52,386 nt of DNA from a virus, in IMG/VR virus record IMGVR_UViG_3300028840_005521, positions 1 to 52,386 of that record; one strand, given 5' to 3'. Below, one piece after another: positions 1 to 52,386 of the stretch. The notes below the pieces were generated by a model. The model saw nothing but the letters and a program-made list of their open reading frames with translations. It had not been told where the DNA came from and made no database searches. Every line of letters starts with the position of its first letter. Positions within the stretch are counted from its first letter, which is position 1. The position numbers and the translations under genes are program-made.

Positions 1-144
1 ATGTCCCCTTCGTCTGTTTGGTGCTCAGCGCATACTCGAGGCACTCAGCCTCAACTAAGCATTTCGTGCAATAGCTCAACGCTTCGGCCGTGGATTGGCC
101 ACGTTTGGGAAAGAACACGTCGCTATCGACCCCGACACACTGCG
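1..144. repeat. Terminal direct repeat, left copy
   Basis: Bases 1-144 are identical to 52243-52386. This is what a circular molecule looks like after assembly (overlapping contig ends), or less likely a short direct terminal repeat. The repeat lies inside coding sequence (the WhiB gene), which favours an assembly overlap over a physical end. Confidence 0.95.
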
Positions 145-202
145 CTAGATCACGCCAAGCACCGGCTGGTCCCCAAATGTTGCGCAGATCGTCGTAGAGC
201 AC
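1..202 (-). CDS. WhiB-family Fe-S transcription regulator, N-terminal part (gene crosses the ends of the window)
   Basis: Closing the circle joins this piece to 52172-52242 and gives a 90-residue protein. It has Cys22, Cys45, Cys48 and Cys54 (C-X22-C-X2-C-X5-C), the VDSDVFFP segment after the first Cys, and GTWGG at 66-70, which together define the WhiB (Wbl) family. Members bind a 4Fe-4S cluster and act with the principal sigma factor; the family is limited to Actinobacteria and their phages. The GTG start at 202 has no Shine-Dalgarno sequence but has TACACT 8 nt upstream, so translation is probably leaderless. It follows the glycosylase gene by 29 nt. The linear ends cut the gene, so it appears as two pieces. 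The family call is firm; the exact start is less sure. Confidence 0.88.
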   Translation of the reverse strand, partial: MLYDDLRNIWGPAGAWRDLAQCVGVDSDVFFPKRGQSTAEALSYCTKCLVEAECLEYALSTKQTKGT

Positions 203-231
203 AATGAAATAGTGTAGCTAACGGTCAGTGG

Positions 232-1152
232 CTACGTGACCACTTTTCCGCCAAGTTCCCGCTTGACCAAATGCAGGCTTCGGAGATCCCTGACCCGCAT
301 CCGGTTCTTCATGGCCCCGCCCAAGCCGATTCGCACCAGTTCCTCCATTGTGTAGTTGGGAAGATGCTGGTAAATCTGGGGAATCCGTATGGTTTCGTCG
401 CGAGTAATCAGGATCACGTCCTCGAGCTTCGCTGAATACAATTGTGCATACCCCTGTGTAGACAGTCGCTTGTCCAGAGTTCCGCTTGGGTCCTCGGCGA
501 AGTCGAAGTGTTCGGGAGGTAATGGTGGCCACCCAACCTTCCCCTCTTGGATGCCCAACGCCTTCTTGATGGCGTCCCTGAGCGTGTATTGGAGCTTGCG
601 GTTCCTCAACAGATACGCCGGGTGATATGCCGGCACCCAGATTCGCCCTTCACGCCACACAGCCCCGCCCTCAACGTCCCCAAATCGCCCCACAGGCCCG
701 ATAACAGCCTCGTAGGCACTCTTCCCCAGCAAGACGCCTACGAACGGCTGAGCGAGCTTCAGTTGCCCTTCGAGGTTCGGTCTGCACGCCTCTATTTCCT
801 CGGCGGTGGGGGTGCGATTGTCAGGCGGGCGACAACAAACAGCGTTAAGTACCATGACATCGCTTCGATCCACGTCACATTCCGCTAACGCCCTGTTAAG
901 TACCTTACCGCTCGGACCAACGAACGGTTCTCCCTGCTCATCTTCGTGACGGCCCGGCCCCTCGCCCACAATCACCAAACGGGCGAGGGTCGGGCCGTTC
1001 CAGGGAACAGGAGCCGTGCAGGATGAGAAAAGAGAACACGACTCGCAGTTGAGGATGGAATGGCGCACCCTCTGTTCCCTGTGGAGTCGAGCAAACTTAC
1101 GTCTGCTCTTCGGTGACTTGGCGTTCTTCGCAGCTTTCAGATAGTCGGGCAA
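232..1152 (-). CDS. Uracil-DNA glycosylase, family 4-like
   Basis: The 306-residue protein has the family 4 UDG motif A (GEGPGRHEDEQGEPFVG, about residues 63-79) and the motif HPAYLL. Cysteines are arranged CESC near residue 37 and C-X15-C around NAVCCRPP...EAC, as expected for the 4Fe-4S cluster of this family. The enzyme removes uracil from DNA and starts base-excision repair. The extra C-terminal 100 residues are not recognised. The TTG start at 1152 has GGAG 7 nt upstream. The start lies inside the preceding small zinc-finger gene (56-nt overlap). It stands at the end of the DNA-metabolism block. Confidence 0.9.
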   Translation of the reverse strand: MPDYLKAAKNAKSPKSRRKFARLHREQRVRHSILNCESCSLFSSCTAPVPWNGPTLARLVIVGEGPGRHEDEQGEPFVGPSGKVLNRALAECDVDRSDVMVLNAVCCRPPDNRTPTAEEIEACRPNLEGQLKLAQPFVGVLLGKSAYEAVIGPVGRFGDVEGGAVWREGRIWVPAYHPAYLLRNRKLQYTLRDAIKKALGIQEGKVGWPPLPPEHFDFAEDPSGTLDKRLSTQGYAQLYSAKLEDVILITRDETIRIPQIYQHLPNYTMEELVRIGLGGAMKNRMRVRDLRSLHLVKRELGGKVVT

Positions 1153-1309
1153 GTAGTTTCTCCAATCGTCTCATTAGGATCTCGCCGTGGCCATCCAGGT
1201 GATCATCGGTGAGAGGGATCTCGCAAAATGGGCAAAGCCTCATATGCCCGGCACCCTGCGCTCTCATCATGCTCCGCACCACCTTTACATGCTCCTCATT
1301 CCAGCTCAT
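1097..1309 (-). CDS. Small zinc-finger-like protein, hypothetical
   Basis: The 70-residue product has LCPFCEIPLTDDHLDGH, a CxxC followed by HxxxH, suggesting a small zinc-binding fold. The ATG at 1309 overlaps the stop of the upstream gene as ATGA, which supports this start over the longer frame. The 3' end overlaps the glycosylase gene by 56 nt. The function is unknown. Confidence 0.6.
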   Translation of the reverse strand: MSWNEEHVKVVRSMMRAQGAGHMRLCPFCEIPLTDDHLDGHGEILMRRLEKLLARLSESCEERQVTEEQT

Positions 1310-1545
1310 GGCACGTAATACAGCGGTGGGATGTGCGCATCTGCACCGTGACCGAATTCCCACGTCGCGACCAGCGCTTGATCTTCGGCCCAGTCACGGA
1401 ACACATCAACCGGATCCCACAGCGGCTTGATGACAAACAAGGCACCGCCGTGGCACCAGCCCGTCGGTTCTTCAATAGCCATGTGGGAAAGCGTGTAGCC
1501 ATGCACACATGGTTGCCTCGGGTCTCGCAGCTCCAATTCGATCAC
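1306..1545 (-). CDS. Hypothetical protein, 79 aa
   Basis: The frame runs from a GTG at 1545, which overlaps the stop of the upstream membrane-protein gene (GTGA), to a TGA that overlaps the ATG of the next gene (ATGA). Both couplings support these limits; the open frame extends further upstream but would overlap the neighbour. The product is soluble and rich in W, H and P. No family is recognised. Confidence 0.6.
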   Translation of the reverse strand: MIELELRDPRQPCVHGYTLSHMAIEEPTGWCHGGALFVIKPLWDPVDVFRDWAEDQALVATWEFGHGADAHIPPLYYVP

Positions 1546-1739
1546 TTCCTTATCAGTTCCCACGGGAACATGGCGATCACGGCACCAATCAGATAGCCGG
1601 TAAACCCGACACGTACCAAGTCGTTTCCGGGGATCCCTGATCCGTTGTTGGCCCACAGATACACCACCCCGGCCACGGCACCCATCGCGATAGCCGTGAA
1701 GTGCAGAACCGTTCCCCAATACTTTGCTTCACTCTTCAT
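1542..1739 (-). CDS. Small membrane protein with two transmembrane segments
   Basis: The 65-residue protein has two hydrophobic stretches, about residues 9-29 (VLHFTAIAMGAVAGVVYLWA) and 41-60 (GFTGYLIGAVIAMFPW), joined by a short Gly/Asn loop. An AAAGGAAC ribosome binding site precedes the ATG at 1739. It overlaps the end of the upstream gene by 11 nt. A holin or membrane-modifying role is possible but unsupported by position, which is far from the lysis genes. Confidence 0.65.
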   Translation of the reverse strand: MKSEAKYWGTVLHFTAIAMGAVAGVVYLWANNGSGIPGNDLVRVGFTGYLIGAVIAMFPWELIRK

Positions 1740-1935
1740 CTGGTGTTCCTTTCACTAGCTTGCTTGCTTTCTCCCAGTCATGACCAGCTTGGTGATAGTG
1801 CAACCGAAGCTGGCCAAACCAATGCGTGTACCCGAACATCTTTCCCGTAGCCAGCCCCTTAGCTACCTGGATGCCGGCTTCGTCGGTGTGGGCATCGAAG
1901 CAGGACTTGCAAATCCCCTCTGGCCAATCGCTCAT
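1729..1935 (-). CDS. Hypothetical small protein with CxxC
   Basis: The 68-residue protein begins MSDWPEGICKSC. A GGGGAAG site 3 nt before the ATG at 1935 and an ATGA overlap with the upstream stop fix the start. A single CxxC and several His residues (HYHQAGH) could bind metal. No family is recognised. Confidence 0.6.
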   Translation of the reverse strand: MSDWPEGICKSCFDAHTDEAGIQVAKGLATGKMFGYTHWFGQLRLHYHQAGHDWEKASKLVKGTPDEE

Positions 1936-2138
1936 CGCTTCCCCATTCCCTCGAGCCTCGGCAGGAAATGGTCGTGTGGCTCCACTGGCTTGTGACTGTC
2001 CTCTTCTTCCCCCGAATGGTTCTGGGTACAACCGATGAGCTGGTCACAACGCACACAAATCTCAATATCAGATCCGGGGTAAGTCACCTTCATCGTCTTC
2101 CTGCAGCAACCACATTTCTGTCCGACTCCACTTCTCAC
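1932..2138 (-). CDS. Zinc-ribbon protein, hypothetical
   Basis: The 68-residue protein has KCGCC and ICVRC separated by about 15 residues, a compact four-cysteine zinc ribbon, followed by a polar tail. The GTG start at 2138 overlaps the stop of the ERCC4 nuclease gene (GTGA), with GCAGGAAG as ribosome binding site. Coupling to the nuclease suggests a related job in DNA processing, which is inference only. Confidence 0.62.
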   Translation of the reverse strand: MRSGVGQKCGCCRKTMKVTYPGSDIEICVRCDQLIGCTQNHSGEEEDSHKPVEPHDHFLPRLEGMGKR

Positions 2139-2794
2139 AACGCTTCCTGCAACCTCTTCGCCGTCACTTTCCCTATCCCGTCCACCTGCAACATTTCCTC
2201 ATATGTCATGGTCCACACTAGCGGCACGAACCCGCCATTCGCATCCAGCATTTTCTCGGCCGTGTCGGGTCCCACCCCGGGGAACGATTGCAGCACATGC
2301 ATCCCGAATCCCTTGTCACCGAGCTGGCCCCAAGCGTTCTTGGTGGGGCCGGGACGACGTTTCAGACTCGAATGCTTCTTCTTCTCGGCCCAATGCTGCA
2401 ACGTCTCGAGCAGCGTGACCGTGGCTGGCATGTTCCGTACCCAAATGCTCGGCACCCCATATTCGAACATCAGCGAAAACAGTATCCCGTGAACTTGGGA
2501 GAGGCTGATAGAAACATGATCGTTGCTAACAAGCTCCCCATCTGCCGACCACTTGCCGTACCCCTCCAACACCAGCAACACCTGCTTCATCCCGCCCATC
2601 ATGTTGAGCTGCGTATACAGCCGACCGTCGGCGAGAGAAGCAACGAAATCGTTCGGGAACTGTTTGCGCTGGACCCCGATCCGGTGCTTGCCAGCAAGGA
2701 TCATGAAGTCACAGCCGTGGCGTTCCGGCCCGCTTGAGACCTTGCCAATGTCGCGGAGGCGTTGCGGCTCAGTGGGGGAGACGAGGATGCTCAT
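2135..2794 (-). CDS. ERCC4-domain nuclease with C-terminal tandem helix-hairpin-helix
   Basis: The 219-residue protein carries an XPF/MUS81-type ERCC4 core at about residues 38-60 (IGVQRKQFPNDFVASL, DGRLYTQ) and two HhH motifs near the C-terminus (FPGVGPDTAEKML and VDGIGKVTAKRL). The family cuts branched or flapped DNA. The usual ERK triad reads QRK here, a change that I recall from other phage ERCC4 proteins but that should be tested for activity. The ATG at 2794 has GGGGGAG upstream and lies 5 nt after the ATPase gene. A longer open frame (to 3037) only shadows that gene. Next to a Sak4-like ATPase and a RecB-type nuclease, it likely works in recombination. Confidence 0.85.
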   Translation of the reverse strand: MSILVSPTEPQRLRDIGKVSSGPERHGCDFMILAGKHRIGVQRKQFPNDFVASLADGRLYTQLNMMGGMKQVLLVLEGYGKWSADGELVSNDHVSISLSQVHGILFSLMFEYGVPSIWVRNMPATVTLLETLQHWAEKKKHSSLKRRPGPTKNAWGQLGDKGFGMHVLQSFPGVGPDTAEKMLDANGGFVPLVWTMTYEEMLQVDGIGKVTAKRLQEAL

Positions 2795-2799
2795 CTCGC

Positions 2800-3651
2800 C
2801 TACTCCCCCTTCCTTTGCCGGATCTCCCAGTCCCCTATATCCCGCAGATACGCTTTGACAAATGCTTTCCTCGGCATCTCCCCCACGTTGATAGTGCTTT
2901 TCCCTACCCGCTCTTCCCACACTGCTTCTCGCGCCCTGTCCCCCACCATTACCAGCTGCCGACTCCCATCTTGCCGTTTCTTCATGTGCATGATCGTGTC
3001 GAAGCGATACCCGATACCTTTCTGCCCGACCGGCCACATGCCGTTGGTGATCTTGTAACGCTTCAGCTGGTCTGGGGTGGCGCCACGGTTCACATCCAGT
3101 TTCCGTTCGCTGGTGATCCCGATCGTGTGCGCCCGGGTCTTCATCGTCAATGGCAACTCGAAGCGCTTATACACCTTCGTGATGAACGTCCAGTCCATCC
3201 CTTCGTGCCCACCGAACTGTGCCTTGTGGCCCCGGTTGTCTTCTTCGGCTTTCTTGACCTCGGCCCGCATAGCCAAGAAGTAGTCCTCAGGTTCCTCTCC
3301 CATAACCTCGTTGATGTAGAGATACTGCGCCTCGTCCCAAGCCCAGTCCAACATGTCAACGATGATGACGTCGCCCCGCTTAGCTTTCCTCGAGACTTTC
3401 TTCGACACGTCGAGCGCTTCCCGCATATCGAACGGTTGATGGACCTCTACTAGCCCGGACTCTTCAGCCTCAGGAAACCACAGATCCCCCATCTTGTTCC
3501 AGGTGTGATCAGTGTCAATGATGTGGAACGTGCCTTCAAACCCGTATTTGGTGGCAGCGAAAATCATGTCGGCCCAGCATGTTGATTTCCCTACCTTCTC
3601 GCCGCCATAGATCAGGATGCGCTCAGGGGCGCGGTGTGTCGGTTGGAACAT
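2800..3651 (-). CDS. Sak4-like RecA-fold ATPase (single-strand annealing/recombination)
   Basis: The 283-residue protein has Walker A GGEKVGKST at residues 16-24 and a Walker B-like segment DVIIVDMLDW at about 94-103. Size and layout fit the phage AAA_24/Sak4 group, RecA-core ATPases that assist homologous recombination. It lies 1 nt after the PD-(D/E)XK nuclease gene and just before the ERCC4 nuclease gene, a common phage recombination cassette. A helicase-loader role is a less likely alternative. Confidence 0.82.
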   Translation of the reverse strand: MFQPTHRAPERILIYGGEKVGKSTCWADMIFAATKYGFEGTFHIIDTDHTWNKMGDLWFPEAEESGLVEVHQPFDMREALDVSKKVSRKAKRGDVIIVDMLDWAWDEAQYLYINEVMGEEPEDYFLAMRAEVKKAEEDNRGHKAQFGGHEGMDWTFITKVYKRFELPLTMKTRAHTIGITSERKLDVNRGATPDQLKRYKITNGMWPVGQKGIGYRFDTIMHMKKRQDGSRQLVMVGDRAREAVWEERVGKSTINVGEMPRKAFVKAYLRDIGDWEIRQRKGE

Positions 3652-3652
3652 G

Positions 3653-4666
3653 TCAATCCACCTTCGTGACTCTCGGGAACCGGGACTCTTTCACGTCCTG
3701 GCTCTGGCTAATCAGATCCTTTAGTTCTGATACGTCGATGCCCAGCTTCTCGGCTAGCTTCCCGGTGTTGAGGTAGCTCCGGGTATTGCCGCTACCCAAC
3801 ACCTTGAACCCGCCAGCGACCACTGTCATCCCTTTCGGCACCAACTCGTTGATGCGTTTGTTCACATCTTTGCGTTCCTCTTCGGCCATTTTGCCGCGCT
3901 TGATGTCTTTGCTGAGCCGGTGGTGGTGTTCGGCCAATCCGACGATCACTGCCTGGGTCACCGAGTCAACAGGCGCGTTCTCGTCGTCTTCTTCCGGGGC
4001 GAACGGTAGGTCATCGTGGAGGTAGGGGAATGGGCAGAAGAACTTCTCAGCAGCATCGACGTCGCAGCCGGGCAGCTCACCCTTCTTCCGCCACTTCTCT
4101 GCTTCGATGATCCGGCGCCGAATTTGACTCCACGATATAGGCGGGGTCTTGAGGTGCTGGATATTCAGCTCGCCAGAGTCTCGGTTCTTCACCACGTACT
4201 CGGCTTCCATCGCGTAGAAATGCATCTCGGATGAAATCTGGTATCCGTATTTGATGAACTCGGGCGAAACGAGGGCGGTTGCTGCGTCCGGGTACGACAA
4301 CCACTTCTTGTACCTCGTCTTGCTCATCGACTTGATCTCGATCACTCGGTCTTTGCGCGCCCGGGGCGGACGGCCAATCCCGTCGGGGTGGAAGCGAATG
4401 AAGACTCGAGGGACGATTTTGATATCTACCTGGTCTTGCTGGTGCCCGACTTTCCAGCCCATCTCTTTCAGCGCCTCAACTACGGCGGGTTCATGCAGGT
4501 TGCCCTCAGCTGCGGCGGCGGACATGATGCGGTCGGTGAACTCGCTGCGGTTCTCTTCGTACCCCTGCATCGCAGCAACGAGGGCTTTGACACACGAACC
4601 GACACCTGAGCCACGGTAGATCGAGATGTCACCTTCGCGGTAGGCGATCGGTCTGTTGTCACTCAT
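3653..4666 (-). CDS. PD-(D/E)XK exonuclease, Cas4/RecB-like
   Basis: The 337-residue protein shows the nuclease core HPDG (catalytic Asp) followed by VIEIKS (Glu-x-Lys) about 15 residues later, near residues 93-112, typical of Cas4/RecB-type exonucleases. Cysteines near residue 25 (GSCVK) and 200-212 (GCDVD, FFCPF) could hold an Fe-S cluster as in Cas4, but only three are clear. It probably resects DNA ends for the adjacent Sak4-like ATPase. The ATG at 4666 overlaps the stop of a small upstream gene (ATGA) and follows an AGGAGA site. Confidence 0.82.
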   Translation of the reverse strand: MSDNRPIAYREGDISIYRGSGVGSCVKALVAAMQGYEENRSEFTDRIMSAAAAEGNLHEPAVVEALKEMGWKVGHQQDQVDIKIVPRVFIRFHPDGIGRPPRARKDRVIEIKSMSKTRYKKWLSYPDAATALVSPEFIKYGYQISSEMHFYAMEAEYVVKNRDSGELNIQHLKTPPISWSQIRRRIIEAEKWRKKGELPGCDVDAAEKFFCPFPYLHDDLPFAPEEDDENAPVDSVTQAVIVGLAEHHHRLSKDIKRGKMAEEERKDVNKRINELVPKGMTVVAGGFKVLGSGNTRSYLNTGKLAEKLGIDVSELKDLISQSQDVKESRFPRVTKVD

Positions 4667-4785
4667 CTGTTTCTCCTAAACCATCGTTTCCACCACGGCA
4701 GGTAAATGCTTACACACACATGACCTCTGTATGCAGAAATCAGCGCTTCGGCGAACTCGTCACTGGGTACTTCGATGAGGGTCAA
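4663..4785 (-). CDS. Small basic protein, 40 aa, hypothetical
   Basis: The frame starts at TTG 4785, which overlaps the stop of the upstream gene (TTGA), and ends in a TGA overlapping the ATG of the nuclease gene. The product begins MTLIEVPSDEFAEAL and ends in a very basic, Trp-rich tail (WWKRWFRRNR). It fills the whole space between two genes, which supports it despite its size. A weak GAGAG precedes the start. Confidence 0.5.
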   Translation of the reverse strand: MTLIEVPSDEFAEALISAYRGHVCVSIYLPWWKRWFRRNR

Positions 4786-5246
4786 TGTGAACCACTCTCA
4801 TTCTTCTTCCTTCTCCTCTTGGTCCGCTCTGCGACATGCTTGTCAATCATGTCGCTGGCTTCCCCCCGCGTTGGTTTCTTGCAGGTACATTTCCAGAGAC
4901 CTTTCATCTCCAGAAACTCCCTCTGCTTGTCTGACATGGGTCGGGAACGCCACAGGGCTTCGGGGTCGTTGAACAGAACCTCTTTTCGCTCTTCCTCTTC
5001 GCGCAATACCTGTTCACGGCGCCTCTCCTGTTCACGAAATGCCACTTCTCGTTGCGCGAGCCGTTCAAGCATTCCGGTTGCTTTCTCGTCGATCTCCCGT
5101 GCCCGCTCTGGTGAGATGTCGGGGGAGGAATCCTTGAGGAAGGCTTCGACCATCGCGTCTTCCCCTTCAGTCTCTCTGAGAGTGCGTAGCCTCTCGTTGA
5201 CAATACGTAGCCTCTCCTTTGCTGCTGCCGTGTCAGTGTCAGTCAT
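4782..5246 (-). CDS. Charged coiled-coil protein, hypothetical
   Basis: The 154-residue protein is mostly charged helix, with long runs of Glu/Arg at about residues 50-95. The C-terminal segment SDKQREFLEMKGLW...TRGEASDMI resembles a short motif I have seen at the ends of phage recombination proteins. A CTC pair (WKCTCKK) sits between. A CGAAAGGAAC site lies 5 nt before the ATG at 5246. It may be a helper of the nuclease/ATPase cassette (inference). Confidence 0.65.
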   Translation of the reverse strand: MTDTDTAAAKERLRIVNERLRTLRETEGEDAMVEAFLKDSSPDISPERAREIDEKATGMLERLAQREVAFREQERRREQVLREEEERKEVLFNDPEALWRSRPMSDKQREFLEMKGLWKCTCKKPTRGEASDMIDKHVAERTKRRRKKNESGSH

Positions 5247-5302
5247 GTTTGTTCCTTTCGCCGAGCGCGGGGTGGGTTGGTAGGGGACACCTCACAGCCC
5301 AT
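5243..5302 (-). CDS. Possible 19-aa leader peptide
   Basis: An ATG at 5302 with GGGAGAA upstream opens a 19-codon frame (MGCEVSPTNPPRARRKEQT) that ends in a TGA overlapping the ATG of the coiled-coil gene (ATGA). The overlap matches the style of this genome, but the peptide is very short and could be chance. Confidence 0.25.
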   Translation of the reverse strand: MGCEVSPTNPPRARRKEQT

Positions 5303-5330
5303 ATGTTCTCCCACCCCGCCACTCAACTCT

Positions 5331-5534
5331 CTAGGCGTTCTCTTTCGCCTCTTGGATGATCTGTTGCTCGAGTACGTCGATGAGAGACTGAACTTCGTCG
5401 CTGCGGCCGATCTCGTTCTCAGCCATCGTGTTCTCAATCATCTTCAGGAACGTGCCGGGCTTGATAGTCCGGGTCCGCCTCTGGGTCGGGGGTGTCGCCT
5501 TTTTCTTCGGCGTTGGCTTCGGTGTTTCTGTCAT
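5331..5534 (-). CDS. Hypothetical protein, 67 aa
   Basis: The product has a basic, Pro/Lys/Thr-rich N-terminus (TPKPTPKKKATPP) and an acidic helical C-terminal half. AGGAGATG lies just before the ATG at 5534. No family is recognised. It is part of the leftward DNA-metabolism operon. Confidence 0.6.
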   Translation of the reverse strand: MTETPKPTPKKKATPPTQRRTRTIKPGTFLKMIENTMAENEIGRSDEVQSLIDVLEQQIIQEAKENA

Positions 5535-5558
5535 TCACATCTCCTAACTATGCCAGCT

Positions 5559-5606
5559 GGGTGCAGGGCAGAACTGTGTTGTTGCCTCCCTGTCTGCCCT
5601 GCACCC
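5559..5606. terminator. Perfect 14-bp hairpin between genes
   Basis: GGGTGCAGGGCAGA (5559-5572) is exactly complementary to 5593-5606, with a 20-nt loop. It lies between the 230-aa gene and the 67-aa gene. No U-tract follows on either strand, so it may be a processing or stability element or a weak/attenuating terminator rather than a classical one. Confidence 0.6.
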
Positions 5607-5627
5607 CTACTGCCATGCCACGCGGCC

Positions 5628-6320
5628 CTACTGGCCTTCTGCGAACAGGCCGTCTTCGTCGAGCAGGTCGGCGTGGAGGTCGTCGTACTCTTCAACCTGG
5701 GGGAACTTGTCGAGCGCTTCGTCGACGTAGTCCTCGAAGTCATCGAAGTCGCCAGCGAGCTTCACGAGCTTGCGCCGTAGCGCCTTCTCGCCGCCGCCGC
5801 TGTCCTTCTTCGACTCTGCCTTCTTGCCCTTCTTGGCCTTCTTCTTGGTTTCTGTGACGGAAACAGCGGTTGGCAGCGGCACACGGTATTCCTGCACCTC
5901 GCCGTCGCTGTCCTTGAACGAGAACTCGCGCCGAACCATGTGGAAGGTGAGTCCTTGCCACACCTTGGCCTCCCAGGGAGCTCCACGCTCACCCAGCAGC
6001 TCAGCTTCATCATCGCCGAGACCAACAGTGGTCCTGGCGAGGCGCCCGACACCTGCGGCCGAGTGGAACTTGTTACGGCCAGAGCCGTGCTCCACTGCTT
6101 CACCCTCTTCGACAACCTCCCAGCCCTTACCGGTGCTGTAGCGGTCGCGATGCTCTTCGTCTACCTCTTCGCCGTCCTGGAAGGCCGGCCCTTGGAGGAA
6201 GAGAAAGATGCGGTCGTCGTCGTTCTCTTCGTCGGGTCCGAACCAGGCTGCCTCGACTTGCAAATCATAATCGTCGAGCAGGCCATCGTCGGTACCCCAT
6301 GCGTCATATTGTTTTGACAA
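5628..6320 (-). CDS. Acidic protein, possibly ssDNA-binding
   Basis: The 230-residue protein is very acidic, with a beta-rich first 140 residues, a Lys-rich linker at about 160-175 (KKKAKKGKKAESKK) and an acidic tail ending DDLLDEDGLFAEGQ-like. A compact beta domain plus acidic tail beside recombination genes recalls phage single-strand binding proteins, but I recognise no diagnostic motif. The start is TTG at 6320 with GGAGA 5 nt upstream. Confidence 0.55.
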   Translation of the reverse strand: MSKQYDAWGTDDGLLDDYDLQVEAAWFGPDEENDDDRIFLFLQGPAFQDGEEVDEEHRDRYSTGKGWEVVEEGEAVEHGSGRNKFHSAAGVGRLARTTVGLGDDEAELLGERGAPWEAKVWQGLTFHMVRREFSFKDSDGEVQEYRVPLPTAVSVTETKKKAKKGKKAESKKDSGGGEKALRRKLVKLAGDFDDFEDYVDEALDKFPQVEEYDDLHADLLDEDGLFAEGQ

Positions 6321-6429
6321 TGTGATCTCCGTTCGTCAGATGAACTATTACAGTTGATGGCTTCGCCATCGGATTTGGATTTGCACCTCCATTTCGAATT
6401 GGCATCTCCCAAGTGGGGGTATGAGTTTA
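6321..6429. other. Intergenic region with small hairpin
   Basis: Between the helicase and the acidic protein lies a short perfect hairpin (GATGGC TTC GCCATC, 6356-6370). A 33-codon leftward frame (MPIRNGGANPNPM...) crosses it but runs into the next gene without a good ribosome site, so it is not called. Confidence 0.35.
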
Positions 6430-8592
6430 CTACTTCCCGTTGTTTCTTGCGAGACGTTTCCGTTTTCTCTTCTCCGCAGCCCGAACTAACTCTCGAGACT
6501 TCGGATGGTTCCGGGAAATCACCAGCGCTTCCTTCCACCAATTCGGGAAGAGTCGCTTGTGTTCCCTGAACAACTTGTTGAACTGTTGGTCAAGTATGTA
6601 GGTGTCGCACCAGTCAGACCTGCCCCTCATACCTCGGCCCGTCATTTGCGCAATAGCCCGGATGGTTTGCACTGCGTACCATTTCTGCCCGCCTTTGGAA
6701 TACATGCGAGCCTTCACCATCTTGTCGCCGAGATAGGGGTACGGGACTTTGGCGATGATGATCACTTCACACTCTTCGCCCGGCAAGTCGATGCCGCGCT
6801 CAAACGACGGGGCCAGCAGGACAGCGTTCGGTTGCTCGAGGAACCTGGCCAATGCCCGGTCCCTCTCCTGCGCCGACCAGTACGTCATGATGCGGCGGTC
6901 GGCAAGATAGGTATAGAGGTGTCGAGTGAGTTCGTAACTGACAGTGTGGACGAGGATCCGAGCGAACGGGTGGTCGGCGACAATCTCCGCAACCTGGTCG
7001 ACCAGGATCGGGTATGCCTCTTCCTTGGTTTTCTGTGTCACCCGGGTTTTGCCGACACTGAACACGGGACGGTTTTCAACAGGGAACGTGGAATCCATCT
7101 CGACATATGCCCATTCCCCGTGCTCGAGACCCAGATCCTCGGCCATCTGCTCAGCGGAAATCAACGTGGCGGACATGAGTAGGAACTGGTTTCCCCGGTC
7201 CCACAGCACGCTCCGCGCGACCTCCGCTACCCGCACCGGTTTGAACACCACTGTTGCCTCAGCGACGTCTTTGCCTTCGTACCCTGTCATGACCCAGTTG
7301 TCGCCGAGATCCCCGTCGCCGTCTCGAAGCATCTGTTTGATGCGCGCCTTGATCTGGCCCATACGCCGCAGTTCCCGCCGCGCCTTCACCGAAGCGCCAA
7401 ACATCGACGACTGCTTCGACAGCTCGAGACGGTACTTGTCGATCGCCGGGATCACTTCTTGTGTCAGCCACCGTTCCCAATCATCAGCGACAGTGCGTTT
7501 AGGTATCGTGTCGACCTTGAGTTTCTTCCTCAACCTCGGCCCGATCACTGTTTCGACATGGCTCATCAGTTGGTTCTCGAGCGTGTCGGCCTCGTCGATG
7601 ATCACCAGGTCACGACCGAAGAATCTCGAGCCGTCACCCGTGGTTTCGTGCAGGAAATATGCCGTGTTGAGTATCCCGAGAGGTGCGCTGGCTGCCTCGT
7701 TTTTCGCTACCTGATAGGCACAGGTATGCAGCGACGTACACCACGAACACGAGTCCGGGCCTTGACTCCAGCTGCCGTCACAATCCTCAGCGGTCAAGTC
7801 GTTGCGCAACTCTGTCCGGTAATTTGCCCGGCCCTTAATGACCCGGCCGTAAGAAAAGTCCTTCTCGATTTGGTTCTGCAACGACTTGGTGGTGCAGAGG
7901 AAAGGGGTGGGGACAGACCCGGCGTGGAGGCGCCGAATCGATTCGCCGATCAGTGTCTTGCCGGATCCTGTGGGCGCAGACAGGAACACCACTTTGTATC
8001 CGTCCTGGAAGAACTCAACCGTTTCCTTGACTGCCTCCCACTGGCCTTCTCGGTATTCCCTGAATTGGTGAGGCATCGGTATTGAACCGAACATCGGGTG
8101 GGTGAGGGGCGGAGCCTCATCGGGCAAAGAGAACTCCACCCCCTTTGAGTCACCCACCCGTTGCGGCAGAAGTGGAACGACAGGGGCGATAGGGGAACCG
8201 CTGTCGTCTTCTGCCTGATCTGGGGCTGCCGGCTGAATGTCGAGTAGCGTTAGCTCTTGGGGTGGTTCCGGCTCGGGTTCTTCTTGCATCTCCCCGGCGT
8301 ACTCCATCTCCTCGCGCCGACACAGCATGACCGCTACCTTGTGGGAACAGTTGCGCCGGTACTCGCCACCCATCGATGTTTGGCAGGAACAGAAATACTT
8401 GCCATCCTCGAGACCCACAAAGTACTGCGGTCGGGTATCGCTCAGCTTCGTATCACCCGTGATACGCCAGCTGTTCTCGTCCTTCCCTCGGAACACTTCA
8501 CGCTTCCTGGCACGCTTGATCAGCGACGGTCGCACGTTCAGCGGGGGAAGTGAATCCTCGGTTGCCCAATCTTCTCTCAATCTACTCTCCAC
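6430..8592 (-). CDS. XPD/DinG-like Fe-S superfamily 2 helicase with N-terminal SWIM zinc finger
   Basis: The 720-residue protein has a SWIM-type finger at Cys68, Cys70, Cys82, His84. A Pro/Glu-rich linker (about 103-165) leads to Walker A APTGSGKT at 206-213. Four cysteines (271, 282, 285, 291) stand where XPD/DinG helicases bind a 4Fe-4S cluster, DEAD is at 333-336, and QMTGRGMR is the arginine-finger motif VI. The family unwinds DNA 5'-3'. The SWIM finger is not a usual part of DinG and may give DNA or protein contacts. The start is GTG at 8592 without an evident SD; TATACT lies about 17 nt upstream. It is the likely replicative or recombination helicase of the phage. Confidence 0.88.
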   Translation of the reverse strand: MESRLREDWATEDSLPPLNVRPSLIKRARKREVFRGKDENSWRITGDTKLSDTRPQYFVGLEDGKYFCSCQTSMGGEYRRNCSHKVAVMLCRREEMEYAGEMQEEPEPEPPQELTLLDIQPAAPDQAEDDSGSPIAPVVPLLPQRVGDSKGVEFSLPDEAPPLTHPMFGSIPMPHQFREYREGQWEAVKETVEFFQDGYKVVFLSAPTGSGKTLIGESIRRLHAGSVPTPFLCTTKSLQNQIEKDFSYGRVIKGRANYRTELRNDLTAEDCDGSWSQGPDSCSWCTSLHTCAYQVAKNEAASAPLGILNTAYFLHETTGDGSRFFGRDLVIIDEADTLENQLMSHVETVIGPRLRKKLKVDTIPKRTVADDWERWLTQEVIPAIDKYRLELSKQSSMFGASVKARRELRRMGQIKARIKQMLRDGDGDLGDNWVMTGYEGKDVAEATVVFKPVRVAEVARSVLWDRGNQFLLMSATLISAEQMAEDLGLEHGEWAYVEMDSTFPVENRPVFSVGKTRVTQKTKEEAYPILVDQVAEIVADHPFARILVHTVSYELTRHLYTYLADRRIMTYWSAQERDRALARFLEQPNAVLLAPSFERGIDLPGEECEVIIIAKVPYPYLGDKMVKARMYSKGGQKWYAVQTIRAIAQMTGRGMRGRSDWCDTYILDQQFNKLFREHKRLFPNWWKEALVISRNHPKSRELVRAAEKRKRKRLARNNGK

Positions 8593-8622
8593 GTCACTAG
8601 AGGGGTATGAGTATAGCAGTGG

Positions 8623-9315
8623 CTACTTGCGCCCGCGGGTCCTCTTCAGCATCGCCCGATATTCCCCGATCAGGTCCTTCAGCTCTTTGCTGTACGGATT
8701 CGGAATCGAGTCGACATATGGTTCCCTATCAGCGAGGTACTTCCTCAGCGCCGTCCGCTCTCCCAGCTGCCATAGCCGCTCAGCGTTCGTTCTCACCGCT
8801 GCCATGAAACTCTCAGCTTCGTCCTGCTCGGCTTGGATTCGCAGCTCGTCGGCTAGCAGCATCGCAAGGTCGACAGTTTGCTCGAGGTCTTCGTTGTCGA
8901 TGGCTCGAGCGATCTGCTTGATTCGGTGGTAGAAGGCGTCACGGGCGATGTCTTCGATGGTGCGGTATTGGGGTATGCGCCCGGTTTGGATCAGCGCCCC
9001 CGCTGCGCCGGCGAGAGGCTTCGGGATGTTGACCCGCATATGGAAGCTGTGTCCTTTGCGGTCCTGGCTGTGTGTGTAGAAGTGGTGCGGGTCGTAGGGG
9101 TCGTCCTCGTCGATGGTGTCCCAAGCATCCAGCCCAGCACCGGTTTCCCGCGCCGCCCGGTACTCGGCTAACGCGGTGACATAGATCGATGATTTGGAGG
9201 CACTGAGCCTGTCTGCTTCCTGCTCGACCCATTCGAGAAGGTTCGTGTTGATCACGAAAGAGGTGCGAGTTGAGGCTGCTTTCTTCGGTTGATCATTGTC
9301 AACTACCACATGCAT
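8623..9315 (-). CDS. Ribbon-helix-helix DNA-binding protein
   Basis: The 230-residue protein begins with a likely RHH domain (TRTSFVINTNLLEWVEQEAD, then an SxSSIYVTALAEY helix, residues 15-50), followed by a long alpha-helical region with no recognised family. AGGAG lies 7 nt before the ATG at 9315; the frame also opens at 9378 but without a site. The intergenic region upstream contains the palindrome TTCCCGGGAA, a possible autoregulatory operator. It may be a regulator of the DNA-metabolism block or a partition-like protein. Confidence 0.72.
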   Translation of the reverse strand: MHVVVDNDQPKKAASTRTSFVINTNLLEWVEQEADRLSASKSSIYVTALAEYRAARETGAGLDAWDTIDEDDPYDPHHFYTHSQDRKGHSFHMRVNIPKPLAGAAGALIQTGRIPQYRTIEDIARDAFYHRIKQIARAIDNEDLEQTVDLAMLLADELRIQAEQDEAESFMAAVRTNAERLWQLGERTALRKYLADREPYVDSIPNPYSKELKDLIGEYRAMLKRTRGRK

Positions 9316-9488
9316 CTCGAGTCTCCTGTCACGTCGGGGGTTAGATTCTAGCCTGTTTCCCGGGAATCGGGAAGTCATTGGTTTCCCCGGGTTTCCGGCC
9401 CGCCATTACGTTCTCAGATGTTTCCAGTTTCGTCCTTTTCCTGATACGCTTCCACCCGTAGATCTACATAGGCCCCAAGGAGCTCCCC
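9316..9488. promoter_or_regulatory. Divergent promoter/operator region
   Basis: This lies between the leftward RHH gene and the rightward lone virion-like gene. It holds the perfect palindrome TTCCCGGGAA (9357-9366), a leftward -10-like TAGAAT (9350-9345), and a second CCCGGG at 9386-9391. The same CCCGGG-rich element, with a 21-codon leftward frame MAGRKPGETNDF..., recurs near 14.76 and 17.2 kb. Rightward, GATACG at about 9443 is only a weak -10. Confidence 0.45.
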
Positions 9489-9842
9489 GTGGCACGCACA
9501 GACTTACCAACAGCAACTCCCCTTTCGCAAGCCGGAGTGGTCAACCCGACATTCACCGCCGCGATTGTTGACGGCCATATGTTCAGCAACGACGGAAACA
9601 TCTGGCTTGAGGTACTCAACAACGATGCGAGCGCCAAGACAATCACGATCCAGACCGGCGCCGTCGAGCAAGGTGATCTTGCCATTGACGACCGCACAAT
9701 GGTGGTGCCGGCTGGCCAGGTTGGCTACATTGGCCCGTTCCCTCCGTCGCCGTACAACCAAGTGTCGGGTGCCGACGCGGGCAAGGTATATATCGACTAC
9801 TCGGCGACCACTTCTGTGACGGTGTGCCTGTTCAGGAAGTAG
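9489..9842 (+). CDS. Probable virion decoration/structural protein (lone rightward gene)
   Basis: The 117-residue protein is beta-rich. The pattern GVVNPTFTAAIVDGHMFSND ... DRTMVVPAGQVGYIGPFPPS ... YIDYSATTSVTVCLFR is familiar from small phage structural proteins usually coded beside capsid genes. It probably folds as a beta sandwich and coats the capsid. The GTG start at 9489 has AAGGAG 7 nt upstream. It is the only rightward gene in the left arm, overlaps the end of the SWIM-protein gene tail-to-tail by 11 nt, and must have its own promoter. The family assignment is from memory of the pattern, not a search. Confidence 0.65.
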   Translation: MARTDLPTATPLSQAGVVNPTFTAAIVDGHMFSNDGNIWLEVLNNDASAKTITIQTGAVEQGDLAIDDRTMVVPAGQVGYIGPFPPSPYNQVSGADAGKVYIDYSATTSVTVCLFRK

Positions 9843-10419
9843 CGATCGGTCTTCCTCCCCTGGGAAATGAGCTGACCGGGGGATAGAGGTATTCCCACAC
9901 CATTTCGATGTGCCTGCATGGTTCTGGGGCCGGGTGGTATCGCCATCCGAGACCCTTCTTCCCCTTGTCGGCTCGCACCTGTGTCCTCTGATTGACCTTG
10001 CGGAAGAAGTACGCGGTGCAGGTGCAATCCGAGATCCGTCCCGGGTCGAACGTCACTGTGTAGGGACCTTCACCTAGCCTCTCCCAACCCGGTTCCGGGT
10101 CGTAAACATAGAAGGTGCGTACCGGAACACCCATCGGGCGCACCCGCTCTGGTTCTTCCGACTTACCGAACGGCCCGACCCACTCAAACAAAGCCACCCA
10201 CTCGTCCCGGCATCGTCCACATAGCTGATGGGATCCGCCGTCCTGCACCGACTCTTTCCGCACCTTCCATTTTGGTTCACCGAGAACGTAGAACGGCAGC
10301 CCGCATAGCGCCCACTCGCCATCGTATCTGGCCGTGTGGAAGATGTGTACGGTCTTGGTGAATGCGGTCCTCCACAATGCCCATCGGTCGTCCTCTGTTA
10401 CTTGGTCTCTCAACGTCAT
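9832..10419 (-). CDS. SWIM zinc-finger protein (paralogue 1)
   Basis: The 195-residue protein has a C-terminal SWIM-like finger, ISDCTCTAYFF ... EPCRHIEMV (CxC then CxH, about residues 130-172), and an N-terminal CxxC (LCGRCRDEW). The part VHIFHTARYDGEWALCG resembles AHVFTDGGVRALCG in the 12663-13175 protein, and both have the same layout, so they are paralogues. AGAGG 7 nt before the ATG at 10419 decides the start over 10440. The upstream region is the densest repeat array in the genome, so its expression is probably controlled there. Confidence 0.72.
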   Translation of the reverse strand: MTLRDQVTEDDRWALWRTAFTKTVHIFHTARYDGEWALCGLPFYVLGEPKWKVRKESVQDGGSHQLCGRCRDEWVALFEWVGPFGKSEEPERVRPMGVPVRTFYVYDPEPGWERLGEGPYTVTFDPGRISDCTCTAYFFRKVNQRTQVRADKGKKGLGWRYHPAPEPCRHIEMVWEYLYPPVSSFPRGGRPIATS

Positions 10420-10663
10420 GGTATTACCTCTTCTCTCCATCGTCTGGCATGAAAGTATTACGTAATACTCTCATGCCTAGTTTACTTTCTTCCGTAATAC
10501 TCCACAACTCCACTACCGGGGGTAATAACCTCATGCCATCATGCCAGGTTTCATAGGTATTACCCCTTATGCCGTCATGCCAGGGGTATTTCCACCTGGC
10601 ATTAACGCGCGCGCACGCGCGATATAGATATAGGGGAAATGGGGGGTCATTGGCATGAGAGTA
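10420..10663. promoter_or_regulatory. Operator-like repeat array
   Basis: This gene-free stretch contains repeated GGCATGANNGTATTAC sites. Two stand head to head at 10446-10461 and 10462-10477 (a 32-bp palindrome with one mismatched pair), one exact copy of the second is at 10652-10667, and one is inverted at 10522-10537 (GTAATAACCTCATGCC). Partial copies lie at 10421, 10494, 10538-10545, 10556-10573 and 10574-10581. A 16-bp alternating CG/CA run (10606-10621) followed by ATATAGATATA lies among them. It is probably a binding array for a repressor or activator of the DNA-metabolism genes. Confidence 0.72.
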
Positions 10664-10933
10664 TTACCCTCCCTTCTCTATGTAGTCATAGATCTGGTCG
10701 TCCAGGGCGTTGACAAGACGTAACCGCGGATCCGGTGAAGTCAGTACACGCTCAATGGCCCTCTCCATATCTATTGGAACACCAATAGCCTTGGCGGTTG
10801 CCAGAACTTCCTCGACCTCCATAGCCTCCTTCACGGGACGGCGTAAGCCAATAGCCACACAAGTCCCAACCACGGCCATGTTCGGCGCGCCTCGAAAGAT
10901 GTCGGCCAAGTGACGTAGTGTGTCTCCCTTCAC
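10664..10933 (-). CDS. Hypothetical protein, 89 aa
   Basis: The product is a soluble alpha/beta protein with no recognised motif. The ATG at 10933 overlaps the upstream stop (ATGA). Its last codons overlap one GGCATGA...GTATTAC repeat. It is the last gene before the repeat array in the leftward direction. Confidence 0.6.
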   Translation of the reverse strand: MKGDTLRHLADIFRGAPNMAVVGTCVAIGLRRPVKEAMEVEEVLATAKAIGVPIDMERAIERVLTSPDPRLRLVNALDDQIYDYIEKGG

Positions 10934-11193
10934 CCCGCCCTCTCTCCTCGGTTGAGTTCCCGCAGCTCGTCCAGCAACTCAACCCGCTCTTTGTCCAGTT
11001 GCACCTGGTCGATGTCGAAGAACTCGGCGATCAGGAACGAGTTGTTTTCCAGTGCCGGCTCCAGATAGTCGACATGGGTAGCCCACCCGGCCAGCTGGTA
11101 ACCGAACTCTCCCTGCGCCCAATCCAGGAACCTCTCGATCAGTACTTGATCCTCGAAGGTTCGGCTGTGGCGATCCAGCATCGATTCAGACAT
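10930..11193 (-). CDS. Hypothetical protein, 87 aa
   Basis: The product is acidic and helical (ALENNSFLIAEFFDIDQVQL). The start at 11193 overlaps the end of the upstream gene by 8 nt, with GAGGAAC upstream. No family is recognised. Confidence 0.6.
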   Translation of the reverse strand: MSESMLDRHSRTFEDQVLIERFLDWAQGEFGYQLAGWATHVDYLEPALENNSFLIAEFFDIDQVQLDKERVELLDELRELNRGERAG

Positions 11194-11401
11194 CCTGTTC
11201 CTCCCTCATCAGCTCATACATCGTCTCGAAGTAGATCTCGTCCAACGGGTCCGGCTCCGGTGCCACCGTCGGCCACGGCGCGTCGTCTGGTTCCCCCCCA
11301 GCGCGCTCCAGATAGCTCGAGACGGGCGTGCCATCCCTAAAGGCATCCTCGAGACTGCCCTGCTCGAGATCACGGTCTCGAGCGACGTCACATGCTTCCA
11401 T
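11186..11401 (-). CDS. Hypothetical acidic protein, 71 aa
   Basis: The ATG at 11401 has GAGGAAG 6 nt upstream and is preferred to an earlier in-frame ATG. The product is acidic and Pro-rich (EPDDAPWPTVAPEPDPLDE). No family is recognised. Confidence 0.58.
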   Translation of the reverse strand: MEACDVARDRDLEQGSLEDAFRDGTPVSSYLERAGGEPDDAPWPTVAPEPDPLDEIYFETMYELMREEQDV

Positions 11402-11403
11402 AG

Positions 11404-11571
11404 TCACTTCCTCTCTCTCAATGCTGTGCCTAGCCGCCACCCGGCCTTCACGCACACGACCACACCGATCACTAGCCAGCCGATCACTGGCAGCAAGACT
11501 GCCAGGAAATAGAAAGCCAAGATCACCATGTAGTCGCGGACGTCCTCAACCATGCTCGGTTCAACTCTCAT
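11404..11571 (-). CDS. Small single-span membrane protein, 55 aa
   Basis: The product begins MRVEPSMVEDVRDYMV and has one long hydrophobic stretch, about residues 15-42, then a basic tail (LRERK). GAGAAG stands 8 nt before the ATG at 11571. It is the last of three consecutive small membrane-protein genes (11.4-11.9 kb). Confidence 0.6.
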   Translation of the reverse strand: MRVEPSMVEDVRDYMVILAFYFLAVLLPVIGWLVIGVVVCVKAGWRLGTALRERK

Positions 11572-11582
11572 GATCTGGCTTC

Positions 11583-11723
11583 TCACAGCTTCACCGCCGC
11601 CGAGTACACGAAGTACACGATCGATCCGAGTAGGAGAATCGCAGCCACCAGCCCGACGAAGGCAAGGTCGGCTTTGGTTGCCGGCTGCCAATCACCTTCG
11701 TCGCTAATCCTGTTTCTCTTCAT
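11583..11723 (-). CDS. Small single-span membrane protein, 46 aa
   Basis: The ATG at 11723 has a strong AGAAAGGAAC site 3 nt upstream. The product has a basic N-terminus (MKRNRISDEG) and a membrane span at about residues 20-41. It overlaps the upstream gene by 20 nt in another frame. The function is unknown. Confidence 0.62.
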   Translation of the reverse strand: MKRNRISDEGDWQPATKADLAFVGLVAAILLLGSIVYFVYSAAVKL

Positions 11724-11871
11724 CCCGTTCCTTTCTCTCAAGCCATTCCAGCATCCACTGTTCCAGCTTCACCAACGGTTCATGCAGCAACAACAACACG
11801 ATCGCCAGCACAACCGACACGCCACCTAGCCACGTCATTGCTTCACCCATCTCGAACGGTTGCGGATTCAT
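11704..11871 (-). CDS. Small membrane protein, 55 aa, holin-like shape
   Basis: The product has a short N-terminus, a membrane span at about residues 13-30 (WLGGVSVVLAIVLLLL) and a charged helical tail (ERKERDEEKQD). The ATG at 11871 overlaps the upstream stop (ATGA). The shape is that of a one-span holin, but the gene lies far from the endolysin, so the role is open. Confidence 0.6.
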   Translation of the reverse strand: MNPQPFEMGEAMTWLGGVSVVLAIVLLLLHEPLVKLEQWMLEWLERKERDEEKQD

Positions 11872-12188
11872 TCGTCACCTTCCAGGGATTTTACGATCGC
11901 ATTACGCAACCACCTGGGAATTGGTTTACCGGTCTTGTTCGCTCGCCATTCCACAATGTCACGCGCCCACCATATGGGCCGGTCGGTTGACCCGATCAGG
12001 TACGCTGGCTCTGGCATGTCCAGCTTGCCCGCTTTGCGTCGGTCGTTCCAGATGCGGGGAGTGTTCTTTGACACCGGGGCGTCCATCCAAATCAGGTTAA
12101 TCAAGTCGGCGATCTCCATGTCGGTAATCAGCTTCCCCATCATCGCTTTGATCTGGTTCTGTTCGCCACGGGTGAGAGGGACCGTCAT
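11868..12188 (-). CDS. Helix-turn-helix DNA-binding protein, MerR/Xis-like
   Basis: The 106-residue protein has MEIADLINLIWMDAPVS...RIWNDRRKAGKL followed by YLIGSTDRPIWWARDIVEW, the layout of a winged-helix excisionase/MerR-type domain in which a short wing follows the recognition helix. The ATG at 12188 is chosen because it overlaps the upstream stop (ATGA); the longer open frame has Arg-rich shadow composition. No integrase is present, so a transcriptional role is more likely than excision. Confidence 0.6.
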   Translation of the reverse strand: MTVPLTRGEQNQIKAMMGKLITDMEIADLINLIWMDAPVSKNTPRIWNDRRKAGKLDMPEPAYLIGSTDRPIWWARDIVEWRANKTGKPIPRWLRNAIVKSLEGDE

Positions 12189-12439
12189 AGCAACCCCAAC
12201 CTGTCGGCCTCTTCGCAAAACCCTTCCCACCCCGCGTCGTCCAGCGCCGGGGCGCCGTACAATGCCCAGACACCATGCAGCTCGTCCCACTTCCACGGTT
12301 TCTCGAAGAAACCCAACACGAGGTCTACGTGTTCCCGGACACCCCAAAACAACTCGGCGAGGACATGCTTGGCGAAGTCGTTGACGTCTTCCGGGTCGTC
12401 GAACCAGCAGCAATGACGTTCGTGAAGTTCAGCTACCAT
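12185..12439 (-). CDS. Hypothetical protein, 84 aa
   Basis: The product is acidic and Trp-rich (FFEKPWKWDELHGVWALYG). Both ends overlap neighbouring genes (ATGA with the HTH gene, 7 nt with the next upstream). The ATG at 12439 overlaps GAGGATGACG sequence in the upstream gene. No family is recognised. Confidence 0.58.
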   Translation of the reverse strand: MVAELHERHCCWFDDPEDVNDFAKHVLAELFWGVREHVDLVLGFFEKPWKWDELHGVWALYGAPALDDAGWEGFCEEADRLGLL

Positions 12440-12666
12440 ACGTCATCCTCTCCGATCAGCCCAATGAAGCGAGCAAGATCCTCGTTACCGTTAGCGAGAT
12501 CCTGGGTAGCCCGATCTTCGATTGCCTCAAGTAGCGGCACGGTTTCCCACAGCTCCGCTTCCGGAGCGCCCCACTGTGCCCAACCATGTTCGGCAAAGTC
12601 GGCGTAGACCCTTACCTCTTGTTCGCTGTCTGTCACAAGGACAAACTCAATTGCGGCTAGTTTCAT
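12433..12666 (-). CDS. Hypothetical protein, 77 aa
   Basis: The product is acidic, with EFVLVTDSEQEVRVYADFAEHGWAQWG at the N-terminal half. GAGGAAAGGA stands 7 nt before the ATG at 12666, which also overlaps the upstream stop (ATGA). No family is recognised. Confidence 0.6.
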   Translation of the reverse strand: MKLAAIEFVLVTDSEQEVRVYADFAEHGWAQWGAPEAELWETVPLLEAIEDRATQDLANGNEDLARFIGLIGEDDVW

Positions 12667-13175
12667 ATCGCCATCCTTTCCTCGTTGTCGGTTGCGAACA
12701 CCGCAACCTGGTGCTTACACATGATGTTCGGATTGGTCTTCGCTGCCATGCATGTGCACACGGAAGCGAGATCCTGGTCGGCAGGCACCGTCACTGTGTA
12801 GATGTCACGCTCGCCAGCGACTCGAAAGATTCTGCCGGGAATCTCACGGACATTAGCCCGGGGAATTTGGGTCCCCCTTAGGGCAGCGCCCGGTTCGATC
12901 TCGGGCATGAATTGGTCCTGGTCGTGAGTAGCGAACCACGATCGCAGACAGGTCTTGCACACGTCGCCGGATAGCTTCACTTCGGATGGGACGGCGACCC
13001 AACGTTCCTGCCACCTTCCAATTCGACGTTCCTGCCACCTTCGAATCGGGTCGGGGAGTAACGTTGGGTCGCCGTGCAAGTACGGTCCGGCCATCCCGCA
13101 CAGCGCCCGCACTCCACCGTCGGTAAACACGTGCGCCTTACCGGTATCGAAAATCCATGCCTGCCAACTAGTCAC
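12663..13175 (-). CDS. SWIM zinc-finger protein (paralogue 2)
   Basis: The 170-residue protein ends with VCTCMAAKTNPNIMCKHQVAVF (CxC...CxH), a SWIM finger at about residues 139-156, and has an internal CxxC (DVCKTCLRSW). It shares its layout with the 9832-10419 protein. A 24-bp tandem duplication gives a repeated RWQER in the middle. SWIM fingers bind DNA or proteins; the role here is unknown. Confidence 0.72.
   Translation of the reverse strand: MTSWQAWIFDTGKAHVFTDGGVRALCGMAGPYLHGDPTLLPDPIRRWQERRIGRWQERWVAVPSEVKLSGDVCKTCLRSWFATHDQDQFMPEIEPGAALRGTQIPRANVREIPGRIFRVAGERDIYTVTVPADQDLASVCTCMAAKTNPNIMCKHQVAVFATDNEERMAI
13002..13049. repeat. 24-bp imperfect tandem duplication inside a gene
   Basis: Two adjacent 24-bp units, both beginning ACGTTCCTGCCACCTTC, differ at only a few positions near their 3' ends. 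They keep the reading frame and duplicate eight residues (RWQERRIG / RWQERWVA). Confidence 0.85.
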
Positions 13176-13599
13176 TGTTCACCGGCTTTCTATCTGGCGA
13201 CATTTCAACCGGCTTGATCGACCATGCCCTCTCATCGGCCCGCCGAGCTGCGTCCACGTCGCGCGCCTTCGCAGTCAACTTCCCCCCGGCGTCGGCCAGC
13301 ATCGACGCGTAGGCCTCGGGGATGGTGGGCCGCAGCTGGCTTTCAGCTTTCACCACTGTCCCAGTGTCCCAACGTGTCCCAATGCGGTCCTCTGGCGCCG
13401 CTGGGTAGACATGGAGACTCACCCGGTAGCCAACCGGTATCACAATCTCGACCATGACAAACGCTACGTCACTTTCAACGCCGGTTTCGTAGAATCGCCA
13501 GTCATTGACGTAAACGTGGGCAGTGCGTAGACCCGCGACCCTCACCCCATCGTATCCAGGGATGGTGTCAGTGAATCCCTTGTAGAAATGCAAATCCAT
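13168..13599 (-). CDS. Hypothetical protein, 143 aa
   Basis: The N-terminal 70 residues are beta-rich (AFVMVEIVIPVGYRVSLHVYP) and the C-terminal part is a charged helix. GCGAAAGGAAC lies 4 nt before the ATG at 13599. It may be a distant paralogue of the 172-aa protein at 15390-15908, which also joins a beta half ending (R)IPxxY with an Ala/Arg-rich helix. Confidence 0.62.
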   Translation of the reverse strand: MDLHFYKGFTDTIPGYDGVRVAGLRTAHVYVNDWRFYETGVESDVAFVMVEIVIPVGYRVSLHVYPAAPEDRIGTRWDTGTVVKAESQLRPTIPEAYASMLADAGGKLTAKARDVDAARRADERAWSIKPVEMSPDRKPVNSD

Positions 13600-13612
13600 A
13601 TTGTTCCTTTCG

Positions 13613-14050
13613 CTAGACGTAATCGACGTCGACTAGTTCGTCCATTGGGAGCGTCACGGGACGAACACAGTTGCGGCATTCCATCTCGCCACCTTCGCCA
13701 CCTTCCATCCCGCAGTAGTGGCCACGCGCCTCATAGCCGTCGTCGACTCTGTGAACCGTGTACTCCCAGATGTTCCACGCGTCACCTTCGTTGACATTGC
13801 CACCAACCAACCCGCACCACGGGCATTCGAATTCGACGCCATTGTCCCCGGGTTCTTCCGGGTTTTCAGGGACGATTAGCAATGGCTTAGGCCCCTTCTC
13901 TGCCCCATCCAACGCTTTGCCTAGTGTCTCCCGCGCCGTCGTAAGTGCGTTCACTACCGATGGCTGGTCAAGTTCATCCAGGTAGGCAAGCGCGTAGTCG
14001 AGTGCGTCCCATGCGGTTGATAGGTGCTTGGCTTCGTGTGCCTCCATCAT
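13613..14050 (-). CDS. Zinc-binding hypothetical protein, 145 aa
   Basis: The helical first half precedes a zinc ribbon: [11 protein letters not shown], then HYCGM and MECRNC, giving two CxxC knuckles. AGGAAAGGAAC stands directly before the ATG at 14050, which follows the small conserved upstream gene with a TGATG-type overlap. The function is unknown. Confidence 0.62.
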
Positions 14051-14208
14051 GTTCCTTTCCTGCTGGCCAGCACCACCTTGGCCGCTGCCAGCCTTTGCTT
14101 GTCCTCTTCCGTATTGAGCCAAGGCAACATCTGCAGTGCCTTGACCATGTTGCGTAGGGCATAGGTCGGTTGGTTGCCGACAATGGCTTTAGCGTCCTGG
14201 AGATTCAC
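14047..14208 (-). CDS. Small conserved actinophage protein, 53 aa
   Basis: The product [20 protein letters not shown]... contains [17 protein letters not shown], a pattern I know from many actinophage small proteins (a helical bundle ending in [10 protein letters not shown]). The GTG start at 14208 overlaps the upstream stop (GTGA) and follows GGGGGTGAAG. The stop overlaps the ATG of the next gene. Its function is not known in any phage I can recall. Confidence 0.7.
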
Positions 14209-14594
14209 CGCTTCACCCCCCCGCTAACCGTCCGCAACTCGTCGGCGTCAAACTCGAACCAGCACCACGCCAGATCGCCTATGGGCCAGAGTTTGATCGT
14301 GCGGCCATTCAGATACCGGAATACCGGCCGCATCGTCCACTGGCTACCGTCGTCCGGGTAGGTGACAACGATGTCACCGTTCGGTTGCGCCTCTAGCCGG
14401 TTACTCTCCCCGTCGTTGAACAATGTGCGTTGCTCGGATAGCACCGTTGCCATGCCAACACTGTCGACATAAGGCACCGACCATCCGTTCCAATGTTCGC
14501 CTTTCACAACGTACGCAGGGATTGGTGGTAGCCATTCCTCGTCGAGCATCCGCCAGTCGCCCGTGATCTCGGTTCGTGTCAACTCGCTAAGCAT
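14205..14594 (-). CDS. Hypothetical protein, 129 aa
   Basis: The product is a mixed alpha/beta protein with many Trp and Asp residues ([36 protein letters not shown]). It overlaps the upstream gene by 8 nt. It resembles small actinophage early proteins of unknown function in composition only. Confidence 0.6.
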
Positions 14595-14784
14595 TGTCGA
14601 CTTCCTTTACTGGGTAGTCGGCCGGAATCGGTTCGCCATCGTGGTAGTACTCGAATGGGCAGCGGCCACTAGGCACGGGCGTCATTTGAGTACTAATGCT
14701 GTCGTCCCATGATCGGCCGCAGTTTCCGCATGTTGCTATGTCGAATCGGTTAGGCCGGGTTTCCCCGGGAATTTGGGTAGCCAT
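14587..14784 (-). CDS. Zinc-ribbon protein, 65 aa
   Basis: CGNCGRSWDDS...PSGRCPFEYYH gives a CxxC / C...H site, a pattern seen in many small actinophage proteins. AGGAAAGGAAC precedes the ATG at 14784, and the upstream stop overlaps it (TAATG). The first codons (MATQIPGETRP) coincide with the CCCGGG-rich repeat also found near 9.38 and 17.2 kb. Confidence 0.68.
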   Translation of the reverse strand: MATQIPGETRPNRFDIATCGNCGRSWDDSISTQMTPVPSGRCPFEYYHDGEPIPADYPVKEVDNA

Positions 14785-15002
14785 TAGGTTCCTTTCCTTG
14801 TGGCGTTTGGTCCTTTGCGCCGGGCGTTCACTCGGCGCCCCATGTCGTGTCGGTGGCCTACCAGCCGGGCTAGGCGAACCGTGCCCGGGTCGATCCTTGG
14901 CCCGTTCTTGTGTCGGTTAATCGTGTGGCATGGGTCGACCGATACGGCGTACACATGGCACGCTACGCAGCATCGGTCGGGACGGTGCAACCCATGAATC
15001 AC
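14784..15002 (-). CDS. Basic Cys/His-rich protein, possible HNH-like
   Basis: The 72-residue product has RCCVACHVYAVSVDPCHTIN and later GHRHDMGRR, a Cys/His set that could form a zinc or HNH-like fold, but no complete HNH motif is present. The GTG start at 15002 overlaps the upstream stop (GTGA) with GGGGGGAA before it, and the TAA overlaps the next ATG. The coupling supports a real gene. Confidence 0.5.
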   Translation of the reverse strand: MIHGLHRPDRCCVACHVYAVSVDPCHTINRHKNGPRIDPGTVRLARLVGHRHDMGRRVNARRKGPNATRKGT

Positions 15003-15175
15003 TGTTCCCCCCCTTCATGCTCGGCCGCGTAATGGTCCTGGTATTCTCGTCGGCTGAAGGACTCGCCGTCCTTGCGATCAATCAACATGATCTCCACGCC
15101 GCACGCTGGACAGGACACAATCAGATTGGCGCCTAGCCACGCGACAGACCGGGCGTAGGGGATTCCGATACTCAT
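14999..15175 (-). CDS. C2H2-like zinc-finger protein, 58 aa
   Basis: SCPACGVEIM ... YQDHYAAEH forms a CxxC...H-x(4)-H finger. The ATG at 15175 overlaps the upstream stop (TGATG) after AGGAG. A longer open frame to 15355 is not needed. The function is unknown. Confidence 0.62.
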   Translation of the reverse strand: MSIGIPYARSVAWLGANLIVSCPACGVEIMLIDRKDGESFSRREYQDHYAAEHEGGEQ

Positions 15176-15390
15176 CACAAGCTCCTCTGGGATATGCCAT
15201 ACCGGCTCCTCTGGGATATGCCATACCGGTCGGCGAGCACATAGACATCGGTCCAGCTTGATCCGCAATTGACACAACCGCATTCCTGCTTTGCTGTGGC
15301 GCCGTCGACCTCTACTGATCCCCCTTCGATATCGGTGTGGCCGCATACCGGGCACGCGGGTATGACGTCGACCGCTATGTGTGGATTCAT
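15175..15390 (-). CDS. Zinc-ribbon protein with duplicated C-terminus, 71 aa
   Basis: CPVCGHTDIEGG ... ECGCVNCGSSW is a four-cysteine zinc ribbon. A perfect 24-bp tandem repeat near the 3' end duplicates the last eight residues (RYGISQRS twice). AAAGGGG lies 7 nt before the ATG at 15390. The function is unknown. Confidence 0.65.
   Translation of the reverse strand: MNPHIAVDVIPACPVCGHTDIEGGSVEVDGATAKQECGCVNCGSSWTDVYVLADRYGISQRSRYGISQRSL
15181..15228. repeat. Perfect 24-bp tandem duplication
   Basis: 15181-15204 and 15205-15228 are identical (GCTCCTCTGGGATATGCC...). The duplication keeps the reading frame of the zinc-ribbon gene and looks recent. Confidence 0.95.
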
Positions 15391-15908
15391 TAGTATCCCC
15401 TTTCTAATTGCGCGTCCGTCTTGAGGACATCGGCCCCCGCTCGCGCCCTGCTTGCCTCTGTACGCAACCGTTCGGCCCATGCGGCCAATTCGTCGGCCTT
15501 CCCTTCCCATCTAGCAGCTTGCGCGTTGCGGGCGTTCTGGGCGATCTCGGCACGGTTAGCGGTGAAGACTTCATACAGCTCCGGGCCGAAGTCTTCCACT
15601 AATGCTCTCGCATAGCCTTCGGGCAGGGCGGGGAGCATGAAGCTAGGCCGGTCATCGATTGGTGCGCGCTGCAGGCTTCCCCCACCCCACGCGTAATCCC
15701 CGATTCGATTCCAACGCTCAAATTCGATACGCAGATACCCCTGGACTGCTACCCGCTTGCCTGGCGGTACATAGGCCGCGTCATGCATGTGGATCGTGGC
15801 GTAATAGTACGGCTGATCTTGCGGTAGGTCGGTTGATTCATCGACAAACTCGACAGTGAAAGCGTGCTCGCCCCGGTCAAGCGTGTAAGTGAAGTACTTA
15901 TTGGTCAT
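15390..15908 (-). CDS. Hypothetical protein, 172 aa
   Basis: It has a beta-rich N-terminal half (YYYATIHMHDAAYVPPGKRV) and an Ala/Arg-rich coiled-coil C-terminal half (about residues 110-165). AGGAAAGGAC stands 6 nt before the ATG at 15908. It may be a distant paralogue of the 13168-13599 product. Confidence 0.6.
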   Translation of the reverse strand: MTNKYFTYTLDRGEHAFTVEFVDESTDLPQDQPYYYATIHMHDAAYVPPGKRVAVQGYLRIEFERWNRIGDYAWGGGSLQRAPIDDRPSFMLPALPEGYARALVEDFGPELYEVFTANRAEIAQNARNAQAARWEGKADELAAWAERLRTEASRARAGADVLKTDAQLERGY

Positions 15909-15923
15909 TATCTGGTCCTTTCC

Positions 15924-16202
15924 TCAAATCTCTAGTCCCTTGGCGCAACCTTCGCACGCTATTTGGTGCCATCCCTCAAAAGGGCCTGTCCTTTTCATCA
16001 TCGTGCTTGTGTCTATTCCGCAGATCCCAACCTCTGTCCGCTGGGTCTTCGGAACATGCAATACAATATGAACTTGACCGAACGGCTGGCCGGGGGATTG
16101 CTCTCGCCTTAGCTCAATTCGTGTATCGATCATTGCTCTGTTCCTTTCCAGGGCAATCTGTTCCCGCTCGGCCCGGTAATCCCCGGGATATGTGTATGGC
16201 AT
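15924..16202 (-). CDS. Hypothetical zinc-binding protein, 92 aa
   Basis: The C-terminal part has CGID ... HQIACEGCAKG. Two starts are possible in the same frame: ATG 16202, with GAGG 9 nt upstream, which fills the gap to the upstream gene, or ATG 16133, which has the strong GGAAAGGAAC site typical of this arm (69 aa). I list the longer form; the shorter may be the main product. Confidence 0.55.
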   Translation of the reverse strand: MPYTYPGDYRAEREQIALERNRAMIDTRIELRREQSPGQPFGQVHIVLHVPKTQRTEVGICGIDTSTMMKRTGPFEGWHQIACEGCAKGLEI

Positions 16203-16213
16203 TAGCACCGTCC

Positions 16214-16483
16214 TCACCCTTTCGTGTGATAGTTGCGGAGAATCTCGTCGCGCATCCTTGCGGGATATTCCCAGCGGAAACTGCTGGCATAAGTGTCGGT
16301 CACCCGGCTAGCGAACAAATCACCGATCCCCTTGACCCATTCGGCCAGCACTATGTGGCCGTGCAACGGTGACAGTGGGTCGATTAGTTTGAATCCCACT
16401 ACCCGGAAAGTTTCGCCCCCCTGGTCGACTTCGGCACCGACCTCTAGGTTGGCATTGGTGAAGTTGCTGATATGTGTACTCAC
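16214..16483 (-). CDS. Hypothetical protein, 89 aa
   Basis: The product is a mixed alpha/beta protein with GETFRVVGFKLIDPLSPLHG. The GTG at 16483 overlaps the stop of the small basic gene upstream (GTGA), which decides the start. No family is recognised. Confidence 0.6.
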   Translation of the reverse strand: MSTHISNFTNANLEVGAEVDQGGETFRVVGFKLIDPLSPLHGHIVLAEWVKGIGDLFASRVTDTYASSFRWEYPARMRDEILRNYHTKG

Positions 16484-16608
16484 GTGAGCACCCCCTTCAA
16501 CCTCTGTCGCTCGACCCTCCGCCTTGCTCGCTTGCACCCCTTCGCCGCGCGCCGTTCCATCTGCCTCTGCCACCTGGCCAGCTCGCCCCGCTCGCCGCGC
16601 GCCGTCAT
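16480..16608 (-). CDS. Small very basic protein, 42 aa
   Basis: The product is dominated by Arg/Lys (MERRAAKGCKRARRRVERQR) and may bind nucleic acid. The ATG at 16608 overlaps the upstream stop (ATGA), and its stop overlaps the next GTG. Coupling at both ends supports expression. Confidence 0.5.
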   Translation of the reverse strand: MTARGERGELARWQRQMERRAAKGCKRARRRVERQRLKGVLT

Positions 16609-17081
16609 CGGAGCACCAACGATCGCACCATCGAGTTGAATAGGGTCGGGTCGTCGGTTGTCGCTAGGGTCAACTCGTTGAGAGTTTCCCGGACCCATTG
16701 CAGAATGGCGCCGGGGTTCTCGGCGGTCATCATGCGGCCATCCAGCTCGTGGAGTACTTCCAGCATTGAATTGCGGGCATCCATTTCTTGCGCGTCACGT
16801 AGCTCGGCGGTGAGGTCTTCCAGCTCGTATTGCGCCTCGTCTAGCGCATTGGATGCCCGATTGATCTTTTCCTCTAGGGCGAAGAGGGATCTACCGATTG
16901 TCTTCTGGACGCCTTCTATGATTCCCCGCGACCATTCACTGCAATCGCCTTCGGTCTCACTGTCGGTTATCTGATTGAGGTTGCTAGTTGCGGTCTGCAA
17001 CTCGTCAAACTCTTCACCGACTGCTGTCACTGCCCGATGAAGTCTGTACGCTTCATCTGCAAAGTCTATCTTCCTAGCCAT
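16605..17081 (-). CDS. Coiled-coil protein, 158 aa
   Basis: The protein is almost entirely helical with Glu/Leu/Ala heptads (ALEEKINRASNALDEAQYEL). TAGGAAAGGAAC lies 5 nt before the ATG at 17081, and a good leftward promoter lies just upstream. It begins the long operon of coupled small genes that runs to about 9.8 kb. Confidence 0.68.
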   Translation of the reverse strand: MARKIDFADEAYRLHRAVTAVGEEFDELQTATSNLNQITDSETEGDCSEWSRGIIEGVQKTIGRSLFALEEKINRASNALDEAQYELEDLTAELRDAQEMDARNSMLEVLHELDGRMMTAENPGAILQWVRETLNELTLATTDDPTLFNSMVRSLVLR

Positions 17082-17095
17082 TGTCTGTTCCTTTC

Positions 17096-17347
17096 CTATG
17101 GCTTAGAGTCGAGTGTAGTGATTCTGCTACACATTACAAGGGGGTTTTTCTCCGGGATTTTGGGTCCCATTAGGCCCCGGGATTTTGCCTTACCATTTGC
17201 CCCGGGTTTTCGGGTTTCCATTAGGGTTTGGCCGCATGAGCTCTTCCAGGATCTTCCAGAAGGATATGTGTGCCGGCGCATGTGATGACTAGTCACCATA
17301 TGTGTGCCGGCATATATATCCGGTGACGCATATGCACGTCGGTGCAT
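17096..17347 (-). other. Possible ORF over a repeat-rich intergenic region
   Basis: An 83-codon frame (MHRRAYASPDIYAG...) starts at an ATG preceded by AAGGAAACC but has unusual His/Arg/Ser composition and covers palindromes and the promoter of the next gene. The region holds ATATGTGTGCCGGC twice (17264-17277, 17298-17311), TGACTAGTCA (17286-17295), GCATATGC, and two copies of the CCCGGG-rich element (17140-17228). I favour a control region over a gene. Confidence 0.3.
17112..17139 (-). promoter_or_regulatory. Leftward promoter for the small-gene operon
   Basis: Reading leftward, TTGTAA (17139-17134) and TACACT (17117-17112) are separated by 16 nt. The predicted start of transcription near 17105 is about 24 nt before the ATG of the coiled-coil gene. 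Confidence 0.6.
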
Positions 17348-17468
17348 ATGGTTTCCTTCTACTTTCCTTGCTCAAGACCCATATACTGGAAAGTTTTTAG
17401 CCGGCGTCTAGCTGGCACCCTATTCGGTTGTCGGTTGTCGGTTCCTTTCCTTTCGATTGCCTACCGTT

Positions 17469-17501
17469 AAAGGTCCCGCGCCACTAGGACGCGGGACCTT
17501 T
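17469..17501. terminator. Perfect 12-bp hairpin
   Basis: AAAGGTCCCGCG (17469-17480) pairs with 17490-17501 around a 9-nt loop, directly downstream of the leftward 132-aa gene. It shares its stem sequence with the hairpin at 17941-17971. A/T ends on both sides suit a bidirectional terminator. Confidence 0.72.
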
Positions 17502-17509
17502 CACGCTAG

Positions 17510-17908
17510 TCAATCGAGAAGGTCGGCTACGACATATCTATACTCAGTGCCATATTCGAGCAGCAAAGATGCCGGGTCATCATGATTATCCACGACGAGA
17601 CTCATTATGTGCTCCAGGCTATCGACAGATCTAGCCTCACCGGTTTCGCCCTCCACGATTGTCGCGACTGCTAGCGCTACGATCGCGTATTCCCCACTCG
17701 TTCGACCATAACGCGAACAAGGAACCATTCCACTTTCGTCGGTCAAATAAGCTATCGCTTGCGCGTCGGTCAGAGGTCCCAACGAATCAAGGTAACGCAA
17801 CACCGCCCGGGGATAGTTATGCTGACCATACGGTGAGGAATCCTCGTCATGTCGATATTCCTTGTTACATCGGTCACCATGCCCATTGCGGCTATAGCAT
17901 CTGGTCAT
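17510..17908 (-). CDS. Hypothetical protein, 132 aa
   Basis: The N-terminus has CYSRNGHGDRCNKEYRH, a small Cys/His cluster, followed by a helical acidic domain (LGPLTDAQAIAYLTDESG) that could be a winged helix. CGAAAGGAAAGGAA precedes the ATG at 17908. The gene sits between two hairpins with the same stem, so it looks like a self-contained cassette. Confidence 0.62.
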   Translation of the reverse strand: MTRCYSRNGHGDRCNKEYRHDEDSSPYGQHNYPRAVLRYLDSLGPLTDAQAIAYLTDESGMVPCSRYGRTSGEYAIVALAVATIVEGETGEARSVDSLEHIMSLVVDNHDDPASLLLEYGTEYRYVVADLLD

Positions 17909-17940
17909 CTATTCCTTTCCTTTCGTCGACTAAGTATCGG

Positions 17941-17971
17941 GAAAGGTCCCACCAATGGCGCGGGACCTTTC
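17941..17971. terminator. 10-bp hairpin sharing its stem with 17469-17501
   Basis: GAAAGGTCCC (17941-17950) pairs with 17962-17971. It follows the leftward 184-aa gene by 7 nt. The near-identical stem at 17469 suggests a duplicated transcription terminator. Confidence 0.65.
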
Positions 17972-17978
17972 GCGCTAG

Positions 17979-18533
17979 CTAGTCGATAGTGGCGACAGAC
18001 GAACCCGGACGACGCCCGAAGTTATAAGTACTATTAGCCGCCCATCGTGATTTGCTAATTAGGTCCCGATGATATTGGTTCGAAAGGTCGACTAGTTCGA
18101 CCATCCAATATTCATATACCGATTCCGGCTCGGAATACCATTCATAGACCTTATCGACACTTGCTTGATATTTAGTAAACTTTTCACCCTGTTCGTCGAC
18201 TGCTTCGAAGGTATAGCAGTCGACTCCGCGATCCTTGTGATGGATTGTTCTAGTTAAGGTTAGATCGCCACTGGGCGCGATCTTCCAGGCAGAGATGTCA
18301 ACATAAGCTCGATCGTCGTCCAGGGTCCCAACGTCAAGCGCGAACCAGTAAGGCCCATCACCGTAATCGTTGACATATCCGTAGCCGTCGCCACCTCTAA
18401 GTGTTCCGATTCGTTCGGCGGTAGCTTCAGCAGCATATTCCACTGCAGACGGATCATTAGGTCGAAAACCAATTACCCTCGACAAATAGATTTCGCCCAT
18501 TCCTTCGTGATGTGAGATTACAACTAGCGCCAT
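17979..18533 (-). CDS. Hypothetical protein, 184 aa
   Basis: The product is beta-rich and acidic with many Tyr/Asp residues (VNDYGDGPYWFALDVGTLDDDRAYVD). CGAAAGGAAAGGAC stands directly before the ATG at 18533, which is preferred to the longer frame. It is flanked by hairpins and somewhat lower in G+C than the genes to the left. No family is recognised. Confidence 0.62.
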   Translation of the reverse strand: MALVVISHHEGMGEIYLSRVIGFRPNDPSAVEYAAEATAERIGTLRGGDGYGYVNDYGDGPYWFALDVGTLDDDRAYVDISAWKIAPSGDLTLTRTIHHKDRGVDCYTFEAVDEQGEKFTKYQASVDKVYEWYSEPESVYEYWMVELVDLSNQYHRDLISKSRWAANSTYNFGRRPGSSVATID

Positions 18534-18551
18534 GTCCTTTCCTTTCGTCGG

Positions 18552-18597
18552 CACTATGACGCCGACCCCTAATCGGTAGGAGTCGGCGCGGATAGTG
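18552..18597. terminator. Interrupted hairpin after the 212-aa gene
   Basis: CACTAT...ATAGTG (18552-18557/18592-18597) and CGCCGAC...GTCGGCG (18560-18566/18582-18588) form a stem with an internal loop, directly after the leftward 212-aa gene. It is the third hairpin in this block of separately packaged genes. Confidence 0.55.
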
Positions 18598-18598
18598 T

Positions 18599-19237
18599 CT
18601 ACCAAAAGAAGTTATGCGCACACTCTTCAAATTCGCAATTATTAGAATCAGGGTCTCCACACAACAATTCAGCACAGATCAAGTTACCTTCGAAGAAGTC
18701 AACAAGCATATTCTCTGGTAGTACCCGCTCGTTCAACCATTCAAGCGATTCTTGAGCGATCTCGTAGACCCATTCTGTTTCCGGCGATTCTTCAATTGTT
18801 TTTCCTAATCGATAATCCTCAAGTGCCTTCCTGTCTGAAGGTCGCAGTCGGTATCCATATGACACTGCGATATCAATTGCGCGATAAGTGTTATGCCAAC
18901 CTAGGGCCGAATCTAGCCAACAACCGACTTCGCCGGTGAAGGATTGCGTTGGGAGGCATTCCCGACCCCAGCGATTGTCCATTTTCAGCACATCGGAAAG
19001 GATTTCTTCGAACACGTCGCCAGATACCCTTATTGTTTTGTCGGCTGATAGGTAGTTGAGGTGTTTTCTGGTCGTTGGTCCCCACTCATTTTCCATTTCG
19101 CGTAATGTCCACCCTTCGCCGGTGACATATACGCCGATTGGAGTCGAATAGCTGAACCCTACCTTCACATCATGCCCGATTCCGACGATTGAGAAGTTGT
19201 CCCGATTCGTTGGATGATCAATGTCGATACTCATCAT
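18599..19237 (-). CDS. Hypothetical protein, 212 aa
   Basis: The product has a mixed N-terminal half and an acidic helical C-terminal half ending with several cysteines (CAELLCGDPDSNNCEFEEC). TAGAAAGGAAC lies directly before the ATG at 19237. Base composition is more A+T-rich than in the genes further left. No family is recognised. Confidence 0.62.
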   Translation of the reverse strand: MMSIDIDHPTNRDNFSIVGIGHDVKVGFSYSTPIGVYVTGEGWTLREMENEWGPTTRKHLNYLSADKTIRVSGDVFEEILSDVLKMDNRWGRECLPTQSFTGEVGCWLDSALGWHNTYRAIDIAVSYGYRLRPSDRKALEDYRLGKTIEESPETEWVYEIAQESLEWLNERVLPENMLVDFFEGNLICAELLCGDPDSNNCEFEECAHNFFW

Positions 19238-19245
19238 GTTCCTTT

Positions 19246-19323
19246 CTATCGCTTGGTTGCGATTCTTGCGACCAGGACGGCCCTAATGATGACTAGCGCT
19301 ACGATGACAATTCCAGTTTCCAC
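19246..19323 (-). CDS. 25-aa membrane miniprotein
   Basis: A GTG at 19323 with a very strong GGAAAGGAAAGGAA site opens METGIVIVALVIIRAVLVAR..., a single membrane span with a basic tail, ending 9 nt before the next gene start. It is the first gene of the left arm, about 40 nt from a TATAAT promoter. The ribosome site and position support it despite its size. Confidence 0.5.
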   Translation of the reverse strand: METGIVIVALVIIRAVLVARIATKR

Positions 19324-19369
19324 AATTCCTTTCCTTTCCTTGTGGAGTCTTCCCTTTCTCTATCGGTCC

Positions 19370-19399
19370 ATTATAAGCTTGACTGTAGCTATTCTGCAA
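19370..19399 (-). promoter_or_regulatory. Main leftward promoter of the left arm
   Basis: Reading leftward, TTGCAG (19399-19394), an 18-nt spacer and a consensus TATAAT (19375-19370) stand just upstream of the first left-arm genes. It is the clearest sigma70-type promoter seen in the divergent region. Confidence 0.65.
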
Positions 19400-19618
19400 C
19401 TTAATTCGGGCGATTTCTCGATTGCTAATTTTCACCCTTAACGAGCTCTCCCACGACCCCAACGACCCGGCCCATAGCTTCTGGAGTAATAGGTGAGCAA
19501 TAACTTACCTTTCGGTGTAAGGCTAATGGTCAGGGTGTAGCTGCTATGTCGGGCTCAGTGATCATCGGGTCGACAGGTAGCTAGAGAGTTATTGGTAATA
19601 ATTGGAAAAGACTCAATA

Positions 19619-19813
19619 GGTAAATACTGGGAAGGGTGAGAATTATTCTCAACTACCAATGATTGCCAATCGCTCGGCGACCCAGATATTGCCAATTGAG
19701 AATGGATATCAATTGGTAAATATTTCCAGCCGGCAGAGCTCTGGGAAATACTGGAAAACGACTAGTAAATCCTGGAAATGGCAAATACTGGAAACGAATT
19801 TCCAGTAAATGCC
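19619..19813. repeat. Iteron-like 15-bp repeats
   Basis: Six copies approximate GGYAAATACTGGRAA: 19619-19633, 19715-19729 (diverged), 19743-19757, 19764-19778, 19780-19794, and an inverted copy at 19799-19813. Several TTGGTAAT/CAATTGG motifs lie between. Such arrays in an AT-rich setting are typical of replication origins or repressor-binding regions. Confidence 0.62.
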
Positions 19814-19904
19814 AACCACTCCCAGAAAATGGAAAACCCCGGCGAGGACTAGCCCCAAAACCGGGGCATAGCTCACACAATTTTTGCCCCCAAACTGCTG
19901 AAGG

Positions 19905-19985
19905 TTTACTTGTTTAGGAGGTAAGAATGGGGGGGTCATAGGGGTCGTTTACTTGTTTGGATAGTAAGCGGCGGGGTAGTAGAAT
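19905..19985 (+). promoter_or_regulatory. Paired GTTTACTTGTTT repeats and possible rightward promoter
   Basis: GTTTACTTGTTT followed by a GTAAG occurs at 19905-19926 and 19948-19969, 43 bp apart. In the second copy TTGTTT (19953-19958) is followed 18 nt later by TAGTAG (19977-19982), overlapping TAGAAT (19980-19985). It could drive the early rightward genes; the repeats could be activator or repressor sites. Confidence 0.4.
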
Positions 19986-20172
19986 AGGGGCGACGGCACA
20001 CCTGGGCGGGACGCCCCAACCTGCCAACTAATCACGGCAGGGGCAGCTGATAACTGCGAGCGCCACGACAGGTGAGGATGCCGGGGCCCGCGACCCGACA
20101 ACGGCTGCGGAGGCCACCCCCGGCAACCAAGCCGTCAGGCGACCAAAGGAAGGCGCAAGGAAAGGACAACTA

Positions 20173-20490
20173 ATGGACGAACCCAGGTTCACAATCGAGC
20201 ACACCCACCGAGTCGTCAAACTCGAGTACCGGCTGCGACCCGCCAACAAACGGAAGCGCATCGTGCTGCTCGACCACACCGGCAACTACTACAAGGTCGA
20301 CAAAATCATGGTCCACGTCAGCGGCCAAAAGCAAGCCACCGCCGTGTTCTACGGCTACCGCATCATGCCCGACACCGGAGCTCACCTCGACCCGTCCCCC
20401 ACCCACTTCGTACCCGACGAGAAACTGATCGCCGGGATCAAAGAAGAAATCGAAGGGATCGTGCGGCAACAAATCGAAACACTACTATGA
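20173..20490 (+). CDS. Hypothetical protein, 105 aa
   Basis: The first rightward gene. The product is beta-rich and basic in the first 80 residues (RVVKLEYRLRPANKRKRIVLL) with a helical tail. GGAAAGGAC lies 6 nt before the ATG at 20173. The frame stays open upstream without a start codon. No family is recognised. Confidence 0.65.
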   Translation: MDEPRFTIEHTHRVVKLEYRLRPANKRKRIVLLDHTGNYYKVDKIMVHVSGQKQATAVFYGYRIMPDTGAHLDPSPTHFVPDEKLIAGIKEEIEGIVRQQIETLL

Positions 20491-20702
20491 GCGACAGGAG
20501 CAAGATGGACAGCAACGACGTATTGGCCCAAGTACAGGACAAGCTCGAGGCAAGCGACAAAGCCGGCATCGTCGCGATCACCGACAACGGGACAGTCGTG
20601 CTCAACCTCGAGCCGGTAGTGCTCGCCACCCTCAAGGTGCTGGAAGAGAACAACTACCTAGAGCTGGGGCCAGTCAACGAAGAAGACAATGGCGATGGGT
20701 GA
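20487..20702 (+). CDS. Hypothetical protein, 71 aa
   Basis: The ATG overlaps the upstream stop (ATGA). The product is acidic and helical with a short beta centre (IVAITDNGTVVLNLEPVVL). No family is recognised. Confidence 0.62.
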   Translation: MSDRSKMDSNDVLAQVQDKLEASDKAGIVAITDNGTVVLNLEPVVLATLKVLEENNYLELGPVNEEDNGDG

Positions 20703-20790
20703 ACATTGGAAGTCGAACCTGGTAAACACACTGGCGTCCTTAGTGATGCTGGTCTGGGTGCTGGTCGCATTCCTGGAGGTGATTCGGTGA
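20689..20790 (+). CDS. 33-aa membrane miniprotein
   Basis: The product MAMGEHWKSNLVNTLASLVM... is a short polar N-terminus followed by one membrane span. GAAGAAGAC precedes the ATG at 20689; the stop overlaps the next GTG (GTGA). It overlaps the preceding gene by 14 nt. An alternative start is ATG 20695. Confidence 0.5.
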   Translation: MAMGEHWKSNLVNTLASLVMLVWVLVAFLEVIR

Positions 20791-21047
20791 GTGCCGAGAT
20801 GAGTGACGAACAGACACGCATAGTTACGTATAAGACTATGTGGGTACCCGCATCTCCGTTCAAGATCGACGCCGCAAAGTACAAAGATGGAATCTCCGTG
20901 TGGTTGCCGCACCAATGCGACGAATGGGAAATCGTTGGCCGTGCTCCAACCGTCGAGGCCGCAGCGAAAGTGTTGCGAGAGTTTGCCTCCGATCTGTTGA
21001 CGGCTGCCGGTTCGCTGGAGGAACTGATCGGAGGGGTTGATGAGTGA
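20787..21047 (+). CDS. Hypothetical protein, 86 aa
   Basis: The GTG at 20787, coupled to the miniprotein stop and preceded by GGAGG, is preferred to earlier starts. The product begins MSAEMSDEQTR; the block MSDEQTR with its DNA is repeated at the start of the next gene. The central part (WVPASPFKIDAAKYKDG...) is alpha/beta; the family is unknown. Confidence 0.6.
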   Translation: MSAEMSDEQTRIVTYKTMWVPASPFKIDAAKYKDGISVWLPHQCDEWEIVGRAPTVEAAAKVLREFASDLLTAAGSLEELIGGVDE

Positions 21048-21273
21048 CGAACAGACCCGCACCGAACCCCTAATGGAAGCTCTTGAACTGGCCTGGGGGC
21101 TGATAGCCAACGCTAGCAACTGGGATTTAGAGGGACCAGCTATCGGCACCGAATCCCTTCCCAGTTCTCTGTTCGACACCGACGAGATCACATGGGGCCT
21201 AGATGACGAGGACGAGTATCAAATCGTCGCCATGCGTGAGTATGTCGAGCCGTCCGTAGACGACGTGTACTGA
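21040..21273 (+). CDS. Hypothetical acidic protein, 77 aa
   Basis: The ATG at 21040 follows GGAGGGG and overlaps the end of the previous gene. The product begins MSDEQTRTEPLMEALELAW and is acidic throughout. About 20 bp at the start are shared with the upstream gene, pointing to local duplication of the leader. Confidence 0.6.
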   Translation: MSDEQTRTEPLMEALELAWGLIANASNWDLEGPAIGTESLPSSLFDTDEITWGLDDEDEYQIVAMREYVEPSVDDVY

Positions 21274-21323
21274 CCTTTCAGGAGCACGCATAACCACCGA
21301 TATGTATCGGAGAAATCTTGACC

Positions 21324-21575
21324 ATGCAACTGCTCATAGCAAATGAACGATTGACAATGGACAGCCTGATGGCCATCGCCAATGCGCTACCTAAACACGC
21401 CTACCTTGATTTGCACGGTTGTCAGATTGACAACTGGGACGGTAATCGATTGCCTAAAGATGGGCCAACGTTTTTCGTTTCGGGATGCCTTTGTGTCGGA
21501 GCAGAGGAATCGGTGGGCATAAACATAGATACTTCGTACCGACAGAGCAATGGGTTAGCTGAGGATGCGCCGTAA
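21324..21575 (+). CDS. Hypothetical protein, 83 aa
   Basis: The ATG at 21324 is preceded by GGAGA at 10 nt; a TTG at 21318 is 4 nt from the same site and remains possible. The product has an alpha/beta look (NERLTMDSLMAIANALPKHAYLDLHGCQIDNW). No family is recognised. Confidence 0.58.
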   Translation: MQLLIANERLTMDSLMAIANALPKHAYLDLHGCQIDNWDGNRLPKDGPTFFVSGCLCVGAEESVGINIDTSYRQSNGLAEDAP

Positions 21576-21602
21576 ACTTGACGGACGTCATACGATGCGT
21601 TC

Positions 21603-21767
21603 ATGAATGAACTAGCTCAACCATACCGCGACCCAGTTTTCAATCTCGAACTTGGCCAGCGAGTAATCGAAGAACTCATGACCCAAGAGGATTGGGATTT
21701 CCTACTCGACCGGCTTTTCTTATCCGAACTGGAAACACCGGAAATCAAACTCTCTAAGTATTCCTGA
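21603..21767 (+). CDS. Small protein, 54 aa, probably leaderless
   Basis: The product is acidic and helical (QRVIEELMTQEDWDFLLDRL). The ATG at 21603 lacks a ribosome site, but TACGAT stands 6 nt upstream, as in other leaderless starts in this genome. No family is recognised. Confidence 0.5.
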   Translation: MNELAQPYRDPVFNLELGQRVIEELMTQEDWDFLLDRLFLSELETPEIKLSKYS

Positions 21768-21840
21768 CACCACGAATTGTGGCGGAAACTTCGCGTTCTG
21801 CTAACCTATTCACCAATGACGATGCGAGTAGGAGTGGTGC

Positions 21841-22716
21841 ATGACGGACTACTACCGGGCCGGGCTTAACAAGCTCGACCTCAAAGAACCGCCGAAGGGC
21901 GGACCTGCGATTCTTCTCTACGACCTCGAGACGGCGCCAGCAAACGCATGGGACTGGAGCGCTTACCGATCGAACGTAGTCGACGTTCAGCAACCCCCCT
22001 ACGTCCTGTGCTTCGCATACAAGTGGCTCAACAAACCAGGCGTCGGTTTCGTAGCCATCAACCACAACCCCGAGTTCGAAGCTGGGGGTTGCGTTCTTTG
22101 CTCCAACAACAACGACGACAGATGGGTCGCTGAACGGCTCGGTGCTCTGTTCGACCGAGCTGACATCACCATCGCCCACAACGGCGACAAGTTCGACAAA
22201 CGCAAAGCCAACTCAATGTTCCTAGCCCACGACCTCACCCCGCCGTCCCCTTACCAAACCATCGACACGCTGAAGGAGTCGAAACGCTACTTCGCCGAGT
22301 TCAAACACAATCTCGACTATGTGACCCGCCACCACGGACTCGGCGGCAAAGAGCCCAACACCGGATTCGAGCTTTGGTACCGCTGCATGGTTGGCGACCC
22401 GAAAGCGTGGCGGGACATGGAGAAGTACAACCGACGTGACGTGATGCAGCTCGAGAAGTGGTATTTGAAGATCCGGCCCTGGATTGGCGAACCCGGGAAG
22501 AAGCATCACCCGAACCTGGCGTTCTGGGGTGAGGACGGGATACTCACCTGCCCCAAGTGCCTCTCGACGAAAGTCTGGAAACGGGGATATCACCGCACCA
22601 CCGTGTCCGAATTCCAAACCGTTCAATGTCAGAACTGTGGCGGTTACTCGAGGGCCAGGGCCAGGGTTTCGCAGCGCCGGCCGAACCCGGACTCCCCACG
22701 GGTCGGAGCTCTGTAA
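21841..22716 (+). CDS. DnaQ-like 3'-5' exonuclease with C-terminal zinc ribbon
   Basis: The 291-residue protein has an RNase H-fold exonuclease core: Asp28 and Glu30 in LLYDLETAPA, IAHNGDKFD (second Asp), and YNRRDVMQLEKWY near residue 200 (third Asp). A zinc ribbon follows (TCPKC...VQCQNCGGYSR). AGGAG lies 6 nt before the ATG at 21841. It may proofread, trim ends or degrade host nucleic acid. No polymerase is encoded next to it, so a role with a host polymerase is possible. Confidence 0.85.
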   Translation: MTDYYRAGLNKLDLKEPPKGGPAILLYDLETAPANAWDWSAYRSNVVDVQQPPYVLCFAYKWLNKPGVGFVAINHNPEFEAGGCVLCSNNNDDRWVAERLGALFDRADITIAHNGDKFDKRKANSMFLAHDLTPPSPYQTIDTLKESKRYFAEFKHNLDYVTRHHGLGGKEPNTGFELWYRCMVGDPKAWRDMEKYNRRDVMQLEKWYLKIRPWIGEPGKKHHPNLAFWGEDGILTCPKCLSTKVWKRGYHRTTVSEFQTVQCQNCGGYSRARARVSQRRPNPDSPRVGAL

Positions 22717-22781
22717 GGAACTGTCAGCGACTCTCAGGTAGCGTTGAGAAAGGCATCTGCTGCGTTGCTCGCATCAGCTGC

Positions 22782-22904
22782 TATACTCGCCACCGACACA
22801 GTTGCCCGGCAGATTGGAGTCCCGGGCAAGGCGCCCGGTCATGGTGCCCGACATATGCGAGAAGGCCCCTGTGATTTGTTCCTTTCCTTCAGGGGCCTTC
22901 TCGC
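22782..22904 (+). ncRNA. Candidate small structured RNA
   Basis: TATACT (22782-22787) could be a -10 box, with transcription starting near 22794. The following about 110 nt contain TTGCCCGG...CCGGGCAA (from 22802) and end in a 15-bp hairpin (22857-22904) with no coding frame. The final loop reads GTTCCTTTCCTT, complementary to the GGAAAGGAAC ribosome sites of many left-arm genes. Existence as an RNA is inferred; the promoter -35 is weak. Confidence 0.4.
22857..22904. terminator. Perfect 15-bp hairpin
   Basis: GCGAGAAGGCCCCTG (22857-22871) pairs exactly with 22890-22904; the loop is 18 nt. It follows the exonuclease gene by 140 nt. No U-tract follows (GTCTAG), so it may be a processing or regulatory hairpin rather than a simple terminator. 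Confidence 0.65.
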
Positions 22905-22917
22905 GTCTAGCGTTGGA

Positions 22918-22982
22918 AAACCGATAACGGTATCGGTAAACCGATAACGATTATCAACACGACCGGAATTATGTGCTAGAGT
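22918..22982 (+). promoter_or_regulatory. Promoter overlapped by repeated operator sites
   Basis: AAACCGATAACG occurs at 22918-22929 and 22938-22949 (20-bp spacing, same face of the helix), with inverted partners TATCGG and TTATC after each. TCAACA (22954-22959), 17 nt and TAGAGT (22977-22982) form a reasonable promoter. The operators abut the -35, as expected for repression. Confidence 0.58.
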
Positions 22983-23025
22983 CCGCGACGAGGCAGGCAT
23001 CCAAGCTCCCTCTCCACGTCAGGCG

Positions 23026-23055
23026 AACGGCCCCCATCCACCTCTGGGGGCCGTT
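23026..23055 (+). terminator. Intrinsic terminator/attenuator
   Basis: AACGGCCCCCA (23026-23036) pairs with 23045-23055 around an 8-nt loop, followed by TTGTTGT. It lies about 40-60 nt after the predicted promoter start and 37 nt before the next gene, so it would attenuate transcription entering the late region. Confidence 0.7.
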
Positions 23056-23091
23056 TGTTGTAGTATGTGGCTCTGGTGTTGGGAGGTTCGA

Positions 23092-23274
23092 ATGATCCAA
23101 AAGTCAGATCCCGTGATTGCGCCCCCGGTTGGGTGGTCCTATCACAAGCCGACATTGAAATATCGCGACGGCCTACCCGTCGGTAACTGCGGGACGCTCG
23201 GTAACTTTATGCCGGAACATATCGCCATCGAACTCGGTCTTGAGCGTTGCAAGCGATGCAACTGGAAAGTTTGA
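23092..23274 (+). CDS. Small Cys-containing protein, 60 aa
   Basis: GGGAGG lies 5 nt before the ATG at 23092, preferred to ATG 23065. The product has GNCGTLGNF and a C-terminal LERCKRCNWKV (CxxC), possibly a zinc site. Its last bases overlap the next promoter. No family is recognised. Confidence 0.62.
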   Translation: MIQKSDPVIAPPVGWSYHKPTLKYRDGLPVGNCGTLGNFMPEHIAIELGLERCKRCNWKV

Positions 23275-23297
23275 CGAGTTTGACGTTTGCGGTAATA
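23270..23297 (+). promoter_or_regulatory. Promoter for the RHH/surface-protein genes
   Basis: TTGACG (23270-23275) and TAATAT (23292-23297) are 16 nt apart. A second TTGACG starts at 23279. Transcription would begin near 23304, 38 nt before the RHH gene. Confidence 0.6.
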
Positions 23298-23341
23298 TTG
23301 GCAAGATAGTAAACTACCCCCAGTAGCCGAAAGGGTTATAC

Positions 23342-23491
23342 ATGAGCAAGAAGAGCAAGATGATCACAGTCACGGTCAAGCCAATCCCGGCGAGTCTGTG
23401 GAAGGACATCAAGCTGACAGCGGTCGCCCAGGAACGAACCGTTGCTGATGTCGTAACCGAGGCGCTAGGTAGGTACGTCAAAGACAAGTGA
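23342..23491 (+). CDS. Small ribbon-helix-helix (Arc/CopG-like) regulator, 49 aa
   Basis: The product has a beta strand (MITVTVKPIP) followed by ASLWKDIKLTAVAQE and RTVADVVTEALGRYVK, the size and layout of an RHH repressor. GAAAGGG lies 6 nt before the ATG at 23342. Its own promoter region has twin TTGACG boxes. It likely controls the surface-protein gene or the late region. Confidence 0.7.
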   Translation: MSKKSKMITVTVKPIPASLWKDIKLTAVAQERTVADVVTEALGRYVKDK

Positions 23492-23500
23492 GGTGCAACG

Positions 23501-24601
23501 ATGCTGAGGAAACTGGTAGGGACCTTCACCGCCGCCATACTGCTACTGGCAATACCGTTAGCTGCAGCCGCGGATCCAATCAACCCCAACGACCCTGATT
23601 ATTGGGAAGACAAATTCGAGCACGCCGGCCACTGCGTCAAATACGAAACACCGTCAGACACGCCCCACGGATACGAAACTGCTGATGGGTTAGCTGTAGT
23701 GCTAAACCCCATCCAGCCAGCATGGGGAGATCATTGGGAAGGACTAGTAGTCAAAGCGGCGACGGAAAACGCGGTGTACCCCCATCCCACAGCAGGGGTG
23801 GCATACTACGGAGCCAACCCTGAATATGAGGTCTCCCATTGGATCGTGTGCAAGGCCCAGGAGGAACCGCCATCAACGACCACCACCACTTCTACAACAA
23901 CCCCCCCGACTACAAGCACGACCACAACCACCACACCGGTTACTACCACAACAACCGTCGTCACCACCACCACCGCACCACCGACTACCACCACTACGGA
24001 ACCGCCTGTTACAACGACGACTGTGCCGGAACCAAAGCTGCCGACAATATGGTGTGAGTGGGACAACCGGGACAAAGACACCGGGGCACACGAGCCGATC
24101 ATTTCGGACTGGCCGATGCAGCTAGACCCAGGGCTGTTCCAGTTCGCCTACGTGGCATACGATCGGGTAACCGGTGACTACATCGGTATGCAAGAGTTCG
24201 GTCCGACCACTCCCGGCTACCACGACTCGTGGGTGGATCCATACCCGCCTGTGCCGGAAACCGGGTTCATCGTTGAGTTCATCGTCAACGGCGAGCTGTA
24301 CTACACGCTTGACGACCCGGACTGTGTGAAAGAGACACCGCCGACCACCACCTCGCCGACCACCACCTCGCTACCGCCAGTCACAACCACCACCATCCCG
24401 GTGTGCCACGACCATGACGGCGACGGGGTGAAGACCTACCAGGTCGACACCGAGAACCACAAGAAAGGCGAGGTCTGCGAACTGCCCAATACCGGTGCGG
24501 AACTGGAAGACATCGCTATCGGAGCGGGCGTTATGCTAGCTCTCGGCATGTTGGCGCTCGCAGTGGAAGCTGACCGGCGAGCAAGACGAAACGAGATCTG
24601 A
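23501..24601 (+). CDS. Secreted surface protein with LPxTG (LPNTG) sortase anchor
   Basis: The 366-residue protein has a signal peptide (MLRKLVGTFTAAILLLAIPL, cleavage near residue 24), a Thr-rich low-complexity spacer (about residues 128-175), a second beta-rich part, a short TTTSPTTTS spacer, and a C-terminal cell-wall sorting signal: LPNTG at about 328, a hydrophobic span and a basic tail (RRARRNEI). Such proteins are secreted by Sec and fixed to peptidoglycan by a host sortase. A phage gene of this kind would change the infected cell's surface, for example against superinfection (inference). GAGG precedes the ATG at 23501. Confidence 0.85.
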   Translation: MLRKLVGTFTAAILLLAIPLAAAADPINPNDPDYWEDKFEHAGHCVKYETPSDTPHGYETADGLAVVLNPIQPAWGDHWEGLVVKAATENAVYPHPTAGVAYYGANPEYEVSHWIVCKAQEEPPSTTTTTSTTTPPTTSTTTTTTPVTTTTTVVTTTTAPPTTTTTEPPVTTTTVPEPKLPTIWCEWDNRDKDTGAHEPIISDWPMQLDPGLFQFAYVAYDRVTGDYIGMQEFGPTTPGYHDSWVDPYPPVPETGFIVEFIVNGELYYTLDDPDCVKETPPTTTSPTTTSLPPVTTTTIPVCHDHDGDGVKTYQVDTENHKKGEVCELPNTGAELEDIAIGAGVMLALGMLALAVEADRRARRNEI

Positions 24602-24886
24602 TTGAAAACCTTCGACGGCATTCTCGAGGCATGGGCGAGGCGTTGGGTACTGATCGGCGAATGTGCCGGAAGTGTCTTGCTCCCCGGCGCCGTCGAAGCG
24701 CTACATCAGGAACTTGTTGAGAGCGGATGGTCCCCCCCTGCTCCCCCCCCATCCTTCCCCCTCGGCGGGGGGGGAGCCATCCAGCCGAACACCTCCACCC
24801 CACCCCAGATTCACCCCAACCAGATGACCGTGCAAGACTGCATAGCTGAAGACTATGTGGACCCGCATGTCACGCGACCGCACTGA
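24602..24886 (+). CDS. Hypothetical protein, 94 aa
   Basis: The TTG at 24602 immediately follows the surface-protein stop; GAG is 7 nt upstream. The first 45 residues look like a helix (ILEAWARRWVLIGECAG...LHQELVESGW), then a Pro/Gly-rich segment coded by long C and G runs (24734-24775), where sequencing errors or slippage could change the frame. No family is recognised. Confidence 0.5.
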   Translation: MKTFDGILEAWARRWVLIGECAGSVLLPGAVEALHQELVESGWSPPAPPPSFPLGGGGAIQPNTSTPPQIHPNQMTVQDCIAEDYVDPHVTRPH

Positions 24887-24902
24887 CCCCCATAAGCGCT
24901 CA

Positions 24903-24931
24903 TGACAGGTTTCCGTGACGAAATCCTGTCA
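24903..24931. terminator. Hairpin between convergent genes
   Basis: TGACAGG-TTTC (24903-24913) pairs with GAAA-T-CCTGTCA (24920-24931) with one bulged base. It lies between the rightward 94-aa gene and the leftward zinc-ribbon gene and probably ends both. Confidence 0.55.
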
Positions 24932-25144
24932 ACCCCCCTCAGCAAGTAGCGCTCTTTTCGCTGGCTGGCTCACGTCACAGTGCAGGCACCAAACCCAGAT
25001 GTCGTAGAATTTGTAGATTGGAAACTCGCCAATACGCACCTGGAACCGGTACTGCATGTATCTCCCACAGAGCGAACAGAAGCCTGGGGTGACACCTGAA
25101 GTGTCCTCCAATTCGCTTTCCCAGTTCTCGTGCATACCGTCCAT
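24929..25144 (-). CDS. Zinc-ribbon protein, 71 aa (lone leftward gene)
   Basis: FCSLCGRYMQYRF ... WVWCLHCDVSQ gives two CxxC knuckles about 27 residues apart. The ATG at 25144 has no ribosome site, but a near-consensus TACAAT stands 6 nt upstream, suggesting a leaderless transcript. It is the only leftward gene within the right arm and diverges from the terminase gene with only 18 nt between the starts. Confidence 0.58.
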   Translation of the reverse strand: MDGMHENWESELEDTSGVTPGFCSLCGRYMQYRFQVRIGEFPIYKFYDIWVWCLHCDVSQPAKRALLAEGG

Positions 25145-25162
25145 TCGGGTATTGTAGATGTG

Positions 25163-25930
25163 ATGAGAGAAGTTAACGATGTTGTCAAAGCAGCTAAACA
25201 AGTCGAGAATGCTTTCAACCTGAAACCAGATGAGAGGATCGAAGACTTGCCTGAAGTTGATTCCAGCGGCGTCAACCTGTCCGCCAGCTTCCGGGAACCC
25301 TGGGAGCGAAGCCCCGACGAAACCGAGAAGGCATGGGCCGCTTTCCAGCTTTACCGAGATCTCGGTCCGAAGCGCCGAACCAAAGATTTGCAAGACGCCG
25401 GGTTCTCCTCAGCGTCGATACATGGCTGGAGACACAAGTACGAATGGAACCAGCGCGTATCCGCCTGGGACATCGCCCAGGACCGCATCTACCAGCTACG
25501 TCGAATCGAAGCTGTCAAAGAGATGGCGGACCGTCACGCCAGTATCATTGTCGACGCCCTCGAGTCCATGTCGATCCCGTTCAAAGCGTTGCAGAGGAAG
25601 CTCAAGACCAACCCTCACGCCATCGACGAACTCAGCGAAAAGGACACGATCAAGCTGCTGGACACGGCTTCGAAGATGGCGCGCAACATGCCGGGACTCA
25701 TGTCATCCGAACGGCTGGTGCGGGGAATGCCAACAGAGATCATCGAGCACTCGGGGGAGGTGACACACACGCATGACCTACACCGAGACCAGATCGGAGA
25801 CATCCTCACAGCCCTCAGATCCGCTGGGGCTTTTACAGACGGAGGATCTAACGGAAGCGGAAGTGGCGACGATCTCGAGATCATTGAAGCTGAGATTGTC
25901 GAGTTACATACCGACGATCCCGTTCCCTAA
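25163..25930 (+). CDS. Terminase small subunit-like DNA-binding protein
   Basis: The 255-residue protein has an HTH-like region at about residues 50-95 (AFQLYRDLGPKRRTKDLQDAG then SASIHGWRHKYEWNQRVSAW), a long helical centre and a Gly/Ser-rich acidic tail. The position directly before the large terminase supports a DNA-recognition subunit. The ATG at 25163 lacks an SD, but TATTGT lies 7 nt upstream (leaderless type). It overlaps the large subunit gene by 158 nt. Confidence 0.78.
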   Translation: MREVNDVVKAAKQVENAFNLKPDERIEDLPEVDSSGVNLSASFREPWERSPDETEKAWAAFQLYRDLGPKRRTKDLQDAGFSSASIHGWRHKYEWNQRVSAWDIAQDRIYQLRRIEAVKEMADRHASIIVDALESMSIPFKALQRKLKTNPHAIDELSEKDTIKLLDTASKMARNMPGLMSSERLVRGMPTEIIEHSGEVTHTHDLHRDQIGDILTALRSAGAFTDGGSNGSGSGDDLEIIEAEIVELHTDDPVP

Positions 25931-27290
25931 GCAACACGCCTTCCTGTTGCTCTACGACACCCGGGAAGTGCTGTATGGCGGGGCTGCCGGCCCGGGCAAA
26001 AGTGAAGGGCTGTTGATGGAAGCCTCCCGCGACGTCGACGACTACCCCACCCAAGCCCTCATCATTCGCCGCACCTACAAAGACCTTGCCCAGCCCGGAG
26101 GTCTCATTCATCGATCCCACCAGTGGTGGAGAAATACTAAGGCGCATTGGGATGGCACCAACTTCACATGGCGGTTCCCATCCGGCGCAACCGTCTCGTT
26201 CGGTTACATGGAACACGAAGGCGACGAGCTGCGATACCAGGGTGGTGAATACCACGTCGTATGTTTCGATGAGCTCACCCAAATACGTGAATCCCAATAC
26301 CTCTACTTGTTCACCCGGACCAGGCGTGTCGAAGGCTTCCCCGTGCCGCCGCGTGTTCGCTCGGCTTCCAACCCTGGGGGACCCGGACACGAATGGGTGC
26401 GGAAACGCTGGAACCTCCCATACGGCCCAGCCTATCCTCTGTCGAAAACCCGCAAATACATCGGCGCTACGCTCGACGACAACCCGTATTTGGATCAGGA
26501 AGACTACGAAGCGTCGTTGCAGATTCTCGCCGACACAGCCGACGGCAACAGCGTCACATACGAACAGTTGCGACACGGCGACTGGTCGGCGCAAGCCTCA
26601 GGCGGGTTCCTGGATCCGAGACGGTTCAAGCAGATCGGCTGGAAAGACGTCCCCGAACCGCACCAGTTCGAACTCGTGTTGCGCTACTGGGACTTCGCCG
26701 CTACCCAACCGTCCGACCTAAACCCGAACCCGGACTGGACCGCAGGGGTGAAAATTGGGCGGACCCTACCCAAAGGCCGCGAAATCATCGACCCCCGGAC
26801 CGGCAACCACATCATCCCCACCCAGGACTACTACATCTTCGACATCAACCGCTTCCGCACCGACCCGGGCAACGTCGAACTGGAAGTCAAGTCAACAGCT
26901 AGGCGGGACGGCGCTGGTGTCGCTGTGTGGGTCGAACAAGAACGAGGATCTGCCGGCAAGTCGCTGGTGTGGCGATTCCAGAACGACGTGCTACCCGGCT
27001 ACCACGTCCACGGCCTCTACGCCACATCGGACAAAGAGACTCGTGCCAAAGCGGTCGCCAACCTGTCAACCTCTGGCCACATCTACCTCGTTGAAGGACC
27101 GTGGGTCGACGATTTCCTCGCCGAAGTTGGGGCGTTCCCGGAAGGCGACCACGACGATCAGATCGACGCTGTATCAAATGGGATTATCTGTCTCGAGCGA
27201 CAGAAACGGATGTACGCTGGGGGCGAAGTAAAGCGTGTCGGGGGATTGAAATCGAAACGTCAGAAGAAAGTGGGGCACTATGGCTACTGA
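25773..27290 (+). CDS. terL: Terminase large subunit
   Basis: The 505-residue protein has Walker A GGAAGPGKSEGLL near residues 71-83, Walker B VVCFDELT near 165, and RYWDFA, VWVEQERGSAGKS and GDHDDQIDAVS as RNase H-like nuclease motifs (terminase_6C). It drives DNA into the procapsid and cuts it. The ATG at 25773 is preceded by GGGGAGG at 12 nt; the large overlap with the small-subunit gene makes a later start (for example GTG near 25863) possible. Confidence 0.93.
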   Translation: MTYTETRSETSSQPSDPLGLLQTEDLTEAEVATISRSLKLRLSSYIPTIPFPKQHAFLLLYDTREVLYGGAAGPGKSEGLLMEASRDVDDYPTQALIIRRTYKDLAQPGGLIHRSHQWWRNTKAHWDGTNFTWRFPSGATVSFGYMEHEGDELRYQGGEYHVVCFDELTQIRESQYLYLFTRTRRVEGFPVPPRVRSASNPGGPGHEWVRKRWNLPYGPAYPLSKTRKYIGATLDDNPYLDQEDYEASLQILADTADGNSVTYEQLRHGDWSAQASGGFLDPRRFKQIGWKDVPEPHQFELVLRYWDFAATQPSDLNPNPDWTAGVKIGRTLPKGREIIDPRTGNHIIPTQDYYIFDINRFRTDPGNVELEVKSTARRDGAGVAVWVEQERGSAGKSLVWRFQNDVLPGYHVHGLYATSDKETRAKAVANLSTSGHIYLVEGPWVDDFLAEVGAFPEGDHDDQIDAVSNGIICLERQKRMYAGGEVKRVGGLKSKRQKKVGHYGY

Positions 27291-27519
27291 GATACTGGCA
27301 GCATACGAAGGCCTCATGACCAAGAAGGATATGCGAAGGCTGAAAAGGAAACGGCGGGTTTGCAAACACAAAGGCCACATCTTTTACGCCGAGTTCTACG
27401 ACTCGTCAACCGGTGAAGTGTATTGCGAATGTCGGCGCTGCTTCCCTCACAAGGATTCAATTTTGAGAGGGAACCTCTATGATCTAATGCCGAAGGCAGA
27501 CATGAACGGAGACAACTGA
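27280..27519 (+). CDS. Small basic Cys/His protein, 79 aa
   Basis: The product has a basic N-terminal half (KKDMRRLKRKRRVCKHKGH) and CECRRCF, likely one zinc site. It overlaps the terminase gene by 11 nt and the portal start by 1 nt. The location between terminase and portal is shared by small unknown genes in many actinophages. Confidence 0.65.
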   Translation: MATEILAAYEGLMTKKDMRRLKRKRRVCKHKGHIFYAEFYDSSTGEVYCECRRCFPHKDSILRGNLYDLMPKADMNGDN

Positions 27520-29018
27520 TGGCCGTGCCTTTCGATGACACAAGCATCTCGAACGAGGTGCGGCAAGCGATCTTGCGTAAAGAACTTGAAACGCTCACAG
27601 CCAACGAGCAGGAATATCAGCGACTCAGAAGCTACTTCGACGGTAAGCAAGAGCTCACGTTCAGCACCGAAGTGTTTCACGAAACGTTCGGCGATGCTTT
27701 CGAAGGGTTTGCCGACAACTGGATGACACCGATCGTCGACACCGTGTTGGACAAGATGGAGCTGCGGGGAATCCAGCCGGCGAACGAAGAGATGCAAAAC
27801 CGGATGCAAACCCTCTGGGACGTGTTTCGGCGCAACGAGATCGATGAGGAACAGTTCTACCTTCACCAAGGATCCCTCGTTGAATCCACTGCCTACATGA
27901 TCGTTTGGCCAGACCAATCCAAAGGCGGAGTCAGGTTCGACTGGCAGCCCGCCTCCCTCGTTCGTGTCCGCTACTCGAGCGAAGACCGCAAGCGACCCCT
28001 GTGGGCTGTGAAACGCTGGGAAGCTGAAAGCGGCGACATCTACGTCTCGATCTACGACGACCAGGCAGTGTGGAAGTTCATCGAGAAAGAAGGATCCGAC
28101 GCCAGTTTGAAAGCCTCGAGCGCCGACGCCTACACAGAGATCGTCGACTCGGCGTTCCTCAACAACATGGTGAAGCGGGAAGTCGAAGGCGAAGAGTGGC
28201 CACTACGTCACCGGTTCGGACGGGTACCTGTAGTCGAATTCCCCAACGTTGGGTTCCGTAGCGAAATCGCCGACGCCACCAGGCAGCAAGACGCCATGAA
28301 CAAAACCCTCGTTGACATGATGGTTGCCGGTTCGTTCATGGCCTTCCCGCAACGCTACGTAGAAACCGCAGCCCATGCCCCCATCGGTGGATGGAACGCC
28401 GGGGCTGGCGAAGTGTGGCACTTCCGTCCCGGGTTTGACGCCGACGGACGACCCATCCAATCCACGTTCGGCCAGTTCGACACATCCGACCCATCCAACT
28501 ACATCAAAGTCGTTGAGATGTGGCTGCAACACATTGCCTTCACGTCCCGCACCCCGGTTCGCTACTTCATGTCGTCGGATAGGGGCGGGAGAGGCGATGC
28601 GCCGAGCGGTGAGTCGCTGCAGGTAGAAGACAAGCCCCTGAACGACAAGGTGGCGCGGAAGCAGAAGATTCTTGGTAACCGCTGGGTCGAGTTGGCATCG
28701 ATGGCAGCCACCTACGTCGATGGGGTCAACCCGAACGATCTGATCCTCGCCGAAATGATCTGGGAAGACCCGAGATACGAGAACCGGATCGCTGTGCTCG
28801 AGGAAGCAAAGTCGATGGTTGAGGTCGGGTTGCCGTTCAAGTGGATCATCCGCCAACTAGGTCTCAGGCCGGAAGAGATCGAAGACATCGAACGGTACAA
28901 GGACGAGGAAGTTGCCGAACAGCAACAGCGCCAAGACGAGATGATGGAACGAGCGAATAGTCAAGATTCTGACCAGAATTCAGACTCGGGTTCCGACGAC
29001 GAATCCGACGACGAGTAG
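27519..29018 (+). CDS. Portal protein (SPP1 gp6-like)
   Basis: The 499-residue protein follows the terminase and has the usual portal size. It shows the helical N-terminus (RSYFDGKQELTF...) and DNWMTPIVDTVLDKMELRG, TAYMIVWP, and a long helical C-terminal third ending in an acidic Asp/Ser/Glu tail (DSGSDDESDDE). The portal dodecamer forms the DNA channel at one capsid vertex. The ATG at 27519 overlaps the previous stop. Confidence 0.9.
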   Translation: MAVPFDDTSISNEVRQAILRKELETLTANEQEYQRLRSYFDGKQELTFSTEVFHETFGDAFEGFADNWMTPIVDTVLDKMELRGIQPANEEMQNRMQTLWDVFRRNEIDEEQFYLHQGSLVESTAYMIVWPDQSKGGVRFDWQPASLVRVRYSSEDRKRPLWAVKRWEAESGDIYVSIYDDQAVWKFIEKEGSDASLKASSADAYTEIVDSAFLNNMVKREVEGEEWPLRHRFGRVPVVEFPNVGFRSEIADATRQQDAMNKTLVDMMVAGSFMAFPQRYVETAAHAPIGGWNAGAGEVWHFRPGFDADGRPIQSTFGQFDTSDPSNYIKVVEMWLQHIAFTSRTPVRYFMSSDRGGRGDAPSGESLQVEDKPLNDKVARKQKILGNRWVELASMAATYVDGVNPNDLILAEMIWEDPRYENRIAVLEEAKSMVEVGLPFKWIIRQLGLRPEEIEDIERYKDEEVAEQQQRQDEMMERANSQDSDQNSDSGSDDESDDE

Positions 29019-29113
29019 CGCTGCGAAACGCTAACAAACTTCCATAACCTGCCATATTCGTCTACGCTCCGAGTTAACACCCAATTCCTAGATGGAAACC
29101 CAGGAGGTGCAAG

Positions 29114-29773
29114 GTGTTGATTCATAGAGCAGAGGACTACTTGGTAAGCGTTCCGGCCCGGGCGTATTGGGGAGCAGAAGGCGAGGATCCCCCAGCGGAT
29201 CCGCCACCGCCCGAAACACCCCCCGCCCCGGAACCGCAGGACAAGCAACCCGAGACCTTCCCCGCCGATTACGTCGAGAGGCTGCGAGCGGAAGCCGCCG
29301 CCAATCGAGTGAAGAGCAAGGAAGAGAAGGAACGCGCCGAGAAGGCCGAAGCGGAACTGAAGAAGATCCGAGACGCTGAGTTGTCGGAGATCGAGAAGGC
29401 GCAAAAGCTGGCAGAAGAGTCGACCTCTCGAGCCAGTGCTGCGGAAGCAAAAGCTCAGGCCCTTGCGTTGGCATTGACCGTAGAGCGGGAAGCCAACAAG
29501 CTGAACTTTCGCGACCCCAGTGACGCCCAGTCAATGCTCAGCCTTGACAACATCGAACTCGATGACGACGGGCTGCCGGCAAGAGACGGAATCGAAAAGC
29601 AGCTGACGAAGCTGGCGAAGAAGAAACCGTATCTGCTCAAAGAATCAAGCCCCGGAGACGGCGACGGTGGGCCGAAAGACCCACCCAAACCAACCGATGC
29701 TTTCAGCAAGAAACGAGAAGAAGAAGCCGCGAGACTCAAGGAACAGGGCTACATCGCAATGCCCACCCGGTAG
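29114..29773 (+). CDS. Capsid scaffold protein
   Basis: The 219-residue protein has a Pro-rich N-terminus (DPPADPPPPETPPAPEPQ), a long Ala/Glu/Lys coiled coil at about 50-130, and a charged tail. Between portal and capsid genes this is the typical scaffold. The GTG at 29114 follows AGGAGG at a 6-nt spacing. The 95-nt gap upstream shows no gene. Confidence 0.8.
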   Translation: MLIHRAEDYLVSVPARAYWGAEGEDPPADPPPPETPPAPEPQDKQPETFPADYVERLRAEAAANRVKSKEEKERAEKAEAELKKIRDAELSEIEKAQKLAEESTSRASAAEAKAQALALALTVEREANKLNFRDPSDAQSMLSLDNIELDDDGLPARDGIEKQLTKLAKKKPYLLKESSPGDGDGGPKDPPKPTDAFSKKREEEAARLKEQGYIAMPTR

Positions 29774-29827
29774 GCCAGGCGCCCCAGGCATATCCTCCCG
29801 AAAGTTTCGCAAGGAAGGAGTCTCTAA

Positions 29828-30274
29828 GTGAGACCAGACCAAGCCCCTGAAGGGGGTAAATTCCGGGCTACAGCGGCAGCAGCCATTGATGGTACGACCG
29901 GTGCCTGGGGCGATGCGGACATGCTATGTGTCGCGCTCGACGCCTCCGGGCAACTGATCCTTGCCACCAATAACGATGTTGTCGGTGTCATCTGGACCCC
30001 TGAAGGCCGCAAAGTAGCTGCGGACGGCTCGCACAAGGATGTGATCGGTGATCGCAAGTACACCGTGTTCACCCGTGCCGAGTTCGTGGAAGTAGACACG
30101 GCCGCTTCGCCAGCACTGACCGCTGGCGACAAAATCTACGCAACCGCTTCCGGTGACGTGCTCGACACGGGCATGACCACCGGCGATGTGTTCGTAGGTG
30201 CCGTGATCGCCGACGCCAACGATGCAGGTGGACGCCTGCTCATCGACATCGGCCTACTCCCGGCTGCCACATAG
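29828..30274 (+). CDS. Capsid decoration protein (DUF2190-like)
   Basis: The 148-residue beta-rich protein (ILATNNDVVGVIWTPEGRKV, TAGDKIYATASGDV, FVGAVIADANDAGGRLLIDI) fits the small head-decoration family coded just before the major capsid. AAGGAG lies 7 nt before the GTG at 29828. The exact family is from pattern memory. Confidence 0.75.
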   Translation: MRPDQAPEGGKFRATAAAAIDGTTGAWGDADMLCVALDASGQLILATNNDVVGVIWTPEGRKVAADGSHKDVIGDRKYTVFTRAEFVEVDTAASPALTAGDKIYATASGDVLDTGMTTGDVFVGAVIADANDAGGRLLIDIGLLPAAT

Positions 30275-30282
30275 AAAGGACG

Positions 30283-31539
30283 GTGAACGTGAAGACCTAT
30301 CTCACTAAAGCCGCCCTTGATGCGGCTATTGCAAACCCATACGAAACCCTCCATGAACTGTTCGAAGAGGTTCGCCTCGGCAACTACTTCGGCGACGTTC
30401 TCGAGGGGCGCTCTGCCCTGAGCATTTTCGGTGCGGCAGAGGGAGCAGCCCCGGCTGGCTTCCTTGCCCGTGAAGACACTCTCGACACTGTTCCCGGCAA
30501 CCGGGGACTCACTGTTGACGGGCAAAGCGTTAACGACATCTGGACCGAAATGCAGGCCATGCTGTCGGCGTTCAACGCGAGCGCTGATGCCATTGTGGCC
30601 TACTTGACGTTCCCGGTGGTCGCCCACACCGAGCGTGTTGGCGTACCTATCAACCCCGGGTTCCAGAAAGCCACCGAGTTCGGACGCCCGAGCAAGATTC
30701 GGATGCAGCACGTTCTGCGCGGATTCCCAATCGAGCACTTCGACCTCGGCGACGGCTACACCCAGGAATACATCGATCTGGCAACCGGCGCTCAGCTACT
30801 CGCTGTGCAAGCCACTGTCACGACCGCCTGGGCGCAGCTACGGCGCGATATTGTCCTCAAGGCGTTGATGGAGGAATCCAACTACACCGACCAGGACGGT
30901 ATTGCAGTCAAGAGGCTCTACAACGGCGACGGTGAGGTTCCCCCCACCATCAAGCGTTGGACCCATGCCGGCACCCACACCCACTACCTGTACTCGGCAG
31001 GTATCGCGTTCGCTCAGGCCGATCTGGACTCGATGTCCGATCACCTGATCCACCACGGGTTCCGCGAGTTCGGCGATGCAGCTTTCATTCTGCACACGAA
31101 CCGTGACGACCTTCCTGGTGTGCGCGCATTTGCCAACTTCATCCCGGCAGAGACCGGCGAGCGTCCCCAGGAACTCGCCAACTCTGGTGTGGTACGAGGC
31201 CTCCAGCGTGGTGCTGGTGGACTCCAGGTAGAAGGCTGGTGCAACGACTGGACCATCGTTCAGAACAACGACGTCCCCAGCGGCTACCTCGTCGGTACCG
31301 TCTCCGGTGGACCGTTCGACGTTCGGAACGTTGTCGGTTTGCGTGTCCATGAGAACCCAAGCGCCCGCGGCTTGCGTCTCATCGAAGGCAACCGGCAGAA
31401 CTACCCGCTCTACGATTCCGTGTACGACGGATATCTCGGCGCCGGCGTAGGCCAGCGTGGTGCAGCGGTCATCATGTACGAGGACACCGGAACTGGCTCG
31501 GCATACGTCGACCCGACCGGTTTCCAAACTGGTGAGTAG
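30283..31539 (+). CDS. Major capsid protein
   Basis: The 418-residue protein follows scaffold and decoration genes and has the expected size and composition. N-terminal helices (ALDAAIANPYETLHELFEEV) are followed by a mixed alpha/beta body with GQSVNDIW, FPVVAHTERVGVP, FILHTNRDD and WTIVQNNDVPSGYL. An HK97-type fold is inferred from context. GAAAGGAC precedes the GTG at 30283, and two strong hairpins follow the gene, as is common after abundant virion genes. Confidence 0.88.
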   Translation: MNVKTYLTKAALDAAIANPYETLHELFEEVRLGNYFGDVLEGRSALSIFGAAEGAAPAGFLAREDTLDTVPGNRGLTVDGQSVNDIWTEMQAMLSAFNASADAIVAYLTFPVVAHTERVGVPINPGFQKATEFGRPSKIRMQHVLRGFPIEHFDLGDGYTQEYIDLATGAQLLAVQATVTTAWAQLRRDIVLKALMEESNYTDQDGIAVKRLYNGDGEVPPTIKRWTHAGTHTHYLYSAGIAFAQADLDSMSDHLIHHGFREFGDAAFILHTNRDDLPGVRAFANFIPAETGERPQELANSGVVRGLQRGAGGLQVEGWCNDWTIVQNNDVPSGYLVGTVSGGPFDVRNVVGLRVHENPSARGLRLIEGNRQNYPLYDSVYDGYLGAGVGQRGAAVIMYEDTGTGSAYVDPTGFQTGE

Positions 31540-31561
31540 CAACACGAACCAGTAAGCCCAG

Positions 31562-31652
31562 GAGGGGAGAGACCAGTTCTCTCCCCTCCGTTACATCAGG
31601 TCGGTGCCGGGAGGCAGATGGGACGGCATCTCCCCCACCCCTCCCGGCACCC
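31562..31652. terminator. Two tandem hairpins after the capsid gene
   Basis: GGAGGGGAGAGA (31562-31573) pairs with 31579-31590 around a 5-nt loop. GGTGCCGGGAGG (31604-31615) pairs with 31641-31652, with a smaller GATG/CATC stem inside. Neither has a clear U-tract; they may protect the 3' end of capsid mRNA or partly terminate. Confidence 0.75.
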
Positions 31653-31668
31653 CTGAAAGAGAGATGCA

Positions 31669-32001
31669 ATGAAGATAGATGAGGGTCAACTCCAGCTGCG
31701 GATACGGGAACTGAAACGAACCGGCCGACCGGAGAAGGCATACCAGCTCCAAGTGGCAATCAAAGAAGGCAGGACGCCGGCCAAGCACCTGCTGTACGAT
31801 CAGGGGGAAAGCCCCGAAGAGAAAGAGATCATCGGCGAGATGCCGCCACGGACAGGAAGAGGATCTGGCAAGGTAGAGTGGGAAGCGTTCGCTCGAGAAC
31901 ACACCGACTGGCCAGACGAACTGATCGAAGGCGCTGGCGGACGGGACGACCTGATCAAAATGCTCGAGCTGAACGGGATCATCCCAAAAGAAAAGCGGTA
32001 G
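31669..32001 (+). CDS. Hypothetical head-region protein, 110 aa
   Basis: The product is basic and helical at the N-terminus (LRIRELKRTGRPEKAYQL), and the C-terminus DELIEGAGGRDDLIKMLELNGIIPKEKR resembles a small helix-extension-helix (SAP/HeH-like) end. GAAAGAGAG lies before the ATG at 31669. Its place after the capsid gene suggests a head-completion or DNA-contact role. Confidence 0.6.
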   Translation: MKIDEGQLQLRIRELKRTGRPEKAYQLQVAIKEGRTPAKHLLYDQGESPEEKEIIGEMPPRTGRGSGKVEWEAFAREHTDWPDELIEGAGGRDDLIKMLELNGIIPKEKR

Positions 32002-32050
32002 AGCTCAGTGAGTCTTGTAAGCTGGCGTGCAAATACACTGGGAGCAAGCA

Positions 32051-32269
32051 ATGGACGGATACACAATCGCTTGGCTACTGTGGGGCGCCATGTTCGTAGC
32101 CATCGAAGGCGCAGCGCTGCTCCGCAAAGAATCAGGCGACACGCTGAGTGAACACGTCTGGAAATGTTTCTCAGTGAAAGACAAGGCAAAGGGCTGGGTG
32201 GTGCGAAGAGGCGTGCTCGCCGTATTCCTCGCCTGGTTGACCGCCCACCTACTGGGAGCCGGGATCTGA
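32051..32269 (+). CDS. Small membrane protein, 72 aa
   Basis: There are two hydrophobic segments, about residues 5-24 (TIAWLLWGAMFVAIEGAALL) and 52-71 (RGVLAVFLAWLTAHLLGAGI), separated by a polar loop. GGGAGC lies 5 nt before the ATG at 32051, preferred to 32027. Membrane proteins of this shape are common among actinophage head genes; the role is unknown. Confidence 0.68.
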   Translation: MDGYTIAWLLWGAMFVAIEGAALLRKESGDTLSEHVWKCFSVKDKAKGWVVRRGVLAVFLAWLTAHLLGAGI

Positions 32270-32655
32270 TGGTTGCTGAACGAGAATACGCGATGGTGAT
32301 GGCTGAGGTGGCCGCTCATGGTGGCTCGTTTTATGCGACCGCGATCGACAACAGCCAGGTGTTCAGCTACTACTTCGAGGCACACATCCGGGCAGCTGAG
32401 GAAACATACGGCTGTGACGTGTATCCGTATGCATACGGGACTGAAGGGTCGTTCCTGGTCATGGCTGCTGGTCATCATGGCTGGTGGCACGACCCGGAAA
32501 CAGCAACGTTGTATATGTCACAAGGGACCGACACCGACAAAGCGATCGTGTTCGGGTTGAACGCTGACCGGCTAGCGACGATCCTCGCAGCGGCGGCTAC
32601 TGACGGGATCAACGTGGTGCGGCAGGTCCGGTTGGACACGAACGAGGTGATCTAA
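32269..32655 (+). CDS. Hypothetical protein, 128 aa
   Basis: The product has an alpha/beta pattern with FLVMAAGHHGWWHDPETATLYM and FGLNADRLATILAAAA. The ATG at 32269 overlaps the upstream stop (TGATG) and the gene is followed at once by the next (TAATG). No family is recognised; a small virion or assembly protein is plausible. Confidence 0.6.
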   Translation: MVAEREYAMVMAEVAAHGGSFYATAIDNSQVFSYYFEAHIRAAEETYGCDVYPYAYGTEGSFLVMAAGHHGWWHDPETATLYMSQGTDTDKAIVFGLNADRLATILAAAATDGINVVRQVRLDTNEVI

Positions 32656-34286
32656 TGGCCTTCACCGTTGTAGCCAACCTCGCCAACATCGACCTCGCTG
32701 AGTCTGCGACCACCTGGTCCATCGGGTCGCTGGACGCTGACAAGTATGTGCAAGGCAACAACTCGGTCGGGTTCTACATGACGAAGAACTTCCGGGGGTC
32801 CGTAACCATCACCCCTGCCTCATCAGTGGCGTGGGCCACCGGGGACCACCTCTATTTCTGGTTAGCATCGGACGTAGCCTCCAAGACCGAGGCCAAGACT
32901 ACCGGCACCACTACCGCTTCCGGGTACACCGTTCGGGTCACCCTGGCGTCCGGTGCATACCGCGAATGGCACTTCGCCGGATCAGATGTGTGGGACGGTG
33001 GCTGGCGCTGTTTTGTGATCGACCTCGGGCACACCGGCAATGAGCTGTACGCCAGCTCCGGTACTTTCTCGTCGGCATCCAACATCGCCAGCGTCACCTA
33101 CTACGTTGACCTCTCCAATTCGGGCAACATTCGGAACGTTCCGGCCAACCACTACGGAGACGCCATCCGAGTCGGCACCGGGCTGACCGCCTACAACACC
33201 TCCGCAACCGACGCAGCATTCGACCTGGCCGATATCGCAGCGGCCGATATGGCAACCGCCAACATGTACGGCATCCTCCAGACCCAGACCAAGGGCGGGT
33301 CTGCTCTCGGATGCCAAGGCCGAATCATCCTCGGAGACAGCGGGTCCACCAACCATCTCGACTTCGACTCCCAGGGAGAGCTACTGGAGTTCCTCCAAAG
33401 GGACGGCACCGGGGCAGGCATCGTTGCCAATGCCTTGTACGGCATCGAGGTGGTAGCCAACTCGACCGGCACCGACCAGGACTTCAAGATGGGGACCAAG
33501 GTGGGAACCGGAGCCAATGCTCGTGGCCGGGACGGCACCACCATCAGATCCGGTGGCTCAGCGGTGTACTGGTACTTCGAGTCGGTCGACGCTGACCTTC
33601 ACAACTTCACCATGTATGGCTCTACCCTGAGTGGAGCAATCGGTGGTACCAACTATGGCGTAGATCTGGACACCCCAACCACCACATTCGAAGTTGCGGG
33701 CTGCGTGTTCGATAGCTGTGAGGGCGTGGTGCTAGCCGACGCTGTGGCCACCTTCTGTACCTGGCAAAACTCTGCCACCGATGCCACCACCGGGGCGCTT
33801 GTGTGGCAAGACACCGAAACCGACATCGAGAACTGCTCGTTCATCAACAACGTGAACGGTATCTACATCGGGACGTTGACCGGGGACATCACCCTTTCCG
33901 GCATGACCTGGAGCGGCAACACCTACGACATCGAGTATGAGCACACCGCAGACTGGGACGCCAACTATGACGGGACCGCTCCATCGATCAATAACACCTC
34001 TACCGGCACGTTGACGGCAGTCTCCTCCAAGACCGCCACCTTCACCCCTGTCGAGAACGGATCGGCGTTTACGATCACCAGGAACAGCGACAACTTCCTC
34101 CTGCATGATGTTTCGTCCACTACTGGAGGCCAGGTCGTGTATACCTACGACGGTGCTCTGGATGCGACAGCAGCCACGGTTCACATCATCATTGTTGGTA
34201 AAGAACCCATCGACTTTCCGTGGACATTGGCAGAGGGGACTGTCCCCGTTTCTCAAGTCACAGATCGCATCTATTCCAACCCCTAG
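32655..34286 (+). CDS. Large beta-rich virion protein, probable beta-helix
   Basis: The 543-residue protein is rich in Thr, Ser, Gly and Asn. It has a lectin-like N-terminal half (FYMTKNFRGSVTITPA, FVIDLGHTGNELYAS) and a region of short repeating strands (VAGCVFDSCEGVVLADAV, IENCSFINNVNGIYIG, DITLSGMTWSGNTYDIEY), typical of right-handed parallel beta-helices. It ends RIYSNP, as the next large gene ends RNYSNP. It is probably a capsid or neck appendage that binds glycans (inference). Confidence 0.7.
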   Translation: MAFTVVANLANIDLAESATTWSIGSLDADKYVQGNNSVGFYMTKNFRGSVTITPASSVAWATGDHLYFWLASDVASKTEAKTTGTTTASGYTVRVTLASGAYREWHFAGSDVWDGGWRCFVIDLGHTGNELYASSGTFSSASNIASVTYYVDLSNSGNIRNVPANHYGDAIRVGTGLTAYNTSATDAAFDLADIAAADMATANMYGILQTQTKGGSALGCQGRIILGDSGSTNHLDFDSQGELLEFLQRDGTGAGIVANALYGIEVVANSTGTDQDFKMGTKVGTGANARGRDGTTIRSGGSAVYWYFESVDADLHNFTMYGSTLSGAIGGTNYGVDLDTPTTTFEVAGCVFDSCEGVVLADAVATFCTWQNSATDATTGALVWQDTETDIENCSFINNVNGIYIGTLTGDITLSGMTWSGNTYDIEYEHTADWDANYDGTAPSINNTSTGTLTAVSSKTATFTPVENGSAFTITRNSDNFLLHDVSSTTGGQVVYTYDGALDATAATVHIIIVGKEPIDFPWTLAEGTVPVSQVTDRIYSNP

Positions 34287-34370
34287 ACGCGTGACCCCTT
34301 TGACATCTGATGCTACGGTACGGAGAGATTTCCAAGATTTGTCAAACGCGAGGCGGCAAAGGACTAGCAC

Positions 34371-35972
34371 ATGGCGAAGATTACCGATCCTGACCAGTTG
34401 AATTTCGGCACTGAAATAGTGGTCGACACTACTGGTCCCAAAACCATTCAGCTAGTGGCGACCGGGAACCTGTCGAACGCTTCTCCAGCTGCCGTTAATG
34501 GTGTCACGATGCAGGCTGTCTATTCAAAGACAGTCGAGGGCTGGGAATCCACCCTTGCTTATCGTCGCCACTCGTTCCCGATCAAGATGTATACCCCAAA
34601 CGAGGGAGAGTGGATCAACTCCTGGGCGCCAGATGACGTCACCACCAACGAGCTGATCCGTGACGCCGGGATGATCGAGACCGACGGTACCTGGCACATG
34701 GGTCTGTTCACCCTGGGAGATTTCCCAGCAGACACAGACCAGGGATACTACGTCCAGTCTGGTGCTCTCGACGGGACCGTGGTCAACTTTGACCATACCG
34801 GTGAGATCAACGAGATGGTGGAGATCAAGGGAACTGGTGGTACCCCGGACAACACGTCCTACCTCGGTGTGTTCTATCGGACCCGCCCCAACTACTACGA
34901 CTTCTACGAAGTGGTCTCCGGGCTGCAGCTCTCTGCCCTGACCGCTAAGCGCGAATCGATTCCTCTCGGATCCACACCAGATCCACAGATCACCGAGTCG
35001 GACGCCAACATCGACGCCAACACGCCATACACCGGCATGACGCTCGACTTCCTGACCGGCGAGTACGGACTCGAAGGTGCGGCAGGCGGTGCAGAGACGT
35101 GGGCCATCTCCCAGGTGTATGCTGCTGGAGATGCCATTGCCGACTCGAGCGGTAGATACTTCCGGGTCACCGTCGGCGGCACATCGGCTGGTAACGACTC
35201 TGACCTGGCCGGTGGTTCGGACACGGGTGTGACCTACGAGGTCCACCCGGGTGAGCGCCAGATTGGATCGACCTACTATCTGTTCTCCCGGATCATCGAC
35301 GGCAACTTCGGATCTTTGTCTGAGTGTTACCAGTGGGGATGTCGCCAGGAGCGGCAAACCGGTGACATCAACGACGACATCAACCTTGACGGATTCGGAA
35401 CCGTGAAGGGCCAGCTCTGTCCGCACCTGTTCCAGTACCAGGCCGCCGGGTTCGACGGCACCATCCTCAAGCTGGCCGAAGGTGTCATGCTTGATGACCC
35501 GGCAGCAGCCGAAGCTAACAACATCGTCTTCTACCCGCACTCACTTGATGGCACCTACCCCAACTCAGGCAATGGTGTGCAGTACCCGTTCACGGTCAAC
35601 ATCCAGGTGCTCGATGCATCATCCAGCAACAACCTGGCCGGTGGCCGACTCACTTTGTTCTTCGCCAACGACGATGCCGGCGACAACCTCGGGTATGACT
35701 TCGACACCGACAATGCCATCGTGATGCAGGAAGACGACCTGACTCCGATCGACATCGCATCGTTCACGGCTGCTGAAATGAACTTCACCTACGACTATGA
35801 CGTGAACACCCAGCGAGGCACTGGCTCGGATGGCACACCTGTTCCTGTCAAGGCAGTGGCGATTAACGCAGGATCCTCTGAACCTATTGTGGTGGATGCC
35901 ACACTGACCAGAATCGACAACGTTGCGATTCGGATCAGTGCCCAGGACGACAGGAACTACTCGAATCCGTAA
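34371..35972 (+). CDS. Large virion structural protein, 533 aa
   Basis: The N-terminal part has MQAVYSKTVEGWESTLAYRR followed by HSFPIKMYTP, a pattern that recurs in the 36336-37061 protein (WSDLIEDWESDVVLRGHTFPI). The body is beta-rich with many Asp/Gly/Thr residues, and the end is RNYSNP. Its position between head and tail genes suggests a virion surface protein. The start at 34371 has only AAAGGAC at 8 nt. Confidence 0.65.
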   Translation: MAKITDPDQLNFGTEIVVDTTGPKTIQLVATGNLSNASPAAVNGVTMQAVYSKTVEGWESTLAYRRHSFPIKMYTPNEGEWINSWAPDDVTTNELIRDAGMIETDGTWHMGLFTLGDFPADTDQGYYVQSGALDGTVVNFDHTGEINEMVEIKGTGGTPDNTSYLGVFYRTRPNYYDFYEVVSGLQLSALTAKRESIPLGSTPDPQITESDANIDANTPYTGMTLDFLTGEYGLEGAAGGAETWAISQVYAAGDAIADSSGRYFRVTVGGTSAGNDSDLAGGSDTGVTYEVHPGERQIGSTYYLFSRIIDGNFGSLSECYQWGCRQERQTGDINDDINLDGFGTVKGQLCPHLFQYQAAGFDGTILKLAEGVMLDDPAAAEANNIVFYPHSLDGTYPNSGNGVQYPFTVNIQVLDASSSNNLAGGRLTLFFANDDAGDNLGYDFDTDNAIVMQEDDLTPIDIASFTAAEMNFTYDYDVNTQRGTGSDGTPVPVKAVAINAGSSEPIVVDATLTRIDNVAIRISAQDDRNYSNP

Positions 35973-35981
35973 GGGAGCACC

Positions 35982-36326
35982 ATGAGTGAGGTTGAGATAA
36001 TGGACGATGACATCAAGGTGTGGGAGCCGACTCACGGAAGTTCCAACACGGGAAAACGACGCCTGTGGAGACGCAACCGGAACGCTGCCTATCGCCAAGC
36101 ATACAAAGAGCGAATCGGCGAAGACCACCCGGCCTCTCTTGAGGAAGAGCCGGGGGAGGATCTTCGCAAGTTGCTCGAGAAGACCGAGCCTCCGCACGGG
36201 ATGAACTGGGATGACTTCGGGAAACTCTGGGATCTGCATCCCGAGCATCCGTACACCCCGGTCTTGAGGAAGCAGTCGGTGGATGCTGAGTGGCAGCGTC
36301 ACCTCGAAGAGCAGGGTCTAGCGTAG
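35982..36326 (+). CDS. Hypothetical charged protein, 114 aa
   Basis: The product is basic near residues 25-45 (GKRRLWRRNRNAAYRQAYKE) and acidic later, mostly helical. AAGGGAG precedes the ATG at 35982. It lies between the two related structural genes and may be their assembly partner. Confidence 0.58.
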   Translation: MSEVEIMDDDIKVWEPTHGSSNTGKRRLWRRNRNAAYRQAYKERIGEDHPASLEEEPGEDLRKLLEKTEPPHGMNWDDFGKLWDLHPEHPYTPVLRKQSVDAEWQRHLEEQGLA

Positions 36327-36335
36327 GAGGCCACT

Positions 36336-37061
36336 GTGGGGGCCAAGCTCTACGCAGACACAGCTAACAAAGTTCTGGTGATCACTCAGGCACCGGATGG
36401 TGACGGGTTCATCGACATCAACGTCCAAGTGGATGTGTGGTCTGACCTGATCGAAGACTGGGAAAGCGACGTGGTGCTTCGAGGTCACACGTTCCCAATT
36501 GTTCTCGTCGGCGCTCAGACAATCTCGGCTGGGAAGCTCGGGTCGACATACGTGTTGCTCGACCCGTGGCAGATCGAACCATACGAAGCCGACCATGACC
36601 TGAACATCAACGGCAACCTGTTCACCGAATCGGCATTGACGAAGCTGGTGTTGCCAACAGTTGGTGACTACACCGTGACTGTGAACCGGAACCTGTCGAC
36701 ACTCGTTGAGGTTGTCGAAACCGGCACGTCCGGGTTGACCCCAACCGAGTCGCAGGCACTCATCGACATCGATGCGAACGTCGACGCGTTGATTGTCGAC
36801 GTGGCTGCGCTCGAGGCCAAGATCGATTTGCTACTCAGCGCCCAGGATCTCACCAACGAGCAGAAAGAAGCGGAGCACTGGACAGAGATCTCACTAGCGC
36901 CCGAAACGACACCAGGGAAGCTGGTGCTGCGCAACACGTCGGTGCTGAGGCGATGGGAAGCTGACGCATATGAAACGGAGCCGGGAACCACCCCGATGAT
37001 CGGTTACCGCGGCACCGGTCTCGAGTACATCGGTCAGCTAGCGGAGGTGGCGTATTCGTGA
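36336..37061 (+). CDS. Virion structural protein, 241 aa, related to the 533-aa protein
   Basis: The N-terminal 90 residues share the W-S-x-x-x-E-x-WES ... HTFPI pattern with the 34371 product; the rest contains a helical stretch (IDANVDALIVDVAALEAKIDLLLSAQ) and a beta tail. AGGAGG lies 6 nt before the GTG at 36336. It is probably part of the same surface structure. Confidence 0.62.
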   Translation: MGAKLYADTANKVLVITQAPDGDGFIDINVQVDVWSDLIEDWESDVVLRGHTFPIVLVGAQTISAGKLGSTYVLLDPWQIEPYEADHDLNINGNLFTESALTKLVLPTVGDYTVTVNRNLSTLVEVVETGTSGLTPTESQALIDIDANVDALIVDVAALEAKIDLLLSAQDLTNEQKEAEHWTEISLAPETTPGKLVLRNTSVLRRWEADAYETEPGTTPMIGYRGTGLEYIGQLAEVAYS

Positions 37062-37426
37062 GCCATACCGTCTATGCCCACCTGCCGGCCATCGGTCTCG
37101 GCAAACGAGACCCGATCCGTCCGCACGTAACAGGCGGTATCGGGGCGGGCTTGCCCTTGTTCATAACCGAAATCCTCGGTTCTCGCACCTACAGAGACGG
37201 GCTGCGTTCATACGTCGATCTCGACGCGGCGACCGTCAACGCCATACGCACCTACCTGATAGCTGAACGAGGCTTTGACGTCACAGAACGAACGTTTGTC
37301 CCATTTATCAGGTCAACGTCGCCTCTCGAGCGGCTCTGGTCGGATGTGATAAGGATCTGGGGCAAGTCGCAGCGGGAAGGCACATCGGCCCGCCTGTATC
37401 TCGACTCGAAACGCAACTACGACTAG
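37058..37426 (+). CDS. Hypothetical neck-region protein, 122 aa
   Basis: The GTG at 37058 overlaps the upstream stop (GTGA). The product is a mixed alpha/beta protein (VDLDAATVNAIRTYLIAERGFDVTER). It precedes the head-tail adaptor, so a neck role is likely, but no family is recognised. Confidence 0.55.
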   Translation: MSHTVYAHLPAIGLGKRDPIRPHVTGGIGAGLPLFITEILGSRTYRDGLRSYVDLDAATVNAIRTYLIAERGFDVTERTFVPFIRSTSPLERLWSDVIRIWGKSQREGTSARLYLDSKRNYD

Positions 37427-37435
37427 GATTCCAAC

Positions 37436-37813
37436 ATGGCTCTTTCCGCAGAAATCGTAACCCTGATCCGGGATGAAATCGGTGGTGACCCTGACTTCTC
37501 CGACGACGACGCCGGGTTTGACTCCGCTACCCAACTCGGGTCGCTCGAGGCTATCTACACAGCTGCCAAGCGTGGCAACGAGAACGTGCTCAGGACTGCC
37601 TTGATCTGTTGGCGGTTGCGACAGAAGGACTATGTGAAGCGCGGGTTCGACGCCACCGCATCTGGTTCGTTGATGGCACGTCGGCAGCGCATGAGGGAAC
37701 TGGACCGGATCGTGAAGGAATACGAGATGCTGGTTGACACGACCGCCCGACACGCCAACTCAACGGTGCAAAGCGACTATCAGCAACACGCTGACAGCTC
37801 AGAGTTCAGCTAA
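37436..37813 (+). CDS. Head-to-tail adaptor (gp6-like connector)
   Basis: The 125-residue helical protein begins MALSAEIVTLIRDEIGGDPDF and has the helical bundle ALICWRLRQKDYVKRG...ASGSLMARRQRMRELDRIVKEY typical of connector proteins that bind the portal. Its place before the stopper and tail terminator genes fits. The stop overlaps the next ATG. Confidence 0.75.
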   Translation: MALSAEIVTLIRDEIGGDPDFSDDDAGFDSATQLGSLEAIYTAAKRGNENVLRTALICWRLRQKDYVKRGFDATASGSLMARRQRMRELDRIVKEYEMLVDTTARHANSTVQSDYQQHADSSEFS

Positions 37814-38205
37814 TGCGTGACAAGGCTTATCGGCTACTCCTCGAGCTGATAGTCGATGATTTGCAGAAATACACCGAAGCCTATTTGCCGGAAGAAGCTG
37901 TGGCGCTGATCACCGACAAAGGATGTATCCATCCGCTCATCAACCAGCGCAGATCAAAACATCAGTTCATGGTTTCCACCACGCTCGTGAAAGAAGCGAT
38001 CGAGGAGATCCATTACAGAGGTGATAGGGCTGTAGCTATCTTCCACAGCCACCCCACCTCGTCTGCCAACCCATCAGACGCCGACAAAGAGATGATGCAG
38101 CAAGCAGATGACACCGTGTTCATGATCCTGGGAACAGACCGCCTCTCGGCGTATATGTGGGAAGATGGGGAAGCCAAAGAGATAGCCCGAACCCGCCTGG
38201 AGTAG
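37813..38205 (+). CDS. JAMM/MPN-type metalloprotease domain protein
   Basis: The 130-residue protein carries HSHPTSSANPSDAD, an exact H-x-H-x7-S-x2-D JAMM zinc motif, with a likely catalytic Glu in LPEEAVALI about 60 residues earlier. The family cleaves isopeptide or peptide bonds; phage versions (lambda gpK N-terminal part) act at the tail tip. Here it lies between adaptor and stopper genes, an unusual place, so it may process a neck or capsid protein. Confidence 0.82.
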   Translation: MRDKAYRLLLELIVDDLQKYTEAYLPEEAVALITDKGCIHPLINQRRSKHQFMVSTTLVKEAIEEIHYRGDRAVAIFHSHPTSSANPSDADKEMMQQADDTVFMILGTDRLSAYMWEDGEAKEIARTRLE

Positions 38206-38208
38206 CCG

Positions 38209-38673
38209 ATGGCCGACCTGATAACAGAACTGGAGCTCAACGGCCTGCGAGAAGATTTCAACGAGATGATGGGGACTGCTGCGGGTCGGGACGCCAAGAT
38301 GACAATTGAGATCACTCGGGTGACCAGCAGCACAGTTGGTGAGATGGACGAAGACACGCTGCAGTACCCTGACGCTGTTCCCAGCATCATCTACAGCGGT
38401 GAGGCATACATCTCGCCCATTGTGTTCCGGCGCGACCGTCAAGAAATCGCAGGTGGAGAAACAGTGCGGATTCGTCAATACCGCTGCCTGCTGCCGTGGG
38501 ACGCCCCGAACATAGAACTCGATGATGTGGTGAAGATTCTCACCTCCTCCGATCCGCATTTTGCCGGCAGGATCCTTGACGTCACCGACGTCATGTTTGA
38601 GGCAGAACTAGCTGCACGCCGCATCACGCTGACCGACACTGGCGCATCGGACGGCAACACCGAGAACTGTTAG
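38209..38673 (+). CDS. Head-tail stopper protein (DUF6093-like)
   Basis: The 154-residue protein has an N-terminal helix and a beta domain (YSGEAYISPIVFRRDRQEIAGG, RIRQYRCLLPWDAP, DDVVKILTSSDPHFAGR) typical of stopper/closure proteins, ending RRITLTD. Its position fits. The family name is from pattern memory. Confidence 0.68.
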   Translation: MADLITELELNGLREDFNEMMGTAAGRDAKMTIEITRVTSSTVGEMDEDTLQYPDAVPSIIYSGEAYISPIVFRRDRQEIAGGETVRIRQYRCLLPWDAPNIELDDVVKILTSSDPHFAGRILDVTDVMFEAELAARRITLTDTGASDGNTENC

Positions 38674-38682
38674 GGGGTAGCC

Positions 38683-39516
38683 GTGCCACCAGGCCAGCTC
38701 TCACTGTTCACAAGAGCTTCAGAAAACAAGCGAATAGCGAAGCAATCCGGGATGGCTCTCGAGATGACTATCCAGGGGGCGCTAACCACGTTCGAACACT
38801 TCGTTGTGTCGCCCGCCTATCTCGCTGCCGGATCCCAATCAGTCGTGCAAGTCACCGGCATCCTTCTCGCCGACTATGCCCGCGAGTTCCACCGTCCCAA
38901 CATCGACACGGGTGACACGTTCAACTCGATTGGGCCAAGCGACCGTGGCTCAGTGTTCATGGAGGCACCCGGCACCTACGCAGTTGATGTCGGCCCCCGC
39001 ACCCCGCAAGCCCTATTTCTCGAGTTCGGTTTCACTCATTGGAAATCCGGCAAGTTCATCCGTTACCCGTTCATGATTCCTGCCGCTGATCTGGTGGCAC
39101 CAATCTTCGCCGACGCGATGCTGCAAGTTGTTCAAGGCGTCGGTCGGCGCCGTTCATACACCAACCCGGTAGCGTCGGCGACAGGAACGATGGACAGTTT
39201 CCGCTCAAGCCTGTACTCGTTCTCGAAAGCGGCAGGTGACGTGCGAGTGCTTGGTTTCGGTGGATTGGCCGGTGCTCGAGGCGCTGCCCTTTCCACAGCC
39301 AAGATCCTCGGTGACGTTGAAGGTGTCATGAGGGCAGCACTATTTGCTCGTGTTTCCCGTCGTGTCGCCGGTAGGTTCGCCTCAGGCAGCCTCAGGGCCA
39401 GTGTCTCGGCAAACGTCGTTGGACCCAACACCCAGTTCGCATTAACCGGTGACCGTCTCCTCAGCCGGTTCACAGGCTTCGGTGTTGGGCGAGGATTTGG
39501 TAGCATCGGGCTGTAA
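38683..39516 (+). CDS. HK97 gp10-like neck protein with long C-terminal extension
   Basis: Residues about 50-145 follow the gp10 pattern: YAREFHRPNIDTGDTFNSIG ... YAVDVGPRTPQALFLEFG ... FIRYPFMIPAAD. An extra Gly/Ala/Ser/Arg-rich tail of about 120 residues follows. The GTG start is at 38683. It works in head-tail joining or tail completion. Confidence 0.78.
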   Translation: MPPGQLSLFTRASENKRIAKQSGMALEMTIQGALTTFEHFVVSPAYLAAGSQSVVQVTGILLADYAREFHRPNIDTGDTFNSIGPSDRGSVFMEAPGTYAVDVGPRTPQALFLEFGFTHWKSGKFIRYPFMIPAADLVAPIFADAMLQVVQGVGRRRSYTNPVASATGTMDSFRSSLYSFSKAAGDVRVLGFGGLAGARGAALSTAKILGDVEGVMRAALFARVSRRVAGRFASGSLRASVSANVVGPNTQFALTGDRLLSRFTGFGVGRGFGSIGL

Positions 39517-39528
39517 GGGAGCGACCAC

Positions 39529-39954
39529 ATGCCACGACCGAAAATCAAACCCATTGTGAAAGCCGTAGAGAACGTGCTGAGTGGTATCATGTTGGGCGGG
39601 AAGCAGATCCCGATAGGGTTAGGCGAAGCACCGGAATGCCCACCACCGTATCTCATCATCTCTTCCGGCACCCAGGGTGGATACACTGGACCGTGGACTG
39701 ATCCAGACGCTGACGCCAGCGACCGGATCCAAATCACTGCTGTGGGCATCTCCGATGAGACGTCGCTAGGGGCTTTAGACAAAGCCAGGGAACAGCTCAC
39801 TTTCGCCAACCTGGTAGCAGAAGGGATACCGGACCGGAAGATTCTCAGCGTAAATCTGAACCTGTCTCGCGGCGGGTTCGTTGAGCAGCGGGGAATTCCA
39901 GAGCCGCTATTCTCAAACGTCGATCAGTACTTGATCGCCACAACGCCCGGTTAG
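39529..39954 (+). CDS. Tail terminator protein
   Basis: The 141-residue protein (YLIISSGTQGGYTGPWTDPD, RIQITAVGISDETSLGALDKAR) has the usual size and sits between gp10-like and major tail genes, as tail terminators do. AAGGGAG precedes the ATG at 39529. Confidence 0.72.
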   Translation: MPRPKIKPIVKAVENVLSGIMLGGKQIPIGLGEAPECPPPYLIISSGTQGGYTGPWTDPDADASDRIQITAVGISDETSLGALDKAREQLTFANLVAEGIPDRKILSVNLNLSRGGFVEQRGIPEPLFSNVDQYLIATTPG

Positions 39955-39962
39955 GAGACACG

Positions 39963-40403
39963 ATGGCCGAAGAAGTATGGGTTGAGCACAAGGTTCTTGG
40001 CGGTGCGCCCCGCAAGGTCACGAAACAGGAATTCGAGAAACGCTTAGGGTCGAAAGGCTGGAGTCTTTGCAATCCAGTGCCGCGCAAAACCGTTCCTTCC
40101 TTCGGGGTTAGCGACGTGGAGGGGCAGCGCCGGGCAGAGTTGAAAGAAGCTCAGGAAGCGGCTCGCAACACTCCCGTGTTCGAACCGGGCGAGATACGAA
40201 GAATGGAGCTCAGGCTGAAACAGGATCAGCTACCCTCGTTCGACCCGGCCGCTGAGCGACGGGCCGAGTTGCAAGCCAACAATCTCGAACGAGTGTTGGA
40301 AGATCTGGTTGTAGAAGCGGAAGCTGTTGACCTGGAAGAAGAGGTCGAGATCATTTTCGAACCTGACCCGGAGCTGCTGTCTGGCGAAGAGCTTGACGAA
40401 TAA
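39963..40403 (+). CDS. Charged protein next to the tail tube gene, 146 aa
   Basis: The N-terminus (VWVEHKVLGGAPRKVTKQEFE) is a small beta domain; the rest is a highly charged helix with an acidic tail. It lies just before the major tail protein. The function is unknown; a tail assembly helper is possible. Confidence 0.6.
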   Translation: MAEEVWVEHKVLGGAPRKVTKQEFEKRLGSKGWSLCNPVPRKTVPSFGVSDVEGQRRAELKEAQEAARNTPVFEPGEIRRMELRLKQDQLPSFDPAAERRAELQANNLERVLEDLVVEAEAVDLEEEVEIIFEPDPELLSGEELDE

Positions 40404-40464
40404 TTCCCCCTGTAGCAAGATTTTCCAGTATGCTCCCCTGAGAGCCAACGCCAAGGAGTAACTG

Positions 40465-40953
40465 ATGGCCCGAATAACCCCAGATGGGTATACCAAGGTT
40501 CACGTCGTCGACACGATTTCTTCGCTTGCCGCACCCACGGAAGCTGAGATCGCTGCCGGCACCGAAGTCACCCCGTTTCTCACCCCAGCTGGGCTGGACA
40601 CCCCCGAAGAAGGAACCGACGCCGACTCGAGCGACCTGAGTTCGGCTCGGGACAAGTCCATCCCGGCAACAATCGGTGGTGTGATCACCGGAGAGTTTTA
40701 CCGTGACGACGGGACAGGTGGCACAACCGACGACGCATGGACCGCTATGCCTCGCCTCAAGATCACGCACCTTGTCATCGCAAGGTTCGGTGGTTCAGAC
40801 ACCGACAACGCCATTCAGGCCACAGACAGCGTTGAGGTTTGGCCGGTGCGTGTATCGCAGCGTTCCAACTCTCGTCTTGCCCGTGGCGATGCCCTGCGTT
40901 TCACCGTCAACTTCGCCCTCAGGGACGACCCGGTAGACGGCACGGTTGCCTAG
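40465..40953 (+). CDS. Major tail tube protein
   Basis: The 162-residue beta-rich protein (VHVVDTISSLAAPTEAEIAAG, LTPAGLDTPEEG, IPATIGGVITGEFYRDDG, LRFTVNFAL) has the composition and position of actinophage major tail proteins. AAGGAG lies 6 nt before the ATG at 40465, and a terminator follows before the chaperone genes, as usual for this highly expressed gene. Confidence 0.83.
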   Translation: MARITPDGYTKVHVVDTISSLAAPTEAEIAAGTEVTPFLTPAGLDTPEEGTDADSSDLSSARDKSIPATIGGVITGEFYRDDGTGGTTDDAWTAMPRLKITHLVIARFGGSDTDNAIQATDSVEVWPVRVSQRSNSRLARGDALRFTVNFALRDDPVDGTVA

Positions 40954-41025
40954 AACTGGATACCTGTACGTCGGGTTCCGCCACTCTCTGAGTCTATTCG
41001 GAACCATCAGGCGCAGGCTCCACGA

Positions 41026-41053
41026 CCAGACCCGCTATACTCGGCGGGTCTGG
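41026..41053 (+). terminator. Terminator after the major tail gene
   Basis: CCAGACCCGC (41026-41035) pairs with 41044-41053 around an 8-nt loop, followed by TTTGCGT. It probably limits read-through from the tail tube gene into the chaperone genes. Confidence 0.68.
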
Positions 41054-41075
41054 TTTGCGTATGACAGGAGATGCA

Positions 41076-41702
41076 ATGGATCCAACAAGTGATGAAGCGG
41101 GCATGGAAGCTACTTTCGATAAGCCAACAACAATGGCCGAGATCTTGGCGGCGAAGAAACGCATTGTGAAAACGGTCCAAATCCAACTTGACAGCGGGAT
41201 TGCTTTGCGGTTGGAGGAACTGCAGGAACAAAGGGCGCAAGCGGTCAGGGACGACCGGCGCATGAACCGCAACCCGCTGGCCCCCGGGATCGAGCGGCAA
41301 ATCGAGGAACTCACAGAGCAGGCTCGAGACACCGTTGTTGAGTTCAAATTTGGGTCGATTGGCCGGGCCGCTTTCGAAAAGCTGATGCGCGCTCACAAGC
41401 CCGACCAGGAAGACAAGAAGGAAGGCAGCGTGTTCAACACGAAGACCTTCCCGCCGATTTTGGTGGCCGCCACGTCGATCGAACCAGAGATCAACGAAGA
41501 GCAAGCCAAGCAGATGTTCAACAGCCCCGAATGGAACCAGGGCGAGTTGCTGAAGTTGTTCACGGCGGCGATGCTTGCCAATTCGGAATCCCCTGATATC
41601 CCTTTATCCAACAGCGGCTCCGAACCGATGCCCGCTATCGAGCTGAAGTCCAATTCTGCGTCGACAGCGGAATCCCCTACTCCCACTTCCTCGGACGAGT
41701 AA
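41076..41702 (+). CDS. Tail assembly chaperone, short form (gpG-like)
   Basis: The 208-residue protein is helical, with the pattern VFNTKTFPPILVAATSIEPE ... EWNQGELLKLFTAAMLAN typical of the first tail assembly chaperone, and ends in a Ser/Pro-rich tail. AGGAG lies 6 nt before the ATG at 41076. A slippery heptamer in frame at 41600-41606 allows a longer product. It works with the tape measure protein during tail assembly. Confidence 0.88.
   Translation: MDPTSDEAGMEATFDKPTTMAEILAAKKRIVKTVQIQLDSGIALRLEELQEQRAQAVRDDRRMNRNPLAPGIERQIEELTEQARDTVVEFKFGSIGRAAFEKLMRAHKPDQEDKKEGSVFNTKTFPPILVAATSIEPEINEEQAKQMFNSPEWNQGELLKLFTAAMLANSESPDIPLSNSGSEPMPAIELKSNSASTAESPTPTSSDE
41600..41606 (+). promoter_or_regulatory. 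-1 frameshift slippery site CCCTTTA
   Basis: CCCTTTA fits XXXYYYZ and is in the zero frame as C CCT TTA (codons at 41601 and 41604). The -1 frame is open from a TGA just upstream (41595) to 41986, so slippage must occur here or slightly later. Confidence 0.85.
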
Positions 41703-41986
41703 TCGCACCCGGCGAAGAGTTCTGGACTGAGCGTGACAGAGAAATCGTTGTAGCTTGGTTCGCCGAGAAGAACCAGGAGTGTCCCCGGTGTGGTACCAGG
41801 ACGGAAGAGTGGGACGAAGACTACGACGCCTACGTTGCTGAAGGCAGGCGTTGCCTTGGGTGCGAGAAGATCGAATTCGAGCTTGAATCGTGGCGTGACG
41901 AAGGCAACCCTCGAGGCATCTCTGTTCGCCTTGTTCGCCCAGATCAGCAAATAAGGCCTACAATTCCCCCAGCATCTTCCAAATAA
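41606..41986 (+). CDS. Tail assembly chaperone, frameshift extension (gpT-like)
   Basis: After -1 slippage at 41600-41606 the product gains 126 residues, giving about 303 in all. The extension has VDSGIPYSHFLGRVIAPGEE, a zinc ribbon ECPRCGTRTEEW ... RCLGCEKIEFE, and RGISVRLVRPDQ, the well-known shape of actinophage gpT. It has no ribosome site or start codon of its own. It ends 16 nt before the tape measure gene. Confidence 0.88.
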   Translation: MQQRLRTDARYRAEVQFCVDSGIPYSHFLGRVIAPGEEFWTERDREIVVAWFAEKNQECPRCGTRTEEWDEDYDAYVAEGRRCLGCEKIEFELESWRDEGNPRGISVRLVRPDQQIRPTIPPASSK

Positions 41987-42002
41987 CTGAGAGGGGCCGT
42001 CC

Positions 42003-45000
42003 GTGGCCGATCAGACCATTACCATACGCGTTAATGCGATCACAGGCCAAGCCCAAGCCCAACTTCTCGCAGTAGGCAAATCCACCGGCCAGATGGTCGG
42101 CCGAATGGACACTGCCGCCAGATCCGCCCAAGCCAAGATGCAGGCTTTCGGCTCTGCAGCTGCCACCTTCGGTAAAGTAGTGACCCTGGGTGTTGCTGGC
42201 GGGCTTGCGCTGTCTGCGAAAGCTGCCATCGATTTCGAATCGTCATTCACCGGTGTGAGGAAAACACTCGACGCGACCGAACCGCAGTTTCAGAAACTGA
42301 GCGACGGGATCCGGGACCTAGCCAAAGAAATCCCAGTTAGCGTGAACGAGCTCAATCGGATTGCCGAATTGGGAGGTCAGCTCGGCATCTCGGTGGGTGG
42401 TATCGAAGGCTTCACTGAAACCATTGCAAAAGTCGGGGCGACCACCACTGTCGCTGCAGACGAAGCGGCGATTTCGTTTGCCCGGATAGCCAACATCCTT
42501 GGGCTGGGTGAAAACCAATTCAGCCAACTCGGGTCCTCGCTAGTGGATCTGGGCAACAACTTCGCTACAACTGAAGACCAGATCCTCACTTTTGCTCTCC
42601 GCATTGCCCCGGTGGGCCAAACCGTCGGATTGACCGCCGACCAGGTGTTGGCATTAGCCACTGCGTTCTCGTCTGTTGGTGTGCCGGCTGAGCGTGGCGG
42701 AACTGCGGTGCAAAGAACATTCATCGAGATCGCTCGGGCAGTGCAAGAGGGTGGTGCAACTCTTGACACCTTTGCAGAGGTCGCGGGTGTCACTGTCGGA
42801 GAATTCTCTGAGCTGTTTGAAAGCGATGCAGCCGCAGCCCTCGATTTGTTCCTCATCGGGTTGGGTCAAGTTGCTGCTGCCGGGGGGAACGTATTTGATG
42901 TGCTCGACCGGGTGAATCTTGGCAACCAGCGAACAGTGCAAGCGTTGCTTGCTGTCGCCAACTCGAGCGGCATTCTCACCGAAGCGTTAGAAACCGGTGC
43001 TTCAGCATTCAACGAATACGATGCCCTGACCGAAGAGTTCGACAAACGCCTCGAGACGACTGCCAGCAAGCTCACAATCGCCAAGAACCAGATCGTCGAC
43101 TTGGGTATCGAGATCGGGACCACATTGCTGCCACTGATCGGAGACGCAGCCGAGAAGTTCCAAGACTTCGCTGCTGGCATCGGGGCTGTCGACGGACCGG
43201 CCCGAGCCTTGCTAAAGATACTTGCAGCGTTGATACCGGCACTGACCATCTCTGGGATAGCTGGCAGCAAGCTCACAAAGATCTTCGGAGTGTTCCTGCC
43301 AAATGCTTTCAAGGGCGCCACCGCCAGTGCAGCACTTCTCCGGGGAGCTCTCGGGTTCGGCTTCCTCGCAGCTGTCGGCGCAGTGGTGAAGATCATAACC
43401 GATATCGGCACAGCAGCCAGAGAGTCGAGCCAACGCGTCGATGATCTGGCCGAAGCTGTTGCGAACGTTGGGTCTTCGAACGTCCGTGACTTGATTATTG
43501 GTGGGTTGGGCGAGAAAGACCGGAAGCTGCTTGACGATCTGGGCATCAGTTACAAAGTGTTCGCTGATGCTGTGCTCGGCAACGAAGTCGCACAGAAAAT
43601 CCTCGAAGACTTCCTGGTGATCGAAGACTCAACTGGTGCCTATCTCGAAACAGCAGACAAAGCGATCCAGTTGCAGAGCTTGTTGACGGAACGCACCGAC
43701 GAGTACACAGCGGCTTTGGAGCGGCAACGCCAGGCGGCGGCTCAGGAGGTGGAGCAAGCGAATTTGGAAGCCATCGCGGAGGGCTACGAATCGATCGACG
43801 AGAAGATGCGCGAAGAAGCACTGATGAACGCGGCATCTGGGATTACGGAAATTGGCGATGCTGCGGACTATACGGCTGACGAGTTGGACGAACTCGCTGA
43901 CCAAATGGAAGACGCCTTTGACGAGTTCGATTCGATTATTGACGCTTCCGACAATTTCATCGATTCGATTGTCAACCTGGCAGAAGCCCAGGCCGAACTC
44001 AACGACACTACTGAACCCACTTTCGAACAGCTTCAGGCAGTGAGGGGCGCATTCACCGATCTAACCCGGGCTGCTCGAGACCTCGGCCCCGAAGGCATCC
44101 AACCAGCCATTGCCCAGCTCGACCAGATGTTGCTTCTTGGTCTCTTAAACGAGGAGCAGTACCTCGAGTTCTTGAACATCCTGCTCACGATGCAGCCAGT
44201 GGCTAACGCCTTCGCTGGTGGTGCCGATTTGATCGTAGGCAACATGGACGCTGTGGCCGGTGCCGCAGAAATCGCTGGTGTCTCTGTTTCCGAATTCATC
44301 AACTTGCTACTCGGCCTCGACGCAGCCATGTTGGGAACAATCCAGAACGCCGGCAACTTCGCGGCAGCAATCGGGTTAGCCAACCGGGCTGTGCAGTCGG
44401 GTCTCGGCACCACCGTTTTCGGAGCTATCGCTGAAGACCTCGGCACCGACATCAGGTTGGTGGATCAGATAGCTCGCCGCATCCAGGAACTCGAAAGTGG
44501 TTTCGTATCTATCGGTGGCGACATCGCAACGGCTATTGGCACAGGGATTCGCGGTGGCGGTGGCGGTGGCGGTGGCGGTGGGGCTGGCCCCATCGAAGAG
44601 GCCGTTGAGGATGAACTCGAGGCAGCGTTAGAACTAATCCAGAGCCAACTCGACGCGTTCCGTGGGGCCATCGACGCCAACAGGGACTACATCAAGAGCA
44701 TTCAGGAACTCAAAGACGCTGAGGAAGAGCTGGCCGAGCTCAGACGGGAACAAGCCGACCTCCCGGACCAGATAGCCGAAGCTGAAGAACGGTTGCAAAG
44801 AGCGCGGGAGGATGCGGCTCGTGTCACTTTGGATGAGCAACTGGCAATCGAGATCGCTGAGGAAAACCTTGCCAGAGCGCAACTGGCTTATGCGCAGGGG
44901 CGTATATCTCTCACCGAACTGCAGATAGCAGAACGTGAACTCGAAGAAGCCCGAGCTGACGCCACTGGGCCAACCGATGAAGTAGCCGAAGCTGAGGAAG

Positions 45001-45740
45001 AGCTTGAAGATCTGCGGCAAAGAGAAATCGAGATTGCCGAAGACCTCGCCGACGCTGAACTTGCCCTACTTGATGCCCAGCTGGCCCTTATCGACGCTCA
45101 AATAGATCTCGTTAATGCCGGTAGGGACTTCAACGAACTGGGAAGAGACGGTATCGACATCTTCAGGGCATTGGCAGAAGAGGTCGGGCTGACGGCAGAA
45201 GCTATTGAACGCCTGATCGAACTAGGCCTCGGGGTCGAAGATGTGGACTCGGTTCTTGGAGGTCGGCTGATACCGGCAATATCAGGAGGGGACGAAGATG
45301 ATGGCGCCCCAACTGATCCGTCATCTCGCACCTACACAGTCAAAGCCGGCGACACGCTCGGAGCCATAGCCGCACGCCTGGGCACGTCAGTGAGCAACCT
45401 GGTTGCTCTCAACGGCACCGTATACAACTCACTATCAGGTGTCTCGAGATCACTTGACCCGGATCTCATTTACCCAGGCGACATTCTCAAATACGCTTTG
45501 GGTGGAGTGGTGCCCGGGATGCTCGGGCAGCCCCAGCTCGCTATTGTGCATGGCGGCGAACAGATCCTTTCCCCATCAGCGACTCGGCGCCAACATCAAC
45601 TAGAATCCCAGCCCATAATGATCGAGAACCTGAATTTGCAGGGAGTGTTTGACCCAACTCGACCCCAAGAGTGGGCCCGGATCATGCGAGCAGTGAGAAA
45701 CGACCTGGAATATGACAGACGGTCACGAGGGGGCAGATAA
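42003..45740 (+). CDS. Tape measure protein with C-terminal LysM domain
   Basis: The 1,245-residue protein is the largest in the genome. It has a PhageMin_Tail-type N-terminal third (AKEIPVSVNELNRIAELGGQLG), several hydrophobic helices (about 395-475), a Gly-rich hinge (about 848-858), a long coiled coil (about 865-1060) and a LysM domain near 1105-1165 (YTVKAGDTLGAIAARLGTSV...IYPGDIL). The length would set a tail of roughly 185 nm. LysM binds peptidoglycan and may help the tail pass the wall. The start is GTG 42003. Confidence 0.93.
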   Translation: MADQTITIRVNAITGQAQAQLLAVGKSTGQMVGRMDTAARSAQAKMQAFGSAAATFGKVVTLGVAGGLALSAKAAIDFESSFTGVRKTLDATEPQFQKLSDGIRDLAKEIPVSVNELNRIAELGGQLGISVGGIEGFTETIAKVGATTTVAADEAAISFARIANILGLGENQFSQLGSSLVDLGNNFATTEDQILTFALRIAPVGQTVGLTADQVLALATAFSSVGVPAERGGTAVQRTFIEIARAVQEGGATLDTFAEVAGVTVGEFSELFESDAAAALDLFLIGLGQVAAAGGNVFDVLDRVNLGNQRTVQALLAVANSSGILTEALETGASAFNEYDALTEEFDKRLETTASKLTIAKNQIVDLGIEIGTTLLPLIGDAAEKFQDFAAGIGAVDGPARALLKILAALIPALTISGIAGSKLTKIFGVFLPNAFKGATASAALLRGALGFGFLAAVGAVVKIITDIGTAARESSQRVDDLAEAVANVGSSNVRDLIIGGLGEKDRKLLDDLGISYKVFADAVLGNEVAQKILEDFLVIEDSTGAYLETADKAIQLQSLLTERTDEYTAALERQRQAAAQEVEQANLEAIAEGYESIDEKMREEALMNAASGITEIGDAADYTADELDELADQMEDAFDEFDSIIDASDNFIDSIVNLAEAQAELNDTTEPTFEQLQAVRGAFTDLTRAARDLGPEGIQPAIAQLDQMLLLGLLNEEQYLEFLNILLTMQPVANAFAGGADLIVGNMDAVAGAAEIAGVSVSEFINLLLGLDAAMLGTIQNAGNFAAAIGLANRAVQSGLGTTVFGAIAEDLGTDIRLVDQIARRIQELESGFVSIGGDIATAIGTGIRGGGGGGGGGGAGPIEEAVEDELEAALELIQSQLDAFRGAIDANRDYIKSIQELKDAEEELAELRREQADLPDQIAEAEERLQRAREDAARVTLDEQLAIEIAEENLARAQLAYAQGRISLTELQIAERELEEARADATGPTDEVAEAEEELEDLRQREIEIAEDLADAELALLDAQLALIDAQIDLVNAGRDFNELGRDGIDIFRALAEEVGLTAEAIERLIELGLGVEDVDSVLGGRLIPAISGGDEDDGAPTDPSSRTYTVKAGDTLGAIAARLGTSVSNLVALNGTVYNSLSGVSRSLDPDLIYPGDILKYALGGVVPGMLGQPQLAIVHGGEQILSPSATRRQHQLESQPIMIENLNLQGVFDPTRPQEWARIMRAVRNDLEYDRRSRGGR

Positions 45741-47101
45741 TGGGTGTACTCGAAGTGGGCCGCTGGGGTAGGGATGTCTTAACCACCGATCCTTCCAACA
45801 TGTCGTTCCGGGTTAGTGGTGACGACGAGGTTGTGAACATTAATGGATTCATCAAAGACACATCGTCATTGGCGGATGCTTTGACACTGCGGGACCAGCT
45901 GGTCGGGCAAGTCAAGTCGACTCGACGGATAGGGCTAGTCGACGTTCATTCCGACGTCGACGACACTATTGACGGGTTCTACATTCTTGAGAGTGCCTCG
46001 ATGAATGTGGAACGCAGTTTGGGATCGCTGATCGACAAGGGTTTCATCCCATACCAAATGTCACTGAGGAAACTCAATACGAACTTGTTCGAATCGGTAG
46101 TTAGCGGGGCGAAACTTGGCGGTTATACCAACGGCGACCCATTCGTTGCGCCGCCGACGGGCATGGAGGTAGTGAACCCTGAATCGTCTCTAGTTTCCGG
46201 ATCCACATACTTCAACAATGTGGCACGACCCGTCGAACCAGTAGCCGATTCTGACACCTCGATGCAGGTGCTTTACAACATCAACGCCCCTGGATCCGCT
46301 CTTCCAATCGCCCCATCATGGTATTGCTCGCCGCGATTGTTCGCTGGCGGAGCGGTAACTTTCAAGCTCGACGGCAAAGTAGTGTCCGGCCTTACCACCT
46401 ATCACAACAAGACCACTAGCTTCTCGGGCGTTACTGGCGATCCGCTCGAGGACGACGACTGGGAACTTTCTAATGGCATTATTCGTATTGTTGGGGCTGC
46501 CGATACGACAGCAGTGTTCGCTATTGAACTGTACGAAGGAACTGGTAATGGTTGGACTTCATCAGAAGAATTCGGGCTGACATCAACAGCTACCACCGTG
46601 ATTACTCATCAGCCGTGGGAGTACCTTACGGTCTTGCGGAACGATTACGAAGCTGTGACGGTCCGGTTTGTCAACCGCCATGAGATAGGTGGGTTAAGCA
46701 TCGCTAAGCGCCGCATCCTGGACTTGAACCTTCGACGTGGCTCAAGGTTCGCAACTCTCAGATCGCAGCTTCACGTCACCAGTTCTAATGGCGGTCTTGA
46801 GCACGCCACCGGATCTGCGGCTACTGATCCTTCCGGTTCAGAACCCAATTTCATTGAACGCTCAACGAACGACGCGAGTGGCAATCGGTGGGCTATGGGG
46901 GGCGGTGGAACCACCGATCTCGTTAATGGTGGCTTGGTGCAAAATGCCCCATACCATGTTCCGTTTGAAGGCTGGATCGGATATGTCCTTGATGGTTCCT
47001 CCGCGATAACCGGCGACACGTCAACCAATCTTGATGCTCAGTTCTCTTTTCCGATACACGAACGCGTCCTTCCTGTGGTTCCTGGTGGGGTGCTAGTGTG
47101 A
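45740..47101 (+). CDS. Distal tail/minor tail protein, 453 aa
   Basis: It follows the tape measure gene by a 1-nt overlap. The N-terminal 120 residues (NINGFIKDTSSLADALTLRDQL, FYILESASMNVERSLG) look like a distal tail protein; the middle holds a lectin-like beta domain. It probably forms the tail-tip ring that receives the later minor tail proteins. Confidence 0.75.
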   Translation: MGVLEVGRWGRDVLTTDPSNMSFRVSGDDEVVNINGFIKDTSSLADALTLRDQLVGQVKSTRRIGLVDVHSDVDDTIDGFYILESASMNVERSLGSLIDKGFIPYQMSLRKLNTNLFESVVSGAKLGGYTNGDPFVAPPTGMEVVNPESSLVSGSTYFNNVARPVEPVADSDTSMQVLYNINAPGSALPIAPSWYCSPRLFAGGAVTFKLDGKVVSGLTTYHNKTTSFSGVTGDPLEDDDWELSNGIIRIVGAADTTAVFAIELYEGTGNGWTSSEEFGLTSTATTVITHQPWEYLTVLRNDYEAVTVRFVNRHEIGGLSIAKRRILDLNLRRGSRFATLRSQLHVTSSNGGLEHATGSAATDPSGSEPNFIERSTNDASGNRWAMGGGGTTDLVNGGLVQNAPYHVPFEGWIGYVLDGSSAITGDTSTNLDAQFSFPIHERVLPVVPGGVLV

Positions 47102-48669
47102 TTACCGAAGAGCTCATGGAACATGGTCGCTGGGATCTGTCTCTCAGCGAAACCACCCCGTCAGGTATCAGAGACAGGATCGTTGAACGGGGACACATCC
47201 TCATTACTAATGTGCGTATCGATCCGATCACATTCGCCGACGGCACAATCACCGACGCCTCGATGAAGGCCCTATCAGAATACACCGGTCGGGTAGATAG
47301 GGTCTCGCCCGGACTGGCAGGGGTCACCTCTTGTGACATTGGCGGGACCCACGTCTCGGTTTGGCTGGGAGATTCCGACGGACGCGGTGTCATCTTCACT
47401 ACCACCAAAACGTTTTCGGCTGCTACTTGGTCGTCGTTCATCAGTTCGATTCGCCCCACTTCGATCGCGGCCGGCACAGTTACCAATAATCCGTCAACGG
47501 TCACTGCTGATTACTTCGGGATCACAGCCAAAGCAGCCCTAGATCACGCTTGTCCCATTGCTGGCGCCGAATGGAAAGTCACCAACGACGGCAAACTTGA
47601 CTCGGGGGTCGAAGGCGACTTGTTTGTCACTACCCCGGAGGCTCTGATTATTCGCGAAAGTGTCAGTTGGGATCCGAACATTACAGTGCGCCCGTCGCCA
47701 CGCATGGGAGTTCAGCTCGACAGCAACAAATGGGTCTCGGAAGTGCATCTGGCAGGCCGGGTAAGCGCTGCAGCCGGGGACGAAGATATCATCCTCGCCT
47801 CAGCCGACCTTACCGATATCAGCGCCACCAACCCATATAAAGATTTTCAAGGGAACGCCGACACCACCGCGATTCTTCACAATGATACCGTCTCGTTTGT
47901 TGCCCAAGCTCAAGGCGCAGCTGAGGCCGCATTATCCGCATTCATCGAACTCGAGGAATTAGTAACCGTTGACTTGAATGGCTTCTATGTCGGTGGTGAG
48001 TTCTCTGTCGGTGATTACGTTTGGGTATTCGACCCCCCGTATATTTGGGACTCAAGCAACCAGCTTTTCTTTGCTGGCAATTTCATCTTTCCACGGAAAA
48101 TGCGGGTGTATGCACGCACCTGGCCGGTGCTTAAGGGCATGGGGGTGTACTACCGGGACAAAGACGGCAACTACACCGATTTGAGCGACTATGTGCGCGA
48201 AACTGGCACAGCCACCATCGACGTTGGCAAACGCCCCAATAACCCGATCAGCGACATTCAGCAAATCGCCAGAACTGGCCTCTTCTACGCCCAGCTTCCA
48301 CCCGACCTAACCAACTCCCTGATTGACACATTTGTTTACTCCATTCCCGGCGAACTCGAAGTAGCAACTGGCGACCTACGAGTACCGATGTCTTACGCTG
48401 GCGATATTGTGCGAATCCGGTTTGCGCTCGGCACAGCCCCTACCGGGAGTTCAGCGATTGCTGACGTCAACAAAAACGGGACAACGGTTTACACAACCCA
48501 AGCCAACCGTCCAACGATTGCAGACGGGGCTAACGACTCGGGTGCTGGAACGAGTCCAGACGTCACAGCTTTCGTAGCTGGGGACTACTTAACTGTCGAC
48601 ATTGATCAAATAGGAAGCACCACGGCCGGGAACGATGGTGTAGTGATAATCGAGGTGACCAAAGAATGA
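47098..48669 (+). CDS. Minor tail protein, 523 aa
   Basis: The GTG at 47098 overlaps the upstream stop (GTGA). The long protein of mixed beta domains (VSDFVGVNFW-type motifs are absent; instead FDPPYIWDSSNQLFFAGNFI and a beta-sandwich end FALGTAPTGSSAIADVNKNG) follows the distal tail gene, where the tail hub is normally coded. It is probably a baseplate/hub protein. Confidence 0.7.
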   Translation: MITEELMEHGRWDLSLSETTPSGIRDRIVERGHILITNVRIDPITFADGTITDASMKALSEYTGRVDRVSPGLAGVTSCDIGGTHVSVWLGDSDGRGVIFTTTKTFSAATWSSFISSIRPTSIAAGTVTNNPSTVTADYFGITAKAALDHACPIAGAEWKVTNDGKLDSGVEGDLFVTTPEALIIRESVSWDPNITVRPSPRMGVQLDSNKWVSEVHLAGRVSAAAGDEDIILASADLTDISATNPYKDFQGNADTTAILHNDTVSFVAQAQGAAEAALSAFIELEELVTVDLNGFYVGGEFSVGDYVWVFDPPYIWDSSNQLFFAGNFIFPRKMRVYARTWPVLKGMGVYYRDKDGNYTDLSDYVRETGTATIDVGKRPNNPISDIQQIARTGLFYAQLPPDLTNSLIDTFVYSIPGELEVATGDLRVPMSYAGDIVRIRFALGTAPTGSSAIADVNKNGTTVYTTQANRPTIADGANDSGAGTSPDVTAFVAGDYLTVDIDQIGSTTAGNDGVVIIEVTKE

Positions 48670-49697
48670 GTTTGCTGTTCATGGACGGGTTCGATGATGA
48701 CCTATGCAACGCTGGTTACAAAGGGTACATAGGTCAGTCACCTACCGGTAGCGACATATCCACCACTTATGGTCGCTTCTCCACCAAAGGTGCACGCATA
48801 GGCGACATAACCAATGATTACCTTGATCGGGCTACTGGCTCAACGAACGACACAATTATCCTGGGATTCGGTGGGTACATAGCTAACCTCAGCAACGCAG
48901 ATGTGTTTGTGAGGCTGCTTGACAGCGGGATTGTTCAAATCCAGTTTCGCCTATACGATGACGGTTCGATCTCGGCATTTCGAAGTAGCACCCTGCTTGG
49001 CAACAGCGGTCCAAACAAGTTCCTTGAGGATGTGTGGCAATACTGGGAGATCAAGGTCAAGATTGCTAACACTGGCGGCACCGTAGACGTTCGGGTCAAC
49101 GGAGTTAGCATCCTGTCTTTGTCTAGCCAAGACACGCAACAATCAGCGAACGCGTATGTGACTAACTGGCAAGTAGCTGGCGGATCCGGCTACATCGAAG
49201 AATTTTGGATAGATGATCTTGTCGTAATGGACGGGTCAGGTTCATCACCATACAACAACTTCCTCGGTGACATTCATGTTGAATTGATTCTTCCCGATGG
49301 TAATGGCAATAGCAGTGGCATGTCGGGTAGTGACGGGAATAGCACCGACAATTATTTACTCGTCGACGACAACCCGGTAGTCACCACCGACTATGTGGAG
49401 GCGACAACGGAGGGCACCAAGGATACCTATGCGATGGAGAACCTATCGGCCGCTACGACAGCTTCGGTTTACGGGATCCAAGTGGCGCTGGTTGAACAGA
49501 AAGACGATTCGAACGCTAAGTACATGCGACCGGTTATTCGCCGCAGCTCAACAGACTATGTAGGCACCTCCATTTCGCTATCGACGTCGTGGGCTGGCGA
49601 TATGCAAATCTGGGAACAGGATCCTTCTACCGCGGCTAACTGGACGGTGACAAACATCAACGGGCTCGAAGTCGGACAAGAGGTGCGTGATTCGTGA
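48666..49697 (+). CDS. Minor tail protein with lectin-like domain, candidate receptor binding
   Basis: The 343-residue protein has an N-terminal laminin-G/concanavalin-like pattern: FMDGFDDDL..., VFVRLLDSGIVQIQFRLYDDGSISA, WQYWEIKVKIANTGGTVDVRVNGV, FWIDDLVVMDG. A Gly/Ser/Asn region and a second beta part follow. Such domains bind sugars. The ATG overlaps the upstream stop (ATGA). Its place at the end of the tail genes supports a receptor-binding role. Confidence 0.72.
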   Translation: MSLLFMDGFDDDLCNAGYKGYIGQSPTGSDISTTYGRFSTKGARIGDITNDYLDRATGSTNDTIILGFGGYIANLSNADVFVRLLDSGIVQIQFRLYDDGSISAFRSSTLLGNSGPNKFLEDVWQYWEIKVKIANTGGTVDVRVNGVSILSLSSQDTQQSANAYVTNWQVAGGSGYIEEFWIDDLVVMDGSGSSPYNNFLGDIHVELILPDGNGNSSGMSGSDGNSTDNYLLVDDNPVVTTDYVEATTEGTKDTYAMENLSAATTASVYGIQVALVEQKDDSNAKYMRPVIRRSSTDYVGTSISLSTSWAGDMQIWEQDPSTAANWTVTNINGLEVGQEVRDS

Positions 49698-49906
49698 CAG
49701 CTGGTAGGTCCGCAAGAACCTCTACTGAAGCAATTGTTCAGGCAGGCGCACCTGAAGGTCAAGTAGCACGCACCTCGGTCGAAGCGATCGTTCAAGCAGC
49801 TTCACCCAAAGCCCAAATGGCGCGTCTATCTGTTGAGGTCATAGTGCCGCCTCCAGCTGCTGCCGCCGATGTTGTTGCCAGGTGGGGAATACAGTGGAAG
49901 CAGTAA
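49694..49906 (+). CDS. Small repeat protein, 70 aa
   Basis: Three similar 16-residue units (ARTSTEAIVQAG, ARTSVEAIVQAA, ARLSVEVIV) make up most of the protein. The GTG overlaps the upstream stop (GTGA). It probably forms a short beta or helical stack at the tail tip. The C-terminus ends RWGIQWKQ. Confidence 0.6.
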   Translation: MTAGRSARTSTEAIVQAGAPEGQVARTSVEAIVQAASPKAQMARLSVEVIVPPPAAAADVVARWGIQWKQ

Positions 49907-49952
49907 CTAGTTATGAGGTGCAGAAATCGATTAACGAACTACGCTAAACCCT

Positions 49953-50075
49953 ATGACAGCCCCACCGCCAAATCACGTCCCAATCGCTGAAGCAATCTTC
50001 GCTTGGGTAGACGAAAGTCGCATCCTCCGACGGAAGACAGCTACTTCTATGTCGAATGCCGATGTGGCAATTTGA
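49953..50075 (+). pseudogene. Truncated duplicate of the holin-like gene start
   Basis: The 40-codon frame MTAPPPNHVPIAEAIFAWVD... matches the start of the 50234 gene (DIASAIFAWVEESR) and shares its leaderless arrangement (TACGCT, 7 nt, ATG). After the shared part the frame breaks. The -1 frame continues with FYVECRCGNL, so the region is a duplicated 5' end joined to other sequence, or a gene with a frameshift. Confidence 0.55.
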
Positions 50076-50191
50076 TGGTTCCGAGAACCGATGACGATGC
50101 CATGATCAACTTGTATTTCGACATGATCAGAAGGTGCCTCAAGGGGGCGTATTACTTGACGAACAACGTCAGGGTAGAGGTTCCCGGTTGA
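50075..50191 (+). CDS. Possible small protein, 38 aa, or second half of a frameshifted gene
   Basis: An ATG at 50075 overlaps the stop of the truncated duplicate (TGATG). The product has DDDAMINLYFDMIRRCLKGAYYL. In the same frame upstream, DSYFYVECRCGNL looks coding but lacks a good start. It may be the remainder of a gene whose start was replaced by the duplication. Confidence 0.4.
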   Translation: MVPRTDDDAMINLYFDMIRRCLKGAYYLTNNVRVEVPG

Positions 50192-50233
50192 CCGACAATT
50201 TCTTTTTTGACCAATCCGGCTACTGTGGTAATC

Positions 50234-50641
50234 ATGACAACCGGATCGCCCTCAACCCCACCTCACACCGACATTGCTTCGGCGATTTTCGCTTGGGTGG
50301 AAGAGAGTCGCGAGTACCGGACGCAAACGCACAGCGATCTTTGTTCGTCGATTGAGCAATTGAACGTTACGACTCTTGAAATGAATGGGTTGATGCGCAG
50401 CCTCGAGGTAGCGTTAACCGGAGACGAACTAGGCAACCCAGGTATCGTGGCCAGACAAAACAGCCTCCAAGGTCAAATAGACCAGGATCGTGCCGATCGG
50501 AAGAAAGCCGACGAACGGCTTCATGGCCGCATCGACGAACTCGAGAAGTGGCGCAGCAAGTTGATAGGTGTCGGGATCGGAATCGGCGCCGTATCTGGGA
50601 CAGTTGTGGCTATACTCACCCAGGTGTTCAACAGCGGGTAA
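50234..50641 (+). CDS. Coiled-coil membrane protein, holin/antiholin candidate
   Basis: The 135-residue protein has a soluble N-terminus, a coiled coil (about 75-110, RADRKKADERLHGRIDELEKW) and one C-terminal membrane span (LIGVGIGIGAVSGTVVAILTQV). The XhlA-like layout and the position just before the endolysin suggest a lysis role. The ATG at 50234 has TACTGT 7 nt upstream and no SD (leaderless type). Confidence 0.62.
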   Translation: MTTGSPSTPPHTDIASAIFAWVEESREYRTQTHSDLCSSIEQLNVTTLEMNGLMRSLEVALTGDELGNPGIVARQNSLQGQIDQDRADRKKADERLHGRIDELEKWRSKLIGVGIGIGAVSGTVVAILTQVFNSG

Positions 50642-50663
50642 CGCCGACCTGGGAGGTGCCACC

Positions 50664-51647
50664 ATCTACTACCTGTATGAAAACCAGAATCCCCACGCCC
50701 CCGTCCGTTCGAACGGTTTGAGATTCTGGGGATACCCAAGCCGGAAGGGCGGGGTGAAGCCAACCATCATCGTTGTTCACACCGCCGAGAACATTCCTGA
50801 TTTCAACCCACCGGACCGTGGCGCCGAGTCGATAGCCAACTACTTCGCCAACACGTCTCGACCGGTTTCTTGCCACAGCGTTGTCGACTCTGATTCCAAC
50901 ATCCCTCTGCTTCCCGACGAGGCCGTAGCGTTTCATGTCCGCGGCTACAACACGCCGGGATGGGGTATTGAGATCGCAACCCAGGCTGCAGCTTGGGACC
51001 GCATACCGGCTTGGCACAAAGAGGCGCTACTGGACGCTGCAGCGAAAGAATGCGCCAGGGTTGCTGAGAAGTTCAACATCCCGATAGTGTTCCGGGATGC
51101 TCGCCAGATCGTCGCCGGGCTGCCGGGCTTCACCGGTCACACTAACCTGGATCCGACCCGGCGATCCGACCCGGGATTCGACACAAACGACTGGGCCGAC
51201 TTTCTGGCCCGTGTGAAAAGCTACACCCAACCGAAAGAGGACGAGATGAGCCTATACCCAATGGAGCAGGGCGACGGAATGGGCGCTCGAGAGTTCAAGA
51301 AGTCAGATGTCGCCTACGAGCAGTCCCGGTACAACTTCGTGTTCACCCCAGCTGTGCCACTAGTTGAGGACGGCAGGTACGGGCCGAAGAGTACAGAGGC
51401 GTTCGCCAACATCCCCGGTGCTCCCACCCCGGCCAACAGCCCCAAAGGGTCGCTGTTCACCGGCAAGATGGGTAAAGAACTCGACATTTTGGTTGCACAG
51501 AAAGCCAACGAATCGGTCCACAAGAACTTCGGTGTTGCCCTGAGTTCAGTCACGCGCGACATCGACGATTTGCAGGAACAGTGTTCGACCGGCAGCTCAG
51601 GCTACGTCGAGCACACACACAAGACAGATGGAGGTACACCAACGTGA
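50664..51647 (+). CDS. Endolysin, N-acetylmuramoyl-L-alanine amidase (amidase_2)
   Basis: The protein has TIIVVHTAE (first zinc His) near residue 35, YFANTSRPVSCHSVV, GWGIEIATQA, and GFTGHTNLDPTRRSDPGFD (second zinc site), all typical of amidase_2/PGRP-fold lysins. A C-terminal region of about 110 residues may bind the wall. The start is unclear: GGGAGG is 7 nt before an ATC at 50664, with no ATG/GTG/TTG nearby in frame; GTG 50568 lacks an SD and lies inside the upstream gene. Confidence 0.82.
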   Translation: MYYLYENQNPHAPVRSNGLRFWGYPSRKGGVKPTIIVVHTAENIPDFNPPDRGAESIANYFANTSRPVSCHSVVDSDSNIPLLPDEAVAFHVRGYNTPGWGIEIATQAAAWDRIPAWHKEALLDAAAKECARVAEKFNIPIVFRDARQIVAGLPGFTGHTNLDPTRRSDPGFDTNDWADFLARVKSYTQPKEDEMSLYPMEQGDGMGAREFKKSDVAYEQSRYNFVFTPAVPLVEDGRYGPKSTEAFANIPGAPTPANSPKGSLFTGKMGKELDILVAQKANESVHKNFGVALSSVTRDIDDLQEQCSTGSSGYVEHTHKTDGGTPT

Positions 51648-51889
51648 ACGACTATATCATTGGCCATATCCGCACCTACATTCCGATGCTTATCGGTTAC
51701 CTAGCAATGGTGCTGGCTCGAGAGTTCGGGATTATCATCGACGAGAACACGCAAGCGAACCTGGTCGCAGCATTCGGTGGGTTGGTCGCCGCCGTCTACT
51801 ACGGGCTAGTTCGCCTGATAGCCGAGAAGTGGCCGCAGGTAGGTAACCTGCTCGGTGTCAACAAGGCGCCGGCGTACTTCGAAGGCTAG
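51644..51889 (+). CDS. Holin-like membrane protein, 81 aa
   Basis: The pattern IRTYIPMLIGYLAMVLAREF ... NLVAAFGGLVAAVYYGLVRLIAEKWPQVGNLLGV gives two membrane helices and is familiar from actinophage lysis cassettes. The GTG at 51644 overlaps the endolysin stop (GTGA) after GGAGG. It is the last rightward gene before the terminator. Confidence 0.78.
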   Translation: MNDYIIGHIRTYIPMLIGYLAMVLAREFGIIIDENTQANLVAAFGGLVAAVYYGLVRLIAEKWPQVGNLLGVNKAPAYFEG

Positions 51890-51910
51890 ACGAGAACAAG
51901 CAAGACGAGA

Positions 51911-51945
51911 GATACCGGTAGCGGAACAGCTACCGGTATCTTTTT
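51911..51945. terminator. Strong intrinsic terminator between converging arms
   Basis: GATACCGGTAGC (51911-51922) pairs with 51929-51940 around GGAACA, followed by TTTTT. It ends the late rightward operon; the stop codon of the leftward gene lies inside the stem, so it may end both arms. Confidence 0.92.
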
Positions 51946-52244
51946 GTCATCTTGTTCAGGCCCTTCTTCCACCGCTTGTCGCTAGAGAAGGTCGCGTGGG
52001 CGTATAGCGCCCATTCTGCATCAAAGTCGTAGGCCCAAATCACCCGATCCGGGGTGAGCAGCTCGATTTCCGGTGCCCACCTGTGTGCCATTTCTCCGAG
52101 TTTGGGGTGCCCGTACTCGAATAGGGCTGGGGGCCGATCAGGAACCGCAATGGCAAAGCCAGACAGGATGTTCAAGGCGGACCTGATCTTTTTGTTGGGG
52201 CGCGCCTTATCTTTTTCCGCTCTTGCCGTGTCTTTCCACCCCAT
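51930..52244 (-). CDS. Hypothetical protein, 104 aa
   Basis: The product begins MGWKDTARAEKDKARPNKK, has a central FEYGHPKLGEMAHRWAPEIEL and a basic tail. GAAGGGG lies 2 nt before the ATG at 52244, preferred to 52286. It overlaps the end of WhiB by 73 nt in another frame and is the last gene of the left arm on the circle. No family is recognised. Confidence 0.62.
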   Translation of the reverse strand: MGWKDTARAEKDKARPNKKIRSALNILSGFAIAVPDRPPALFEYGHPKLGEMAHRWAPEIELLTPDRVIWAYDFDAEWALYAHATFSSDKRWKKGLNKMTKRYR

Positions 52245-52386
52245 GTCCCCTTCGTCTGTTTGGTGCTCAGCGCATACTCGAGGCACTCAGCCTCAACTAA
52301 GCATTTCGTGCAATAGCTCAACGCTTCGGCCGTGGATTGGCCACGTTTGGGAAAGAACACGTCGCTATCGACCCCGACACACTGCG
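52172..52386 (-). CDS. WhiB-family regulator, C-terminal part (see 1..202)
   Basis: This piece encodes residues 20-90 of the WhiB protein: the Cys22 region, then SYCTKC and AECLEYAL (Cys45, Cys48, Cys54), GTWGG, and a basic tail RQERKKIRRAPTKRS typical of WhiB DNA-contacting ends. The first 19 codons lie at 145-202. The gene stops at 52172. Confidence 0.88.
   Translation of the reverse strand, partial: QCVGVDSDVFFPKRGQSTAEALSYCTKCLVEAECLEYALSTKQTKGTWGGKTRQERKKIRRAPTKRSGPP
52243..52386. repeat. Terminal direct repeat, right copy
   Basis: This is identical to bases 1-144. Removing one copy gives the circle of 52,242 bp. Confidence 0.95.

What the first reader, a model, noticed from the sequence alone, without database searches (positions are those of the whole stretch)
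23501..24601. Phage-encoded LPNTG cell-wall-anchored protein
Signal peptide, Thr-rich stalks and a complete sortase signal show a protein meant for the host surface, coded with its own small RHH regulator directly ahead of the packaging genes. It is not a virion gene by type and could block superinfection, alter adhesion or mask receptors.
Basis: partly seen in the sequence, partly recalled or inferred. Interest (0 to 1): 0.65.

Follow-up and report, generated by a model that had tools for sequence, protein, structure and literature searches.

The report
Phage gene for wall-anchored surface protein
A phage of (probably) actinobacteria carries an optional gene for a protein that the infected bacterium would export and fasten to its own cell wall; such genes are known from a few prophages, but here the genome shows no integrase, so the protein may change the cell surface during an ordinary killing infection.

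Summary
Window 23501-24601 (+) encodes 366 aa: signal peptide, two Thr-rich stalks, three two-cysteine segments and a complete C-terminal sorting signal (LPNTG, hydrophobic segment, Arg-rich tail). It is the only such ORF in the window; none arose in 60 simulated windows. The window carries a 144-bp exact end repeat, so it is probably a complete 52-kb siphophage genome; its capsid and portal proteins resemble actinobacteriophages.

One close relative was found, a 53-kb IMG/VR genome (67-77% identity in TerL, portal, capsid). At the same slot it has RHH, then a methyltransferase gene, then terS. It has no LPXTG or Thr-rich ORF. The window keeps only the methyltransferase's C-terminal tail in the small ORF after the LPXTG gene. 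So this is an exchangeable accessory gene ("moron"), and the RHH is not its private regulator. No integrase or resolvase was found.

Best reading: an accessory gene whose product the host's Sec system and sortase display on the infected cell. Blocking adsorption is the most likely role, but unproven. No homologues were found; a link of the N-terminal domain to actinobacterial surface proteins is only suggestive.

The parts
23026..23056 (+). Stable hairpin (12 pairs in the fold) followed by a T-rich stretch; likely intrinsic terminator separating the RHH/LPXTG genes from upstream genes
   Evidence: perfect inverted repeat; RNA fold -23.8 kcal/mol, z -4.5
23342..23491 (+). RHH (Arc-like) small DNA-binding protein, 49 aa; marks the slot, not private to the LPXTG gene
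   Evidence: phrog_6506 Arc-like repressor E 1.6e-4; 53% identical ortholog in relative L005 4339-4590
23490..23495 (+). Ribosome-binding site GAGGTG, 5 nt before the ATG
   Evidence: sequence
23501..24601 (+). Sortase-substrate surface protein, 366 aa
23501..23572 (+). Signal peptide aa 1-24 (by eye), cleavage AAA|DP
   Evidence: sequence
23573..23866 (+). N-terminal domain aa 25-122, Cys45 and Cys117; ends in a SHWIVC motif
   Evidence: sequence; weak similarity to the N-terminal domain of an LPRTG-anchored protein of an actinobacterial genome, L038
23867..24025 (+). Thr-rich stalk 1, aa 123-175
   Evidence: mixed Thr codons
24026..24334 (+). Middle domain aa 176-278, Cys185 and Cys275, probably all-beta
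   Evidence: low-confidence model, pLDDT 58.7, four strands; no significant fold match
24335..24397 (+). Thr/Pro-rich stalk 2, aa 279-299
24398..24481 (+). Membrane-proximal Cys302-Cys326 segment with a DHDGDG (DxDxDG, calcium-loop-like) motif
   Evidence: sequence
24482..24496 (+). LPNTG sortase motif, aa 328-332
   Evidence: Gram_pos_anchor 15.4 bits, below the 20-bit cut-off
24497..24598 (+). Hydrophobic segment and Arg-rich tail of the sorting signal
24602..24886 (+). Small ORF (94 aa) starting right after the LPXTG stop; its C-terminal residues 63-90 match the C-terminal tail of the relative's methyltransferase, so it is probably a remnant of the replaced gene
   Evidence: tblastn E 2.8e-4, 46% over 28 columns at the collinear position; alignment
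25130..25930 (+). Terminase small subunit
   Evidence: phrog_6299 E 5e-19
25773..27290 (+). Terminase large subunit
   Evidence: phrog_979 E 2e-90, Pfam Terminase_6N/6C

Best explanation
The ORF is an accessory (moron-type) gene of an actinobacteriophage-like siphophage. It encodes a surface protein that the host would export by Sec, cut at LPN-T|G by a host sortase, and join covalently to its wall. A Thr-rich, possibly glycosylated stalk would hold two small domains away from the wall. The gene occupies an exchangeable slot between a conserved RHH gene and terS; in the relative the slot holds a methyltransferase gene. Shown from sequence: the domain plan, the sorting signal, the slot exchange, and the absence of a recognisable integrase or resolvase. 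Inferred: export, anchoring, disulfides, expression together with the late (packaging) genes, and function. Most likely function: changing or masking the surface of the infected cell so that further phages, including released progeny, adsorb less well. I give this role about 35% within the surface-protein reading; adhesion or aggregation about 25%; the rest unknown.
For: All parts of a sortase substrate are present in order, and this is the only such ORF in the window, against 0 in 60 simulated windows. GC by codon position is that of a coding gene, and the Thr codons are mixed. The six cysteines fall as two per segment, which fits oxidative folding outside the membrane (inference). The relative IMGVR_UViG_3300003886_000006 is syntenic with the window, with an exact 91-bp end repeat. 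It has RHH, methyltransferase, terS at this place and no LPXTG or Thr-rich ORF. The small ORF after the LPXTG gene keeps the methyltransferase tail. Capsid and portal matches are almost all actinobacteriophages. No tyrosine integrase or resolvase was found, while controls rang. The gene is co-directional with terS and terL.
Against: The Pfam anchor model is below its cut-off. No homologue of the whole protein was found in IMG/VR, phages, plasmids or GTDB genomes, so there is no conservation to show that the protein is maintained. The host and its sortases are unknown. No data bear on expression, display or function. Only one relative was available for the slot comparison.
Confidence: 0.8

Rival explanations
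1. Adhesion or aggregation factor: the displayed protein makes infected cells stick to each other or to surfaces, helping local spread of progeny, as the prophage-encoded SasX promotes aggregation.
For: Domain-stalk-anchor plan is that of fibrillar adhesins, whose adhesive domain usually lies at the N-terminus (PMC9210967); SasX precedent (PMC10232760); N-terminal domain weakly resembles that of an actinobacterial LPRTG protein.
Against: No adhesive domain recognised. No lysogeny genes recognised, so there would be little time for a colonisation benefit.
Confidence: 0.22
2. Captured host surface-protein gene with no present benefit, a passenger in a slot open to recombination.
For: Gene present in one of two related genomes, non-homologous replacement, remnant ORF next to it.
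Against: Intact long ORF with good RBS, coding-type GC by position and mixed Thr codons; phage genomes lose useless DNA quickly (general knowledge).
Confidence: 0.15
3. Virion or lysis-related protein that happens to carry an LPXTG-like end.
For: Located next to packaging genes.
Against: Signal peptide plus complete sorting signal target it out of the cytoplasm where virions are built. The endolysin lies elsewhere, at 50568. No PHROG match.
Confidence: 0.04
4. Lysogenic-conversion gene of a temperate phage, expressed from the prophage like SasX.
For: Known LPXTG cargo in PhiSPbeta-like prophages; own hairpin terminator upstream and candidate promoter.
Against: No tyrosine integrase or resolvase hit in the window or its relative, with positive controls; DNA-metabolism set (UDG, ERCC4-type nuclease, helicase, exonuclease) and no repressor recognised.
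Confidence: 0.12

Closest known systems
SasX, LPXTG protein of PhiSPbeta-like prophages of Staphylococcus (PMC10232760; Li et al. 2012 cited there)
   Same: Phage-borne gene for a cell-wall-anchored surface protein, absent from related phages or strains
   Different: Firmicute host and integrated prophage; here actinobacteriophage-type genome without recognised integrase. Sequences were not compared
Actinobacterial LPXTG surface proteins (example L038: signal peptide, Cys-bounded N-terminal domain, LPRTG anchor)
   Same: Same order of parts; N-terminal domains share W..LV.KA....Y and SH.I.C motifs
   Different: Similarity is marginal (22.7 bits; best of 500 shuffles 22.3; found with a query written partly from the window); no Thr stalk in L038; chromosomal, not shown to be phage
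Superinfection-exclusion proteins of prophages that block receptor binding (reviewed in PMC9863714)
   Same: Surface location and possible effect on adsorption
   Different: No recognised homology was found in the family searches run; function untested; members not compared directly
GamR, LPXTG receptor of phage gamma (PMC9863714)
   Same: Shows that wall-anchored LPXTG proteins can be contact points for phages
   Different: Host protein and receptor, not phage-encoded
Relative phage IMGVR_UViG_3300003886_000006
   Same: Syntenic genome, RHH gene and terS/terL around the slot
   Different: Methyltransferase (Methyltransf_11 1.2e-7) instead of the LPXTG gene

Membership tests
Sortase-anchored (LPXTG) surface proteins | N-terminal signal peptide | tested here: met
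   Read from sequence: basic n-region, 16-residue hydrophobic core, AAA cleavage site; no dedicated predictor available
Sortase-anchored (LPXTG) surface proteins | LPXTG motif near the C-terminus, hydrophobic segment, basic tail | tested here: met
   LPNTG at 328, 34 residues to the end, hydrophobic peak 2.35, RRARR tail; 0 in 60 simulated windows
Sortase-anchored (LPXTG) surface proteins | Pfam PF00746 score above curated cut-off | tested here: not met
   15.4 versus 20 bits; the score is a detection threshold rather than a defining feature, and the actinobacterial LPRTG protein L038 also scores only 14.6
Sortase-anchored (LPXTG) surface proteins | Covalent linkage to the wall by a sortase | not testable with these tools
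   Needs expression in a sortase-positive host
Prophage-borne LPXTG cargo (SasX type) | Carried by a temperate, integrating phage | tested here: not met
   No integrase or resolvase match, positive controls present
Superinfection-exclusion proteins | Blocks adsorption or DNA entry of related phages | not testable with these tools
   No functional data; no family match
Actinobacteriophage-like siphovirus | Capsid, portal and tape-measure genes related to actinobacteriophages | tested here: met
   All 152 capsid-matching records and nearly all 518 portal-matching records are actinobacteriophages; tape measure found

The most novel reading that the evidence does not exclude
A virulent (non-integrating) phage makes its host covalently display a phage-encoded, Thr-stalked protein on the cell wall during the lytic cycle, to block adsorption of competitors and of its own progeny to dying cells.
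Probability: 0.22. Interest if true: 0.7.

Novelty: new variant of a known kind. Interest (0 to 1): 0.42.

Why it matters
Phage-encoded wall-anchored proteins are documented here only in prophages of Firmicutes that change colonisation by the lysogen (SasX). A sortase substrate in a phage without recognised integration genes would suggest that host surface remodelling can pay off within one lytic cycle. It would also give a simple, testable route for superinfection exclusion in monoderm hosts.

Tried and rejected
(1) Whole-protein homologues in IMG/VR, INPHARED phages, PLSDB plasmids and GTDB genomes: none. (2) Separate N-terminal, middle and C-terminal segments against up to 296 Actinomycetota genomes: only chance-level hits (0.004-0.008). 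(3) A recalled actinobacterial domain (aVivKgG...SHv.FC) does exist in that phylum, but a profile built from five members does not separate the window domain from shuffles (rank 6 of 201), so I do not claim membership. A second recalled form, written partly from the window's letters, found L038, an LPRTG protein with a similar N-terminal domain; similarity is marginal and the query was biased. (4) Structure prediction without an alignment: poor for the N-terminal domain (pLDDT 44), middling for the middle domain (58.7); no Foldseek match below E 0.068. (5) Further relatives by tape measure, TerL, capsid, helicase and RHH: only the same relative or distant ones. (6) Short sorting-signal queries against phages: no match, but such queries are probably masked or too short, so this says nothing. 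(7) Papers on phage LPXTG proteins in actinobacteria: none found. (8) Virion or lysis role: rejected on the export and sorting signals.

Full report
What is there. The ORF at 23501-24601 on the + strand is 366 aa with an ATG start and a GAGGTG ribosome-binding site 5 nt upstream. Its order of parts is: signal peptide (aa 1-24); N-terminal domain with Cys45 and Cys117; Thr-rich stalk (aa 123-175); middle domain with Cys185 and Cys275; second Thr/Pro stalk (aa 279-299); short Cys302-Cys326 segment with a DHDGDG motif; LPNTG (aa 328-332); hydrophobic stretch; tail RRARRNEI. No other ORF in six frames has a sorting signal or a Thr-rich run. A strict filter gives one hit in the real window and none in 60 Markov simulations. 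The Thr codons are mixed in proportions like those of other phage genes, so the protein sequence, not a DNA repeat, seems to be what is kept. The Pfam anchor model scores below its cut-off, but so does the anchor of the clearly LPRTG-bearing protein L038.

Where it is. The window is a virus record whose first and last 144 bases are identical, which suggests a complete genome of about 52 kb. TerL, portal, scaffold, capsid, tape measure and an amidase endolysin are all recognised. All 152 phage records matching the capsid and nearly all 518 matching the portal are phages of actinobacteria, so an actinobacterial host is likely; it is not proven. No tyrosine integrase (PF00589) or resolvase (PF00239) is found in the window or its relative, while the controls ring, and no repressor was recognised among the proteins scanned. 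The phage may be virulent, though an unrecognised lysogeny system cannot be excluded.

The slot. The one close relative found is IMGVR_UViG_3300003886_000006 (53,367 bases; exact 91-bp end repeat). It shares 67-77% identity in TerL, portal and capsid and is broadly syntenic. There the order is RHH, a methyltransferase gene (Methyltransf_11 E 1.2e-7), terS, terL. It has no LPXTG-like or Thr-rich ORF anywhere. In the window the RHH ortholog is 53% identical, then comes the LPXTG gene, then a 94-aa ORF. The last residues of that ORF (QIHPNQMTVQDCIAEDYVDPHV) match the tail of the relative's methyltransferase (DIHPDQMTVDDYIDPDV; tblastn E 2.8e-4). The simplest reading is that a methyltransferase gene was replaced by the LPXTG gene, leaving its tail. 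The direction of change cannot be told from two genomes. It follows that the RHH gene belongs to the slot and is not a dedicated regulator of the LPXTG gene.

Expression. A stable hairpin with a T-rich follow-up at 23026-23056 probably ends upstream transcription. A weak promoter-like match lies at 23271-23299. The scan found no terminator between there and terS. The gene may therefore be read with the late operon, which is inference.

Relatives of the protein. None were found for the whole protein in four collections. The N-terminal domain shares a pattern (W..LV.KA....Y ... SH.I.C) with the N-terminal domain of L038, an actinobacterial protein with signal peptide and LPRTG anchor. BLAST gives E 4e-4 for the single comparison, and 0 of 500 shuffles reach the score, though the best shuffle is close. 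Because L038 was found with a query partly written from the window, this is only suggestive. Models without an alignment are too poor for fold assignment.

How it probably works. Host Sec exports the protein, a host sortase cuts at LPN-T|G and links it to the wall, and the stalk presents the two domains outside. The most likely benefit in a lytic cycle is less adsorption of other phages and of progeny to infected cells and debris. Adhesion or aggregation is the main rival. Nothing here tests function.

Novelty. Prophage-encoded LPXTG proteins are known (SasX, PMC10232760), and LPXTG proteins can be phage receptors (GamR, PMC9863714). The variant here is a sortase substrate in an actinobacteriophage-like genome without recognised integration genes, in an exchangeable slot ahead of the terminase. 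No paper on such a case was found in the library searched, which holds only open-licence papers.

Noticed in passing
window 19593-19814: In the intergenic region between the leftward and rightward gene blocks, five imperfect copies of a 16-nt repeat (TGGGAAATACTGGAAA) plus inverted copies; could be an origin or regulator-binding array.
   Followed up: no
window 19904-19968: Two copies of GTTTACTTGTTTAGGAGGTAAG 43 nt apart in the same intergenic region (82% identical).
   Followed up: no
window 32655-34286 and 34371-35972: Two large proteins (543 and 533 aa) after the capsid gene with no PHROG or Pfam match and no tblastn match in the close relative; both end in YSNP, suggesting a shared C-terminal tag or exchangeable capsid or fibre proteins.
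   Followed up: no
window 22915-22949: Direct repeat AAACCGATAACG twice, 20 nt apart, overlapping a palindrome CGGTATCGGT/ACCGATAACG; looks like an operator.
   Followed up: no
window 235-1152 (-): Uracil-DNA glycosylase superfamily gene (E 3e-32), unusual but known in phages; conserved in the relative (62%).
   Followed up: no
window 25773-27290: TerL is closest among named phages to archaeal phages psiM2 and psiM100 (40-41%), ahead of Gordonia phages (35%), although capsid and portal point to actinobacteriophages.
   Followed up: no
L005 4605-5333, C-terminus, and window 24602-24886, C-terminus: Shared tail peptide IHPxQMTVxDY.DPDV at the end of two otherwise different ORFs just before terS.
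   Followed up: partly
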